A DNA stretch of 50,243 bases, taken from contig NZ_SZNH01000030.1 in NCBI RefSeq assembly GCF_005869855.1, forward strand, positions 25,647 through 75,889, written 5' to 3'. The position numbers and the translations under genes were made by a program. The notes beneath the pieces are model-generated. The model searched no databases and had not been told where the DNA came from. It saw only the letters and a list, made by a program, of their open reading frames with translations. Every line of letters starts with the position of its first letter. Position 1 is the stretch's first letter. This stretch comes from Nostoc sp. PA-18-2419. GTDB lineage: Bacteria; Cyanobacteriota; Cyanobacteriia; Cyanobacteriales; Nostocaceae. Positions 1-50,243 of this stretch are shown in pieces.

Positions 1-503
1 AGGGACTCCTCAAAACACCAAAACGAGTAGCTGAGGCAATGCGATTTCTAACTAGCGGCTACAACCAATCCCTCGAAGAACTCGTTAACGATGCCATCTT
101 TGATGAAGGGCATAACGAGATGGTACTAGTGCGAGATATTAATTTCTTTAGTCTGTGCGAACATCACATGTTGCCATTTATGGGTAGAGCGCACGTTGCT
201 TATATTCCCAATCAAAAAGTTGTGGGACTGAGTAAATTAGCCAGGATTGTCGAGATGTATTCCCGCCGCCTCCAAGTCCAAGAAAGATTAACCCGCCAAA
301 TTGCTGAAGCGATTCAGACTATTCTCGAACCTAAAGGTGTTGCCGTTGTCATAGAAGCTACTCATATGTGCATGGTAATGCGGGGAGTCCAGAAACCAGG
401 TTCTTCAACTGTCACTAGCGCAATGGTCGGTGTGTTTCAAGAAGAACACAAAACCCGTGAAGAATTGTTTAATTTGATTCGCCACCAAGCAACGTTTTTT
501 TAG
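1..503 (+). CDS. folE: GTP cyclohydrolase I, 5'-truncated by the window edge
   Basis: This enzyme converts GTP to 7,8-dihydroneopterin triphosphate, the first step of folate and pterin synthesis, in the cytosol. The reading frame is open from the first base ([13 protein letters not shown]...), so the ATG at 39 is internal and the true start lies outside the window. The zinc and active-site signature is visible: the Cys of LCEHH at 155-157 with its two His, the stretch [11 protein letters not shown], and the third zinc Cys at 369-371 within HMCMVMRG. The C-terminal end ([10 protein letters not shown]) matches the family, so the 3' end is intact. It converges with trpF across a 75-bp gap filled by a G/A-rich hairpin repeat. 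Cyanobacteria often carry more than one folE copy; which one this is cannot be told. Confidence 0.95.
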
Positions 504-532
504 CAAATGGGGCATTGGGCTAAGAAGAAGTG

Positions 533-590
533 TGGGGAGATGGGGTGATGAAATTCTCTCCCCATCTTCCTCATCCCCCTACTCTCTACT
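533..590. repeat. Dispersed G-rich/C-rich hairpin repeat between folE and trpF
   Basis: GGGGAGATGGGG at 534-545 is followed by a C-rich half. AGATGGGG (538-545) pairs exactly with CCCCATCT (560-567) around an AAATTCTC loop. Similar elements occur near 6090-6230, 7231-7335 and 10894-10955. The C-rich tail runs into the 3' end of trpF and supplies its stop codon. It may help to end transcription of the two convergent genes, but no clear U-tract is present. Confidence 0.7.
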
Positions 591-1211
591 CCTTAGTCGC
601 TCAAACAAGAGTGCTACTTTATCTAAATCCTTATCTCCAGGTGCGCTCTCTAGCCCACTAGATAAATCAATGCCGCTAGGATTTACCTGACTTAAAGCTT
701 GGACAATATTATCTGCTGTTAATCCTCCAGCTAAAAACCAAGGGCAATTGGGATTAAATTGCTGTAGCATCGTCCAATCTAAGGTTTTGCCTGTACCACC
801 GAGCTGTTGTGGATGGTAGGCATCAAGTAGTAAAGTATCTACGTATTGTAGGTAATCAGTCGTTGTTTGAAGATGCTCAAAATTACGAATTCTGAATGCT
901 TTAAGTATTTCAATCTTAGGCAAAGCTTGACGTAATCTGTAGCAGAATGCTGGCGATTCATCTCCGTGTAACTGGACACCAGTTAACCCACAATCAACAA
1001 CTATCTGCTTGATTTCGCCAAGAAGAATGTTGGCAAAAACGCCAATTTTGTCAATATTTTCGGGTAATTGTGCCACTAATGCTCGAATTTTGCTTGTGGT
1101 AACGTAGCGAGGGGAGGTAGGCACACAAATAAACCCTAGCGCCGTTGCGCCAAGAGAGGCGATCGCTATAGATTGCTCTGGTTGAGTGATACCGCAAATC
1201 TTAACGCGCAT
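579..1211 (-). CDS. trpF: Phosphoribosylanthranilate isomerase
   Basis: Catalyses the Amadori rearrangement of N-(5-phosphoribosyl)anthranilate to CdRP in tryptophan synthesis. The 210-residue length is normal for a single-domain TIM barrel. The N-terminal KICGIT motif carries the catalytic Cys (residue 6) and LLLD carries the catalytic Asp (residue 130), followed by the phosphate-binding GGTGKTLDW and later [10 protein letters not shown]. The ATG at 1209-1211 is the natural start. The last residues, RSRE, and the stop codon are encoded by GAGTAGAGAGTAGGGGG-type sequence that belongs to the neighbouring dispersed repeat. The native C terminus may therefore have been altered. No other trp gene is adjacent, which is usual in cyanobacteria. 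Confidence 0.95.
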
Positions 1212-1245
1212 GAAAACTTCACAAATTTTAAATAATTATTAGAAA

Positions 1246-1290
1246 AGTCTAGACTATCTAAAAAACTTTTGTACCTGCTAATTTTATAAT
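1246..1290 (+). promoter_or_regulatory. Possible psaK promoter region with a palindrome
   Basis: The 121-bp gap between divergent trpF and psaK holds a perfect 10-bp palindrome, AGTCTAGACT (1246-1255), and a TATAAT hexamer (1285-1290) 43 bp before the psaK start. No good -35 lies at 16-18 bp, so a sigma-70 promoter is only suggested. The palindrome could be a regulator site. Confidence 0.3.
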
Positions 1291-1332
1291 CTTGTAGGTC
1301 TAGATTAACTTTTCCATTTAGGAGACAAAAGG

Positions 1333-1590
1333 TTGATTTTATCTACTTTACTAGCAGTGGCGGCATCTGTTCCTCCAACACCCGCATGGACTCCCAAAAC
1401 AGCGATCGCTATCAGCATTAGTAGCTTAGTAGTTCTTTTACTAAGTACTAAAATTGAAAAACCCCTAGTTGGCCCCAAATTCCCAATTCTGCCGATCAGT
1501 GTTCCAACATTCGTTGCTGCAATGGCTTTAGGTCACATTATCGGCATTGGCATCATTTTGGGATTGACTAACATCAGTGGTCGCCTGTAG
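1333..1590 (+). CDS. psaK: Photosystem I reaction-centre subunit X (PsaK family)
   Basis: PsaK is a small thylakoid membrane subunit at the edge of photosystem I. In cyanobacteria its isoforms affect energy transfer and phycobilisome coupling under high light. The 85-residue protein has the family layout: a short N terminus (TLLAVAASVP.TPAWTP), a first membrane helix, a polar loop, and a second helix ending in GHIIGIGIILGLTNI. The start is TTG at 1333. GGAG (1321-1324) lies 8 bp upstream and no in-frame ATG fits. The first helix and loop (SSLVVLLLSTKIEKPLVGPK) look diverged from the usual NxxAIAxGK-type sequence, so this may be one of several paralogues, not the main PsaK. Confidence 0.85.
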   Translation: MILSTLLAVAASVPPTPAWTPKTAIAISISSLVVLLLSTKIEKPLVGPKFPILPISVPTFVAAMALGHIIGIGIILGLTNISGRL

Positions 1591-1926
1591 GTAGTGAATC
1601 AAACAAGCCTTGTTTCTAAGTTGCATTCACGATTTTGGTTCTCTCTCCAGTAAAAAAGAGATGAGGGAGTGAAGAGTGTGGTGAATGTGGGGAGTGTGAG
1701 GGGGTGGGAGATGATAAAAAAGCTTCCTAGCAGCCCTGTGACGCTTCCCACTCACCTACCTCTTTCCCCTTCTCACAGTTCTACTCCCAGGCATAATTGT
1801 CTATTTTAGAAATTAGAGCATTTGATAACTCAGGATGAATTCAGGGACGTTTAGATATATCTAAGAAATTTTACAAAATATTACGGAGTTAAAGCTATTA
1901 GAAATATTTAGTTTTAGGACAATATA
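1591..1926. other. Intergenic region with G-rich/C-rich dispersed repeat
   Basis: No gene is seen. From about 1655 to 1795 there is a G-rich half (GTGGGGAGTGTGAGGGGG) followed by a C/T-rich half. This resembles the imperfect hairpin repeats elsewhere in the window and may form the psaK 3' end. The last 120 bp are AT-rich and presumably hold the promoter of the protease gene at 1927. Confidence 0.5.
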
Positions 1927-3123
1927 ATGCAAACAAATTGGAAAATTGGGTCTTTATTTGGAATTCCCCTATTTTTAGACCCGTTGTGGTTTGTGATTTT
2001 GGCATTGGCAACTCTGAATTTTGGGGTAGCTTACCAAGAATGGGGGAGTGCTATAGCTTGGAGTGCAGGAATAGTCATGGCACTGCTGCTATTTGGTTCA
2101 GTGCTGTTGCATGAGTTGGGTCACAGCTTGGTAGCCCGATCGCAAGGAATTAAAGTTAACTCTATTACCTTGTTTTTGTTTGGCGGCATTGCGGCGATCG
2201 AAGAAGAATCTAAAACTCCAGCACAAGCGTTTCAAGTAGCGATCGCTGGTCCTTTGGTGAGTATCATACTCTTCTTCCTGCTGCGTTTAGTAGCTAGTGT
2301 TTTACCCGATACTAGTCCAGTCAGTATGATGGTAGGAGATTTGGCAAGAATTAACTTGGTAGTAGCGCTATTTAACATGATTCCCGGTTTACCTCTAGAT
2401 GGAGGACAAGTGTTAAAAGCAGCACTATGGCAAGTAACAGGTAATCGTTTCCAAGCCGTACACTGGGCTGCAAGAGCAGGGCAAATTTTGGGATACGGGG
2501 CGATCGCTTTCGGATTTGTTATAGATTTTGTTACTAGGGAGTTAGTACTTGGTTTGTGGATTGCCCTGTTGGGTTGGTTTGCTGTTCGCAACGCCAGCAC
2601 CTATGACAATGTGACCACATTGCAAGAAAGCTTGTTAAAGGTGGTAGCAGGCGATGCCATGACCCGCGACTATCGGGTAGTTGATGCTGACCAGACATTG
2701 CGTTCCTTTGCCGATTTATATCTATTAGAAACTGCCCCTTTACAAATTTATTTTGCTGCTTCTGATGGACGTTATCGGGGTTTGGTTTCTATCGACGATT
2801 TGCGTTTAATCGAAAGGAGTCAATGGGAAACCCAAACTGTACACAACATCGCGCGTCCCTTAACGGAAATACCTCATGTTGCCGAATCCACATCTTTAGC
2901 AGAGGTAATTAACAAGCTAGAAAATCAGCCCTTACCTTGGATTACCGTACTTTCTCCTGCTGGCGCCGTCGCTGGTGTCATTGACCGGGGAGATATTGTG
3001 TGGGCATTAGCGCAAAAATTAAATTTGCGGATAACCGATGCTGAAATCAAACGTATAAAACAAGAAGGTAGCTATCCGCCTGGATTGCAACTTGGATCGA
3101 TTGCCAAATCCACTAAAAATTAA
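1927..3123 (+). CDS. Site-2 protease family zinc metalloprotease with CBS pair
   Basis: A polytopic intramembrane metalloprotease of the M50B (SpoIVFB/Rv-type) group, 398 residues. The zinc motif HELGH is at residues 62-66 and the second motif PGLPLDGGQ has its Asp near residue 158, so the catalytic set is complete. Several hydrophobic segments cover residues about 10-220. A soluble C-terminal part (about 235-375) carries two CBS-like repeats (DAMTRDYRVVDADQTL... and ...LTEIPHVAESTSLAEVI...), which usually sense adenine nucleotides. The family cleaves membrane-bound regulators or precursors; the substrate is unknown. A terminator-like hairpin follows at 3220. Confidence 0.92.
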   Translation: MQTNWKIGSLFGIPLFLDPLWFVILALATLNFGVAYQEWGSAIAWSAGIVMALLLFGSVLLHELGHSLVARSQGIKVNSITLFLFGGIAAIEEESKTPAQAFQVAIAGPLVSIILFFLLRLVASVLPDTSPVSMMVGDLARINLVVALFNMIPGLPLDGGQVLKAALWQVTGNRFQAVHWAARAGQILGYGAIAFGFVIDFVTRELVLGLWIALLGWFAVRNASTYDNVTTLQESLLKVVAGDAMTRDYRVVDADQTLRSFADLYLLETAPLQIYFAASDGRYRGLVSIDDLRLIERSQWETQTVHNIARPLTEIPHVAESTSLAEVINKLENQPLPWITVLSPAGAVAGVIDRGDIVWALAQKLNLRITDAEIKRIKQEGSYPPGLQLGSIAKSTKN

Positions 3124-3219
3124 CTGTCATACCTTTGTCATAGTTTTGCAATAGATTCGTCAAAAACCTGTGTGATATTTAATTTGGTATTTGGTTACAA
3201 AATGCTTTTTTTGGGTTCG

Positions 3220-3243
3220 AGGTAGGGTCACCTACCTTTTTTC
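3220..3243 (+). terminator. Rho-independent terminator
   Basis: AGGTAGG (3220-3226), a GTCA loop, CCTACCT (3231-3237), then a run of T to 3242. This is a perfect 7-bp stem followed directly by a U-tract, 97 bp after the stop of the site-2 protease gene. It is the clearest intrinsic terminator I saw in the window. Confidence 0.8.
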
Positions 3244-3388
3244 ATTTTTAACTAGCTTGAAAATAGGAAATGGGGAGTTTTGACCGTTAACTGTTGAGTG
3301 TTGAGTTAACGAGTTATTCTCTGCTCCAACTTCTCTTCCGCTCCCTGCCCCCTGCTCCTGCTCCCCCGACTCCCTGATATAACTTAAA

Positions 3389-3432
3389 GTAAGTAAAATG
3401 GAAGTACGTGATATACTACGTCTCTTACTTAC
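3389..3432 (+). promoter_or_regulatory. Inverted repeat in the der leader
   Basis: A perfect 8-bp inverted repeat, GTAAGTAA/TTACTTAC, encloses 28 bp that themselves contain ACGT...ACGT symmetry. The right arm ends 9 bp before the der ATG and there is no clear ribosome binding site between them. It could be an operator or a translation-modulating hairpin. Confidence 0.35.
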
Positions 3433-3441
3433 CCTGGTTTT

Positions 3442-4803
3442 ATGGGACTGCCAATTGTTGCTATTATCGGACGCCCAAATGTGGGCAAATCCACCCTAGT
3501 TAATCGTCTCGCCGGGGAACAAACGGCGATTGTCCATGATGAACCAGGAGTGACACGCGATCGCACTTACATCCGAGCTTATTGGAATGATCGCGACTTT
3601 TTGGTGGTAGACACTGGTGGTTTAGTTTTTAATGATGATACTGAATTTTTGCCACTGATTCGCCAACAGGCATTGACAGCCCTTACAGAAGCGAGTGCCG
3701 CTATCTTTGTAGTCGATGGTCAAATTGGCCCCACCTCAGCAGATCAGGAAATTGCTGAATGGTTGCGCCAACAACCTGTACCAGTCTTACTAGCTGTAAA
3801 TAAATGTGAATCACCAGAACAAGGTTTAATCCAAGCTGCGGAATTTTGGGAATTGGGATTAAACGAACCGTACCCGGTCTCTGCCATTCATGGCAGTGGT
3901 ACAGGAGATTTACTTGATGAGTTAATTAATCACATACCTCCCGTTGGGGAAGTCCCAGAAAATAACGAAATTAAAGTAGCAATTGTGGGACGCCCAAATG
4001 TAGGTAAGTCTAGTTTACTCAATGCTTTTGTGGGAAATGAAAGGGCAATTGTTAGCCCAATTTCTGGTACAACCCGCGATGCAATTGATACTGTAGTTGA
4101 GCGGGATGGACAAACCTATCGCTTGATTGACACTGCTGGCATTCGCAAAAAGAAACAAATAGAATACGGCACAGAATTTTTTAGTATTAACCGCGCTTTC
4201 AAAGCAATTCGCCGCGCTGACGTGGTTTTATTAGTACTAGATGCTTTAGATGGAGTCACTGAGCAAGACCAAAAATTAGCTGGACGGATTATCGAAGAAG
4301 GTCGAGCTTGCATCATCGTAGTTAATAAGTGGGATGCAGTGGAAAAAGATTCTTACACAATCTACGACTACGAAAAAAGTTTACAAGCGCGGTTACATTT
4401 TACTGAATGGGCAGAAACAATATTTGTCAGTGCTTTAAAAGGGCAACGGGTAGAAAAGATTTTAGATTTCGTCAAAACTGCGGCTGAATCACACAAACGC
4501 CGTGTTAGCACATCAGTGATTAATGAAGTTTTAACAGACGCATTAAGCTGGCATTCACCCCCAGCATCGCGTGGTGGGCGTCAAGGCAAAATTTATTATG
4601 GTACACAAGTAAGTACCCAACCACCCACCATCGCCTTATTTGTCAACGATGCCAAACGCTTTAACGACAACTACCGTCGCTACATTGAGCGACAATTTCG
4701 GCAACAGCTAGGATTTAAAGGTAGCCCCATTCGTTTACTCTGGCGGAGTAAAAAAGTTCGCGATTTTGAAAGTGGTAATGTCAATCGAGCAACACGCGTG
4801 TAA
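3442..4803 (+). CDS. der: Ribosome-assembly GTPase Der (EngA)
   Basis: An essential double-GTPase required for 50S ribosomal subunit maturation. The 453-residue length is normal. Two GTPase domains are seen: the first with GRPNVGKST at residues 10-18, DTGG and NKCE; the second with GRPNVGKSS near residue 183, DTAG and NKWD. A KH-like domain begins near residue 355 and ends in [15 protein letters not shown] sequence (here [14 protein letters not shown]). All GTP-binding motifs are intact. The ATG at 3442 gives [16 protein letters not shown], the canonical start. It begins the co-directional run der, ecfT-like, chorismate enzyme, pipX. Confidence 0.97.
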
Positions 4804-4815
4804 TAATCGTCACTT

Positions 4816-4871
4816 GTCATTAGTCATTTTTTTGCCTAATGACTAATGACTAATGACTAATGACTAATGAC
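4816..4871. repeat. Heptamer tandem repeat (TAATGAC)5 with inverted half
   Basis: Five exact tandem copies of TAATGAC occupy 4837-4871. The inverted sequence GTCATTAGTCATT lies just upstream (4816-4828), separated by a T-run, so the transcript can fold into a 13-bp hairpin. The repeat ends 5 bp before the next gene's ATG at 4877 and leaves no room for a normal Shine-Dalgarno sequence. Such heptamer arrays are known from heterocystous cyanobacteria. Confidence 0.9.
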
Positions 4872-4876
4872 AAAAC

Positions 4877-5794
4877 ATGGATTTACTGCGATCGCTGCCA
4901 CTTGGACTATATTTAGAACAACCCCAAACTTGGTTACATAAAATCGATCCGCGAGTCAAGTTTGCCTGGTTGATGAGTTTTTTAACCAGTTATATATTAG
5001 CCAACAACTATTGGCGGGTGTTGCTGGTGGTAATATTAATCGTTACGACCTTATTTGCAAGGATTCCCCAACGAGTATGGCGGCAGCAAATGGGATGGTT
5101 ATTGATGCTATCATTTTTTGTCTTAGCGATCGCAGCCATCAGTCCTGATGCAATGGGTATAGATTATCAGCCACGACTGCCAGCGAACGAACAAATATTA
5201 ACCCAGCCAGCAAACTCGAATAATCCTATTCAACAAGCAAGCACTCATCAAAAATATAGCTATGTGCTATTTCAAAAAGGTGCACTTAGAATAACTCGCC
5301 ACTCCTTAGATTTGGCGGTAAGCCTGAGTACGATTATATTTACTGTGATTTACAGCACCAACCTATATCTACTGACAACCGCGCCAGAAGAAATTACATC
5401 TGGCATAGAAAGCTTAATGCAACCCCTGCGGCGTTTGAAGCTGCCCGTTACAGAAATTATTTTAACTTTAACTTTATCTTTGCGCTTTATTCCCCTGGTT
5501 TTAGAAGAAGTACAAAACTTATTTCGCTCTGTAATGACAAGGGCAATTAATTGGAAAAAGCTGGGATTAAAAGGAGCATTTAAGCTTTGGATGACAGTTG
5601 CAGAAAGATTGTTAGATAATCTACTCTTACGAGCCGAACAAATGGCCAATGCAATGGTCGTAAGAGGTTTTACCACTCCCAACGAACATCGAGTGCAGTG
5701 GCATGATTTACGATTAAAAGCCCTTGACTGGTTTGCTATTGCGACTTTAGTCTTATTCTGGGGAATACGACTAGCTGTCGGAACTAAAGTCTAA
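4877..5794 (+). CDS. Energy-coupling-factor transporter transmembrane protein (EcfT/CbiQ family)
   Basis: A 305-residue membrane protein of the EcfT/CbiQ family, the T component that links substrate-binding S proteins to ATPases in ECF vitamin and metal transporters. Family marks are the N-terminal LxxLPLGLYxE.. and the HKIDPRVKF segment, about five hydrophobic segments, and a cytoplasmic helix near the C terminus with AMVVRGF, the second Ala-Arg-Gly-type coupling motif. The first such motif appears altered (SVMTRAINWK). No ATPase or S component is encoded nearby, so partners must be elsewhere or the role differs. Plant plastid ABCI12-like proteins belong to the same group. The first two codons follow the heptamer array almost directly. 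Confidence 0.85.
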   Translation: MDLLRSLPLGLYLEQPQTWLHKIDPRVKFAWLMSFLTSYILANNYWRVLLVVILIVTTLFARIPQRVWRQQMGWLLMLSFFVLAIAAISPDAMGIDYQPRLPANEQILTQPANSNNPIQQASTHQKYSYVLFQKGALRITRHSLDLAVSLSTIIFTVIYSTNLYLLTTAPEEITSGIESLMQPLRRLKLPVTEIILTLTLSLRFIPLVLEEVQNLFRSVMTRAINWKKLGLKGAFKLWMTVAERLLDNLLLRAEQMANAMVVRGFTTPNEHRVQWHDLRLKALDWFAIATLVLFWGIRLAVGTKV

Positions 5795-5830
5795 TTTGCC
5801 ATCCTTGAAAATGGAAAGTTTCTAAATAGT

Positions 5831-7477
5831 ATGATGAAGGCTTGGTATTGGCGATCGCTACCCTTAAAAAAGCGCACGGGTTCGGAAGTTTTTACTGCCT
5901 TGTTTGGCCCCACCACCGGAACGGGAATTGCTACCCTACTGGAAAGTCCCTACCCAACACCAATCGAACATCCCCAGCTGAGTCGATATTCTATCTGTGC
6001 AGGTGCTCCTCGCCTAGTGGATGGGGTTCCACAGATGTGGACACCAAAGCTAGGACAGGTTTTTCCTTTCTTAGAACAGTTGTTGGATGAAGGAGATAAG
6101 GAGATGAGGAGATGGGGAGATGAAAAAGATGAGGGAGATGAGGGAGTGTGGGGAAAGAGGGGGGAAAGATTTCTTCCCCATCCTCCCATACCTCCCACCC
6201 CTCCCACACTTCCAATGCCCAATGCCCCACCTCACCTTCCTTTTAGCGGTGGTTGGTTGGGTTGGCTGGGCTACGATGTCGCATGGGAAATCGAACAGCT
6301 ACCCGTTAATAAAATTGATCCCTTGCCATTTCCTGTAGCTTTTTGGTATGAACCAGATTGTTTTACTGTTTTAGATCACGCAGAACAAATTCTTTGGTTA
6401 GCCGCCAGCGATCACAATGGACTCAATAAGTTACAGGAAAAATTGGATCACAGCCAAGCAGACAGCGACAACAACGTAGGATTGTCTCCCTCATCTGGCT
6501 CATGTGCTCCTCTGTTTTTGACATCAAAACCAGATTATGAGACAACTGTCAACCAGGTGAAAAAATATATTCAAGCTGGAGACATTTTTCAGGCAAATCT
6601 TTCATTACGATTTCAAGCGTCTACAGCAGCTTCTGGTTGGGAAATTTACCAAGCCTTGCAAAAAATCAATCCTTCTCCATTTGCCAGCTATTGGCAAACG
6701 CCTTGGGGGGAGGTGATGAGTTGTTCCCCGGAACGATTAGTATTGTTGCAAAATCGACAAGCACAAACCAGACCGATCGCTGGGACGCGATCGCGTGGTG
6801 CAAACCCAGAACAAGATAGCCAACTGGCACAAGATTTACTCAGCAACAGCAAAGAACGTGCAGAACACATCATGCTCGTGGATTTGGAACGCAATGATCT
6901 AGGGCGAGTTTGTGAATGGGGAAGCGTTGTTGTAGACGAATTGCTGACAATTGAGCGATATAGCCATGTGATGCATCTTGTCAGCAACATCATAGGCACT
7001 TTAAAAAACGAATCCCTACAGCACGGCGAAGCCGAACGCACCGTCATTGATTTGATTCGCGCCACCTTCCCAGGCGGCACAATTACAGGTTGTCCCAAAA
7101 TCCGTTGCATGGAAATTATCGAAGAATTAGAACCCGTGCGACGCAGCTTATTCTACGGTTCCTGTGGCTATTTAGATTGGCGTGGTAATTTAGACTTAAA
7201 TATCTTAATCCGTACCCTGCTACTAGCCCCTGAGAAGGAAGATGGAGGAGATGGGGCAATGGGGAGACGGCAAGAAAATTTCAGCTCATCTCCTCACCAC
7301 CCCACCACCTCATCCCTCCCTCGCTCTCCACTCAACATTGTTTGGGGACAAGTTGGCGCGGGAATTGTTGCAGACAGCGATCCTGAGAGAGAATGGTATG
7401 AATGTCTGCATAAAGCTCAGGCGCAGTTGGCAGCGCTGAAAATATTGAATAATCAATCAGGCAATTCCGAGAAATAA
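5831..7477 (+). CDS. Chorismate-binding enzyme: anthranilate synthase I / aminodeoxychorismate synthase I
   Basis: A TrpE/PabB-family enzyme of 548 residues that aminates chorismate, for folate (PabB) or tryptophan (TrpE). The catalytic domain is intact: SLRFQA, a PIAGTRSRG motif near residue 314, HIMLVDLERNDLGRV, HLVSN, FPGGTITGCPK near residue 415, and GQVGAGIVADSDPEREW. The Ala in PIAGT is typical of TrpE; classical PabB has Lys, so the product is ambiguous. Its place beside pipX and the short N-terminal half suggest the second, PabB-like cyanobacterial copy. Two low-complexity segments look foreign: residues about 87-134 (acidic/Gly, then Pro-rich) and about 468-502 (DGGDGAMGRRQ then Ser/Pro/His). 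Both are encoded by dispersed hairpin repeats and keep the frame. Confidence 0.9.
   Translation: MMKAWYWRSLPLKKRTGSEVFTALFGPTTGTGIATLLESPYPTPIEHPQLSRYSICAGAPRLVDGVPQMWTPKLGQVFPFLEQLLDEGDKEMRRWGDEKDEGDEGVWGKRGERFLPHPPIPPTPPTLPMPNAPPHLPFSGGWLGWLGYDVAWEIEQLPVNKIDPLPFPVAFWYEPDCFTVLDHAEQILWLAASDHNGLNKLQEKLDHSQADSDNNVGLSPSSGSCAPLFLTSKPDYETTVNQVKKYIQAGDIFQANLSLRFQASTAASGWEIYQALQKINPSPFASYWQTPWGEVMSCSPERLVLLQNRQAQTRPIAGTRSRGANPEQDSQLAQDLLSNSKERAEHIMLVDLERNDLGRVCEWGSVVVDELLTIERYSHVMHLVSNIIGTLKNESLQHGEAERTVIDLIRATFPGGTITGCPKIRCMEIIEELEPVRRSLFYGSCGYLDWRGNLDLNILIRTLLLAPEKEDGGDGAMGRRQENFSSSPHHPTTSSLPRSPLNIVWGQVGAGIVADSDPEREWYECLHKAQAQLAALKILNNQSGNSEK
6090..6232 (+). repeat. Dispersed hairpin repeat inside a coding region (first copy)
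   Basis: A purine-rich half made of GGAGATGAGGGAGATGGGG-like units (6090-6170) is followed by a C-rich half with CCTCCCAT, CCCACC and AATGCCC units (6175-6232). The two halves are imperfectly complementary. The composition and motifs match the intergenic copies at 533-590 and 10894-10955. Here it is translated as residues about 87-134 of the chorismate-binding enzyme, before the family segment HLPFSGGWLGWLGYD. Confidence 0.75.
7231..7335 (+). repeat. Dispersed hairpin repeat inside a coding region (second copy)
   Basis: GGAGGAGATGGGGCAATGGGG, an AAAATTTCAG centre, then CTCATCTCCTCACCACCCC. The loop resembles AGAATTTCAG in the intergenic copy at 10898-10932. It is translated as residues about 468-502 between LLLAP and NIVWGQVGAG, positions that are normally close together in this family. 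Confidence 0.75.
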
Positions 7478-8040
7478 GTAAGTCGGCACAATAAAACCAA
7501 ACTATGTGAATAAAAATTAATTAGGCTAAAACCCTCTCTCCTCTTGCCTCCTGCCTCATCTCAACGATAAATTTTCCTACTCACGTACTTAAATTATCTT
7601 CTTTGAAGTTGCTCGCTGATGACTGATGGGTGTGAACAGTGGGATATTTTTTAGAAACGAAGTCCTTAAGGGAATGGAGAATAGGCAATACATAATAGGG
7701 CATTTTTCATTCTCTGCGTCAGAGTGTCTCCACTCCTCATTCCCCGTTCATATGACCTAATTTTGCTCCATTAAGCCACAGTTGTGGCAGTATGGAAAGA
7801 AGTTAGAAAGTTGGCTTTTGCCCTTGGGATGTTTATCGGGTGTTTTCCCATACTACGCCAAACTTTCAACAACCTCCGCCTCACTACCACTAGCTTAATT
7901 TGCTCCTTTAAAAATAGATCGAGGTCTTCAAAACCACAGTTTCGCATCTTAAGAAAATATTCTGACGAATGTTGATATTATCGTCTGAATGTTTGGAATC
8001 AACTGTGAAAGCATAAACATACTCCCACCTTGACTCTTAA
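7478..8040. other. Long leader region upstream of pipX
   Basis: No convincing gene. The region holds a C/T-rich tract (about 7530-7560), an imperfect repeat GGAATGGAGAATAGG...CTCCTCATTCCCC (about 7671-7745), and a cluster of inverted repeats at 7775-7865. A TATTAT hexamer (7976-7981) lies 59 bp before pipX without a clear -35. I saw no GTA-N8-TAC (NtcA-type) site close to pipX by eye. Confidence 0.5.
7775..7865 (+). promoter_or_regulatory. Cluster of nested inverted repeats upstream of pipX
   Basis: GCCACA-GT-TGTGGC (7775-7788) is a near-perfect 14-bp palindrome. Immediately after it AGTATGG (7789-7795) pairs with CCATACT (7848-7854), and GAAAGTTGGC (about 7806-7815) nearly pairs with GCCAAACTTTC (about 7857-7867). 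The nested arrangement suggests a structured leader RNA or an operator. A 63-codon open frame runs through it but looks incidental. Confidence 0.35.
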
Positions 8041-8319
8041 ATGAATCCAGAAAACGCAGAAACTTACATAAATCATCCAACTTGGGGTTTACTTTACAAA
8101 ATCTGTATGGTTGATGAAAACCAGGATCTGTTCACGACACTTTATGCCCAACGGTTATTTTTTTTGGTAGCAAATGACATTAAAGGTATTAAGTTCCAGC
8201 CTATAGGACGCACCGAAGCTAGAATGATGTTGGAAAATCGCTTGCGTACTCTGCGTCGCGGTGGGCAATCTCAGGAGTACGATCAGCTTCAGAGTGTTTT
8301 CCAACGCACCTTCCAATGA
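8041..8319 (+). CDS. pipX: PII-interacting protein PipX
   Basis: PipX is a small cyanobacterial adaptor that binds either the PII protein or the global nitrogen regulator NtcA, depending on 2-oxoglutarate and ADP/ATP levels, and acts as NtcA coactivator. The 92-residue length matches the family (about 89-92). Recognisable stretches are NHPTWGLLYKIC, YAQRLFFLV, F.PIGRTEARMMLENRLR and a helical C terminus. The ATG at 8041 is the canonical start. Its stop overlaps the pipY start (ATGA), the conserved pipX-pipY arrangement, which implies translational coupling. Confidence 0.96.
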   Translation: MNPENAETYINHPTWGLLYKICMVDENQDLFTTLYAQRLFFLVANDIKGIKFQPIGRTEARMMLENRLRTLRRGGQSQEYDQLQSVFQRTFQ

Positions 8320-8984
8320 ACAGTTCGATTTACGAACGTATTGTTACCATTCGCTCCTCATTGCCAACTTCAGTCAGATTGATTGCTGTTAGCAAGCAAG
8401 TTTCTGCTGAAGCGATTCGGTCTGCCTATGCCGCAGGAATTCGTGATTTTGCAGAGAGTCGTATCCAAGAAGCCAGCATTAAGCAAGCCCAGTTGCAAGA
8501 CTTATCGGATATTACTTGGCACTTTATTGGACATTTGCAAAGCAATAAAGCCAAAAAAGCCATTGAACAATTCCACTGGATTCACTCCGTAGATAATTTA
8601 AAGTTGGCAGTGCGCTTAGAACAATTGGCGCAACAGTTGGGAGTGAGTCCCCAAGTTTGCTTGCAAGTAAAAATTCTCCCAGATGCCAACAAGTCAGGTT
8701 GGAGTGTGCCAGAACTTTTGGCTGATTTACCCGCCCTGAATCAATGCAAAACTTTACAAATTCAAGGTTTGATGACAATTCCGCCTTCAGGATTGGATGA
8801 GGCGGAAATTCTGAGTGTGTTTAATCGATGTCGTCAACTGGCAAAAGAAATCCAAGAACAAAACTGGTCGCAGATAAAAATGCAGCACCTATCTATGGGT
8901 ATGTCAGGAGACTACGAACTAGCAGTGCAAGCAGGCACAACGATGGTACGATTAGGAACCATCTTGTTTGGCGATCGCCTTTAG
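8316..8984 (+). CDS. pipY: PLP homeostasis protein PipY (YggS/PROSC family)
   Basis: A single-domain, fold-type III pyridoxal-phosphate binding protein involved in vitamin B6 and amino-acid homeostasis; no enzymatic reaction is established. The 222-residue length is typical. The PLP lysine is K27 in LIAVSKQ; other marks are FAESRIQEA, WHFIGHLQSNKAKKA, the SMGMSGDYELAV phosphate-binding loop and the VRLGTILFG end. The ATG overlaps the pipX stop by 4 bp. Genetic links between PipX and PipY are known in cyanobacteria. Confidence 0.96.
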   Translation: MNSSIYERIVTIRSSLPTSVRLIAVSKQVSAEAIRSAYAAGIRDFAESRIQEASIKQAQLQDLSDITWHFIGHLQSNKAKKAIEQFHWIHSVDNLKLAVRLEQLAQQLGVSPQVCLQVKILPDANKSGWSVPELLADLPALNQCKTLQIQGLMTIPPSGLDEAEILSVFNRCRQLAKEIQEQNWSQIKMQHLSMGMSGDYELAVQAGTTMVRLGTILFGDRL

Positions 8985-9347
8985 CATACTGGTCATCAGC
9001 CTTATAGTTGAGTATTAATTAGAGATCAGGATTTGATGACAAGAATTTTGTGACAGACTGGTGCAATTGGAAACAAAGGATATAGTATTGACAAGAGCAA
9101 TCGCCAAGTAAAATTCGGGTGATAAAGAACTTTCCTTCGGACAAACCTTAGGATATAATCTTGACTCATTATTATGTTTAGGCGATCCACAGACCTTGCT
9201 ACAAGTGTCCGTCTATTGCCAAAGCCCGTAGTACAGGCTACAAATAGCAATATATTTGCTGAAGTATCCACCCATGTAGCGATCGCAGATGGCTAAATTA
9301 ATTTGAAGCCAAGTCAATACCGGCTATTCGCACCAGGAGAGTACACA
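8985..9347 (+). other. Intergenic leader of sepF
   Basis: No gene is seen. A TATAAT hexamer (9154-9159) lies 188 bp before the sepF ATG but has a poor -35 (TTTCCT at 9131), so it is only a candidate promoter. AGGAGA (9335-9340) is a good ribosome binding site for the ATG at 9348. Confidence 0.4.
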
Positions 9348-9953
9348 ATGAACAACATTTTTTCCAAACTCAGAGACTTTGTAGGTCTAAATGAGCAAGT
9401 GGAATACGAATACTACGAAGAAGAACCAGATACAGATAATAATTACCAAAATCTGTATCAGCAAGAAAATCCCCAATCAGTGCCACAAGAAACCCCAGCA
9501 ACTCCAAATCGACGTTGGCGGGAACCAGTGCCTACAATGGGAGAAGAAATCGCAACAGGGTCAAAGCCAATGGGGAATGTGATTGGTATGCCAGGAGCAA
9601 TTAACGGAATTTCGGAAGTTTTAGTACTCGAACCACGAACCTTTGAAGAAATGCCTCAGGCAATTCAAGCGCTGCGAGAACGCAAGTCAGTGGTATTAAA
9701 CCTGACAATCATGGACCCAGATCAAGCTCAGCGAGCAGTCGATTTTGTCGCAGGTGGTACTTACGCCCTAGATGGACATCAAGAGCGCATCGGTGAGAGC
9801 ATCTTTTTGTTTACGCCCAGCTGTGTACAAGTTAGCACCCAAGGTGGGGTTCTTCATGAAGTACCGCAACCACCAGCCCGTCCTTCTCGTCCCCCAAGTT
9901 CTTCATCTTCAAATCAAAATTGGGGCAACGAACCTAACCGGATGGCACAATAA
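9348..9953 (+). CDS. sepF: Cell division protein SepF
   Basis: SepF (also Cdv2 in cyanobacteria) anchors FtsZ to the membrane and bundles filaments at the septum. I chose ATG 9348 (201 residues) over the longer TTG frame from 9303 because AGGAGA lies 7 bp upstream and the resulting N terminus, [14 protein letters not shown], is the amphipathic membrane-binding helix. An acidic, Tyr/Glu/Gln-rich linker follows (residues about 15-65). The conserved SepF core runs from about 80 to 165: [44 protein letters not shown]. The tail is Pro/Ser/Asn-rich. It sits between pipY and proC, a gene order common in cyanobacteria. Confidence 0.95.
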
Positions 9954-10008
9954 AGTTAAATTAGTCTTTTGTCCTTCGTCCTTTGTCATTTGTTAGTTAA
10001 CAATAAAC

Positions 10009-10064
10009 AATGACTAATGACCAATGACAAATGACTAATGACCAATGACAAATGACTAATGACT
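10009..10064 (+). repeat. Heptamer tandem array running into the proC start codon
   Basis: Eight contiguous heptamers: AATGACT, AATGACC, AATGACA, AATGACT, AATGACC, AATGACA, AATGACT, AATGACT. The first six form two copies of a 21-bp higher-order unit. The proC initiator ATG (10059) lies inside the last heptamer. Upstream, 9966-9992 contains inverted TTTGTC/GTCATTTG elements that can pair with the array. Confidence 0.92.
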
Positions 10065-10877
10065 ATTAAATTTGGTTTAATTGGTGGCGGGGTAATGGGA
10101 GAATCGCTCTTATCCCGCCTTATCGCGCTTGGAATTTATCAATCCTCAGAAGTCATAGTTAGCGAACCGCTACCCTCACGCCAGAATTTTTTAAAACAGC
10201 ACTATAATGTTGCTGTAACTACGGATAGTAGCGAAGTTTTCACCCAAGCCAAAGAAGTTATCTTTTTGGCAATAAAACCCCAAGTCTTGAGCACGATCGC
10301 TCAAGAATTAGCACACATTGAAATTCGGAATCCAGAACACTCACCGTTGATTATTTCCATCTTAGCGGGTGTACCTTTAAGTCAGTTAGAAGCTGCATTT
10401 TTGCAATTGCCAGTAATCAGAGCAATGCCCAACACGCCAGCAACAGTGGGAGCAGGAGTTACCGCGATTTGTTCGGGTGCATACACCAACTATAAGCATT
10501 ACCAAATAGCACATCAAGTTTTTGAAGCGGTGGGGGAAGTCGTAGAAGTTCCAGAAGTGCTGATGGACGCAGTTACAGGGCTATCTGGTAGCGGCCCAGC
10601 TTACGTGGCACTCTTGATAGAAGCACTTGCTGACGGTGGAGTAGCCGCAGGTTTACCCAGAGTCATTGCCAATCAACTAGCTTTGCAAACTGTATTAGGA
10701 ACAGCCAAACTGTTGCAGGAAACCAAAATACACCCAGCAGAACTTAAAGACCGCGTTACTAGTCCTGGCGGTACAACAATCGCTGGGGTTGCCAAGCTAG
10801 AACAAGCAGGATTTCGCTCAGGTTTAATTGAAGCAGTTAAAGCTGCTACAGAGCGATCGCAAGAACTGGGAAAATGA
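10059..10877 (+). CDS. proC: Pyrroline-5-carboxylate reductase
   Basis: Catalyses the NAD(P)H-dependent reduction of pyrroline-5-carboxylate, the last step of proline synthesis. It has 272 residues, normal for the family. The Rossmann motif GLIGGGVMGESLL lies at the N terminus, FLAIKPQ and IRAMPNTPA follow, and the C-terminal signature includes GLSGSGPAYV, EALADGGVAAGLPR and RVTSPGGTTIAG. The start ATG at 10059 is within a heptamer array; every possible upstream ATG in the array is a repeat unit, but MTIKFGLIGGG is the right family start. There is no Shine-Dalgarno sequence. Confidence 0.96.
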   Translation: MTIKFGLIGGGVMGESLLSRLIALGIYQSSEVIVSEPLPSRQNFLKQHYNVAVTTDSSEVFTQAKEVIFLAIKPQVLSTIAQELAHIEIRNPEHSPLIISILAGVPLSQLEAAFLQLPVIRAMPNTPATVGAGVTAICSGAYTNYKHYQIAHQVFEAVGEVVEVPEVLMDAVTGLSGSGPAYVALLIEALADGGVAAGLPRVIANQLALQTVLGTAKLLQETKIHPAELKDRVTSPGGTTIAGVAKLEQAGFRSGLIEAVKAATERSQELGK

Positions 10878-10897
10878 GGAGTCAGAAGTAGAAAGAT

Positions 10898-10932
10898 GGG
10901 GAGATGGGCAGAGAATTTCAGCCCATCTCCCC
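10898..10932. repeat. Perfect 12-bp hairpin of the dispersed repeat family
   Basis: GGGGAGATGGGC (10898-10909), an 11-nt loop AGAGAATTTCA, and GCCCATCTCCCC (10921-10932). It is the cleanest copy of the family and can serve as its reference. C-rich sequence (CCCTTCCCACACTCCC) continues to about 10955. It lies 20 bp after the proC stop and may act as its 3' stabiliser. Confidence 0.85.
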
Positions 10933-11024
10933 ACCCTTCCCACACTCCCAATCCCCAATACCCCTAACGAAGTTGACAAAAGACTCGTTAGTATAGTAGA
11001 CAATCTGGTTGCAAATGTGATTGA

Positions 11025-13697
11025 GTGAATTATCCCGCGCCGTCTCCTGAACTTGACCTCAGGTCGATATTTCCCTTTGAACTGGATCTGTTCCAGAAAG
11101 ATGCGATCGCATCCCTCAATGCTGGACGTTCCGTAGTAGTATGTGCGCCTACAGGTTCGGGCAAAACGTTAGTAGGGGAATATGCCATTTATCGCGCCCT
11201 ATCGCGAGGAAAACGTGTGTTTTACACTACTCCCCTGAAGGCGCTGTCGAATCAAAAATTACGTGATTTTCGAGAAAAATTCGGATTTGATCTGGTGGGA
11301 CTGTTAACTGGAGATGCTTCTATTAACAGAGATGCACCAATTTTGGTGATGACCACAGAAATTTTCCGAAATATGCTTTATGGTACGCCCATTGGGCAAG
11401 TCGGCATCTCATTAGTAGACGTTGAGGCAGTGGTGCTAGATGAGTGCCACTACATGAACGATCGCCAACGTGGTACAGTTTGGGAAGAATCAATCATTTA
11501 CTGTCCCCGTGAAATTCAACTAGCAGCCCTTTCAGCCACGGTTGCCAATAGCGATCAACTCACCGACTGGCTCAATCGCGTTCACGGGCCAACAGACCTG
11601 ATTTACTCAGATTTTCGCCCGGTACCTTTGGAATTCCACTTTTGCAATCCCAAAGGATTATTTCCTTTGTTGAATGATAGCAAAACCAAAATTAACCCCC
11701 GTTTGGCAAATCGTGGTAAAAGAAGACAAGGCGATCGGGGGAAAGCTGGTAGACCAGAAGCTCCTGGCATAATTTATACCTTGAGCCATTTGCAGCAACG
11801 GGATATGTTGCCAGCTATTTACTTTATCTTCAGCCGTCGAGGATGCGATAAAGCAGTAGCAGAAGTGGGTGATTTATGGTTGGTAAATAATGAAGAGTCC
11901 CAAATTTTACGGGAACAAATTGATGAGTTTTTAAACCGTAATCCCGAAGCAGGACGTTCTGGACAAATTGCTCCCTTGTACCGCGGAATTGCCGCCCACC
12001 ACGCTGGGATTTTGCCTGCATGGAAAGCACTGGTAGAAGAACTATTTCAGCAAGGGCTGATTAAAGTCGTATTCGCTACTGAGACACTGGCAGCTGGAAT
12101 TAATATGCCCGCCCGGACAACAGTAATTTCTACCCTTTCCAAGCGTACTGACACCGGACACCGCCTGCTGAACGCTTCCGAATTTCTGCAAATGGCGGGA
12201 CGCGCCGGCCGCAGGGGAATGGATAAACAAGGTCATGTGGTGACAGTGCAAACTCCCTTTGAAGGAGCTAAAGAAGCTGCGTATTTAGCAACATCCAAGC
12301 CAGATCCCCTAGTCAGCCAGTTTACCCCCAGTTACGGCATGGTACTCAACTTGCTGCAAACCCATACCATAGAGCAAGCCAGGGAACTGATAGAACGCAG
12401 TTTTGGGCAGTACATGGCCACCTTACATTTAAGGCCAGAATACGATGAAATTGCAGAATTACAAGCGCAATTAGCCCAATTACACGAGCAAATCGCCGCT
12501 GTTGATGAAAATGAACTGGCTATTTATGAGAAATTGCGGCAACGCTTGAAAGTGGAACGCCAAATATTGAAAACCCTGCAACAACAAGCGCACTCAGATA
12601 GACAAGAACAATTGGCGATGATGTTGGGCTTTGCAGTTTCAGGAACTCTGTTGAGTCTCAAAGGTAAAAATATCCCAGTGTCTTCACCCATAACCGCAGT
12701 GTTAGTCGGAAAAACGCCTGATTCTGGTGAAGCTCCTTACTTGGTATGCTTAGGATACGATAACCGTTGGTATGTAGCAACCACAACAGATGTAGTCGAT
12801 TTGTATGCGGAATTGCCACGAGTTGAAGTGCCTCCTGAAGTGCTACCACCAGCAGAAATGCCGTTGAAACCAGGACAGTCAATCCTTGGTAGTCAAGAAA
12901 CATTTGCGATCGCCACCCAGATTCCCAATCCGGTAGAGTCTTTATATATGGCACCAGAAGTAGCCGAACAACTCAGTCGTGTTACTGCTATTCAAGAGCA
13001 AGTTGAAGCTCATCCGGTACATCAATCAGGTAATGTGGCAACGATTTTCAAACGCCGCGCCCGCTATGTCGAACTAGAAGCCGAACTCGAAGAGTTGCAA
13101 GGGGTTGTTGAGCAACAGTCACAACGTCATTGGGAAGAGTTTCTCAATTTAATTGCAATTCTGCAACACTTTGGTGCATTGGAGAACTTACTACCCACAC
13201 AATTAGGACAAATCGCTGCTGCCATTCGCGGTGAAAATGAATTGTGGCTGGGTTTAGTATTCGCTAGTGGTGAATTGGACAACTTAGATCCGCATCATTT
13301 AGCGGCCGCCGCTGCCGCTTTGGTGACAGAAACTCCGCGCCCAGATAGTAAGGTTAACTTTGACCTCAGTAATGAAGTCACAGAAGCTTTAGCAAAATTG
13401 CGGGGAATTCGCCGCCAGATGTTCCAACTACAACGGCGGTATAACGTAGCATTACCTATATGGCTGGAGTTTGAGTTAATTGCCTTAGTGGAACAATGGG
13501 CGTTGGGTATCGAGTGGACACAACTGTGCCAAAACACCAGCTTGGATGAAGGTGATGTGGTGAGAATTTTACGCCGGACATTGGATTTGTTATCGCAGAT
13601 ACCCCATGTTCCCCATTTGCCAGACTCCTTCCAACGTAATGCTTATCGGGCAATGCAGCTGATTGATAGATTCCCTGTGAATGAAGTGGTTGAATGA
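11025..13697 (+). CDS. Ski2-like DExH RNA helicase
   Basis: An 890-residue superfamily-2 helicase of the Ski2/Mtr4/HelY group, probably acting on RNA; plant plastid ISE2 is a related protein. Motifs in order: APTGSGKT (residues 41-48), TTPLKALSNQK, MTTEIFRNML, DECH at 139-142, LSATVANSDQL, FIFSRRGCDKAV, VFATETLAAGINMPARTTV and QMAGRAGRRGMDKQG. The C-terminal half has coiled-coil segments (about 480-530 and 665-720) and a DSHCT-like helical domain to the end. The GTG start at 11025 lacks a clear ribosome binding site; no better start precedes the conserved N terminus. Confidence 0.93.
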   Translation: MNYPAPSPELDLRSIFPFELDLFQKDAIASLNAGRSVVVCAPTGSGKTLVGEYAIYRALSRGKRVFYTTPLKALSNQKLRDFREKFGFDLVGLLTGDASINRDAPILVMTTEIFRNMLYGTPIGQVGISLVDVEAVVLDECHYMNDRQRGTVWEESIIYCPREIQLAALSATVANSDQLTDWLNRVHGPTDLIYSDFRPVPLEFHFCNPKGLFPLLNDSKTKINPRLANRGKRRQGDRGKAGRPEAPGIIYTLSHLQQRDMLPAIYFIFSRRGCDKAVAEVGDLWLVNNEESQILREQIDEFLNRNPEAGRSGQIAPLYRGIAAHHAGILPAWKALVEELFQQGLIKVVFATETLAAGINMPARTTVISTLSKRTDTGHRLLNASEFLQMAGRAGRRGMDKQGHVVTVQTPFEGAKEAAYLATSKPDPLVSQFTPSYGMVLNLLQTHTIEQARELIERSFGQYMATLHLRPEYDEIAELQAQLAQLHEQIAAVDENELAIYEKLRQRLKVERQILKTLQQQAHSDRQEQLAMMLGFAVSGTLLSLKGKNIPVSSPITAVLVGKTPDSGEAPYLVCLGYDNRWYVATTTDVVDLYAELPRVEVPPEVLPPAEMPLKPGQSILGSQETFAIATQIPNPVESLYMAPEVAEQLSRVTAIQEQVEAHPVHQSGNVATIFKRRARYVELEAELEELQGVVEQQSQRHWEEFLNLIAILQHFGALENLLPTQLGQIAAAIRGENELWLGLVFASGELDNLDPHHLAAAAAALVTETPRPDSKVNFDLSNEVTEALAKLRGIRRQMFQLQRRYNVALPIWLEFELIALVEQWALGIEWTQLCQNTSLDEGDVVRILRRTLDLLSQIPHVPHLPDSFQRNAYRAMQLIDRFPVNEVVE

Positions 13698-14022
13698 AGA
13701 GGAGGTTGGGACGTGGAGACACGAGGATAAAAGGACACAAGGACATATTTAATCCCGTACTGTCTCTATTTTTGCGTCCCCGCGTCTTGTTCTCTCTGGT
13801 GTATAATTAAAAATGCTTTTTTGGTTTTTATATTTTATACCAAGATTAGGATAGGTAGTAGTGCTTTAAATTCCTGGAATAGCTTTGTGATTTAGGCTTT
13901 TAATCCAAAATCTCAAATCTCAAATCCCAAATTGGTATTAGATATAGTCACATCTATGAAGCTATCAAGATGTTGTTAACAGTCTTTTAGGAGTTATTGC
14001 CAGCCATCTACGCTTTTGAAGC
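13698..14022. other. Intergenic region built of dispersed repeats
   Basis: No gene is seen. About 13710-13790 contains GGAGACACGAGGATAAAAGGACACAAGGACA and a C-rich counterpart GCGTCCCCGCGTC, a common cyanobacterial repeat type. From 13900 to 13940 lies TCCAAAATCTCAAATCTCAAATCCCAAATTGGTATTAG. A relative occurs at 22838-22872, and an inverted relative is inside smc (19880-19905). Confidence 0.55.
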
Positions 14023-14400
14023 CTAATACACTAAGTTTCCAGTACCGCGTAACTGACGTAAAGAATTGATGCAATATGGACAGTCACAACCAAATAATTT
14101 AATTGCTGCATCACTTTCCTCATCAGTAAAGTTCAACATGGCAATATTTTGATCTGACATTGAAGTGACAATGGTTGTGGAACGTTGTTTAGAAGTATAG
14201 GGTTGCTTTCTTTCTGAATCTCGAATGCATATAAAATCGGTTCCACCATGTGGGTTAGTGATACAGGTACGACCGTCTTGTGTATGCATTAATCGCTGAC
14301 TGATACTAGCATGGGCAGGATGAAATACTCCTAGGGTGGAGATCAGCGAAGTAAAAATTGTGGAAGTGGAAAACAAATTGAGGATTAATTTTCTGTTCAT
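14023..14400 (-). CDS. Small secreted protein of unknown function
   Basis: A 125-residue protein that I do not recognise. The N terminus has a typical signal peptide: MNRK, a hydrophobic stretch (LILNLFSTSTIFTSLISTLGV) and a likely cleavage site after HPAHA. The mature part contains TCIT...FICIRD and a cysteine cluster CDCPYC near the C terminus, so disulfides or a metal site are possible. Base composition and codon use look like the surroundings. It is divergent from the next secreted protein (14747) across 346 bp of AT-rich sequence. Confidence 0.6.
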   Translation of the reverse strand: MNRKLILNLFSTSTIFTSLISTLGVFHPAHASISQRLMHTQDGRTCITNPHGGTDFICIRDSERKQPYTSKQRSTTIVTSMSDQNIAMLNFTDEESDAAIKLFGCDCPYCINSLRQLRGTGNLVY

Positions 14401-14746
14401 CGGTTTCCCAATAAAATGTTTCTGAACGCTAAGGCTATCCGATTAATAGTTAGAGGTCAAGTGACCTTTTATCTATTTTTATCTCTACAATCAAAAATTT
14501 ATCAGATTTTTAACTCTCAATTCATCAGAATTCGGGACTAGTATTTTTGCTTAGTGTTAGTACTTTCAAGTCAGAAGATAAAAGGTGATGATTTTACTGA
14601 TTGAAATTTGACATTTAATTATGTTTATCTACTTAATTTTGTATGTTTATTATTCCCAGTTTTCACGTTTTTTTATCAAATAAATGCGTAATTTGATACT
14701 AAAAACGGGTATTACAAATAAGTGTTTGAGATAAAACAGGATTGTA
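14401..14746. other. AT-rich divergent promoter region
   Basis: The sequence between two divergently transcribed secreted-protein genes is strongly AT-rich, with several poly-T tracts. No gene, clear promoter pair or strong repeat was identified. Both promoters must lie here. Confidence 0.4.
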
Positions 14747-15310
14747 ATGATGATTTTAAGCTTGAGAAAGATTGCTGCTGTGTGTGCTCTATTTTCATTA
14801 GTCAGCGTTAGCGGCTTTCAAAAGTCAGCAGTAGCCACTCTCAACAATCAGTCCCAACTGATAGCACAAGGACAGGCTAGGATCCAGTCGCATCAAGTTT
14901 TTAAATCGATTTTGCCTAAACTAAAGCAAAAAACTCAAATCAAGATTTTATTACCGAAGTTTATTCCTGAGTCGAATGGTGAAAATCCAATTTACGCAAT
15001 TATAGAAACTGCTAGCCCAAAAAAGTACGACATCTTAATTGGTTTCAGTCCTGACTGTAATGGTGGAACTGCTTGTCGTTTGGGTGTGCTTTCAGCTGAA
15101 GCGGTAACCCGCAAAACACCACGCCTGACTGGTAAACCTGTGTCTTTAGCTAAGGGCATTACTGGATACTTTGTAGATTTTAGTTGTGGTGCTAATTGTT
15201 CAGATGCTACCTTGACTTGGCGACAACAGGGTGTGCAATATACTGTGGGATTGAAAGCAGGCGATCGCACTTCTTTGATGAAAATGGCTAATTCTGCAAT
15301 TAATCCGTGA
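14747..15310 (+). CDS. Secreted/periplasmic protein of unknown function
   Basis: A 187-residue protein with an N-terminal signal sequence (MMILSLRKIAAVCALFSLVSVSGF... with probable cleavage near AVA). The mature part is a compact domain: IKILLPKFIPE..NPIYAIIETASPKKYDILIGFSPDCNGGTACRLGVLSAEAV and then VSLAKGITGYFVDFSCGANCSDATLTWRQQGVQYTVGLKAG. Four Cys in CNGGTAC and CGANC suggest two disulfides, as expected in the periplasm. Conserved cyanobacterial hypothetical proteins have this look; no function can be assigned. Confidence 0.75.
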   Translation: MMILSLRKIAAVCALFSLVSVSGFQKSAVATLNNQSQLIAQGQARIQSHQVFKSILPKLKQKTQIKILLPKFIPESNGENPIYAIIETASPKKYDILIGFSPDCNGGTACRLGVLSAEAVTRKTPRLTGKPVSLAKGITGYFVDFSCGANCSDATLTWRQQGVQYTVGLKAGDRTSLMKMANSAINP

Positions 15311-15515
15311 ATACGCACTATCAATTACTCAACAGCCGTAACAGTTGAGTTTCCTAGTGTTCTTGTATGAATATCTACCCCTGAACCGATAGCCCATTCT
15401 CCACTTTCTCACCCATCACCGTTTCATCTCCACTTATCCTCAAAAATTAGCCCCATCCTTGCTTGCAAGGAAAGGGCTGAACTTATCTAAGATATAATTC
15501 GTAATTTTTGGCTTA

Positions 15516-15550
15516 AATTACGAATTACGAATTACGAATTACGAATTACG
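15516..15550. repeat. Heptamer tandem repeat (AATTACG)5
   Basis: Five exact tandem copies of AATTACG end 6 bp before the 3' end of the PRC-barrel gene. An inverted ATTCGTAATTT at about 15497-15508 can pair with them. Shorter arrays of the same unit occur near 23953-24005 and 42990-43175. Confidence 0.9.
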
Positions 15551-15556
15551 AATTAG

Positions 15557-16555
15557 TTAATATCCGCCTTCTTCTTCGTATTCTGGCTGTCTTTCCTTGA
15601 CTTTCTTGGGAATATTCACTGGCTTTGGGGCGTCTTCCCAAGCATCAGTCTCGAGGTCATCATAATCATCGTAATCATCAACGTATGGCTTGCTATAAGG
15701 CTGGGGTTCAGATTTTCGGGGTTGCGCTTGTTTATACCTGTCGCTACCTGTTGCTTCACTCCAGTTATCTTCTTCGTCGTCTTCTTCGTATTGAATAGAC
15801 TCATACTGCTGCGCCTTCATCACTTGGCGCTGTGGTCTGACTTCTTCCACATAGTCTTCTGTCCATTCCTCTTCTTCCCGCGCTACGGGTTGGGGTGCGC
15901 GGACTCTCGGCTTAGGTGGCTGCAATGGCACTCCACTTGGCAGTTGATTGGGTGGTGCAATTGTCCGTGGTGGAGTATAGCCATATTCTTCTTCTGCATC
16001 GCGTTCCCAGGGTGCTTTGCCAATACCCAAACGCTCTAGTAAACCGACTGTCAACTGGTTCACCCGTTCTTCGGCTCCCTCAAACACAATCAATCGATTG
16101 GGGCCTGTACTGACAATTTCCTCGACTGAGAACTCGTAAGTACTTACAAATTGGTCAGGAATTTGGGGCAATCCTAAAGAGGCAATGAGTATGGAATCAA
16201 GTTTACCTGTTTCACCGTTGAACTTGAAGCCCCGAACTTTGCCTAATACTTCACCTGTTTCTGTAATTACTTCCCAGTTGATTAAGTTACTGAGAGATTC
16301 AACTTCAATATCTTCAATTACATCTTCATTATCAACCAGGATGACATCACCAATCTGGTTGATGTTGTTGAGGTACATATAGCGCGGTATGCCCGAAATA
16401 GAGATCAGGCTGTCTCGCAAACCAAGAGCCACAACCTCTCGTTGATCGATATCTACCCAGACTTGACTGACTATACCAAGCCGCTTGCCGTTGTCGCGGG
16501 TAATTACCTGAGTATTTAATATGTCGGAACGCCTAATTATTTGTTCAGAGGTCAT
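15557..16555 (-). CDS. PRC-barrel domain protein
   Basis: A 332-residue protein with two PRC-barrel-like units in its first 170 residues (RRSDILNTQVITRDNGKRLGIVSQVWVDIDQREVVALGL... and INWEVITETGEVLGKVRGFKFNGETGKLDSILIASL...). A helical LTVGLLERLGIG segment follows, then a long acidic, Pro/Tyr/Asp-rich disordered tail. I chose ATG 16555 because it begins at MTSEQIIRRSDIL, where the first domain starts; the longer frame to 16690 overlaps the smc 3' end without a homologous-looking N terminus. It follows smc by 79 bp on the same strand, so co-transcription is likely. PRC-barrels occur in RimM and photosynthetic reaction-centre H subunits; the partner here is unknown. Confidence 0.85.
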   Translation of the reverse strand: MTSEQIIRRSDILNTQVITRDNGKRLGIVSQVWVDIDQREVVALGLRDSLISISGIPRYMYLNNINQIGDVILVDNEDVIEDIEVESLSNLINWEVITETGEVLGKVRGFKFNGETGKLDSILIASLGLPQIPDQFVSTYEFSVEEIVSTGPNRLIVFEGAEERVNQLTVGLLERLGIGKAPWERDAEEEYGYTPPRTIAPPNQLPSGVPLQPPKPRVRAPQPVAREEEEWTEDYVEEVRPQRQVMKAQQYESIQYEEDDEEDNWSEATGSDRYKQAQPRKSEPQPYSKPYVDDYDDYDDLETDAWEDAPKPVNIPKKVKERQPEYEEEGGY

Positions 16556-16634
16556 TCTATACCGAGTCCTGATCTCGAATCCGGTTTGTCTATACACTAT
16601 TATTAACAAAAACTCAAGCAGATGTATTGGATGA

Positions 16635-19600
16635 TTATAATTTAATCCCCAAAACTTGAGTATAAGCTCCTCGTGCTTGAGTAACGCCAATTGTGCGTTC
16701 GGCTGATTCTATCATCGGACGACGCAAACTCACAACTATAAATTGTGCTTGTTGTGACTGTTGCTCGATCATTCTAGCTAATCGCTCGACGTTTGCCCCA
16801 TCCAAAAACATATCTACTTCGTCAAACGCATAAAATGGCGATGGGCGGTAACGTTGCAAGGCAAAGATAAAACTCAAGGCTGTGAGTGATTTTTCTCCCC
16901 CAGACATGGAAGCTAGACGCTGTACTGGTTTACCTTTAGGATGGGCAACTAAATTTAAGCCACTACTAAATGGATCTTCGGGATTTTCTAGTTGTAGGTA
17001 GCCGTCACCGTCAGATAGGATGGCGAAAATCGATTGAAAGTTTTCATTGACGGCATCGAAAGCTTCTTTAAAAGCAAGTTGCCGCAATGTGGTAAAGTTT
17101 TCAATCCGCAAGAGTAATTCCGTGCGTTCGGCTTCTAACGTCTCTAATTTTTGCGTTAGTTCTTGAAGGCGGTTTTGGGTGCGTTCGTATTCTTCCAACG
17201 CCAACATATTCACAGGTTCCATCGCCTGCAAGCGTTTGGTAAGCGATCGCAATTCTTTCTGCAATTCTTCCAAGTCTACTTTATCTGGAACTTCTGGCAG
17301 CGGATTGGGTAATTCTGCTCCCATATCGCGCAGTTGACTTTGCAATGTAACTAGTTCTTCCCGCCGCTTTTCTTGGGTTTCCTGGAGTTTTTGGATTTCC
17401 CATTCTAATTGTTGTTGGCGCAAAAGTTGCGATCGCACTTCCTGTTCTGTGGTATCGCGTTTTTGTTTTTGTTCGCCTAATTTTTGCTCCATTTGGGTCA
17501 ATGATAAACGGGTTTGGGCGATTTGGTCGTTTATCGTTGTGATCTGGCTGGAGACGTGATGAATCGCGTCTCTACAAGAGGTTTGTTGGGTTTCGTATTC
17601 TGTGATTCGGGTTTCGGCTTCTTGGGTTTTTTCTTGTAGGCGCTGTTGCTGGTTTTCTAAATTTTTTAATTTTTGTTCGGCTTCCCTTAAAGCTGCTTCA
17701 CGTTGTTGTAATTGTTGCTCTTGAATTTTAATCGTTGCTTGGATTTGTTGCCATTCACTGGGGGTTTGGGAGGCTTCTAACTCTGCTAAGGCATGTCGTA
17801 ATTGTTGCAGTTTAGTTTCTTGTCCTGGTAATTCCTGCTCCAAAACCTCTAGACGAGATTGAGCAACGGCTAATTTTTCCGTGTTTTGGATTAATTGCGA
17901 TCGCGTCCCCTCTAATTGTCCAGTTAAATTCTTAATATCCTTGTGCAACTGTTCCAATTGCAACTGTTGTTCCCGCCGCGCCTGTCGCGTTTCTGTTAAT
18001 TCTTGCGTCAATTGTTTGGTTTTAGTTGACAAAGTAGCGATCGCTTCAGTGCAACGCTGTAAAATTCGCTCAATGTCCAACAAACGATTTCTTAAACCAA
18101 TAGCTTCATCAGATTCCGCCGCTTCCCCGGTACCAAACCGCAACGCCGAACGTTGAGTATTACTACCACCAGTCATTGCACCGCTGGTTTCCAACAATTC
18201 CCCGTCTAAAGTAACGATGCGATACAGTCCTAAATTTTTCCGCGCCGCCTCAAGGTTGGCAAACACCACCGTATTACCGAAAACATAGCTGAATACATCT
18301 TGATAACGGCGATCGCAATCAACTAAATTCACAGCGTAGTTAACAAAACCACTAGCAAAACGCAGCGTTGCATCTTGGGTAAATTTGGGAGCGTGAATTT
18401 TATTCAGCGGTAAAAAAGTCGCCCTCCCTGCACGTTTCTGTTTAAGCAGTTCAATACCCGCTGCGGCGATACTGTCATCTTCCACCACAATATGTCCCAA
18501 GCGTCCACCAGCAGCCATTTCCAAGGCTAGCTGATGGCGGGGTTCCACTAGTCCCAACTGCACAACTAAGCCGCAAACACCAGGCATTCCTGATTGTAAG
18601 ATAACTTTACTAGCTTGGGTTCCTTGGACTTCTTGCTGTGCTTGCGCTTGCGCCTCGATTTTATCCAACTGGCGTTGTTTTTCTCGTTGTTCAGAAAGTA
18701 ACCGTTTTTGGGTTTCTTGTTGGATTTGCAGTTCTTGTTCTGTGGCTGAGAGATTTTGGGCTAAATTTTGGATGGGTTCGCTAGAGGTGTTAAATTCCGT
18801 TTCAACTCCACTACACTGAGTTTGTTTTTCTGCTAATAGCGGTTCGTCGCGTTCAATTAACTGGGTTTGCTCTTGGATGAGTTGTTGTAACTGGTTATTG
18901 CGTTCCCTCAGTTGTGCTTGTTCCGTGCGTTGCGGTTCGAGAGTTTGCAGCAAAGTTTCAATTTGACGGTTATACGCCGTTTGTTGCTGCACCCAGGCCT
19001 CCGAAGCCGAGGCGATTTCTGCGGCTGCTTCGCGGGAGGTTTCTAAAGCTTGCTGTGCTTCATTTCTCTGCTGTTGTGAAGACGCGATGAATCGCGTCTC
19101 TACAAGTTGGGTTTCGGCAATTTCTTGGAGGGAATGGCGGTGTTGTTGAATCTCCTGCTGAGTTTGAGCTAGACGCTTAGCAGTTTCTTGGGAAGTTGTT
19201 TGTAATTCCGTTTGCTGACGCAATAATTGTTTGCGTTCTGCCTCTTGGGTAGCCAGGGTAGATTGTACCGCCAAAAGCTCATCTTCTCCCAAAGCCTTAA
19301 CATGGGCATTGAGTTCTTCCAATTGGGCAGTTTTTTGAACAATCTCGGAATTCAAAGTTGTCAGTTGCGTATTCAGTTCCCCAGAATTGCGATCGCCACT
19401 TTGAATTTCACCAACCAACTTTTCTTGTTGTGCTTGCAGCGAACGCCAAGATAAAACAGCTTCCCAAGATTGCTTGGCGAGAAATTCTGCCCGAAGTTTT
19501 TGATACTTCTCAGCTTTAGCCCGATCTTGAGAAAGGCGATCGCGTTGTGCAGTTAATTCCGTCTCAATAATCCGACAGCTATCTTCCTTTTCCTTCACCT

Positions 19601-20321
19601 CATCTAAAGTGCCTTTGGCTTGATTAATCTTGCGATCAAACGCCGCCACCCCAGCCAATTCATCAATAATCTCTCGCCTCTCCCGCCCATTCATCGAGAT
19701 AATACTGGTGACATCCCCCTGCAACACCACATTGTATCCTTCAGGATAAATCCGCAGATTATCTAATTCCTCGTGCAACTCGGTGAGCGTACAACTGACA
19801 CCATTGATATAGTAATTCGACGTATAAGTTCCCTGGTGAGTTACTCGCAACTTCCGAGTCACACTCCACTCAGCCAACTTTGGATTTTGAACTTGAGATT
19901 TAAGAATCTCTTCCCCAATTTCCCCAACTTCCTCCTCTTCCTCCTCTTCTCCTCTCTGCGCCTCTGCGCCCACCGTTCGCGAAGCGTCTCCCTTAGGAGA
20001 AGTTTTAATCGGCACAAGCCCCCGCTCAAACTTTTCTCTGCGTGAAACTTCATCCGACAAATCAAACGTCACCGTAACACTAGCCTCAATCGCAGCCCGC
20101 CCCTTAGCTGTTTGAGTATTATTTACCAAATCCGGCAAGCGATCGGCTCGCATTCCCTTAGAACTAGCGAGTCCCAAACAAAACAGCAGCGCATCCAAAA
20201 TATTTGATTTACCCGAACCATTCGGCCCAGATATGACAGTAAACCCCGGCAGCAAAGGGACTTGGGTAGTACCGCCGAAGGATTTGAAGTTGCTAAGTTC
20301 CACGCGCTTGATATGCACCAT
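16635..20321 (-). CDS. smc: Chromosome segregation protein SMC
   Basis: The ATPase that compacts and segregates chromosomes, acting as a dimer with ScpA/ScpB. All key parts are visible in 1228 residues: Walker A GPNGSGKS (32-39), Q-loop region VVLQGDVTSIISM, first coiled-coil arm, hinge (about 545-700, VCGLVVQLGLVEPRHQLALEMAAGGRLGHIVV...GAMTGGS), second arm, signature MSGGEKSLTALSF (about 1138) and Walker B YAFDEVDMFLD (about 1165). Three segments look repeat-derived: residues about 106-149 in the head, about 406-414 in the first arm and about 914-923 in the second arm. The ATG at 20321 gives MVHIKRVELSNFKSFGG, the canonical start. Neighbour: PRC-barrel gene downstream. Confidence 0.97.
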   Translation of the reverse strand: MVHIKRVELSNFKSFGGTTQVPLLPGFTVISGPNGSGKSNILDALLFCLGLASSKGMRADRLPDLVNNTQTAKGRAAIEASVTVTFDLSDEVSRREKFERGLVPIKTSPKGDASRTVGAEAQRGEEEEEEEVGEIGEEILKSQVQNPKLAEWSVTRKLRVTHQGTYTSNYYINGVSCTLTELHEELDNLRIYPEGYNVVLQGDVTSIISMNGRERREIIDELAGVAAFDRKINQAKGTLDEVKEKEDSCRIIETELTAQRDRLSQDRAKAEKYQKLRAEFLAKQSWEAVLSWRSLQAQQEKLVGEIQSGDRNSGELNTQLTTLNSEIVQKTAQLEELNAHVKALGEDELLAVQSTLATQEAERKQLLRQQTELQTTSQETAKRLAQTQQEIQQHRHSLQEIAETQLVETRFIASSQQQRNEAQQALETSREAAAEIASASEAWVQQQTAYNRQIETLLQTLEPQRTEQAQLRERNNQLQQLIQEQTQLIERDEPLLAEKQTQCSGVETEFNTSSEPIQNLAQNLSATEQELQIQQETQKRLLSEQREKQRQLDKIEAQAQAQQEVQGTQASKVILQSGMPGVCGLVVQLGLVEPRHQLALEMAAGGRLGHIVVEDDSIAAAGIELLKQKRAGRATFLPLNKIHAPKFTQDATLRFASGFVNYAVNLVDCDRRYQDVFSYVFGNTVVFANLEAARKNLGLYRIVTLDGELLETSGAMTGGSNTQRSALRFGTGEAAESDEAIGLRNRLLDIERILQRCTEAIATLSTKTKQLTQELTETRQARREQQLQLEQLHKDIKNLTGQLEGTRSQLIQNTEKLAVAQSRLEVLEQELPGQETKLQQLRHALAELEASQTPSEWQQIQATIKIQEQQLQQREAALREAEQKLKNLENQQQRLQEKTQEAETRITEYETQQTSCRDAIHHVSSQITTINDQIAQTRLSLTQMEQKLGEQKQKRDTTEQEVRSQLLRQQQLEWEIQKLQETQEKRREELVTLQSQLRDMGAELPNPLPEVPDKVDLEELQKELRSLTKRLQAMEPVNMLALEEYERTQNRLQELTQKLETLEAERTELLLRIENFTTLRQLAFKEAFDAVNENFQSIFAILSDGDGYLQLENPEDPFSSGLNLVAHPKGKPVQRLASMSGGEKSLTALSFIFALQRYRPSPFYAFDEVDMFLDGANVERLARMIEQQSQQAQFIVVSLRRPMIESAERTIGVTQARGAYTQVLGIKL
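17552..17580 (-). repeat. Palindromic dispersed repeat inside smc, second arm
   Basis: AGACGTGATGAATCGCGTCT followed by CTACAAGAG. It differs from the copy at 19080 at one position in the palindrome. Read on the minus strand it encodes SCRDAIHHVS within the second coiled-coil arm. Confidence 0.8.
19080..19106 (-). repeat. Palindromic dispersed repeat inside smc, first arm
   Basis: AGACGCGATGAATCGCGTCT is a 20-bp palindrome with 9-bp arms around GA, followed by CTACAAG. Read on the minus strand it encodes LVETRFIAS, a different frame from the copy at 17552. Elements of this type are common between genes of filamentous cyanobacteria. Confidence 0.85.
19875..20006 (-). repeat. Composite dispersed repeat inserted in the smc ATPase head
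   Basis: This stretch combines three intergenic-type repeats: a TTTGGATTTTGAACTTGAG element near 19880-19905, a C/T-rich tract (19910-19955), and CTCTGCGCCTCTGCGCC...TTCGCGAAGCGTCTCCC (about 19955-20000). It is translated as residues about 106-149, including a run of seven Glu, between the head segment VSRREKFERGLVPI and EWSVTRKLRV. Confidence 0.75.
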
Positions 20322-20760
20322 AGGCGCTGGTTAACTGGACTAATGGCTATTGAAGAACAAGTGTATCAACTAATTCCAGATCCGCAAGAGGGTAGGGGAG
20401 AGAATTTAGGATTATTAAGCCACACGAGCCAACAGAGAACCCAGAGGAGGGAGTTGAATAACTATACCTGTTTCTTTAGTTATATTCCAATACGGTTCAG
20501 TTAAGCCTCAAAAATAAAACTGGTGTAGGTTAGGTTGAACAACAAAACCCAACATTATCGAGGCTGTGTTGAGTTTTACTTCGTACCAGTTAGTGGAAGC
20601 ATTTATTGCAACATTTTAGCTTTGCCATACCGATAGGGTGCGTTGTCGCTCAGCGCAACGCACCATCTTAATATAGTCTACCGAGATACCGCACCTTCAG
20701 CAGTAACTACATCTTACGTTTTTTAAGTTGAGCTACTTAACTAGAAGTTCAGCTATTCTC
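20322..20760. other. Intergenic region upstream of smc, with dispersed repeats
   Basis: No gene is seen. It contains a GTTAGGTTGAACAACAAAACCCAACA-type element (about 20525-20550), the hairpin at 20637-20664, and a 19-bp element TTAAGTTGAGCTACTTAAC (20723-20741) that recurs inverted upstream of psbA (49657-49675). The smc promoter on the minus strand must lie in the left part. Confidence 0.55.
20637..20664. repeat. Hairpin repeat GGTGCGTTG/CAACGCACC
   Basis: GGTGCGTTG (20637-20645) and CAACGCACC (20656-20664) form a perfect 9-bp stem. Inside it CGC/GCG can extend the pairing. This is a widespread cyanobacterial intergenic repeat type. Confidence 0.8.
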
Positions 20761-21231
20761 CTATGGCTTTTTCACAGCATCGACTTTTGCTTCTACCTTC
20801 ACTGTTTTCACACCTTGAACTTCCTTAGTCAAAGTTTCAGCTTTTTTAAGTTCATCAACAGAAGCCGCTGTACCTTTGAGGATAATTTCACTTCCTTTAT
20901 TTTCAACTTGTAACTTATTCCCTGGTAAACCTGTATTCAACTCTTTACTAACTTCAGTTTTTAAATTGCTTTCAGTTTTTGTTGCTGCGGTTTTTGGGGA
21001 ATCGGTTTTAACTTTAGTGTCTATAGAAGGTGGTGTAACAGTGGTTGGTTGTGCTGGAACATTAACAGTTTTATCGATAGTTGGATTGGTTTCGGAAGCG
21101 GGTGTAGCTGATGTTTGAGGCGCTTCGTTGGTAGTGCTAGGAGTTTCCGAACCAGTTTTAGTAGCTTCTTGGCAGCCCACAGCACCAATTACTAAAATAC
21201 CACTTACTAGAAATAGAATTAGCTTTTTCAT
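20761..21231 (-). CDS. BON-domain lipoprotein
   Basis: A 156-residue predicted lipoprotein. MKKLILFLVSGILVIGAVGC has a lipobox-like end with the acylated Cys at residue 20. A Thr/Pro/Ser-rich low-complexity linker (about 23-90) is followed by a single BON domain (about 92-152: VSKELNTGLPGNKLQVENKGSEIILKGTAASVDELKKAETLTKEVQGVKTVKVEAKV). BON domains bind phospholipid or envelope partners and occur in OsmY-like proteins. It stands alone and has no obvious operon partner. Confidence 0.85.
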   Translation of the reverse strand: MKKLILFLVSGILVIGAVGCQEATKTGSETPSTTNEAPQTSATPASETNPTIDKTVNVPAQPTTVTPPSIDTKVKTDSPKTAATKTESNLKTEVSKELNTGLPGNKLQVENKGSEIILKGTAASVDELKKAETLTKEVQGVKTVKVEAKVDAVKKP

Positions 21232-21703
21232 TGTTTATCTCCGAATTCAGTACTTGAAGCGATTAATTAAGGTGTGTAATGGTGAGGAGCAAATGTTAAA
21301 AATTTTTATTTGTTGTTTGTCATTTGTCCTCTGTCATTTGTCTTTTGCCATTTGTACTTTGCAAATGACTAATGACCAATAACTAATGACTAAAAAATTT
21401 GGAGAAGCACCAATTCAATTTCTTTAGGGCTGCTGACTAATATAGCTCTACATCAGTCTGCGGCTGTCTGTCAATTCCAGGTAGATGCGAACTAGTTTTT
21501 TGGAATGAGATTATGCTGCCCTATAGTAGTGATTTGATGTTATCAGATTTGAGCAAATTTGGCGATATCTACAATAACCTCGCCTATGCAACTGAAAATT
21601 TTAGCGTTTTTCCAATTCTCTGCCAGCAAAATTACCAACAAAATGTTACTTTAAAAAACTATGGCTTGCTGAGAATGCCCAAAATATCAGGAAAAATTAG
21701 CTA
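21232..21703. other. Intergenic region with heptamer-type repeats
   Basis: About 21308-21395 holds TTTGTCATTTGTCC-type units followed by inverted CAAATGACTAATGACC units, able to form a long hairpin. A 63-codon frame (21513-21704) ends in TAATG overlapping the next gene's ATG. It has no recognisable features and is not called as a gene with confidence. Confidence 0.5.
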
Positions 21704-22624
21704 ATGCCCTACCTTACTTCCCCCCGCGAAATTCACGCCATTGTTGCTGAATATACTCAAGCTAAAACACTGTGGATAGATACAGAAGTGGCTGACTATA
21801 AAAGCCGCAATCCCAAACTGTCGCTAATTCAGGTATTGGATAATCCTGATGATATGAGTGGCGATCGCGTTTACCTTTTAGATGTCTTAGAACAGCCTGA
21901 TATTATAGCTGAATTTATTCAAGAAATCATGTTAAATTCTCGCATTGAAAAAGTTTTTCATAATGCCAGTTACGATCTAAAATTTCTCGGTAATAAGAAA
22001 GCAAAAAATATTACTTGTACTTTGGAAATAGCCAAGAAAATTCCTTATTATCTCTTGCCATTACCAAATTACCAACTCCAAACTTTAGCTACTGCACTTT
22101 GTAGTTTTAATAATATCGATAAACAAGAACAACAAAGCGATTGGGGAAAACGTCCTCTAACTGAAGAACAAATAGAGTATGCTTATCTAGATTGTATTTA
22201 TCTAGCTCAAATCCACTCAAATTTGTTAAATTTACAAGCCAAAACCAGCCCTGAGCCGACAACGGAAGATTTAAAAATGCTCAGTGCTAGATATTCGCAA
22301 CTTGAGCAGCAATGCAAACTGTTAAATTCAGAATTTGAGCATTTACAAGAACGTATAAAAAAAGCAATGCAAGCTCAGAATATATCTGAGACTATTGATT
22401 GCAAACTGAGTAGTTACGAACGTACCACAGTCAAAACTACGTTTACAGAATTGGTAAATTTAGCACAAACCCAAGGTCTAAATTTAGATTTTTCGATTAC
22501 ACTAACTCAGAAACTCCAAAAAGATTTAGGGCAAAATTTAGAACAATTGTCTGTAGATATAGATAAAACAACTGCTTGGCGACTAACTCCCAAAACTCAA
22601 GATAGTGAAACGGAGAGTGAGTAA
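21704..22624 (+). CDS. RNase D-like 3'-5' exonuclease
   Basis: A 306-residue protein whose first 190 residues form a DEDDy exonuclease domain. Visible catalytic residues: D26 and E28 in WIDTE, D91 in HNASYDLKFL, and Y159/D163 in IEYAYLDCIYL. The substrate is probably structured RNA 3' ends, as for RNase D, but DNA is possible. The HRDC domain of classical RNase D is missing. Instead the C terminus has a coiled coil (about 195-225) and a small region with CKLSSYERTTVKTTFTELVNLAQTQ that I do not recognise. The ATG overlaps the stop of a doubtful small upstream frame (TAATG). Confidence 0.85.
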   Translation: MPYLTSPREIHAIVAEYTQAKTLWIDTEVADYKSRNPKLSLIQVLDNPDDMSGDRVYLLDVLEQPDIIAEFIQEIMLNSRIEKVFHNASYDLKFLGNKKAKNITCTLEIAKKIPYYLLPLPNYQLQTLATALCSFNNIDKQEQQSDWGKRPLTEEQIEYAYLDCIYLAQIHSNLLNLQAKTSPEPTTEDLKMLSARYSQLEQQCKLLNSEFEHLQERIKKAMQAQNISETIDCKLSSYERTTVKTTFTELVNLAQTQGLNLDFSITLTQKLQKDLGQNLEQLSVDIDKTTAWRLTPKTQDSETESE

Positions 22625-23068
22625 TATCAAGTTTGGTTAAAAATTTATCTCATGTCCGCTGAAATAACCGTCATGGCGACGCATATTGAGAAAGGTACAG
22701 GGCTTGAGGATTTTAAATTTTGCATGAAAGGATTTGTTTTGCCCACTAGGATTAGCCATTGCGGTGGATGAATTTTGGCATAAACCAAGTGGCATCAACG
22801 CATGTATCTTGCTTTTTTGCAAGAGCAGAGAAATAATTTTTAATCTAAAATCTCAAATCTAAAATTGGTATGGTCAATTAACCAAATTTATTGAAAGCTG
22901 TATCAAAAGTTAGAAAAATTATGCTCGTAAAGAATTAAAATCTAGATTTTGGTATTACTTTATTTCAGGTGTTCTCAAGAAAGAATGAAGACATTAGTAA
23001 CCAGATTTTCTTGTTCTGATTTCTGAATTGTGAATTGGTGGATTCTTCTTCAAGGCATATCTTAACTT
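22625..23068. other. Intergenic region
   Basis: No gene is supported; a 61-codon minus-strand frame at 22637-22822 looks incidental. At 22838-22872 lies TAATCTAAAATCTCAAATCTAAAATTGGTATGG, a relative of the element at 13900-13940. The rest is AT-rich leader of the TPR gene. Confidence 0.45.
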
Positions 23069-23914
23069 ATGATACGGCGTTTATTTGGGCAAAAGCGAAC
23101 AAAGGTAAATAAAGTATTTACCATAGCTGTTTTTACTACATTGACAGCAATTAGTAGCGTTTCTTGCAGTAAGAATGATAATGTATTGGTAACCGAAATC
23201 GGAGTTAGTACACCTAGCCGTCGTTCACCCATCAGATCCAAAGCTGAAGCTTTTTATGTTCAGGGAAAGAATCAGCATGTCAACGGCGATTTGCAAGCGG
23301 CGATCGCTTCCTATAATAAGGCAATAGATCAGAATTCCGAATATGTCGCTGCATACAATGGCCGGGGATTAGCCTACTTTGATTTGGGAGACAAGGAAAA
23401 AGCGATCGCAGATTACAATCAAGCGCTGCGGATCAATCCCAATGACGCCGAAGCCTACAATAACCGAGGAAATGCCCGCGCCTCACTAGGAAATAACCGA
23501 GAAGCAGTTAAAGATTACAGTGAAGCGATTCGCCTAAATCCCAATTATGCCGAAGCCTATAATAACCGGGGAAATGCCCGCGCTTCATTAGGAGACAAAA
23601 AAGGGGCGCTAGATGATTTTGACCAAACCATTGCCCTCAACCCCAGATATGCAATTGCCTACAATAACCGAGGAAATGCCCGCGCTGCCAATGGAGATCC
23701 CCAAGGAGCGATCGCAGATTACAATGAAGCAATTCGCCTCAATCCTAACTTTGCCCCCGCTTACAATAATCGAGGAAATGCCCGCGCTACCAATGGAGAC
23801 AAAGAGGGAGCATTAAAGGACTTGGAACAAGCAGCAAACATGTTTCAAACTCAAGGCAATAATGATTTATATCAACAAGTGACAAAAAACATTAAAGAAC
23901 TTGGAAGTAGATAA
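23069..23914 (+). CDS. TPR-repeat lipoprotein
   Basis: A 281-residue protein with a signal sequence ending in a lipobox-like AISSVSC (Cys 33), followed by about six tetratricopeptide repeats from residue 54 to the end. The middle repeats share an almost identical core, AYNNRGNARA.(L/N)G, every 34 residues. At DNA level the block AATAACCGAGGAAATGCCCGC recurs every 102 bp near 23458, 23560, 23662 and 23764, so the gene has probably grown by internal duplication. TPRs mediate protein-protein contacts, here presumably at the inner face of the outer membrane or at the plasma membrane. The partner is unknown. Confidence 0.9.
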   Translation: MIRRLFGQKRTKVNKVFTIAVFTTLTAISSVSCSKNDNVLVTEIGVSTPSRRSPIRSKAEAFYVQGKNQHVNGDLQAAIASYNKAIDQNSEYVAAYNGRGLAYFDLGDKEKAIADYNQALRINPNDAEAYNNRGNARASLGNNREAVKDYSEAIRLNPNYAEAYNNRGNARASLGDKKGALDDFDQTIALNPRYAIAYNNRGNARAANGDPQGAIADYNEAIRLNPNFAPAYNNRGNARATNGDKEGALKDLEQAANMFQTQGNNDLYQQVTKNIKELGSR

Positions 23915-23952
23915 AACCAGGGTTTTAGTTACAATACTCGCCTTTGATGAAA

Positions 23953-24008
23953 AGTAAGTTACGTAATTCGTAATCAAGAATTAAATTACGAATTACGAAT
24001 TACTAATT
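23953..24008. repeat. AATTACG-type short repeats with inverted copy
   Basis: TACGTAATTCGTAATC is followed by AAATTACGAATTACGAATTACTAATT, two to three AATTACG heptamers with an inverted partner. It lies between the convergent TPR and actP genes and could form their shared 3' hairpin. Confidence 0.7.
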
Positions 24009-24020
24009 ATATCGATAAAA

Positions 24021-25595
24021 TCACATCCCAGAACCAATGTGGATACGATCCTCAACTTCTGCAAATTTTTCCTGTGCCTGCCGTTCAGTACTCAAAAGTG
24101 AAACAACAATTGCCACAATAAATGCTAGAGGAATAGTGACTAATCCAGGATTTTTCAGTGGGAAGGGTGCAGAAGCGTGCTTGAGAATTGTTACCTGAAT
24201 AGTAGGTGACAAATAAATTAGTATTAATGAGGAGAAAGTACCTACTACCATACTTGCAACCGCCCCATTGGTAGTGAAGCGTCGCCAAAGCATTGATAGC
24301 AGCAAGGCTGGGAAGTTGGCACTAGCAGCGATCGCAAATGCTAAACCTACCATATATGCCACATTTTGTCCTTTAAACAAGATGCCCAAGAGTATAGCTA
24401 CTAACCCCAAAAGCATTGTTGCACCACGAGCCACCTTCAGCTGTTCTGACTCATCAGCATGACCGGAGCGCACCACATTCACCCACAAATCATGAGACAA
24501 TGCAGCTGCACCTGAAAGTGTCAACCCAGCGACAACCGCCAAAATCGTTGCAAAAGAAACAGCGGCTATAAAGCCTAAGAAAGCATCACCACCGAGAAAT
24601 TCTGCCAACATCGGTGCAGCCATATTACCACCAGTACCAATTTGCTTGATGGCATCTTGACCTACTAGCACCATCGCTCCAAAGCCTAAGATGAAGGTCA
24701 AAAGATAAAAAACGCCAATAATAGCTGTGGCGTAACTAACAGATACTCGTGCTGCTTTGGCATCGGGTACTGTATAGAAACGCATCAGAATGTGGGGTAA
24801 TCCAGCAGTGCCAAACATCAACGACATCCCCAAAGAGATAGCATCGAAGGGGTCAGAAACCTGTTTGCCGGGAGCTAATACACCTGTATACTTTTCAGAT
24901 GCAGCGGCGAAAAGAGCGATCGGGTTAAAGCCAAATCGTGCCAGTACTAAGATAGATAGTAAAATAGTTCCGCCAAGCAACAGAACTGCTTTGATAATTT
25001 GTACCCAAGTCGTGGCAATCATGCCGCCAAAAATTACATAAGCCATCATCACACAACCGACGATGACCACAGCTAATTCGTAATCAAAGCCAAACAATAG
25101 TTTGATTAGTTCGCCAGCACCTACCATCTGGGCAATTAAATAGAAGCTAATCACTGCCAACGTTCCAATTGCAGATGCTATGCGTACAGGTTTTTGTCGC
25201 AACCGATAAGCTACCACATCGGCAAAGGTGTATTTGCCTAAGTTACGTAGTGGTTCCGCAATCAGAAACATCACAATTGGCCAGCCCACCAAGAAGCCGA
25301 TAGAATAAATCAAGCCGTCAAAGCCGTTGAGTGCCACTAACCCAGCGATACCTAAAAAGCTAGCTGCACTCATGAAGTCTCCCGCTAAGGCTACCCCATT
25401 TTGGAAACCGCTGATTTTACCGTCAGCTGTGTAAAAGTGTGACGTACTTTTGGTGAGCTTTGCCGCCCAATAGGTAATGCCTAAAGAACTTACAACAAAC
25501 ACAAAAAAGAAAGCGATCGCCAACGGGTTAAACTGGCCAAGTCTGGAAATATCCGCTGCCGCTACTGGCAGATCGCACCAAAATACAATATTCAT
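24021..25595 (-). CDS. actP: Cation/acetate symporter (sodium:solute symporter family)
   Basis: A 524-residue polytopic membrane protein of the SSS family that takes up acetate and related small monocarboxylates with a cation. Typical stretches are [96 protein letters not shown] and [23 protein letters not shown]. There are about 13 hydrophobic segments. The DUF485 gene lies 54 bp upstream on the same strand, the yjcH-actP arrangement, which supports the assignment. In a cyanobacterium it would allow assimilation or recapture of acetate. Confidence 0.92.
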
Positions 25596-25649
25596 GCTTA
25601 TTTGGGTTTAATATTTGGGATTTTGGACTAGAAATTGCTAATAATTAAT

Positions 25650-25925
25650 TCACTTGCGCGTCAGGTTTGCAATTTGGTCATCGTAACTGCTGTTTGCCCA
25701 ACGTACGTAAATAAAAATTAATATCCATGCTGAGACTATTACCAGCGCCCCTAGTAAAATTCCCAGACTCAGACCTGGAACTACTAATGACCCCAACAGG
25801 GGCTTATTGAAGGCGATTAACAGGATAAAACCAAAGTAAATTAACATCATGGCTCCGCTCAGAATCAGGGATACTCGCCAACGTTCAGCCGCGAGAGCCT
25901 GGAGAGCCTTTGTGCGATTGTTCAT
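25650..25925 (-). CDS. DUF485 membrane protein (YjcH-like)
   Basis: A 91-residue protein with two membrane helices (about 20-42 and 52-75). It carries the DUF485 pattern: RWRVSLILSGAMMLIYFGFILLIAF then GILLGALVIVSAWILIFIYVRWAN. It directly precedes actP, as yjcH does in E. coli, and probably aids the symporter. The ATG at 25925 begins MNNRTKALQALAAERW, a normal family start. Confidence 0.9.
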   Translation of the reverse strand: MNNRTKALQALAAERWRVSLILSGAMMLIYFGFILLIAFNKPLLGSLVVPGLSLGILLGALVIVSAWILIFIYVRWANSSYDDQIANLTRK

Positions 25926-26738
25926 GTCTTCCTTGAGGTTGAGAAGATTAGGTCAGATTGTCTCATTGAAGTTGATTTCTGGATAATTTTCTTAAAGATT
26001 ATTAGTAAATCTATTGCAGCATCAGGTAATAAAATTAACTTTTAAAAAAAATATACAAAGTAAAAAGACAGTAGTGACTATATTTTCATATACGTGAAAC
26101 TACAGTTGGCATTAAATATCAAAAAAGCTGAAATATCGATGATTTATTATCTAGTTATTGACTCAGGAGTAGTTTCTTCTCTTGAAATACCTAAGTAAGG
26201 GCTAAAAATATCAAATCTTTATCTCTAAAAACTTAAACTTAATCCGTATCTACTGGTACTTGTTTCACCTTTAAAGTGTTATCAAAAATTTTTTATTAGC
26301 TAGATAATCAATTAAAAATAATTTGCTTTTTTAAGTTTTCTTTATCGTAAATACCAAATAATACCGGAGATTATTACGTGTTAAATTAGTAAAATTTATA
26401 TCATTAATTTGTAAATATGCAGATGGGCACTATTAAAATATAGTAAATTATGATACTAAAATTATCTGACTCAGCTTTGCTATGCGTTGCAATTGGCAGA
26501 GATAAGAACTCGATGGTTGTAGTGAGAAAAAGCTGACTTTGAAGAAGTGTCTGGCTTGGCGATCGCTCATATCAACTAATTTGGAATATCTCGTTTTGCA
26601 AAATATTTCGGAAAGAATGCGAAAAGCATCAACTTCAGTTTGTAGATCCGTATATATCTACAAAGGTGAGATGCACGTTTTAACCTAGTCCTTAAAAAGC
26701 CCAAATTTTAGCTTCTACCATACCAAAAACCAAAATAT
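25926..26738. other. Long AT-rich intergenic region
   Basis: 813 bp between divergent DUF485 and site-2 protease genes. The sequence is very AT-rich and I see no open frame of interest. A perfect inverted repeat, TTTGTAGAT (26639-26647) and ATCTACAAA (26656-26664), lies about 75 bp before the protease start. One HIP1 site is near 26560. Confidence 0.5.
26639..26664. promoter_or_regulatory. Perfect 9-bp inverted repeat upstream of a site-2 protease gene
   Basis: TTTGTAGAT, loop CCGTATAT, ATCTACAAA. No U-tract follows, so it is not a terminator. Its place 74 bp before the ATG at 26739 fits an operator or a leader hairpin. Confidence 0.4.
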
Positions 26739-27362
26739 ATGTTTATTGAAACATTAATTACAGAGCCGATTTATTTTTTCCGAATCATTATAATTGTCAT
26801 ATTTTCTATCACTTTACATGAACTTGCTCACGGCTGGGCTGCTATGACTCAGGGAGATAACACTCCCCAAAAAACTGGTCATCTCACGCTTAATCCTATA
26901 GTTCATATGGGCAAGGAATCAATCATATTTCTCTGTCTCATGGGTATAGCTTGGGGACAAATGCCGATCAATCCTTCTAAGTTTCGTTCTCCTAAGTTCG
27001 GCAATATTTTAGTATCCGCAGCTGGGCCATTATCAAATCTGACTTTAGGTATTCTATTTATTGTGATGCTCAAACTTCTTTCTAATTTGAGTTTTTCAGG
27101 ACTCTTTAGTGTCGAATTTATTTACTTAGCGGCTCGAATCAATTTGACCTTATTTCTGTTTAATCTCTTACCAATTCCACCACTTGATGGCTTTCATGTC
27201 TTCAGTGAAATTTTCCCAAAGCTAAAACCATTAGAACATACCCAATTCGGACTTTTTGCACTGATGCTTCTATTCATAATTCCAGAATTTGGCACGGGAC
27301 TTGGTGAGATTGCTGATTTAGTTATTCAGTCCGCAGTGGGAACACAAACATTAGCATTTTAG
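26739..27362 (+). CDS. Site-2 protease family protein (compact M50)
   Basis: A 207-residue, almost entirely membrane-embedded metalloprotease of the M50 family. The zinc motif HELAH is at residues 27-31 and the second motif FNLLPIPPLDGFHV supplies the third ligand Asp. AAGPLSNLTLG is also a family hallmark. It has no CBS, PDZ or other accessory domain, unlike the protease at 1927. The substrate is unknown; neighbours do not suggest one. Confidence 0.9.
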   Translation: MFIETLITEPIYFFRIIIIVIFSITLHELAHGWAAMTQGDNTPQKTGHLTLNPIVHMGKESIIFLCLMGIAWGQMPINPSKFRSPKFGNILVSAAGPLSNLTLGILFIVMLKLLSNLSFSGLFSVEFIYLAARINLTLFLFNLLPIPPLDGFHVFSEIFPKLKPLEHTQFGLFALMLLFIIPEFGTGLGEIADLVIQSAVGTQTLAF

Positions 27363-27601
27363 ATAAATCTAAAGGACAATTTGAATTAAATTTAAATTAG
27401 AACTTGTGGTTTTTGCGAATGCGTTACGCTTTGCTAACGTACTACGACTCTACTCAATTGGGGAAACCCACTGTTACAAGGCTGGCTTCCCTAAATATAC
27501 TTAAATTTTCTCCCCAATAAAATCAGATTGCTAGATATAATGACTTCAGTAATCTTAACATTGAAGTTAGTGGATATGCTTAGTTACCTTGAAGGCAGAA
27601 C
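27363..27601. other. Intergenic region with a dispersed repeat
   Basis: ATGCGTTACGCTTTGCTAACGTACTACG (about 27419-27446) is a typical Nostocales dispersed repeat. AAGG near 27588 may be the ribosome binding site of the following kinase. Confidence 0.45.
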
Positions 27602-29254
27602 TTGAGTGGTAAGATTACTGTGTTTGATCTGGAAGACTTTTTTTACCTTTCATCTGACCTATTCTGTATTATCGGACAAGATGGTTTTTACCAGCAAGTG
27701 AATCCAGCATGGGAACGAATGTTGGGATGGAAAGCCGAAAACTTGATCGGACATCCGTGGTTGGAATTAGTGCATCCAGAGGATATCACAAGCAGTCAGC
27801 TGCCAACAGAACCACAGCAGCAGTTACACTGGGATAGTCGTTATCTTCATAAAGATGGCAGTTATCGCTGGCTGTGTTGGAGTTTATCAACTTCTCAAAA
27901 GGGACTCATCTATGCAGTAGGTAAAGACATCAGTCAACAACTGCGGCGAATAGAAGCGCTACAAACTGAACGCCAAAGCCTTTATAACCTACTTAATCAG
28001 TTACCAGCCTTTCTCTATCTTCAACCCAAGGATTACGGGGTGGGATTTTTTAACCAACGCTTTCGCGAGGTATTTGGAGACCCCACAGGTAAACGTTGTT
28101 ACGAGGCGATCGCTGGATTAAAACAACCTTGTCCTGAATGTCCTACCTTTCGTGTTTTTAACAGCAACGCTCCGCAACTCTGGGAATGGGTAGATAGTAA
28201 AACAGATCGGGTATATCAGATTTATGATTATCCATTCAAGGATATGAATGGTGAGCCGATGGTTGTAGAAATGGGTTTAGATATTACTGCTGTCAAAAAA
28301 GCCGAGGCTGCTTTGCGAGAGCGGGAGCAGGAATTAATCCTAAAAAATCAACAACTTCAAGAAACCCTTGAACAATTACAAAAAACCCAAACACAATTAA
28401 TTCAAACAGAGAAGATGTCTTCTTTGGGACAATTGGTCGCAGGTGTAGCTCATGAAATTAATAATCCGATTAACTTTATCAATGGGAATATCACTCATGC
28501 TAAAGAATATATCCGACAATTATTAAAAATACTGCAACTTTACCAAAAAGAATATCCCCAACCAACACCAGTGATTCAGGAAGAAATAGAAGCGATAGAG
28601 TTAGATTTTTTAATTGAAGACCTAAAGAAATTACTAAATTCAATGCAAATTGGTAGCGATCGCATTAGTAACATTGTACTTTCATTGCGGAACTTTTCGC
28701 GACTAGATGAAGCAGAAATGAAAGCAGTCAATATCCACGAGGGAATTGATAGTACGCTAATGATTTTGCAAAATCGCCTCAAAGCTAAGCCTGATAGTTC
28801 CCAAATCCAAATTATTAAAGAGTATGCTCAACTTCCTCTAATAGAGTGTTACGCAGGTCAACTTAACCAGGTATTTATAAATATTATTACTAATGCGATT
28901 GATGCTTTGGAAGAGTTACATATTAAAAATCAGCAGTCAAGTTGCAATCCACAAATCACTATTCGTACTGAGTTACTCAACTCAAATAGGGTTGCTATTG
29001 AGATTGCTGACAACGGAGGGGGTATGTCTCAAGAAATTCAACAACGTCTATTCGATCCCTTCTTCACGACTAAAGTAGTAGGTAAAGGAACTGGTTTGGG
29101 GATGTCAATTAGCTATCAAATTATCACAGAAAAACATCGGGGACAACTGCGATGTTTTTCATCTTTAGGAAAAGGAGCAAAGTTGATAATTGAAATTCCT
29201 ATTCAGCAAAATAAACGTATAAAAGTAAATTTATTGAGTAAACATATAAAATAA
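27602..29254 (+). CDS. PAS-domain sensor histidine kinase
   Basis: A 550-residue soluble sensor kinase. Two PAS domains occupy about residues 10-120 and 125-235. The second has a cysteine pattern, RCYEAIAGLKQPCPECP, which suggests a redox or metal-responsive site. A coiled coil follows (about 235-275), then the H-box GVAHEINNPINFINGN, the N-box INIITNAIDAL, G1 DNGGGMS and G2 GKGTGLGMSIS, all intact. The start is TTG 27602 with a weak AAGG upstream; GTG at 27620 is an alternative. No response regulator is adjacent, as is frequent in Nostocales. Confidence 0.9.
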   Translation: MSGKITVFDLEDFFYLSSDLFCIIGQDGFYQQVNPAWERMLGWKAENLIGHPWLELVHPEDITSSQLPTEPQQQLHWDSRYLHKDGSYRWLCWSLSTSQKGLIYAVGKDISQQLRRIEALQTERQSLYNLLNQLPAFLYLQPKDYGVGFFNQRFREVFGDPTGKRCYEAIAGLKQPCPECPTFRVFNSNAPQLWEWVDSKTDRVYQIYDYPFKDMNGEPMVVEMGLDITAVKKAEAALREREQELILKNQQLQETLEQLQKTQTQLIQTEKMSSLGQLVAGVAHEINNPINFINGNITHAKEYIRQLLKILQLYQKEYPQPTPVIQEEIEAIELDFLIEDLKKLLNSMQIGSDRISNIVLSLRNFSRLDEAEMKAVNIHEGIDSTLMILQNRLKAKPDSSQIQIIKEYAQLPLIECYAGQLNQVFINIITNAIDALEELHIKNQQSSCNPQITIRTELLNSNRVAIEIADNGGGMSQEIQQRLFDPFFTTKVVGKGTGLGMSISYQIITEKHRGQLRCFSSLGKGAKLIIEIPIQQNKRIKVNLLSKHIK

Positions 29255-29334
29255 TCAAGCTGCTGATAATAATTAATATTTTTGATATATAAGTTTTTTA
29301 AAAATTATCAATTAGATTTGTAATATATCTTTTT

Positions 29335-29358
29335 AGTGGTACAAGCTTTTGTACCACT
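29335..29358. repeat. Perfect 10-bp stem hairpin between convergent genes
   Basis: AGTGGTACAA (29335-29344), loop GCTT, TTGTACCACT (29349-29358). It lies between the stop of the kinase and the 3' end of the unknown minus-strand gene. No U-tract follows on either strand, so a classical terminator is doubtful. It could block read-through by structure alone. Confidence 0.6.
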
Positions 29359-29405
29359 ACTATCTAATCAGTAAAATTAGAATTGCTTTGCTATGCAATC
29401 TAATT

Positions 29406-30791
29406 TTATATACCAACCGAAACAAGTTTACTGTAATATTCTATTTTTGTATAAAGACTTATAATACTATTACCAACTGCAAAAAGAGTACCTTTTTGCT
29501 CATTTTTAGAAAATTGCAAATTGGGATATTTAGCAGCAGCTTCTTCAGCAGTCATGGCTTTTACTTGTATTGTTTCTGGTAATACTCCAGTACAACCAAT
29601 GTAAAATACTAAGGGAGAAATCTTATATTGGTAAATTTTTTCGATATATTGCTCTAACTTGGTATTTGCAGTTGTTAAAGCTGTAACCATTTCTTCTTTA
29701 CTGATTTGTTTGCCAGTTTGTTTATCCTGCAATAACTGTACCAAACTATCAGCACCAACTTTCGTAAGAAGATTTACGACTATACCATTTTGTTCAAGTC
29801 CAAGAAAATTATCAAAAATTGGGAACATCAACTCATCTACTTTTGTAATCTTAATGCGTGATGATAGTAGCCTCTGCCTAACGGTAAGGTTTTCATTAAA
29901 TACCATCTCAAAACTTGGCTTAGTGATAATTTCTCCAGTCTTTTTATCATAAAGACGATACATTCTATTTAGAAATTTGTTAGCAGAATGTAACTTACTC
30001 AAATTCAGAATATCTTGACTACCAATGTCTATTTTATAACTCAATCTCGATTCAAGAGTACCATTTACTAAAGCCTGCTGGATATCTGTGTATTCATTAG
30101 TTGTCGGAAAGTTGATGTAAACATTCTTGGAGAGATAGTGATTTTTAAGCTCATCTAACTGTTCTGGTACAAATAGATCTGATTGCTTTTTCAAATGAGC
30201 AGAAATAATACTATTAAGTATTTTAATTTCTGCAAGGTGGTTGAATAGTCCATCAATGTTGCTGTAATCACTATCAGCAGCTACAAGCGGCAAGTTATCT
30301 AGCCGGATACTATATTTAACACGAAAGTCAAAATCTTTTGCATCCAACACACCTTTTTCTTTAAGCAAATCAAAAAGTTTTTTACTACTAATTTTGACTT
30401 TTAAGGATTTGATGTTGATTTTGCCGTCCCTGACAACGGTATAATTGTTAAAGCTATTGAGGTTATTGACTAACAAACCTGCTATTTCAAGAGTTGGAGT
30501 TTTATCAACCACTTTCGCAAGTTTGACTTGACGTTTGATTAGCATATTAATAGTAGCGGTATTGCGATTAAAATGAAACTCGCCCATACCAATATATTCA
30601 GCATTATCTATATTTTCTATTCGCAACCAAGGTTGGAGTAGTTTCCCTTTTTCGTCTCTCACACCTTTAACACGCTTGATACCTGTTCTCTGATAATTTT
30701 CTTCCAGGTCTTTAATATTAACGATAATATTGTTGCGATATTCTCCAAGAATTTGGATGAGTTCTACTAGAGAAATCTTATTATTTTTCAT
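29406..30791 (-). CDS. Unrecognised 461-residue protein
   Basis: I do not recognise this protein. It is predicted soluble: no signal peptide or membrane segment, rich in Lys, Asn, Ile and Leu. It opens with a helical MKNNKISLVELIQILGEYRNN. Middle parts alternate beta-like stretches (KINIKSLKVKISSKKL, FRVKYSIRLDNLPLV) and helices. The C-terminal third contains QYKISPLVFYIGCTGVLPETI and a helical MTAEEAAAKYPNLQF. The gene is clearly AT-richer than its neighbours. Its ribosome binding site is strong (AAGGTGAT, ending 4 bp before ATG), and a 17-bp palindrome lies 27 bp upstream. Next to it is a broken methyltransferase, so this may be an acquired islet. Confidence 0.7.
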   Translation of the reverse strand: MKNNKISLVELIQILGEYRNNIIVNIKDLEENYQRTGIKRVKGVRDEKGKLLQPWLRIENIDNAEYIGMGEFHFNRNTATINMLIKRQVKLAKVVDKTPTLEIAGLLVNNLNSFNNYTVVRDGKINIKSLKVKISSKKLFDLLKEKGVLDAKDFDFRVKYSIRLDNLPLVAADSDYSNIDGLFNHLAEIKILNSIISAHLKKQSDLFVPEQLDELKNHYLSKNVYINFPTTNEYTDIQQALVNGTLESRLSYKIDIGSQDILNLSKLHSANKFLNRMYRLYDKKTGEIITKPSFEMVFNENLTVRQRLLSSRIKITKVDELMFPIFDNFLGLEQNGIVVNLLTKVGADSLVQLLQDKQTGKQISKEEMVTALTTANTKLEQYIEKIYQYKISPLVFYIGCTGVLPETIQVKAMTAEEAAAKYPNLQFSKNEQKGTLFAVGNSIISLYTKIEYYSKLVSVGI

Positions 30792-30817
30792 CTTATCACC
30801 TTTGAGGAAAACTGTAG

Positions 30818-30834
30818 TTAATCAAATTGATTAA
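30818..30834 (-). promoter_or_regulatory. 17-bp palindrome upstream of the unknown gene
   Basis: TTAATCAA-A-TTGATTAA is a perfect palindrome with a single-base centre, located 27 bp before the start codon of the minus-strand gene at 30791. The position suits a repressor operator in a promoter. Confidence 0.45.
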
Positions 30835-31010
30835 TTTGCCAAAATAAGCTATTTAAACTGTGCAAAATAGAAGAGTAAACAGATAAGAAATTGATGCCAA
30901 TTGGCATATTCCACACAAACAAATACTGTGCGATCGCAATTGCTTCACTAACTAGCTACTATGGGCGTTCAGTGATTACAAAGTTTGGGTATTTCCTACC
31001 AAACTTAAAG

Positions 31011-31244
31011 TTACATACTCACCGGATCTTCATTTATAGTACGATTGTACCATAAGCTTGTCAAGTTGTGTAGCCGTTGAGCTATAAGACGTGAGAATAA
31101 ACCAGTTCCACATCCAATATCAAGAACGTTGTCGCAGTGTAATGGTAACTATTTGAGAAGAAAATTGTGATAATGACTGTTGTGATTCCAATCTTGTTGC
31201 CCATGCAAAGCAATTGGGTTAAAATCAACGGCGAATTTTTTCAA
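31011..31244 (-). pseudogene. Remnant of a class I SAM-dependent methyltransferase
   Basis: On the minus strand from a TTG at 31244 the frame reads KKFAVDFNPIALHGQQDWN, continues through HYHNFLLK, meets an in-frame TAG at 31149-31151, and resumes with CDNVLDIGCGTGLFSRLIAQRL. VLDIGCGTG is motif I, the SAM-binding loop of class I methyltransferases. After the motif the frame runs into unrelated sequence and ends at a TAA at 31011. Motifs II to IV are missing. The gene is therefore broken both by a premature stop and by loss of about three quarters of its length. Confidence 0.75.
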
Positions 31245-31266
31245 TTAAGGTATGATTTTTGCACAT

Positions 31267-32937
31267 TTAGGCTCCAGGTTTGAAATAATCAAAAAGGCGA
31301 TCGCCTGAATCAGCGCGAATCAATGCTACAACTACATCTGGTAAAGCAGCTAAACTGGGGTACACTAAATAGCGTGCTTCCCAACGGGGATGGAACTTCT
31401 CTTTATAGGCGTGCAATCCTTGGAAATTGTAGAAGCGACTCAAATGCTCGTAAAGATAGTGCAATATTTTCTCTAAGCGGCGTGATTCTGGGTTATCTCC
31501 AACTCCTGCTAGGGCAGAAAGACCAAAATTAAAGCTATCATAACCATATTCTTTAAAATGCTGGAGCAGCGAAATAAATAAAAAGTCCATTGTGCCATTT
31601 TCAATGGACGGGCGGTAGCGCATCATATCAATAGTTGCTTCGTTGAGTTGATACTCTGGGATAATATTAGCAAAGGCGATGATTTGACCTTCTGGACTAT
31701 GCATCACAGCAATTTCGCACCCTCGCAAATAAGCTTCATCAAACCAACCTAAAGAAAAGTGTTTTTCCGAACCTTGTACCATATTTAGCCATTCATCGCT
31801 TACAGGTTTAAGTAAGTGCAATAAATCATTATCAATTGGTGGTTGGTAAAAGTTAATTCGGTATCCTAATTTAGTTAAACGATTGATTGATGGTCTAAAA
31901 TTTTTCCCCGCTTTACCTTGTAAAGTAAAACTTTTCAAGTCAACGATCGCTTCTTCTCCAATCTTGAGTACTCGAAATCCCAATAATTTGTAAAGTTCAA
32001 CATCTTCGGGCAAAGTTTGGTAAAAAGCAGAATACCAATCATTGCGTTGACAAAACTGTTGAAAAGCAATAATTGTCTCTTTGCGGTCTTCAATTGGCCC
32101 TATGGGATCACCTAAGGCGATCGCACCTCGTCCTTTGGGAACATAAGCAATCACACTTTTACTAGAAGGACTGAAATAATAACTTTTATCATTTAAAAGT
32201 GTCAAAGCTGCTAAAGAAGAACGTCCATATTTTTCGACAATTTCTTTAGCTTTTTGTCGCTCGTTAGGAGTTACTAAATTACGCCATAACACAGGTTGTA
32301 ATAGCATTATTATTGCGTATGTAATAGTAACTGCTGCAATAATATAGATAGAATTAGCAAAAAAATCTCCAAATTTGCTTTTTGGTTGTAGTCCCAAATT
32401 GTCCTCGGTGAAGAACATTGCTAAAGTCTGAAGTATAGCTTGACGCCAATTAAAATTCTCTGAAAACTTACCGTCTAATAAATAAAATCCAATGGTTCCG
32501 TATGCGAGAGTAAATAATAAAGCACCGAGAAGCACTCGGACTCCCTGTGCAATAGAAGGACGGTCTGATTGCGCTGTAAAAATATGGCGCATCACAATTA
32601 ATTGCACTAATAAAACCCCAGAGAGGAGACTTTCTTCATAGTCTAATCCTTTCAGTAAGTGGCTGAAAATAGAAACTATTAGCAGACTAATTATAAGTAA
32701 CCAAGCTACTCTTTTTCTTCGTAATAAATTAGTAGCAAGTGTAAGTAAAATAAACCCAGTCAATGCTGCAAAAATATGACCAGTAGCACGAATGTCAAAT
32801 GGTAAAAATTCTTTTAACCATTGATTTCTTCCGTAGAGGTTAGGTGTGACTGCTGATAACAAATTTACTACGCCAACTAAGCCTGTGAGTAACGCTGCAC
32901 TCCAAAGTCCAATCTGAGTTTTGAAATTATTTGTCAT
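31267..32937 (-). CDS. Phosphatidylglycerol lysyltransferase-type (MprF C-terminal) membrane protein
   Basis: A 556-residue protein of the MprF/LysX group. Residues 1-220 hold about six membrane helices; residues about 225-545 form the DUF2156 GNAT-like synthase domain, with AALTLLNDKSYYFSPSSKSVIAYVPKGRGAIALGDPIGP, FRPSINRLTKLGY and TIDMMRYRP..ENGTMDFLFISLLQHFKEYGYDSFNFGLSALAGVG. Such enzymes transfer an amino acid from aminoacyl-tRNA to phosphatidylglycerol. The long MprF flippase half is shortened here. An esterase gene lies 26 bp upstream on the same strand, so the two are probably one operon. The amino acid used cannot be told. Confidence 0.85.
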   Translation of the reverse strand: MTNNFKTQIGLWSAALLTGLVGVVNLLSAVTPNLYGRNQWLKEFLPFDIRATGHIFAALTGFILLTLATNLLRRKRVAWLLIISLLIVSIFSHLLKGLDYEESLLSGVLLVQLIVMRHIFTAQSDRPSIAQGVRVLLGALLFTLAYGTIGFYLLDGKFSENFNWRQAILQTLAMFFTEDNLGLQPKSKFGDFFANSIYIIAAVTITYAIIMLLQPVLWRNLVTPNERQKAKEIVEKYGRSSLAALTLLNDKSYYFSPSSKSVIAYVPKGRGAIALGDPIGPIEDRKETIIAFQQFCQRNDWYSAFYQTLPEDVELYKLLGFRVLKIGEEAIVDLKSFTLQGKAGKNFRPSINRLTKLGYRINFYQPPIDNDLLHLLKPVSDEWLNMVQGSEKHFSLGWFDEAYLRGCEIAVMHSPEGQIIAFANIIPEYQLNEATIDMMRYRPSIENGTMDFLFISLLQHFKEYGYDSFNFGLSALAGVGDNPESRRLEKILHYLYEHLSRFYNFQGLHAYKEKFHPRWEARYLVYPSLAALPDVVVALIRADSGDRLFDYFKPGA

Positions 32938-32963
32938 TTTTAATAGTTTTACTGTTAAAATTC

Positions 32964-33878
32964 TTAAATTCTAACTCCTAAATTTTTAAACTGTTTTCCT
33001 ACATAGGAGAGAGAATCTTTGAGATGTTTGTGAAAGTAGTTCCAGCCGATATCGGCACCAGATAAACCATGACCACCCGGAAATGCATAAAATACATGAG
33101 CAATGCCTAACTGATTTAAGGTTGCGTTGAAGGCTTTGGTAGAAGCTAATAAATTAGTATCATTCACACCTGCGTCTAAGTAAATTCGCAATTGTTTTCT
33201 ATCTGGAATTGGTAGCTGTTGGACAATTTGTTCAGGACTATTTTGTGAACCACTGCTATCAGTAAAATAACCGCTATGACTAAATAAAATATCGAAGTTG
33301 TTGAGATAGCGTAACCCGATATTAAAAGCTCCCCATCCCCCAGAGGATATACCTCCTAGCGCCCAAAATTGGGGTTTTTCTAATGTGCGGTAGCGTGACT
33401 TGACAACTTGTACTAATTCTGAACCAATCAAAGTCCCTACTTTGCCATTTGGGCCGTCAAAATAATCAGGATCGTACAAAGGACTCGAACCGCGATTATC
33501 ATTACCATCAGGTGTAATCACAATTGATGGTGGTAATTTCTTAGTTTGATAAAGTTCATGCAACACCTCTATAATTGCATATTTATCAGCATAAGCACGA
33601 GCATCGTCATGTCCTCCATGCAGTAAGAATATCACGGGGTAACGCTTTTGCTGATTTTTGTGATAGTCAGGCGGTAAAATCACACCATAGCTGCGAACTG
33701 CACCCATCGCTTGGGAGTTGAAGGTTGCCAATTGAAATTTTAGTCCAGTATTTGCTTGTTCTTGGGGTGGGTCTAGTTGCGGTGCACCTAAGATAAATAC
33801 ATAATAATAACCAGCAGTGGTCAGGAGTGCGATCGCTCCTAATAAACTAATTAAAATTTGAGAATTTTTGATTTTCAT
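32964..33878 (-). CDS. Membrane-anchored esterase (alpha/beta hydrolase, esterase D/antigen 85 type)
   Basis: A 304-residue hydrolase with an N-terminal membrane anchor or signal (ILISLLGAIALLTTAGYYYVFIL) and an exported catalytic domain. Features are VIFLLHGGHDDARAY (oxyanion region), the nucleophile elbow GISSGGWGAFN, the Asp region YLDAGVNDTN and the His in FPGGHGLSGADIGW. It is the first gene of a probable two-gene operon with the MprF-type synthase. Esterases beside aminoacyl-phosphatidylglycerol synthases are known in other bacteria to remove the amino acid from the lipid, which is a plausible but unproven role here. Confidence 0.85.
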   Translation of the reverse strand: MKIKNSQILISLLGAIALLTTAGYYYVFILGAPQLDPPQEQANTGLKFQLATFNSQAMGAVRSYGVILPPDYHKNQQKRYPVIFLLHGGHDDARAYADKYAIIEVLHELYQTKKLPPSIVITPDGNDNRGSSPLYDPDYFDGPNGKVGTLIGSELVQVVKSRYRTLEKPQFWALGGISSGGWGAFNIGLRYLNNFDILFSHSGYFTDSSGSQNSPEQIVQQLPIPDRKQLRIYLDAGVNDTNLLASTKAFNATLNQLGIAHVFYAFPGGHGLSGADIGWNYFHKHLKDSLSYVGKQFKNLGVRI

Positions 33879-34702
33879 ATAAAAGCCTATTTAATTGTTT
33901 AACAAAAATTTCCGAAACTGGAATCTGTTATAACCCTGCTTTGAAAATAGGGAATGGGGGTCTGGAATTACCTTAAATAAAAAAGCAAAATATTACTGCT
34001 GTTTACAGTTGACAGTCAACAGTCAGTAGTAAGATTTTTCCAACTAAAATAAAATTGCTATATGTGCTTTCTAAATACAAAATTTCCATCACCTTTTTAA
34101 ATATTCCCTATTGGGACTAGTTCTTCATTTAAAAAGCTTAAACAAATCATATATCAATCCTGTGTCAACACGATGGAAACTTTACGACTAGTTGTAAAAT
34201 ACTCAGATGTCTATACCTAAGTCACAAAAATATCAATAAATTATGAAATTCAGTTTAAATATAACTACGAACCACAAAATTCTCAACTTCTCAACAAGTT
34301 AAAGATTTGAGTTACAAATTTGATAATTTAACAGATTCTAGTCAGTTCAATTTAGTTTCTTATACCAATTTGAAAAAAGAATGCGATAGATACATAAGCT
34401 GCTCCACATATAAATTGCATAATTATGGCCGGCAAGATGCCCACCCCACAAGACTTTAATGAGATTTAGATATGTAAACTAGATGTGGAACAGCTTATCT
34501 CCAAAACCTTGTGCTGTCTGGATTCTTAATCTGTGAATTTTGTTAGCGCAGCTAAGCCCCCGCGTCTCTTGCGTGTCTCGTAGAGAGCGTCATTTTGAAT
34601 TGGTATTACTTGTATCACAACCCTCAATGATTTGTCGCTCTAGTACTTTTGTTCAGTCTGCCAAATAGGAATGTCAGGCTTGTCCTTTACATTCTAGGGT
34701 TT
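33879..34702. other. Long intergenic region with dispersed repeats
   Basis: No gene is seen. About 34005-34030 has TTGACAGTCAACAGTCAGTAG, a common repeat type. At 34396-34496 is a larger element with ends AAGCTGCTCCACAT and ATGTGGAACAGCTT. Near 34550-34610 is GCGTCTCTTGCGTGTCTCGTAGAGAGCGTC followed by TTTTGAATTGGTATTA, again repeat-like. The rest is AT-rich. Confidence 0.55.
34396..34496. repeat. 101-bp element with near-perfect terminal inverted repeats
   Basis: Left end AAGCTGCTCCACAT (34396-34409) and right end ATGTGGAACAGCTT (34483-34496) match in 13 of 14 positions as inverted repeats. The centre includes GGCCGGCAAGATGCCCACCCCACAAGAC, a frequent cyanobacterial repeat core. The structure resembles a small non-autonomous element or a large stem-loop. 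Confidence 0.6.
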
Positions 34703-37291
34703 TCAGGATTGAGCCTTGATTAAATCAGCAATCACCTTCACCAGATTTTCTGGCTCAATTGGTTTGGTAACATGTCTTAGAAACCCTACTGCGATCGCTT
34801 GCTGTTGGTTGATTTCTCCAGCATAGGCAGTCAGAGCGATCGCCAAAATTTCTCTGTCTTGAGGGCGCATGATTGCCCGGATTTGCTGCATCAGCATATA
34901 GCCGTCCATCTGAGGCATTCCAATATCGCTAATCAATACATCAAAGTTTGTTTGCTTAAAAGCTTGCAAAGCTTCGATTGCAGAAGTTGCTGAGGTAACG
35001 AGAGCACCACTTTGCTCTAGTACAAAAGCAATCAAATTTCGTGTGTCTGTATCGTCATCGACTAGCAAAACTCGCAGATTTACCAGGGCAAGCGATGAGG
35101 AACTCCCTATGAGAGATAAAGAAGTTGATTCATCCAAATGCCTCTGGTTTTCATCTTTTAAAAGCGGCAGTCTGACAGTGAATCTAGCCCCCTGTCCAAC
35201 TCCTGGGCTGTCTGCGCGAACGGTTCCCCCGTGCAGTTCCACCAAGTGATGAACGATCGCCAACCCTAACCCTAATCCACCAAATGCGCGAGTTGTTGTA
35301 CTATCGGCTTGACGGAAGTATTCAAATACATGGGGGAGAAAGTCTGGATCGATACCCTTACCTGTATCTCTAACTTGAATCTGAGCTTCGGCTCCTATGC
35401 TGTTAAGTTCAATTTCCACGCTTCCACCATCAGGTGTAAACTTAACAGCGTTAGTAAGTAAATTCCAGATGATTTGCTGTACGCGCGCAGAATCCCCAAG
35501 GATTTGCCCTACCTCTTTTTCAAACACCATCTCAACTGAAATCGATTTGGCTTGAGCCGCTAACTGCACGGTTTCCATTGCGGCTGTGATGGTTGATGCC
35601 AGGTTAATAGGAGCCATGTTGAGACTAAGTTTACCACGCAATATGCGAGAGACATCTAACAAATCCTCAATTAGTTGTACCTGTAGCTTGGCATTGCGTT
35701 CGATTGTTTCTAAAGCATAAGCTGTCTTTGCAGCATTTAATCTACCGCTACGAAGCATACTCGACCAACCTAAAATCGGATTGAGGGGCGATCGCAACTC
35801 GTGGGACAGTACCGCTAAAAACTCATCTTTAATTCGATTTGCAGTTTCGGCAGCTTGGCGGGCGGCTTGTTCTCGTTGCAGAATTTGTTCTCGTTCAGCT
35901 TCGATGCGCTTGCGCTCGGTGATATTCTTGAACAGAAGGGCAACTTTACAGTTCTTTGGCTGTCCAACACGGCAGGCATATACCTCAAACCAACGATTCA
36001 TCACTTCAGAACCATTCTCGAAACGAATTGATTCGCCTGTCAGCGCGACTTTACCGTAAATCTCATACCACTGAACTTCAAGATTTGGAAGTATCTGACG
36101 CGCCGTTTTGCCCACTGCTTGTACTATTCCCGTTTGTTTCTCGAATGCTGGATTGGTTTGCAAAAAACGGTAATCAATCGGCGTATTGTTTTCATCAAAC
36201 AGCATTTCGATGATGCAGAAGCCATCATCAATGGACTCAAACAGCGTTCGATAGCGTTCCTCCGAACGGCGCAAGGCTTCTTCAGCAAGTTTTAGTTCGG
36301 TAATATCAATGAGTGCGCCAGGAAAAGAAACAGCACTGCCACCCGCATCATACTCGACTTGCCCGCAAGCCGACAGCCATCGCTCCTCGCCACTGGCAGT
36401 GCGAACGCGGTATTGGGCGGCATACCTCTGACCCGATTTAATCGCTTGATTAATTGCAGGCAAAACGCTCAAGCGGTCTTCTTCGTGCATGGCATCGATA
36501 AACAGTTTGATGGGCAACCCTTCTGTGGTCGCAAGCGCAGGGTCTACGGCAAACAAGTCAGCAAATGCAGCATTGACAATGACGCAATCGCTCTTGATGT
36601 TCCAGCGCCAAGTGTAAACTGCTCCAGCCACCAAAGCGGACTCTAATTGCACATGCGCTTCTCGCAGCGCAATTTGGGCTTGGCTTTCGTGCTGCCCTGC
36701 ATCAACAGCCGCTTGACGGGCGCGACTACTTTGCAGGGCTGCGGTGGTAAAATTTGCCAAGCTCGTCATCAGCCGCACATCTTCGCTATCGAAGTGGTGT
36801 TGCTCGTCGTGAGACAAGATCCAGACCGTGCCGATAGGCTGCTTGTCAATGACTAAAGGAATAACTAAGCCTTCAACAATTGCAGGTTTAATTTGTTGCA
36901 AGTAAGTGAAGTACCGTTCGGGGTAAAAATAAAGTTCGGGCGATCGCCTCTCTAAACACACTCCACAAGCGCTAAAATTACCTGGGGTTGTCCGCTGCTC
37001 GTATTGCTCTAACTCTCCAGCCAGTGCTACCCAACGAAAAATTGACTCTCCACTGGAGGATATTTCTAATAAACTGACCCCGGCAGTTCCCGCTTGACAA
37101 AGACCCCTAGCAATACCAACAAGGGTTTTGAGCATACTTTGGGGCGATTGAACAAGTTGCTGAGCCAGAGTATGTAGAGCTTGGTTCTCAGCTTGCAAAT
37201 CAGATGTTTTGGGCGAGCGACGAGACAGTTTTTCTGTAATCAGAATGTCTTCCAAACTAATTTGCTTCTGGTCTTCACAGGTCATTGCCAA
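34703..37291 (-). CDS. Hybrid sensor histidine kinase (GAF-PAS-PAS-HisKA-HATPase-REC)
   Basis: An 862-residue cytosolic hybrid kinase. Order: GAF domain (about 55-190, SPELYFYPERYFTYLQQIKPAIVEGLVIPLV...), two PAS domains (about 205-335 and 340-460), HisKA with H-box AVLSHELRSPLNPILGW, and an ATPase with N-box IIWNLLTNAVKFTPDGG, G1 DTGKGIDPD and G2 GGLGLGLAIV. A receiver domain follows (about 735-860) with the acidic DDD pocket, phospho-acceptor Asp in DVLISDIGMP, and conserved Thr and Lys (ALTAYAG, HVTKP). All catalytic motifs are intact, so an internal phosphorelay is expected. The signal and output partner are unknown. Confidence 0.93.
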   Translation of the reverse strand: MAMTCEDQKQISLEDILITEKLSRRSPKTSDLQAENQALHTLAQQLVQSPQSMLKTLVGIARGLCQAGTAGVSLLEISSSGESIFRWVALAGELEQYEQRTTPGNFSACGVCLERRSPELYFYPERYFTYLQQIKPAIVEGLVIPLVIDKQPIGTVWILSHDEQHHFDSEDVRLMTSLANFTTAALQSSRARQAAVDAGQHESQAQIALREAHVQLESALVAGAVYTWRWNIKSDCVIVNAAFADLFAVDPALATTEGLPIKLFIDAMHEEDRLSVLPAINQAIKSGQRYAAQYRVRTASGEERWLSACGQVEYDAGGSAVSFPGALIDITELKLAEEALRRSEERYRTLFESIDDGFCIIEMLFDENNTPIDYRFLQTNPAFEKQTGIVQAVGKTARQILPNLEVQWYEIYGKVALTGESIRFENGSEVMNRWFEVYACRVGQPKNCKVALLFKNITERKRIEAEREQILQREQAARQAAETANRIKDEFLAVLSHELRSPLNPILGWSSMLRSGRLNAAKTAYALETIERNAKLQVQLIEDLLDVSRILRGKLSLNMAPINLASTITAAMETVQLAAQAKSISVEMVFEKEVGQILGDSARVQQIIWNLLTNAVKFTPDGGSVEIELNSIGAEAQIQVRDTGKGIDPDFLPHVFEYFRQADSTTTRAFGGLGLGLAIVHHLVELHGGTVRADSPGVGQGARFTVRLPLLKDENQRHLDESTSLSLIGSSSSLALVNLRVLLVDDDTDTRNLIAFVLEQSGALVTSATSAIEALQAFKQTNFDVLISDIGMPQMDGYMLMQQIRAIMRPQDREILAIALTAYAGEINQQQAIAVGFLRHVTKPIEPENLVKVIADLIKAQS

Positions 37292-37927
37292 GCTCCATCT
37301 CTGGAAAATACCAATCCAATAATACTTTTCCCAGTACGCCCACCAAGCAGCTGCTCTTTAATCTAATTAAGTGCCATTGGGGACGACGTACTATGTGCGT
37401 TCTCACAGCAATTCACGGTTTTAAATGAAATGCCCAAATTAGCAGCAAACTCTTGTCGAGAATTTAAGTGTCGTCGCTTGAATAATTACTCAAACGAGGG
37501 AATACTCAATCGTTTTTGACTGGACTATTCAGATATACTTTATTCTAGTTTTCAATTGTAATGAAAAGCTTAATTTCAGGAGAGCGCAAAGTTTTTTTCA
37601 CAAGTGCGATTCATATCCTTTACTCGATTGTCAGCGATCGCAATATAAGCTAAACACAATCAAAGAGCAACTCAATGAACTGTGAGTGACGACTTGCGGC
37701 GAACAACAGTTCGGTGATTCTGGACTCAAAACTTAGCACTACTGCAATTCGTTGCCTAACAACTGGTTCACCCGATTGGGTGAATGCGATCGCCTAGTCA
37801 GGAACTACTCTAAAAGAAGGTGCAGTTTTGATTGTGCCAGCATCATCGCCAACAGAATCAAAACTGCTCAATTGGCTATTCTAGCTTTTAATTATACATC
37901 AATAACTTGTTTATAAAGGGTCGAATA
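37292..37927. other. Divergent intergenic region between two kinase genes
   Basis: No gene is seen. A perfect 7-bp hairpin, TTCACCC-GATT-GGGTGAA, lies at 37767-37784. A HIP1-like GCGATCGC is at 37786-37793. AAAGGG (37915-37920) is the ribosome binding site that decides the start at 37928. Confidence 0.5.
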
Positions 37928-40546
37928 GTGGATGAAATCGTTGTCAAATCCCTGTCTACACCAAATTGTCAGCAAGAGGTTATTAACGTGCTATCAAAAA
38001 TTGCTGTCAATTTACCAGGAGTAATTTTCCAAGTTCTGCAACGACAGGATGGTTCTGTGTCTGTGCTTTATCTAAGTTCTGGTTGTCAAAATTTGTTTGA
38101 AATAGAACCAGAAGTTATTGCAGCAGACTTTCAGGTATTATCCAAACTGATTCATCCACAAGATCTAAAAGCTTTTAGAGAATCTATAACTGTTTGTAGC
38201 ACTACTTTTACACCCTGGCATTGGGAAGGTCGCATCATCACGCCTAGTCGGATGAAGTGGATTCAAGCTAGTTATAGTGTAGAACCGCAACAACAAGGGG
38301 ATTTGCTTTGGAATGGCTTAGTCATGGATATTACAGAGCAAAAACTAGCCCAAGAAAAATTGCAAGAGAGTGAAGCCCGCTATAAAGCAATTTTGTCTGC
38401 TATTCCCGATTTGATGTTTCGTATTAGCCGCGATGGCGAGTATCTCGACTTGAAAAGTGAGGGAGCAAATGTTACGCTCGCTCGAGAAGAAATAGTAGGA
38501 AAAAATTTGCAGGAATTATTGCCGAGTGATGTTGCAGCGATTAGCCAAGAAGCGATCGCTAAAACTTTAGACACCGGAACTCTACAAACTTGTGAATATC
38601 AGCTACCAACCCCCTTAGGAGTTAGAGATTATGAAGCGCGCTTGGTAGTTAGCGGTGAAGACGAGATTCTAGCAATTGTCCGAGATATTACAGAACGCAA
38701 ACAAGCAGAAATCGCTCTCCAAAATCTTGCCCAAAAATTTGCTAAAGCTTTTAGTTGCAGTCCTGATTCAATTACTATTAGTAGCCTGAAAGAAGGACGT
38801 TTTTTAGAAGTTAACGACAGTTTTATAAAACTTTCAGGCTATCAACGAGATGAAACAATTGGTAAAACTTCTTTTGATTTAAATCTTTGGATCGATGCAG
38901 GCGATCGCCTGAAGTTAATACAGGAATTACAAGCTACAGGAGCAATTCGGAATTTAGAATTACAATTTCGGCAAAAATCTGGAAAGATAATTACAGTCTT
39001 GCTTTCAGCCGAAGTCATTGATTTGGATGGTATCCCTTGCTTACTAGCAGTTCATCACGATATTACACAACGCAAGCACCAAGAAGCCAAATTACGCCTC
39101 TCAGCAGAACGCGATCGATTGTTGGCAGAAACCCTAGTACGAATTCGGTCTTCTCTGAACTTAGAGCAAGTTCTCCAAACCACTGTTACCGAAGTTAGGC
39201 AATTTCTGCAAGCAGATCGGGTTTTTATTACTTTAAATAATGCCAATTTAGAAATTAGAACTATTGCCGAATCAGTAGACCCAAAATATCCATCCGTTTC
39301 TGGTTGGTCTACTAATGATGAAGCTTATATTCAAGAATTAAGGAACTTTTTAAAAAATAATGTTGTGCGTGTTGTTGAAGATATAACGCAAATGCCACTA
39401 TCTTCCAAAGTAACAGTACACTGTCAAAAATTTCAAACTAAGGCTAGTTTGGCTGTACCAATTATGCTAGATGAAGAATTATTTGGTGCGTTAATTGCTA
39501 ATCAATGCTCAGCGCCGCGTCATTGGCAACCAATAGAAATTGATTTGCTACAACAAATGTCACAACAAGTAGCGATCGCCATTCATCAAAGCCGGATTTA
39601 CCAGGAACTAGCACAACTCAACACTAATTTAGAACACCAAGTACGAGAACGTACAGCACAATTGCAACAAAAAATCCAAGAAGTTGAAGAATTACATCGT
39701 ATTAAAGATGTAGTTTTACACACAGTTGCCCATGATTTACGAACTTCTGTAATCGGTAACTTGATGGTATTAAAAAATTTGTTAAATCAGGGAGTGAGGA
39801 ACACTCTGACGCCAGAACCAGAAAAGACACAAACACACAAAGACACGGTGACGCCCAAAGACGGCGATCTGAAGATACAAACAGTGGAAGAGAGGGAAAA
39901 TTCTTTAACAGCCTCAGAGCATCTCCCCATCTTTGCGTCTTCTTCGTCACAAATTCCCATATCTCGCTCAATAATCGAGCGGATGATTCAAGGTAATGAT
40001 CGCCAACTGACAATGATTAACTCATTGCTAGAAATTAATTGCAGTGAAAAACAAGGTCTGGGAATTAAACTCGAACTTGTGCAGTTTAGCACCCTATTAG
40101 CAGGAATCTTTGCTCAGTTAGAACCCATACTGACACAAAATCAAGCAACTGTAAAAAACTTGATTCCCCTAGATTTACCATTGGTGATGGCAGATGCAAC
40201 TCGGTTGCAAAAAGTTGTGGCGCATTTAGTGACACGTAGCTTGGAAAATAACTTACCAGGAATAAACTTTACCCTGAGTACTACCGTTGAAGCTGGAATG
40301 ATTCGCACTCAGATTCAAGATGATGGTGTAGCTATGAGTAAACTAGAGCGCGATCGGCTTTTCGATCTGCACGTCCGTGATCCCCAAGATTGTTGTTCCA
40401 CAAGCATTGGCTTAAAAATGTATCTTTGTCGCCAAGTTATTAAAGCACACGGGGGCGAAATTGGTGCAATTACCAACCGCAAGCGCGGGTTAACTTTCTG
40501 GTTTACATTACCTTTAGCAACTACATCCGCAACAAATCGCCCATAA
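37928..40546 (+). CDS. PAS/GAF sensor histidine-kinase-like protein with degenerate ATPase domain
   Basis: An 872-residue protein. I chose GTG 37928 (AAAGGG 7 bp upstream) over the TTG at 37907. Three PAS domains occupy about residues 20-145, 150-265 and 270-400, then a cyanobacteriochrome-like GAF domain (about 410-565) without the canonical bilin Cys, a coiled coil, and HisKA with His602 in AHDLRTS. The ATPase domain is worn: N-box VVAHLVTRSLENN lacks both Asn, G1 is DDGVAMS and G2 is SIGLKMY. The end, AHGGEIG...GLTFWFTLPL, still matches the intact paralogue 81 bp downstream. It probably cannot bind ATP normally and may act as a pseudokinase or phosphate acceptor. Residues about 620-677 look repeat-derived. 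Confidence 0.88.
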   Translation: MDEIVVKSLSTPNCQQEVINVLSKIAVNLPGVIFQVLQRQDGSVSVLYLSSGCQNLFEIEPEVIAADFQVLSKLIHPQDLKAFRESITVCSTTFTPWHWEGRIITPSRMKWIQASYSVEPQQQGDLLWNGLVMDITEQKLAQEKLQESEARYKAILSAIPDLMFRISRDGEYLDLKSEGANVTLAREEIVGKNLQELLPSDVAAISQEAIAKTLDTGTLQTCEYQLPTPLGVRDYEARLVVSGEDEILAIVRDITERKQAEIALQNLAQKFAKAFSCSPDSITISSLKEGRFLEVNDSFIKLSGYQRDETIGKTSFDLNLWIDAGDRLKLIQELQATGAIRNLELQFRQKSGKIITVLLSAEVIDLDGIPCLLAVHHDITQRKHQEAKLRLSAERDRLLAETLVRIRSSLNLEQVLQTTVTEVRQFLQADRVFITLNNANLEIRTIAESVDPKYPSVSGWSTNDEAYIQELRNFLKNNVVRVVEDITQMPLSSKVTVHCQKFQTKASLAVPIMLDEELFGALIANQCSAPRHWQPIEIDLLQQMSQQVAIAIHQSRIYQELAQLNTNLEHQVRERTAQLQQKIQEVEELHRIKDVVLHTVAHDLRTSVIGNLMVLKNLLNQGVRNTLTPEPEKTQTHKDTVTPKDGDLKIQTVEERENSLTASEHLPIFASSSSQIPISRSIIERMIQGNDRQLTMINSLLEINCSEKQGLGIKLELVQFSTLLAGIFAQLEPILTQNQATVKNLIPLDLPLVMADATRLQKVVAHLVTRSLENNLPGINFTLSTTVEAGMIRTQIQDDGVAMSKLERDRLFDLHVRDPQDCCSTSIGLKMYLCRQVIKAHGGEIGAITNRKRGLTFWFTLPLATTSATNRP
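39786..39957 (+). repeat. Repeat-derived insertion in the HisKA hairpin of the first paralogue
   Basis: The stretch includes AGACACAAACACACAAAGACACGGTGACGC and a counterpart GCATCTCCCCATCTTTGCGTCTTC. These resemble the intergenic GACACAAGGACA/GCGTCCCCGCGTC repeat at 13715-13790. It encodes residues about 620-677 between LMVLKNLLN and RSIIERMIQ. Confidence 0.6.
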
Positions 40547-40627
40547 ATTACCAAAAAATGCGAAGGTGTTATTTGTGGCAATCTTGAGGAAGAAAACACC
40601 TTCAACGGTATAGGCAAAGTTGCTTGG

Positions 40628-42436
40628 ATGCTAATGGCTACCCCATTTACAACAGTGCAAAGATGGTACAGAAAAACCTTTTCTGCACCAACAACAGATA
40701 AAATTATTACTCTATACAAAGCTTGGCGCAACCAATTTTTGTGGCAGAGATTGCATTTATGGTTGTGGCTGGCGCTGATTTGTCTATTATCTTTTACTTT
40801 GCGAGACATTTACGGCTTGTTTTTCCCTTTGCAAGAGTTGGAGAAACTGCCACAATTACTCCGACCAAGAAGCATTGTACTGAATATTACAATGCTTATA
40901 AATATACTTATCTGCTTTGCCCTACATAAAACTAAATTTGGTCGTCATCGTCCAGATTTATTATTTTTGGGTTCTTCTTGGTCAATTAGTCTAATATCAC
41001 AGTTGTTTGCAACCCTCAGAGGTTTTGCACTACCCGATAGCATCGGTTGGTCGCTATTGTTCTTAAGTCAAGCTATCTTAATCCCAGTCTGCTGGACTCT
41101 TCACTTGCTGTCTCAAGCAAGTGTGCTAATTTACTATTTTGGTGTCAACACCGCACTTGGACTAAAAACACCAATCCCAGAACACCCAGAGATCTATAAT
41201 GTAACGTTTATTTTATATATTTTTTGGTTTTGTACGATATGTGATATAGGTGTTTATCTGTACGATCGCCTGCAACGCTCTGAGTTTTACGCCCGTCAAG
41301 AACTTGAATCTGCTTACCAGAAACTCAAAGTTGCAGAAGCGAAATATCGCACCATTTTTGAAAACGCTGTAGAAGGTATCTTTCAAAGCAGTCCTGATGG
41401 ACGTTACATTACAGCAAATCCTGCTTTAGCACGTATTTATGGCTACTCATCACCAGAGGAGGTAACAGCAAATTTCACTGATATTGAACACCAATTGTAT
41501 GTCGATCCAAACCGCCGAGCAGAATTTGTGCGCCTGATGGAAAAGTATGGCAGGGTTTCGGAGTTCGAGTCTCAAATTTATCGCCGAGATCGGAGTATTG
41601 TTTGGATTTCCGAAAAAGCCTATGCAGTCTGTGACGAACGAGGAAAGCTGCTGTATTACGAAGGTTTGATTGAAGACATTACACAGCGCAAACAAACTGA
41701 AGAAGAACTACGAGTGTTTTTTCATGCAGTTTCTCACGACTTACGTAACCCGGTGCTAGGTACTTTGATGGTACTGAAGAATCTGCTCAACAGCGAGGGA
41801 CTGGGGACTGGGGAGCAGGGACAAGGGAGACAAGAAAAAATTATGAAACCAGTCTCTTCCCAATCCCTAATCGCTGTGCAACGCTCAATTTTAGAGCGGA
41901 TGATTCAAAGTAGCGATCGCCAACTTAACTTAATTAATTCGTTGATGGAAGCTCATATCAGTGAGGTGCAAGGTATTGTTTTACAACGTCAAACCGTACA
42001 ATTACTGTCGATTGTCGAAGCAGCGTTAGCAGATTTAGAGCCACTAGTGGTGCAAAATCAAGCAACTATAACAAATTTGGTATCCGCATTGCCATTGGTG
42101 AATGTAGATCCTACGCAATTATGGCGAGTTTTTTCTAACTTAATTGTTAATGCTCTCAAACACAATCCGCCTGGATTGCTTTTGACAATCAACGCTACTG
42201 TTGAGGGTAATAACATTTATTGTACTGTCAGTGATAACGGTGTGGGTATTAGTCAAAAACAAAGCGATCGGCTTTTTGAGCTTTACTTTCGGGGTAGTAG
42301 CATCCGCAATTCTGTAGGTTTGGGATTGGGGTTATATCTATCCAAGCAAATTATCAATGCTCATGGTGGCGAAATTGGTATTAATCCCAATCCTCAAGCC
42401 GGAGTAACTTTCTGGTTTACATTACCTATCATTTGA
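40628..42436 (+). CDS. Membrane-bound PAS sensor histidine kinase
   Basis: A 602-residue kinase. The N-terminal 200 residues hold about five or six membrane helices (LWLALICLLSFTL, IVLNITMLINILICFAL, IGWSLLFLSQAILIPVCW, VTFILYIFWFCTICDIGVYLY) of an unrecognised sensor module. A short coiled coil, one PAS domain (about 225-350, IFENAVEGIFQSSPDGRYITANPALARIYGY), HisKA with His370 in SHDLRNP, and a complete ATPase follow: FSNLIVNALKHNPPG, DNGVGIS, GLGLGLYLSKQI. It is a paralogue of the upstream gene, with the same HisKA-to-end layout, 81 bp away and co-directional. A Gly/Gln-rich insertion sits at residues about 388-407. Confidence 0.92.
   Translation: MLMATPFTTVQRWYRKTFSAPTTDKIITLYKAWRNQFLWQRLHLWLWLALICLLSFTLRDIYGLFFPLQELEKLPQLLRPRSIVLNITMLINILICFALHKTKFGRHRPDLLFLGSSWSISLISQLFATLRGFALPDSIGWSLLFLSQAILIPVCWTLHLLSQASVLIYYFGVNTALGLKTPIPEHPEIYNVTFILYIFWFCTICDIGVYLYDRLQRSEFYARQELESAYQKLKVAEAKYRTIFENAVEGIFQSSPDGRYITANPALARIYGYSSPEEVTANFTDIEHQLYVDPNRRAEFVRLMEKYGRVSEFESQIYRRDRSIVWISEKAYAVCDERGKLLYYEGLIEDITQRKQTEEELRVFFHAVSHDLRNPVLGTLMVLKNLLNSEGLGTGEQGQGRQEKIMKPVSSQSLIAVQRSILERMIQSSDRQLNLINSLMEAHISEVQGIVLQRQTVQLLSIVEAALADLEPLVVQNQATITNLVSALPLVNVDPTQLWRVFSNLIVNALKHNPPGLLLTINATVEGNNIYCTVSDNGVGISQKQSDRLFELYFRGSSIRNSVGLGLGLYLSKQIINAHGGEIGINPNPQAGVTFWFTLPII
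41790..41846 (+). repeat. Repeat-derived insertion in the HisKA hairpin of the second paralogue
   Basis: GGGACTGGGGACTGGGG followed by AGCAGGGACAAGGGAGACAAG is the G-rich intergenic repeat type seen at 44450-44465 and 48460-48510. Here it is translated as GLGTGEQGQGRQE between LMVLKNLLN and the helix ending RSILERMIQ. Confidence 0.75.
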
Positions 42437-42517
42437 AGTTCAGATCAACAGTTGTAATTGTCATTTGTTTAAAACCACTAATAAATGACGAATGACCAAT
42501 AACTAAGGAAAAATTTT

Positions 42518-42973
42518 ATGGTGAGAGGATTGAGAGTTAGTATGCTGCTGTTGGCAGTCTTAGGAAATTTAATATGGTCATTTACTGCCAAGGCAGATTA
42601 TAAGGGCAAACTCACTGTGGAAATTGATGGATTAAAGAATAAACAAGGACAGGTTTGTGCGAGTATATTTGCTAACAGTCAAGGATTTCCTAACCAAGGC
42701 GATCGCGTTTTACAAGGACAGTGTATTAAGATTACTGATACTCCCTTGCTGATTACCTTTGAGAACTTGAAAGCAGGTAATTATGCCGTTGCTGTGATCC
42801 ACGATCAAAATAGCGATCGCACTCTCAATCGTAATATTCTTGGTATACCCATCGAAGGCTTTGGATTTTCCAGAAACCCAGTAATTACCACCAGTGCCCC
42901 CAAATTTAGCCAAGCAGCATTTTTGGTAGCAGGACCGAACACTAATATTCAAGTCCAGTTGAAATATTTTTAG
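42518..42973 (+). CDS. DUF2141 secreted protein
   Basis: A 151-residue exported protein: signal peptide MVRGLRVSMLLLAVLGNLIWSFTAKA, then a single DUF2141 domain (KLTVEIDGLKNKQGQVCASIFANSQGFPNQ ... ITFENLKAGNYAVAVIHDQNSDRTLNRNILGIPIEGFGFSRNP). The domain looks like a small beta sandwich; its function is unknown. A GACGAATGACCAATAACTAAGG leader of heptamer type precedes it, and AAGGAAAAA near 42505 is the ribosome binding site. Confidence 0.88.
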   Translation: MVRGLRVSMLLLAVLGNLIWSFTAKADYKGKLTVEIDGLKNKQGQVCASIFANSQGFPNQGDRVLQGQCIKITDTPLLITFENLKAGNYAVAVIHDQNSDRTLNRNILGIPIEGFGFSRNPVITTSAPKFSQAAFLVAGPNTNIQVQLKYF

Positions 42974-42989
42974 AACAGTGGGGAGTTAA

Positions 42990-43163
42990 AATAATTCGTA
43001 ATTCGTAGTTACAATCAGTGGGGGTCTTACCCCCTCTTTAATTACGAATTACGTTAGCGAGAAACAAGGGTCATTACGAATTAGTAATTATTTGGTCAAG
43101 GAGAGCAAAAAGCTTTATCCCAAAGGTATTGGGTAAAACCAAATTTATCGAACTCAGATTTAA
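42990..43163. repeat. AATTACG-type short repeats between convergent genes
   Basis: AATTCGTAATTCGTAG is followed by several separate AATTACGAATTA units up to 43172, with inverted partners able to form hairpins. The last unit borders the stop of the HEAT-repeat gene at 43164. Confidence 0.7.
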
Positions 43164-44300
43164 TTACGAATTACTATGTGAATCTTCTGACCTATTGTGT
43201 TGTTCCGGTAAGGCACGTATTCTATTCATCTGACTTAAAGCGTATCGTGCTGTTGCTTGCACTTCGGCATCTGGATCTTCGAGTGCATGACAGAGTATCT
43301 GACTCATTTGATTCATCATGTCATAAACACGCGTCAAGTCACGGATTGCATTTTGCCGCACCTGTGGACTTTCATCTTGCATTGAGATTGCCAAAGCACG
43401 GTTCATCGGTTTGAGTATCCGGGCACCAATTTCGGTCAAAGCAGCCAAAATTAAACTGCTTTCTTGAGAATCAGCATCAATCATCAGGTCAACCATTGGC
43501 TGAATTGCCCGGGAATCTCCCTGCTGACCCAAATCCCAAATCGCCTTGCGCCGCTTGGTGGAGTCAGGGCTGCGTAAATCTTGAATTAATTCATCAACGA
43601 TATTGAGTTTAGCAAGACGAGAAGTTCTTTCTGGTAGCAGCAATTGTGTAGTCGGTGGTAGCTGGGGTGTGTGTGGACTAGTTAGATTCTCTGGTGAAGA
43701 TGTTGTAATCGGGTCTTTTTTTACTTTATTCAAACTTTTATTATTTGATATTTCCGACTTTTGTACTTGCTTGACCTGAACAAACCATCTCAGCAGGTAA
43801 AGAAATGCCCCAACACTTCCTAAAACACCAACGGCAAATATTAACCACCACACAAAACTTCTCTCACTAGGCTGAGGTTTTGCACTTGGCTTAGGAGTCG
43901 CACTACCAGAGGCAATAATTGGAGAAGTGACAATCTGATTTTTGGCTGTTAAAGCTGCTTGCAGTCTCTTCCTAGTCTCTAAACCAGCAAGACCATCTAT
44001 TTTTAAACCCTTTACTTTCTGAAATTTCGCTACAGCGATTTCCGTAGCGGGGTTGTACTGTCCATTTACCACACCTCTGTAATATCCCAACTCTTTCAAT
44101 TGGGTTTGTAGTCTCTGCACATCTGATTTTCGACTACCATATCTCAAAACAGTTGGACTAGCAGAAACTCTTGAATTAGCTTGTGCAAGTTCTAAAACTT
44201 CAGCTACTGGGTTAGATGTAGCTGTGCTTGGGCGATTTAAGTAAAAACCCAGGCAACAAAAACAGGAAAATATCAGGATTGAGGAACGACATAGCCTCAT
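43164..44300 (-). CDS. Peptidoglycan-binding and HEAT-repeat membrane protein
   Basis: A 378-residue protein with an N-terminal hydrophobic signal or anchor (SSILIFSCFCCLGFYL). A PG_binding_1 domain follows (about 52-115: LRYGSRKSDVQRLQTQLKELGYYRGVVNGQYNPATEIAVAKFQ). After a Pro/Ser linker comes a transmembrane helix (about 150-175, WWLIFAVGVLGSVGAFLYLL). The C-terminal half (about 230-365) has HEAT-like repeats (DSTKRRKAIWDLGQQGDSRAIQPMVDLM, SPQVRQNAIRDL, DAEVQATARYALSQM). The layout suggests a link between the cell wall and a cytoplasmic protein-binding scaffold. The partner is unknown. Confidence 0.87.
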   Translation of the reverse strand: MRLCRSSILIFSCFCCLGFYLNRPSTATSNPVAEVLELAQANSRVSASPTVLRYGSRKSDVQRLQTQLKELGYYRGVVNGQYNPATEIAVAKFQKVKGLKIDGLAGLETRKRLQAALTAKNQIVTSPIIASGSATPKPSAKPQPSERSFVWWLIFAVGVLGSVGAFLYLLRWFVQVKQVQKSEISNNKSLNKVKKDPITTSSPENLTSPHTPQLPPTTQLLLPERTSRLAKLNIVDELIQDLRSPDSTKRRKAIWDLGQQGDSRAIQPMVDLMIDADSQESSLILAALTEIGARILKPMNRALAISMQDESPQVRQNAIRDLTRVYDMMNQMSQILCHALEDPDAEVQATARYALSQMNRIRALPEQHNRSEDSHSNS

Positions 44301-44394
44301 ATTGCAAGTTTTAGCCTAAACGTGCTTTTGAAGTCATGGATATTACAATACCTTCAAGGCGTCCAAATGTTAAGTGTTATTTGTTATTTGTTAT

Positions 44395-44466
44395 AGGAAA
44401 TTAGGGATTGGTGATTCAAATACCTTATTATCCATTTCCCAGTTTCTAGTCCCCAGTCCCCACAGG
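44395..44466. repeat. G-rich/C-rich dispersed repeat overlapping the transporter 3' end
   Basis: GAAATTAGGGATTGGTGATTC (about 44398-44418) and CTAGTCCCCAGTCCCCAC (44446-44463) are the two halves of a common cyanobacterial repeat. The C-rich half encodes the end of the transporter on the minus strand. Confidence 0.7.
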
Positions 44467-45486
44467 GTCAAATTTTTTGGTAGATGCTTCTAAAACTGGT
44501 TGCTGCATATTAGCTTGTTCGCCGACACTAATCGTGTTATTCTGCCGTGGTAGAGTATCACGTTGGTTAATCAGGTAGATGCTGATTAAAGTCAGGAAAA
44601 CACCTAGCCACTGTAAGGGGCTGAGAACTTCTGTTAGGAAGAGATTACCAAATAGTAAGGCAAAGACGGGTGTGAGAAAGGTGAGGGAACTCAGACTAGT
44701 GAGACTACCACTAGAGGCAAAGTAGAAAAATAATCCGTAGGCGATCGCACTGCCGAATACGGTAGCATAACCCAGAGCCACTAAATCGGATGCTCCTAAA
44801 TTCTGCCATTGCTGGGATTCCACAACCGATGAAATACCCCATAGTGGCAATCCACCCAAAATCATATGCCATCCTGTAGCGGTCACTGGGTCAGTATGTC
44901 GGCAGACAAACCGAATTAATACTGTTCCTATTGCCATTGATAAGGCTGCTAGCAACATCAACCACTCACCACTGGCAAACAAATCTTGCCAGTTACCAAT
45001 TGTGACATTTGCACCCGAATCAAGAATATAGAAAATCCATTCTTCTGGTAAACCAATCAAACTAATACCTGTGACTCCCAAGCCTAACCCCAGCCATCCC
45101 CAAAAACCAATACGTTCCTGGAATAACCACAACGATAGCAAAGCTACAGCCAAAGGTTGTGAGTCAATCATCACAGACCCTAACCCAGCACTGGTTCTGA
45201 CTAATCCTTCTGCCAAAAATCCTTGAAACAATGTTCCATCCACTAAGGCAAATAAGGCAATCCATAGCCACGCAGTCCAAGTTTTTGGCTGGGGTTTACC
45301 CATCAATACTCCTGCTATCAAAATTAACACCCCAGCTGGTAACAGACGTACGCCTGCCATAAATAAGGGTGTAGTGTGGGGTATCACTCCTTTCATTGCC
45401 ACCATTGCTGTCCCCCATAGGAAAAAGGGGGCAATTAACAAAACAGGAGCAAAGGTAAGTCGGAATGCACTGAGTTTCAGTTGCAT
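44446..45486 (-). CDS. EamA/DMT-family transporter
   Basis: A 346-residue member of the drug/metabolite transporter superfamily with about ten membrane helices in two EamA repeats (FAPVLLIAPFFLWGTAMVAMKGVIP... and LMLLAALSMAIGTVLIRFV...). I chose ATG 45486 (MQLKLSAFRLTFAP) over a TTG at 45513. Members export amino acids, sugars or drugs, or move nucleotide sugars; the substrate is open. The last five residues, VGTGD, and the TAG stop are encoded by the dispersed repeat GTGGGGACTGGGGACTAG, so the C terminus has probably been remodelled. Confidence 0.88.
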   Translation of the reverse strand: MQLKLSAFRLTFAPVLLIAPFFLWGTAMVAMKGVIPHTTPLFMAGVRLLPAGVLILIAGVLMGKPQPKTWTAWLWIALFALVDGTLFQGFLAEGLVRTSAGLGSVMIDSQPLAVALLSLWLFQERIGFWGWLGLGLGVTGISLIGLPEEWIFYILDSGANVTIGNWQDLFASGEWLMLLAALSMAIGTVLIRFVCRHTDPVTATGWHMILGGLPLWGISSVVESQQWQNLGASDLVALGYATVFGSAIAYGLFFYFASSGSLTSLSSLTFLTPVFALLFGNLFLTEVLSPLQWLGVFLTLISIYLINQRDTLPRQNNTISVGEQANMQQPVLEASTKKFDPVGTGD

Positions 45487-46309
45487 GGGTTTGCAGAGGC
45501 CTTTGTTTAACAAGCGTAAAAATTGCTTTACCTAATTTTACCGAATTATGTCGTTTTATGAAGAACAAATACTTATTTGTAGCTTTAAACACCTAATACT
45601 GGCTGCTAGATGGCTTAATTTTAAATGCTATTTAAGATAAAAATGATTGGAGATATAGAATTTGTGTATTACTGAAGACTTCACTTAGAAAGCAAAAAGT
45701 CAATAAATAAGGGTCTTTTTGTAACTGAAATTTTTAATATAGCGACTCACACAAAAACCCACAGCCAAAGATTATAAAAATTTCTTTTCCTACTCTCCAC
45801 TGCCTATTTTTAAGACAGGAATGAAGTTTTAAGATTATTGGATTTCATTTTTGAAGCTAATCTATTTAATCTAAACACGATTGCGAACAGAATAAATCTT
45901 GCAGGTAGTCTAACAAAATTGAGTATTAGTCAAGAATTTAGCTACATGAATTGTGCTTTTTTAAATATGGAACAACTAATACCCTTGAATGGAGTATTAC
46001 TAAGTGTAAAATACTGATATATTTATATATACATAAGAATGAGGATACCTAAGTTTCTCAAGCCTAGATATCCCCTTGCAACATAACCTAACAGTAATTA
46101 AACTGTTGCCTACATTCTAGTTGCTAAGCTTATTTATTCAAATACTTCTTAGGGAGATTTATATATTCTTTCTTTAGTAGGATGAAATATAATGTAATTT
46201 TAAAGAAATATAGATGAATTAAGTATAAATCGTATAAGCGCTTGGTTGCTTGCTATCAAGTGTTTAAGTAGGTACATAACCGCTTTGCAATGTACCTGTT
46301 TTCTGCCCT
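45487..46309. other. AT-rich intergenic region
   Basis: About 820 bp with no convincing gene between the divergent-looking upstream end of the transporter and the 3' end of ppx. A perfect 8-bp inverted repeat AGGTACAT/ATGTACCT lies at 46270-46297, close to the ppx stop; no U-tract follows on the ppx strand. GTTTAAGTAGGTACATAACC (46262-46280) resembles parts of the psbA upstream region. Confidence 0.45.
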
Positions 46310-47962
46310 CTAGGAGAAATCAGCAAAAGCAGACTTTTCTAAAGTCGCTACTAATTTCACGCGAAATTCTTCCTCAAATACTCCTTTTTTATAATCTAAA
46401 CTCCATAATTCTAAGGCACAATCATCATCAAACTGGGATGGGAAAATCAAGAGATTGACTTGGCGAAATTGGGGATAATATTCACATTTAACTTGAGCAA
46501 TTGCGCCAATTTGTCGCCGATCTAGCGCAACAGCTAATCTTAATATGGCACTCAATTGACTGACTATTTGTCGCTGCTGTTTAGTTAGTAAACATTGATA
46601 ATTTTCATGTTTTTTCTTGGGTGGAGATTTGCGGTGATAACGGGCTAAATTGGCAATGATTTCAATCTCAGTTTCTGTATAACCGAGTAATTCACCATTG
46701 CGAATTAGATAGTAAGAATGCTTGTGATGAGACGAGTGGCTAATATAATGGCCGCAATTGTGTAATATGGCAGCTGCCCACAGTAATTGGCGCTCATCGG
46801 CTCCCCAATTGTGTAGGATACCTTGCATTTGGTCAAATAAACTTTGGGCAAATTTTGCCACGCGATCGCTATACTCTAAATTAATATGGTACTTATTAGC
46901 AAGCTTTAGAACATTGCGTTCTCGAACTGAACTTTGATAGCGCAGTTTATCTTCAATTAAACCGTGAGAAAGCATCCAGTCTACAATTACGCCTTCTCTA
47001 AGAGAACGTTCGCAGACTGTTACCGACTCAATAGACAAAAGGGTCATTGCTTCCTGTAAAATTACTGCCCCCGCAAGTATCACTTCTGACCGTTTTTCTG
47101 GCATTCCAGGTATAGCGGCCCTTTCTGCATTACTCAGTTTTCGTAAACGATTTACCAACTCCCGTAAGTCCTTGAGACTAAACTGGTAACCATTGAGAGT
47201 GGAGGGAATAGTCCCTGACTTTTCTCGCGCATGAATCATCGCTAGAGTTTCAATAGTGCCGGCCGTACCCACCAAACGCCCAGATTCTCCAAACTCCAGG
47301 TTTGCTAATACTTCATCTACAGAACGTTCCAACATTCCGCGTGCATAAGCTTGCAGATATTGAAACTCGGTATTGCTGATGGGATCAGTGGTGATTAACT
47401 CATTAGTAAGTCGCACTGCACCAACTTTGGTGCTGGTGAGAGTACGGGGTTGGTGACTGTCTCCCAAAATTAATTCTGTAGAACCGCCACCAATATCAAT
47501 GATTGTGTGGGGCTGGTTGTGAAATTCCATTCCCGAGAGTACACCAAGGTAGATTCGTCGCGCTTCTTCTTGACCAGAAATCAAGTCAACGTTCAAACCC
47601 AATTCCACTTCTATACTGTGCAAAAAATCTTTACCATTGGGGGCTTCCCGTACAGCACTAGTTGCCACAGCAATGATTGTTTCAGCGTTGATTGTTTTGG
47701 CAACTTCTTGGAAGCGTCCTAAAGCAGCGATCGCTTTTTTAATAACCTCTGGTTTGAGTTCTCCTGTCGCAAGATTGCGATCGCCTAGTCTTACGGTTTC
47801 TTTTTCTCTGGCAATAATGCTAAAAGCTGGTAGTGTGGGGTCAATCTTCACCACTACCATGTGTAGAGAATTTGTTCCCAAGTCAATGGCAGCAATAATC
47901 CGGTGTTGGTCAACTGGTTGAGCTGGAATACTCTCCCAGCTAGGCGAAACTAAATTCTGCAT
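46310..47962 (-). CDS. ppx: Exopolyphosphatase / guanosine pentaphosphatase (Ppx/GppA)
   Basis: Hydrolyses terminal phosphates of polyphosphate, or pppGpp. At 550 residues it is a two-domain member of the family. The N-terminal ASKHA fold shows AAIDLGTNSLHMVVVKI, VATSAVREAPNG, SGQEEARRIYLGV and DIGGGSTELILG. The C-terminal helical part carries HD-type motifs (AAILHNCGHYISHSSHHKHSYYLIRN and later VALDRRQIGAI). Activity on polyphosphate versus pppGpp cannot be told from the sequence. It is divergent from the prenyltransferase gene. Confidence 0.93.
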   Translation of the reverse strand: MQNLVSPSWESIPAQPVDQHRIIAAIDLGTNSLHMVVVKIDPTLPAFSIIAREKETVRLGDRNLATGELKPEVIKKAIAALGRFQEVAKTINAETIIAVATSAVREAPNGKDFLHSIEVELGLNVDLISGQEEARRIYLGVLSGMEFHNQPHTIIDIGGGSTELILGDSHQPRTLTSTKVGAVRLTNELITTDPISNTEFQYLQAYARGMLERSVDEVLANLEFGESGRLVGTAGTIETLAMIHAREKSGTIPSTLNGYQFSLKDLRELVNRLRKLSNAERAAIPGMPEKRSEVILAGAVILQEAMTLLSIESVTVCERSLREGVIVDWMLSHGLIEDKLRYQSSVRERNVLKLANKYHINLEYSDRVAKFAQSLFDQMQGILHNWGADERQLLWAAAILHNCGHYISHSSHHKHSYYLIRNGELLGYTETEIEIIANLARYHRKSPPKKKHENYQCLLTKQQRQIVSQLSAILRLAVALDRRQIGAIAQVKCEYYPQFRQVNLLIFPSQFDDDCALELWSLDYKKGVFEEEFRVKLVATLEKSAFADFS

Positions 47963-48590
47963 CTAGTTTTTTCTCTATATTCAGAAGTGATGGCAAACGG
48001 TGGTATGTCGGGGTAGCTGACACTGATATTTATTGCAACACACTTGCTCAAATTCAGTGCTGAGTTACGAACTTTGAGTAAAGAAGTGAGATGTCCACTT
48101 AGCGAGAAGTCACTAGCTAGGGGCTATTTTACAGTTCTCATATAAGAGTACCGTTTAGACCCTCAAAGGGCGGCTTGTCATTGGCGTAACGCTATGGGGA
48201 AGCAGGCTACACCTAACCCTAACGTCTCCTGGAGAGAAAAGATATTTGAACTTCTTCCAAGGCGAGACGCCAAGGGCGAACGCTGACTCAACACTGGGCA
48301 CTCAGTTTGGTCGAGATTAATTGAGCTAAGTATATTTACTCAACTGCTGATAACTCTAGTGACTATTTAAAGATCTTTAAAGTTGCCACTTGGGGTTATG
48401 TTTTTACAAATAACAAATAACGTTATTCTATAGATGTAAAGATGTATGAATTAGGGAATAGGAACTGGGGATTTGAGACTATGGCTGGGGGCTGGGGACA
48501 AGGGAATAAAGTTAAAAAAACTATTTTCCAATGCCCAATACCCAGTCCCCAATATCTAGTCCCCTCTCCCTACTCCCTACTCCCCATGCT
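47963..48590. other. Divergent intergenic region crowded with dispersed repeats
   Basis: No gene is seen. About 48165-48290 holds GGCGTAACGCTATGGGGAAGCAGGCTAC and GGCGAGACGCCAAGGGCGAACGC, both typical Nostocales repeats. From about 48445 to 48590 a G-rich half (GGAACTGGGGATTTG, GGGGGCTGGGGACAAGGG) faces a C-rich half (CCCAGTCCCC, TAGTCCCCTCTCCC). The C-rich half abuts the prenyltransferase start and can form a long imperfect hairpin. Confidence 0.6.
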
Positions 48591-49478
48591 ATGTTAACGA
48601 CACCAGAACGCGATAAAAAACCAATTTGGCTTGTAATTATTCGTCTTTTGCGCTGGCATAAACCAGAAGGACGATTAATATTGATGATTCCTGCCTTATG
48701 GGCTGTGTTTTTGGCAGCAGCTGGGAAACCGCCTTTGCCTTTGGTTGGTGTAATTGTATTAGGTACTCTCGCCACAAGTGCAGTTGGGTGTGTTGTTAAT
48801 GATTTGTGGGATAAAGACATCGATCCAGAAGTGGAGAGAACGCGCGATCGCCCCTTAGCTTCTCGTGCTTTGTCTGTGAAAGTTGGGATTGTCGTCGCTT
48901 TTGTGGCGATGGCTTGTGCAGCAGTTCTGGCTTTTTATCTTAACCCGTTGAGTTTTTGGTTATCTGTAGCAGCGGTGCCTGTAATCCTGCTTTATCCAGG
49001 GGCAAAACGAGTGTTTCCGATTCCACAGTTAGTACTTTCCATCGCTTGGGGTTTTGCAGTATTAATTAGCTGGAGTGCGGTAACGCAGAGTATTTCCCAA
49101 CCAACTTGGTTACTTTGGGGCGCAACTGTACTATGGACACTCGGATTTGATACAGTTTATGCTATGAGCGACAAAGAAGATGATCGCCGCATCGGTGTTA
49201 ATTCTAGCGCTCTATTTTTTGGTGATTATGCCCCTGTAGCTATTGGAATTTTCTTTGCTGGCACCATCTTATTATTAGCTTGGTTGGGTGTAGTAATAAA
49301 TCTTCACCTATTTTTCTGGATTAGCCTTGGACTGGCTACTATCAGCTGGGTTTGGCAATCTCTGCAATTAAGAAAGCAAAACTTACCTAACCCTGTTTAT
49401 GCCCAAATGTTCCGGCAAAACGTGTGGATTGGTTTTATCTTGCTTGCTGGGATGATTTTTGGCTCTTTGTATTCATGA
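48591..49478 (+). CDS. 4-hydroxybenzoate polyprenyltransferase (plastoquinone pathway)
   Basis: A UbiA-family integral membrane prenyltransferase of 295 residues, likely the 4-hydroxybenzoate solanesyltransferase of cyanobacterial plastoquinone synthesis. The first Asp-rich motif is NDLWDKDIDPEVERTRDRPLAS and the second is DTVYAMSDKEDDRRIGV; both chelate Mg-prenyl diphosphate. About eight to nine membrane helices are seen. I chose ATG 48591 (MLTTPERDKKPIW). The longer frame from 48531 would add 20 residues coded wholly by a dispersed C-rich repeat. No Shine-Dalgarno sequence is left because the repeat reaches the start. Confidence 0.93.
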   Translation: MLTTPERDKKPIWLVIIRLLRWHKPEGRLILMIPALWAVFLAAAGKPPLPLVGVIVLGTLATSAVGCVVNDLWDKDIDPEVERTRDRPLASRALSVKVGIVVAFVAMACAAVLAFYLNPLSFWLSVAAVPVILLYPGAKRVFPIPQLVLSIAWGFAVLISWSAVTQSISQPTWLLWGATVLWTLGFDTVYAMSDKEDDRRIGVNSSALFFGDYAPVAIGIFFAGTILLLAWLGVVINLHLFFWISLGLATISWVWQSLQLRKQNLPNPVYAQMFRQNVWIGFILLAGMIFGSLYS

Positions 49479-49960
49479 ATTAGCGCTAAACAAAGATTTC
49501 CCGTCGTAGGCGGGTGGCGTCTCCACATCTAAAGGATTTAAAAAGTCAAATCTGAGCATTAACATCATATATACTTGAGGAATTTTGACCTGAAAAATTT
49601 AAACGGACTTTTTTGTAACAATTGTCTGCAAAAGGGCGATCGCTCCCTTGTAGGCTGTTAAGTAGCTCAACTTAATTAAATATCAAATTTGATTACGAGC
49701 AAAACTGAGTCAAAGAAGTAATCATAAAAATTACTATCTTACGTTTATTCAATGTTGACCTACTTAACAGGTGCATAACCACTGACTGTAAGCATTGCAC
49801 TTACACAAACGGATAAATTTGAAATAAATAAAACTAATAACTTATATCAGTTTCGTAAAAGTCATAAAACTTGATTAAATTAAGTAAAGCAATGTAAAGT
49901 AATATTACAGACGCAAATAAACCGTCTGATTCATAAACAAACAACCGCACTTATAAAGCA
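49479..49960 (+). promoter_or_regulatory. psbA upstream region with inverted repeats and candidate promoter
   Basis: No gene is seen. CTGTTAAGTAG (49655-49665) and CTACTTAACAG (49760-49770) form a perfect 11-bp inverted repeat with 94 bp between. TGTAAG-N7-CTTACA lies at 49787-49805. Near the gene, TTGATT (49871-49876) and TAAAGT (49895-49900), 18 bp apart, form a plausible sigma-70 promoter. A 10-bp palindrome, GTAATATTAC (49899-49908), overlaps it. The leader is AT-rich and the ribosome binding site is weak. Confidence 0.45.
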
Positions 49961-50243
49961 ATGACAGCAACCATTCAACGTCGCGAAAGCGCCAACGTAT
50001 GGGAGCGGTTTGCAAGCTGGATAACCAGCACCAACAACCGTCTCTACATTGGCTGGTTCGGAGTATTAATGATACCCACGCTGCTAGCCGCCACCGCCTG
50101 TTTCGTAATCGCCTTCATCGCTGCACCTCCAGTAGACATCGATGGTATCCGCGAACCAGTAGCAGGTTCGTTACTCTACGGAAACAACATCATCTCCGGA
50201 GCAGTAGTACCTTCGTCAAACGCTATTGGTTTACACTTCTACC
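49961..50243 (+). CDS. psbA: Photosystem II D1 protein, 3'-truncated by the window edge
   Basis: The D1 reaction-centre subunit of photosystem II. The visible 94 residues start [39 protein letters not shown], contain the first transmembrane helix ([15 protein letters not shown]), then [39 protein letters not shown]. All these are near-invariant D1 stretches. The frame is open to the last base. Residue 130, which separates low- and high-light D1 forms, is outside the window, so the isoform is undetermined. Confidence 0.97.

Follow-up and report, generated by a model that had tools for sequence, protein, structure and literature searches.

A GTAG-tagged REP palindrome in the coiled-coil arms of a Nostoc SMC protein and its probable length-neutral rewriting of codons

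The smc gene and its repeat-derived segments

The window analysed here, a stretch of 50,243 nucleotides from Nostoc sp. PA-18-2419, carries the gene of the chromosome-segregation ATPase SMC (Table 1), whose product matched both SMC_N and SMC_hinge in a Pfam search. A short palindrome is present twice in this gene. The 20-mers AGACGTGATGAATCGCGTCT at 17552 and AGACGCGATGAATCGCGTCT at 19080 are one base apart, and they are the only matches to AGACGCGATNNATCGCGTCT at two mismatches or fewer in the whole window. On the coding strand both copies read CTTGTAG, then AGACGCGAT-TC-ATC(G/A)CGTCT. In the arm 2 copy the GTAG tag is placed 5′ on that strand and the opposite foot is degenerate; the arm 1 copy has the identical orientation. 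The peptides SCRDAIHHVS and LVETRFIAS correspond to two different frames of one palindrome, and here the sequence and its translations bear out the first-pass annotation, which had reported the pair, its single-base difference and its two readings. Because the TAG inside the GTAG tag closes one of the three frames, two translatable frames remain: SMC uses both of them. In an AlphaFold2 model of the protein each site lies within an uninterrupted helix, at about 155 and 181 residues, counted along the sequence, from the hinge ends of their own modelled helices. The two sites are probably not opposite one another in the modelled arms.

Table 1. Coordinates of smc and of its repeat-related segments in the window.
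Feature	Position	Strand	Residues and description
smc, chromosome-segregation ATPase	16635..20321	(-)	1228 aa; ORF; Pfam SMC_N 1.1e-60, SMC_hinge 5.5e-28
REP-like palindrome, arm 2 site	17548..17575 (20-bp core 17552-17571)	(-)	915-924, read SCRDAIHHVS
REP-like palindrome, arm 1 site	19076..19103 (20-bp core 19080-19099)	(-)	406-414, read LVETRFIAS
Glu-rich hypervariable head loop	19872..19970	(-)	118-150, GAEAQRGEEEEEEEVGEIGEE...
22-residue head insertion, other repeat sequence	19971..20036	(-)	96-117, EKFERGLVPIKTSPKGDASRTV

The head of the protein contains other repeat sequence. The 22-residue insertion is absent from all other SMCs of the 103 that were aligned (113 rows less 10 that were short, broken or not cyanobacterial), and not even a 5-mer of it is shared with them. 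DNA resembling the insertion and its borders is found at three other places in the genome, and a similar peptide in genomes G014 and G022. The insertion adjoins a Glu-rich loop, older than itself, which varies in length and sequence across the genus and has received other repeat-like inserts (L024, L033). A composite insertion at 19875-20006 had been proposed in this region: repeat-derived sequence is indeed there, but the proposed segment straddles the recognisable insertion and the older loop.

A dispersed palindrome and a transposase-like gene

In 2008 Elhai et al. reportedly described dispersed repeats of very small size in heterocystous cyanobacteria, Nostoc among them. The smc palindrome, too, belongs to a dispersed population. 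It matches 70 places of its own genome at two mismatches or fewer, 44 of them exact copies, against none for the reversed control, in keeping with the earlier proposal of a DNA-level element that is not rare; in 35 genomes of the same genus the exact core is counted 12 to 265 times per genome. Most copies are intergenic, no ORF of at least 150 aa covering 38 of 48 sampled places (the non-smc ones among 50 of the 70 genome matches listed, the other two being in smc). Genes that contain a copy include smc, mutL and a UvrD-like gene. Within 20-40 bp, present in many copies and having GTAG at one end of a short stem-loop at both sites of the window, the palindrome fits, by its sequence, a known kind of element, the GTAG-tagged REP, with a 9-bp stem (AGACGCGAT), a 2-nt loop and a GTAG foot. 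The first-pass annotation had suggested looking for flanking target duplications. None was found at the window copies: the longest word shared by the flanks is 4 bp at both, and randomly chosen places commonly give 3-4 bp.

Di Nocera et al. (2013, PMC3733652) reported elements of this kind, GTAG-12, -15 and -16, in Anabaena/Nostoc or Cyanothece, as well as intragenic GTAG REPs in genes of replication and repair. Their description of a short, dispersed palindrome that has a 2-nt loop and is tagged by GTAG on one side, mostly outside genes and sometimes inside, also applies to the present one. Where that paper deals with intragenic elements it describes them as inserted into ORFs or interrupting them, whereas the SMC arm copies are length-neutral; the words 'smc' and 'coiled' are absent from its main text. 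In many species the palindrome takes a 28-bp 'double foot' form, GTAG and CTAC standing at opposite ends, as in Trichormus and other genomes. This form, seen in several species here, is that of the double-foot REPs, in which a GTAG foot is matched on the opposite side by its reverse complement (PMC6006769, in its account of these elements). Unlike them, the two copies of the window are one-footed, and begin with CTGG and GTGA.

A REP-bordered transposase gene is present in the same genome. This ORF (G000:C32), recognised by Pfam Y1_Tnp (1.9e-07), has the palindrome inside and upstream, and a degenerate copy downstream. Its layout, with REPs at its borders and inside, between HuH and Y, the frame being kept, is that of tnpA_REP subclass 2.4, for which in-frame REP copies between HuH and Y are described (PMC6006769). 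Its motifs, read by eye as NHIH, RWQ and YIINNP, agree with the NH[IFV]H, WQ and YIxNNP given there for the subclass. With NCBIfam NF047646, by contrast, it scores 47.8 bits, under the cut-off of 80, and we therefore call the gene TnpA_REP-like. Judging from sequence and layout, the palindrome is probably mobilised by this subclass 2.4 type of TnpA_REP gene. A similar layout was seen in 7 of 12 regions examined, the own region possibly among them. The link between REP and transposase is confined to one subfamily among hand-picked regions, which were chosen partly for matches split in two and, in G059, for palindromes already known there. A general link to all RAYT-like genes was rejected, 29 of 30 transposase loci having no palindrome within about 1.5 kb.

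Arms of constant length with changing cores

All 103 aligned SMCs have an arm 1 of 366-367 residues, palindrome present or absent, as do 23 of 27 additional SMCs; over the palindrome site of arm 2 the alignment is gap-free. (A Pfam search of a 775-aa ORF in L061 gave no match.) The view of the first-pass annotation that the arm copies are insertions adding length has to be abandoned in the face of these figures, and with it the idea that paired insertions kept the arms in register, as there is no length change to compensate. Conservation of the arm residues across cyanobacterial SMCs had been named beforehand as what would speak against independent insertion: they are conserved in most of the genus, but not across cyanobacteria. 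In surface loops the situation is quite different. The BchH loop comprises 15-26 residues in 10 genomes where it contains the same REP, against 11-14 residues, and 21 in one case, in 7 genomes without evident repeats (the motif was matched in 24 of 29 loci, and the 5 without a match were left out). Surface loops, in the SMC head as in BchH, accept changes of length and collect repeats as ordinary insertions.

Palindromes number 77 in 96 SMC genes (the 103 less 5 same-genome duplicates and 2 shorter rows), with 43 at residue ~410, 32 at ~920 and 2 elsewhere. A single frame is used by all 43 at the first site and by 31 of the 32 at the second. On the SMC tree the two codon sites have changed state many times, at least 15 for arm 1 and at least 19 for arm 2. 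The core itself turns over at arm 1: it differs between genera, being mostly, with exceptions, that of the genome's resident family. In G188, TTCCATGGAA accounts for 26 of 28 copies and the smc core is identical to it; in Trichormus G059, 19 of 25 listed copies share one core, again identical in smc; and in Scytonema G063, TTGCATGCAA represents 13 of 14 listed copies and is the core at arm 1. In a set of 80 genomes (two of them, G020 and G028, without an aligned SMC), 29 of 34 P1-type arm 1 sites belong to genomes with more P1 than P2, and 8 of 11 P2-type sites to genomes with more P2 than P1, a correspondence dominated by one genus, which gives three phylogenetically independent pairs only and a sign test that is not significant. 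Exceptions are P2-type sites in G006, G060 and G076, where P1 exceeds P2; two or three P1-type sites, depending on the row set, where P2 exceeds P1; and the P1-type sites of L098 and L120, neither core being present in the genome.

One overwrite, at a third site, is well resolved. Near residue 510 the SMC of Scytonema has 12 of 28 identities with that of Brasilonema, at unchanged length, while the whole gene is 84% identical. In a 400-kb sample of that genome the core found at this site, CGCCATGGCG, makes up 7 of 10 and is the most frequent. The palindrome was gained at this position in a single lineage; 48 of the 96 SMCs have [VIL]ETEFN there. The changed tract extends past the 28 bp, so that local hypervariability of the sequence is possible. 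Resemblance of the site to the REP before overwriting was modest, 70 of 3641 windows scoring equally high. The idea of a strong similarity between target and REP was rejected, the similarity being weak at this clean site and strong only where a decayed palindrome may be present in the relative itself.

How the arm codons may have been rewritten

We consider it fairly probable that the codons of the SMC coiled coil underwent REP-driven, length-neutral rewriting, the element probably being mobilised by the TnpA_REP gene of the genome itself. REP sequence would then take over existing codons at both arm sites without lengthening the protein, the length of the arm remaining unchanged because the REP occupies codons already present, and at each site it would be read in the single frame compatible with the helix there. 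The arm 1 site would be re-typed repeatedly in the course of evolution, usually with the core resident in the genome of that lineage. Overwriting might proceed via ectopic conversion, or single-stranded REP DNA might anneal at the replication fork. A more specific scenario, which we regard as doubtful, would have the REP machinery release REP DNA as short single strands, which would pair with partly similar sequence at the fork and overwrite it, in the manner of a natural oligonucleotide recombineering. Proteins of fixed length, such as the SMC arms, would gather only length-neutral overwrites, and a codon site would be re-typed when the resident REP family shifts.

Other scenarios have to be weighed against REP-driven rewriting. 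The sites might have become palindromic a single time in the distant past, the differences between species arising in place by point mutation and by hairpin-templated correction of imperfect palindromes, with no donor copies involved. Non-palindromic relatives share motifs of the LETxxIxSL type (arm 1) and of the RDAIxRVS type (arm 2), imperfect palindromes with 10-13 of 14 pairs are frequent at arm 1 in Anabaena-like taxa, and hairpin correction is itself length-neutral; this is nevertheless unlikely, since it leaves unexplained both the match of cores to the dispersed variants of the genome and the single-lineage gain at residue ~510. We give still less credit to the idea that smc alleles are mosaics, in which homologous recombination between species swaps short tracts and palindromes travel with their flanks. 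It finds an echo in Nostoc NMS4 (G006, L030), which has an arm 1 core and flanking codons resembling those of Nostoc MG11 (L105), yet an SMC that groups with P1-type Nostoc; the similarity of the flanks points to ordinary between-species recombination in that strain. The sister SMCs L076 and L105 also differ over the arm 1 tract. Such exchange only redistributes palindromes, creating neither them nor their match to resident families.

Simple independent insertion into both arms would account for the differing frames and sites of the two copies, and length-changing gains of the REP do occur, cleanly in BchH and partly in the SMC of Mastigocoleus (+3 residues). The arms, however, have the same length with or without the palindrome, and the alignment of arm 2 shows no gap: the model is refuted for net length, and is very improbable otherwise. 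Retention of the palindromes for a function within smc, whether as hairpins of DNA or RNA or as protein-binding sites, seems to us scarcely credible. Compensated core changes at one codon site would agree with it, but 50 of 96 SMC genes, including close relatives of carriers, have no palindrome at arm 1 under the criteria applied in the tree analysis, and the palindromes seen belong only to dispersed families.

The presence of REPs inside genes is already known, in the form of elements described as insertions (PMC3733652, PMC6006769, where they treat such copies). If the length-neutral route were general, it would provide a testable path for mobile DNA to rewrite essential proteins, with a bearing on how REPs spread; the apparent replacement of codons without change of length would amount to the natural rewriting of an essential protein. 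One and the same REP family shows two behaviours here, lengthening surface loops, as in BchH, and adding nothing to the SMC coiled coil, while it is other repeats that lengthen the SMC head. The palindromic elements of Rickettsia, which PMC3733652 mentions, are likewise in-frame repeats within protein-coding genes. They are set apart by their description as inserted, the SMC arm sites being without length change: the host protein is lengthened in BchH and not at arm 1. In the mitochondria of Nematomorpha, perfect inverted repeats are found in coding sequences whose proteins still function, as is the case here (PMC6649704, in its description of these repeats). Those repeats apparently form no dispersed mobile family, unlike the palindrome of smc, whose family is dispersed and probably mobile.

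Dispersal and reading frames of the palindrome

The palindrome AGACGCGATNNATCGCGTCT has 44 exact occurrences in the genome of the window (G000), and its longer GAGACG form is found there at 70 places when up to two mismatches are allowed, with none for the reversed control. The core is present in all 35 genomes examined from the same genus, at 12 to 265 copies each, and a second core, AGACGTTNCATGNAACGTCT, is present in other Nostocales genomes. Two copies lie in smc, at 17552 and 19080, just where the first-pass annotation had placed them, and its readings hold on the coding strand: SCRDAIHHVS in arm 2 of the coiled coil (site near residue 920) and LVETRFIAS in arm 1 (near residue 410). Translation of a consensus copy gives CRDAIHRVST in one frame and VETRFIASLQ in another, the third being closed by the TAG within its GTAG tag. 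Two frames only are therefore usable, and SMC uses both.

Copies within genes were sought in a sample of 48 places which, with the smc pair, makes 50 listed out of 70. Ten of the 48 are covered by an ORF that is 150 aa or longer. Among these ten, L066, which resembles a leader upstream of the start of an aconitase-C-type protein, was set aside, leaving nine in-gene copies outside smc. All nine use the DAINRVS or DAMNRVS frame, so that arm 1 of SMC is the sole VETRFIAS-frame copy among the 11 found in genes at the listed places. Pfam names seven of the nine host ORFs (MutL, a UvrD-type helicase, a CobN/Mg-chelatase of the BchH type, a Y1 transposase, a POR-type oxidoreductase, a penicillin-binding protein and a caspase-domain protein); the eighth has response-regulator and DUF3685 domains, and the ninth has no Pfam match.

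Coordinates of smc (in the window) and of the transposase region (on contig C32 of the same genome)
Feature	Position	Strand	Size
smc	16635-20321	minus	1228 aa
Y1_Tnp ORF with in-gene palindrome copy	G000:C32, about 104,051-104,698		
Palindrome cluster (L217)	G000:C32:102500-110000		

The adjoining transposase gene

One palindrome lies inside the Y1_Tnp ORF, the 300 bp upstream of it contain two more, and a degenerate copy sits at its 3' end. The cluster as a whole comprises three within about 650 bp, the degenerate one, and another 4.3 kb off. The motifs of the ORF (NHIH, RWQ and YIINNP) are those given in PMC6006769 for subclass 2.4 of TnpA_REP; an in-gene REP insertion between HuH and Y is reported there as the unique feature of that subclass. 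Its score is 47.8 bits, against a cut-off of 80 for NF047646. Among 13 hand-picked regions, 11 have a Y1_Tnp-type ORF with such motifs. A palindrome adjoins the gene in seven of these (L205, L209, L211, L212, L213, L214 and L217), and in six of the seven is also found inside it; the core is the second one in Trichormus (L205) and the first one in the other six. The ORFs of L206, L207, L208 and L210 have no palindrome beside or inside them, and none was found near 29 of 30 RAYT-like loci, the sole exception being the gene on C32. The palindrome and the features of the adjoining transposase make the element fit the GTAG-tagged class of REP described in PMC3733652, and the C32 gene is probably what mobilises it.

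Constant arm length and turnover of the core

Both arm copies had been proposed to be independent insertions of one DNA element, and the alignment of 103 SMC proteins from relatives rejects this on length. From head to hinge, arm 1 has 366 residues in 79 of them and 367 in 24; the end of the hinge is separated from the arm 2 site by 202 residues in 90, 203 in ten, and 205-206 in three. In 27 further SMCs, whose sources range from the same genus to other classes of that phylum, arm 1 has 366-367 residues in 23 and 363-365 in three, the last (444) being unalignable at the site. Arm length is therefore equal with and without palindromes. In an AlphaFold2 model (residues 375-950; mean pLDDT 85, 46 rows), both sites are predicted to be inside long unbroken helices.

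The core itself turns over. There are 77 palindromes of this kind in 96 SMC genes: 43 near residue 410, every one of them read in the VET frame; 32 near residue 920, in the RDA frame save for one (L045); and one each near residues 510 and 740. At 410, most of the genus has the core CGATTCATCG, whereas NMS4 has TTACATGTAA, Trichormus and the Dolichospermum-like genome G188 have TTCCATGGAA, Scytonema has TTGCATGCAA and UBA11370 has TTTCATGAAA. The SMC tree asks for a minimum of 15 state changes in arm 1 and 19 in arm 2, decay and recombination included.

Under a loose criterion, arm 1 sites of core type P1 sit in genomes where P1 outnumbers core type P2 in 29 of 34 cases (three the reverse, two ties), and P2-type sites in genomes richer in P2 in 8 of 11. 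Finer variants match between smc and genome in four genomes examined: with the smc copy counted in, 26 of 28 copies are TTCCATGGAA in G188, 29 of 33 agree in G150 (smc being one base off) and 19 of 25 listed copies agree in Trichormus. In Scytonema, TTGCATGCAA makes up 13 of 14 listed copies. The smc core of UBA11370 disagrees with its genome, where it belongs to a minority (2 of 11, smc included). When corrected for relatedness, the association of core type with resident core is not significant, with three independent pairs only.

Scytonema NIES-4073 provides one clean case of overwriting. Its smc carries a third palindrome, GTAGAGACGCGCCATGGCGCGTCTCTAC, near residue 510, where Brasilonema, its sister in the SMC tree (support 96), has VETEFNTS codons; [VIL]ETEFN is found in 48 of 96 SMCs. 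Identity between the two is 12/28 there versus 84% gene-wide, the flanking codons differ too, and length is unchanged. CGCCATGGCG is the most frequent core (7 of 10) in 400 kb of the Scytonema NIES-4073 genome.

Resident REP DNA would be the donor, acting by ectopic conversion or by annealing of single-stranded REP DNA, and the coiled coil would filter out changes in length. Self-correction of hairpins and recombination between species are probably at work as well. In searches of a library of mainly open-access papers, we found nothing identifiable as describing palindromes in cyanobacterial SMC.

Loops and heptanucleotide arrays

The Mastigocoleus palindrome near residue 740 adds three residues, at a hinge-arm junction modelled with low confidence. 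In BchH the same REP is found in one loop at 10 of the 24 loci read, giving loop lengths of 15-20 where a single copy is present and 26 where there are two; the loop is 11-14 long, once 21, at seven loci without evident repeat, and holds other repeat-like sequence at the remaining seven. This loop (L145-L172) is a hot spot for in-frame repeats. The SMC head encoded in the window carries 22 inserted residues that are absent from the other 102 aligned SMCs; similar DNA is found at three other places in the genome, and the adjoining Glu-rich loop is variable across the genus. The head loop of other Nostoc (L024, L033, L036, L037) carries different repeat-like peptides (RLSEAEVQNRSTERLVLSEVEVSRS; LRVRQSPIDGNRQDGGYLTK).

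The arm 2 site also holds heptanucleotide arrays, such as (CTCAGCA)n, in L036, L037, L052, L076-L079, L082 and others, which yield 7-residue repeats (LSTQHSA); any stop-free 7-nt repeat always codes for a heptad. A heptanucleotide score of at least 17/21 is reached in 16 of 96 SMC genes versus 0 of 343 background windows. The SMC of UBA11370 (L117) has about 130 extra residues near residue 1016, rich in heptanucleotide repeats and partly masked as N, and in genome G020 (L042) the smc frame is broken around residues 855-887, into pieces of 856 and 390 residues.
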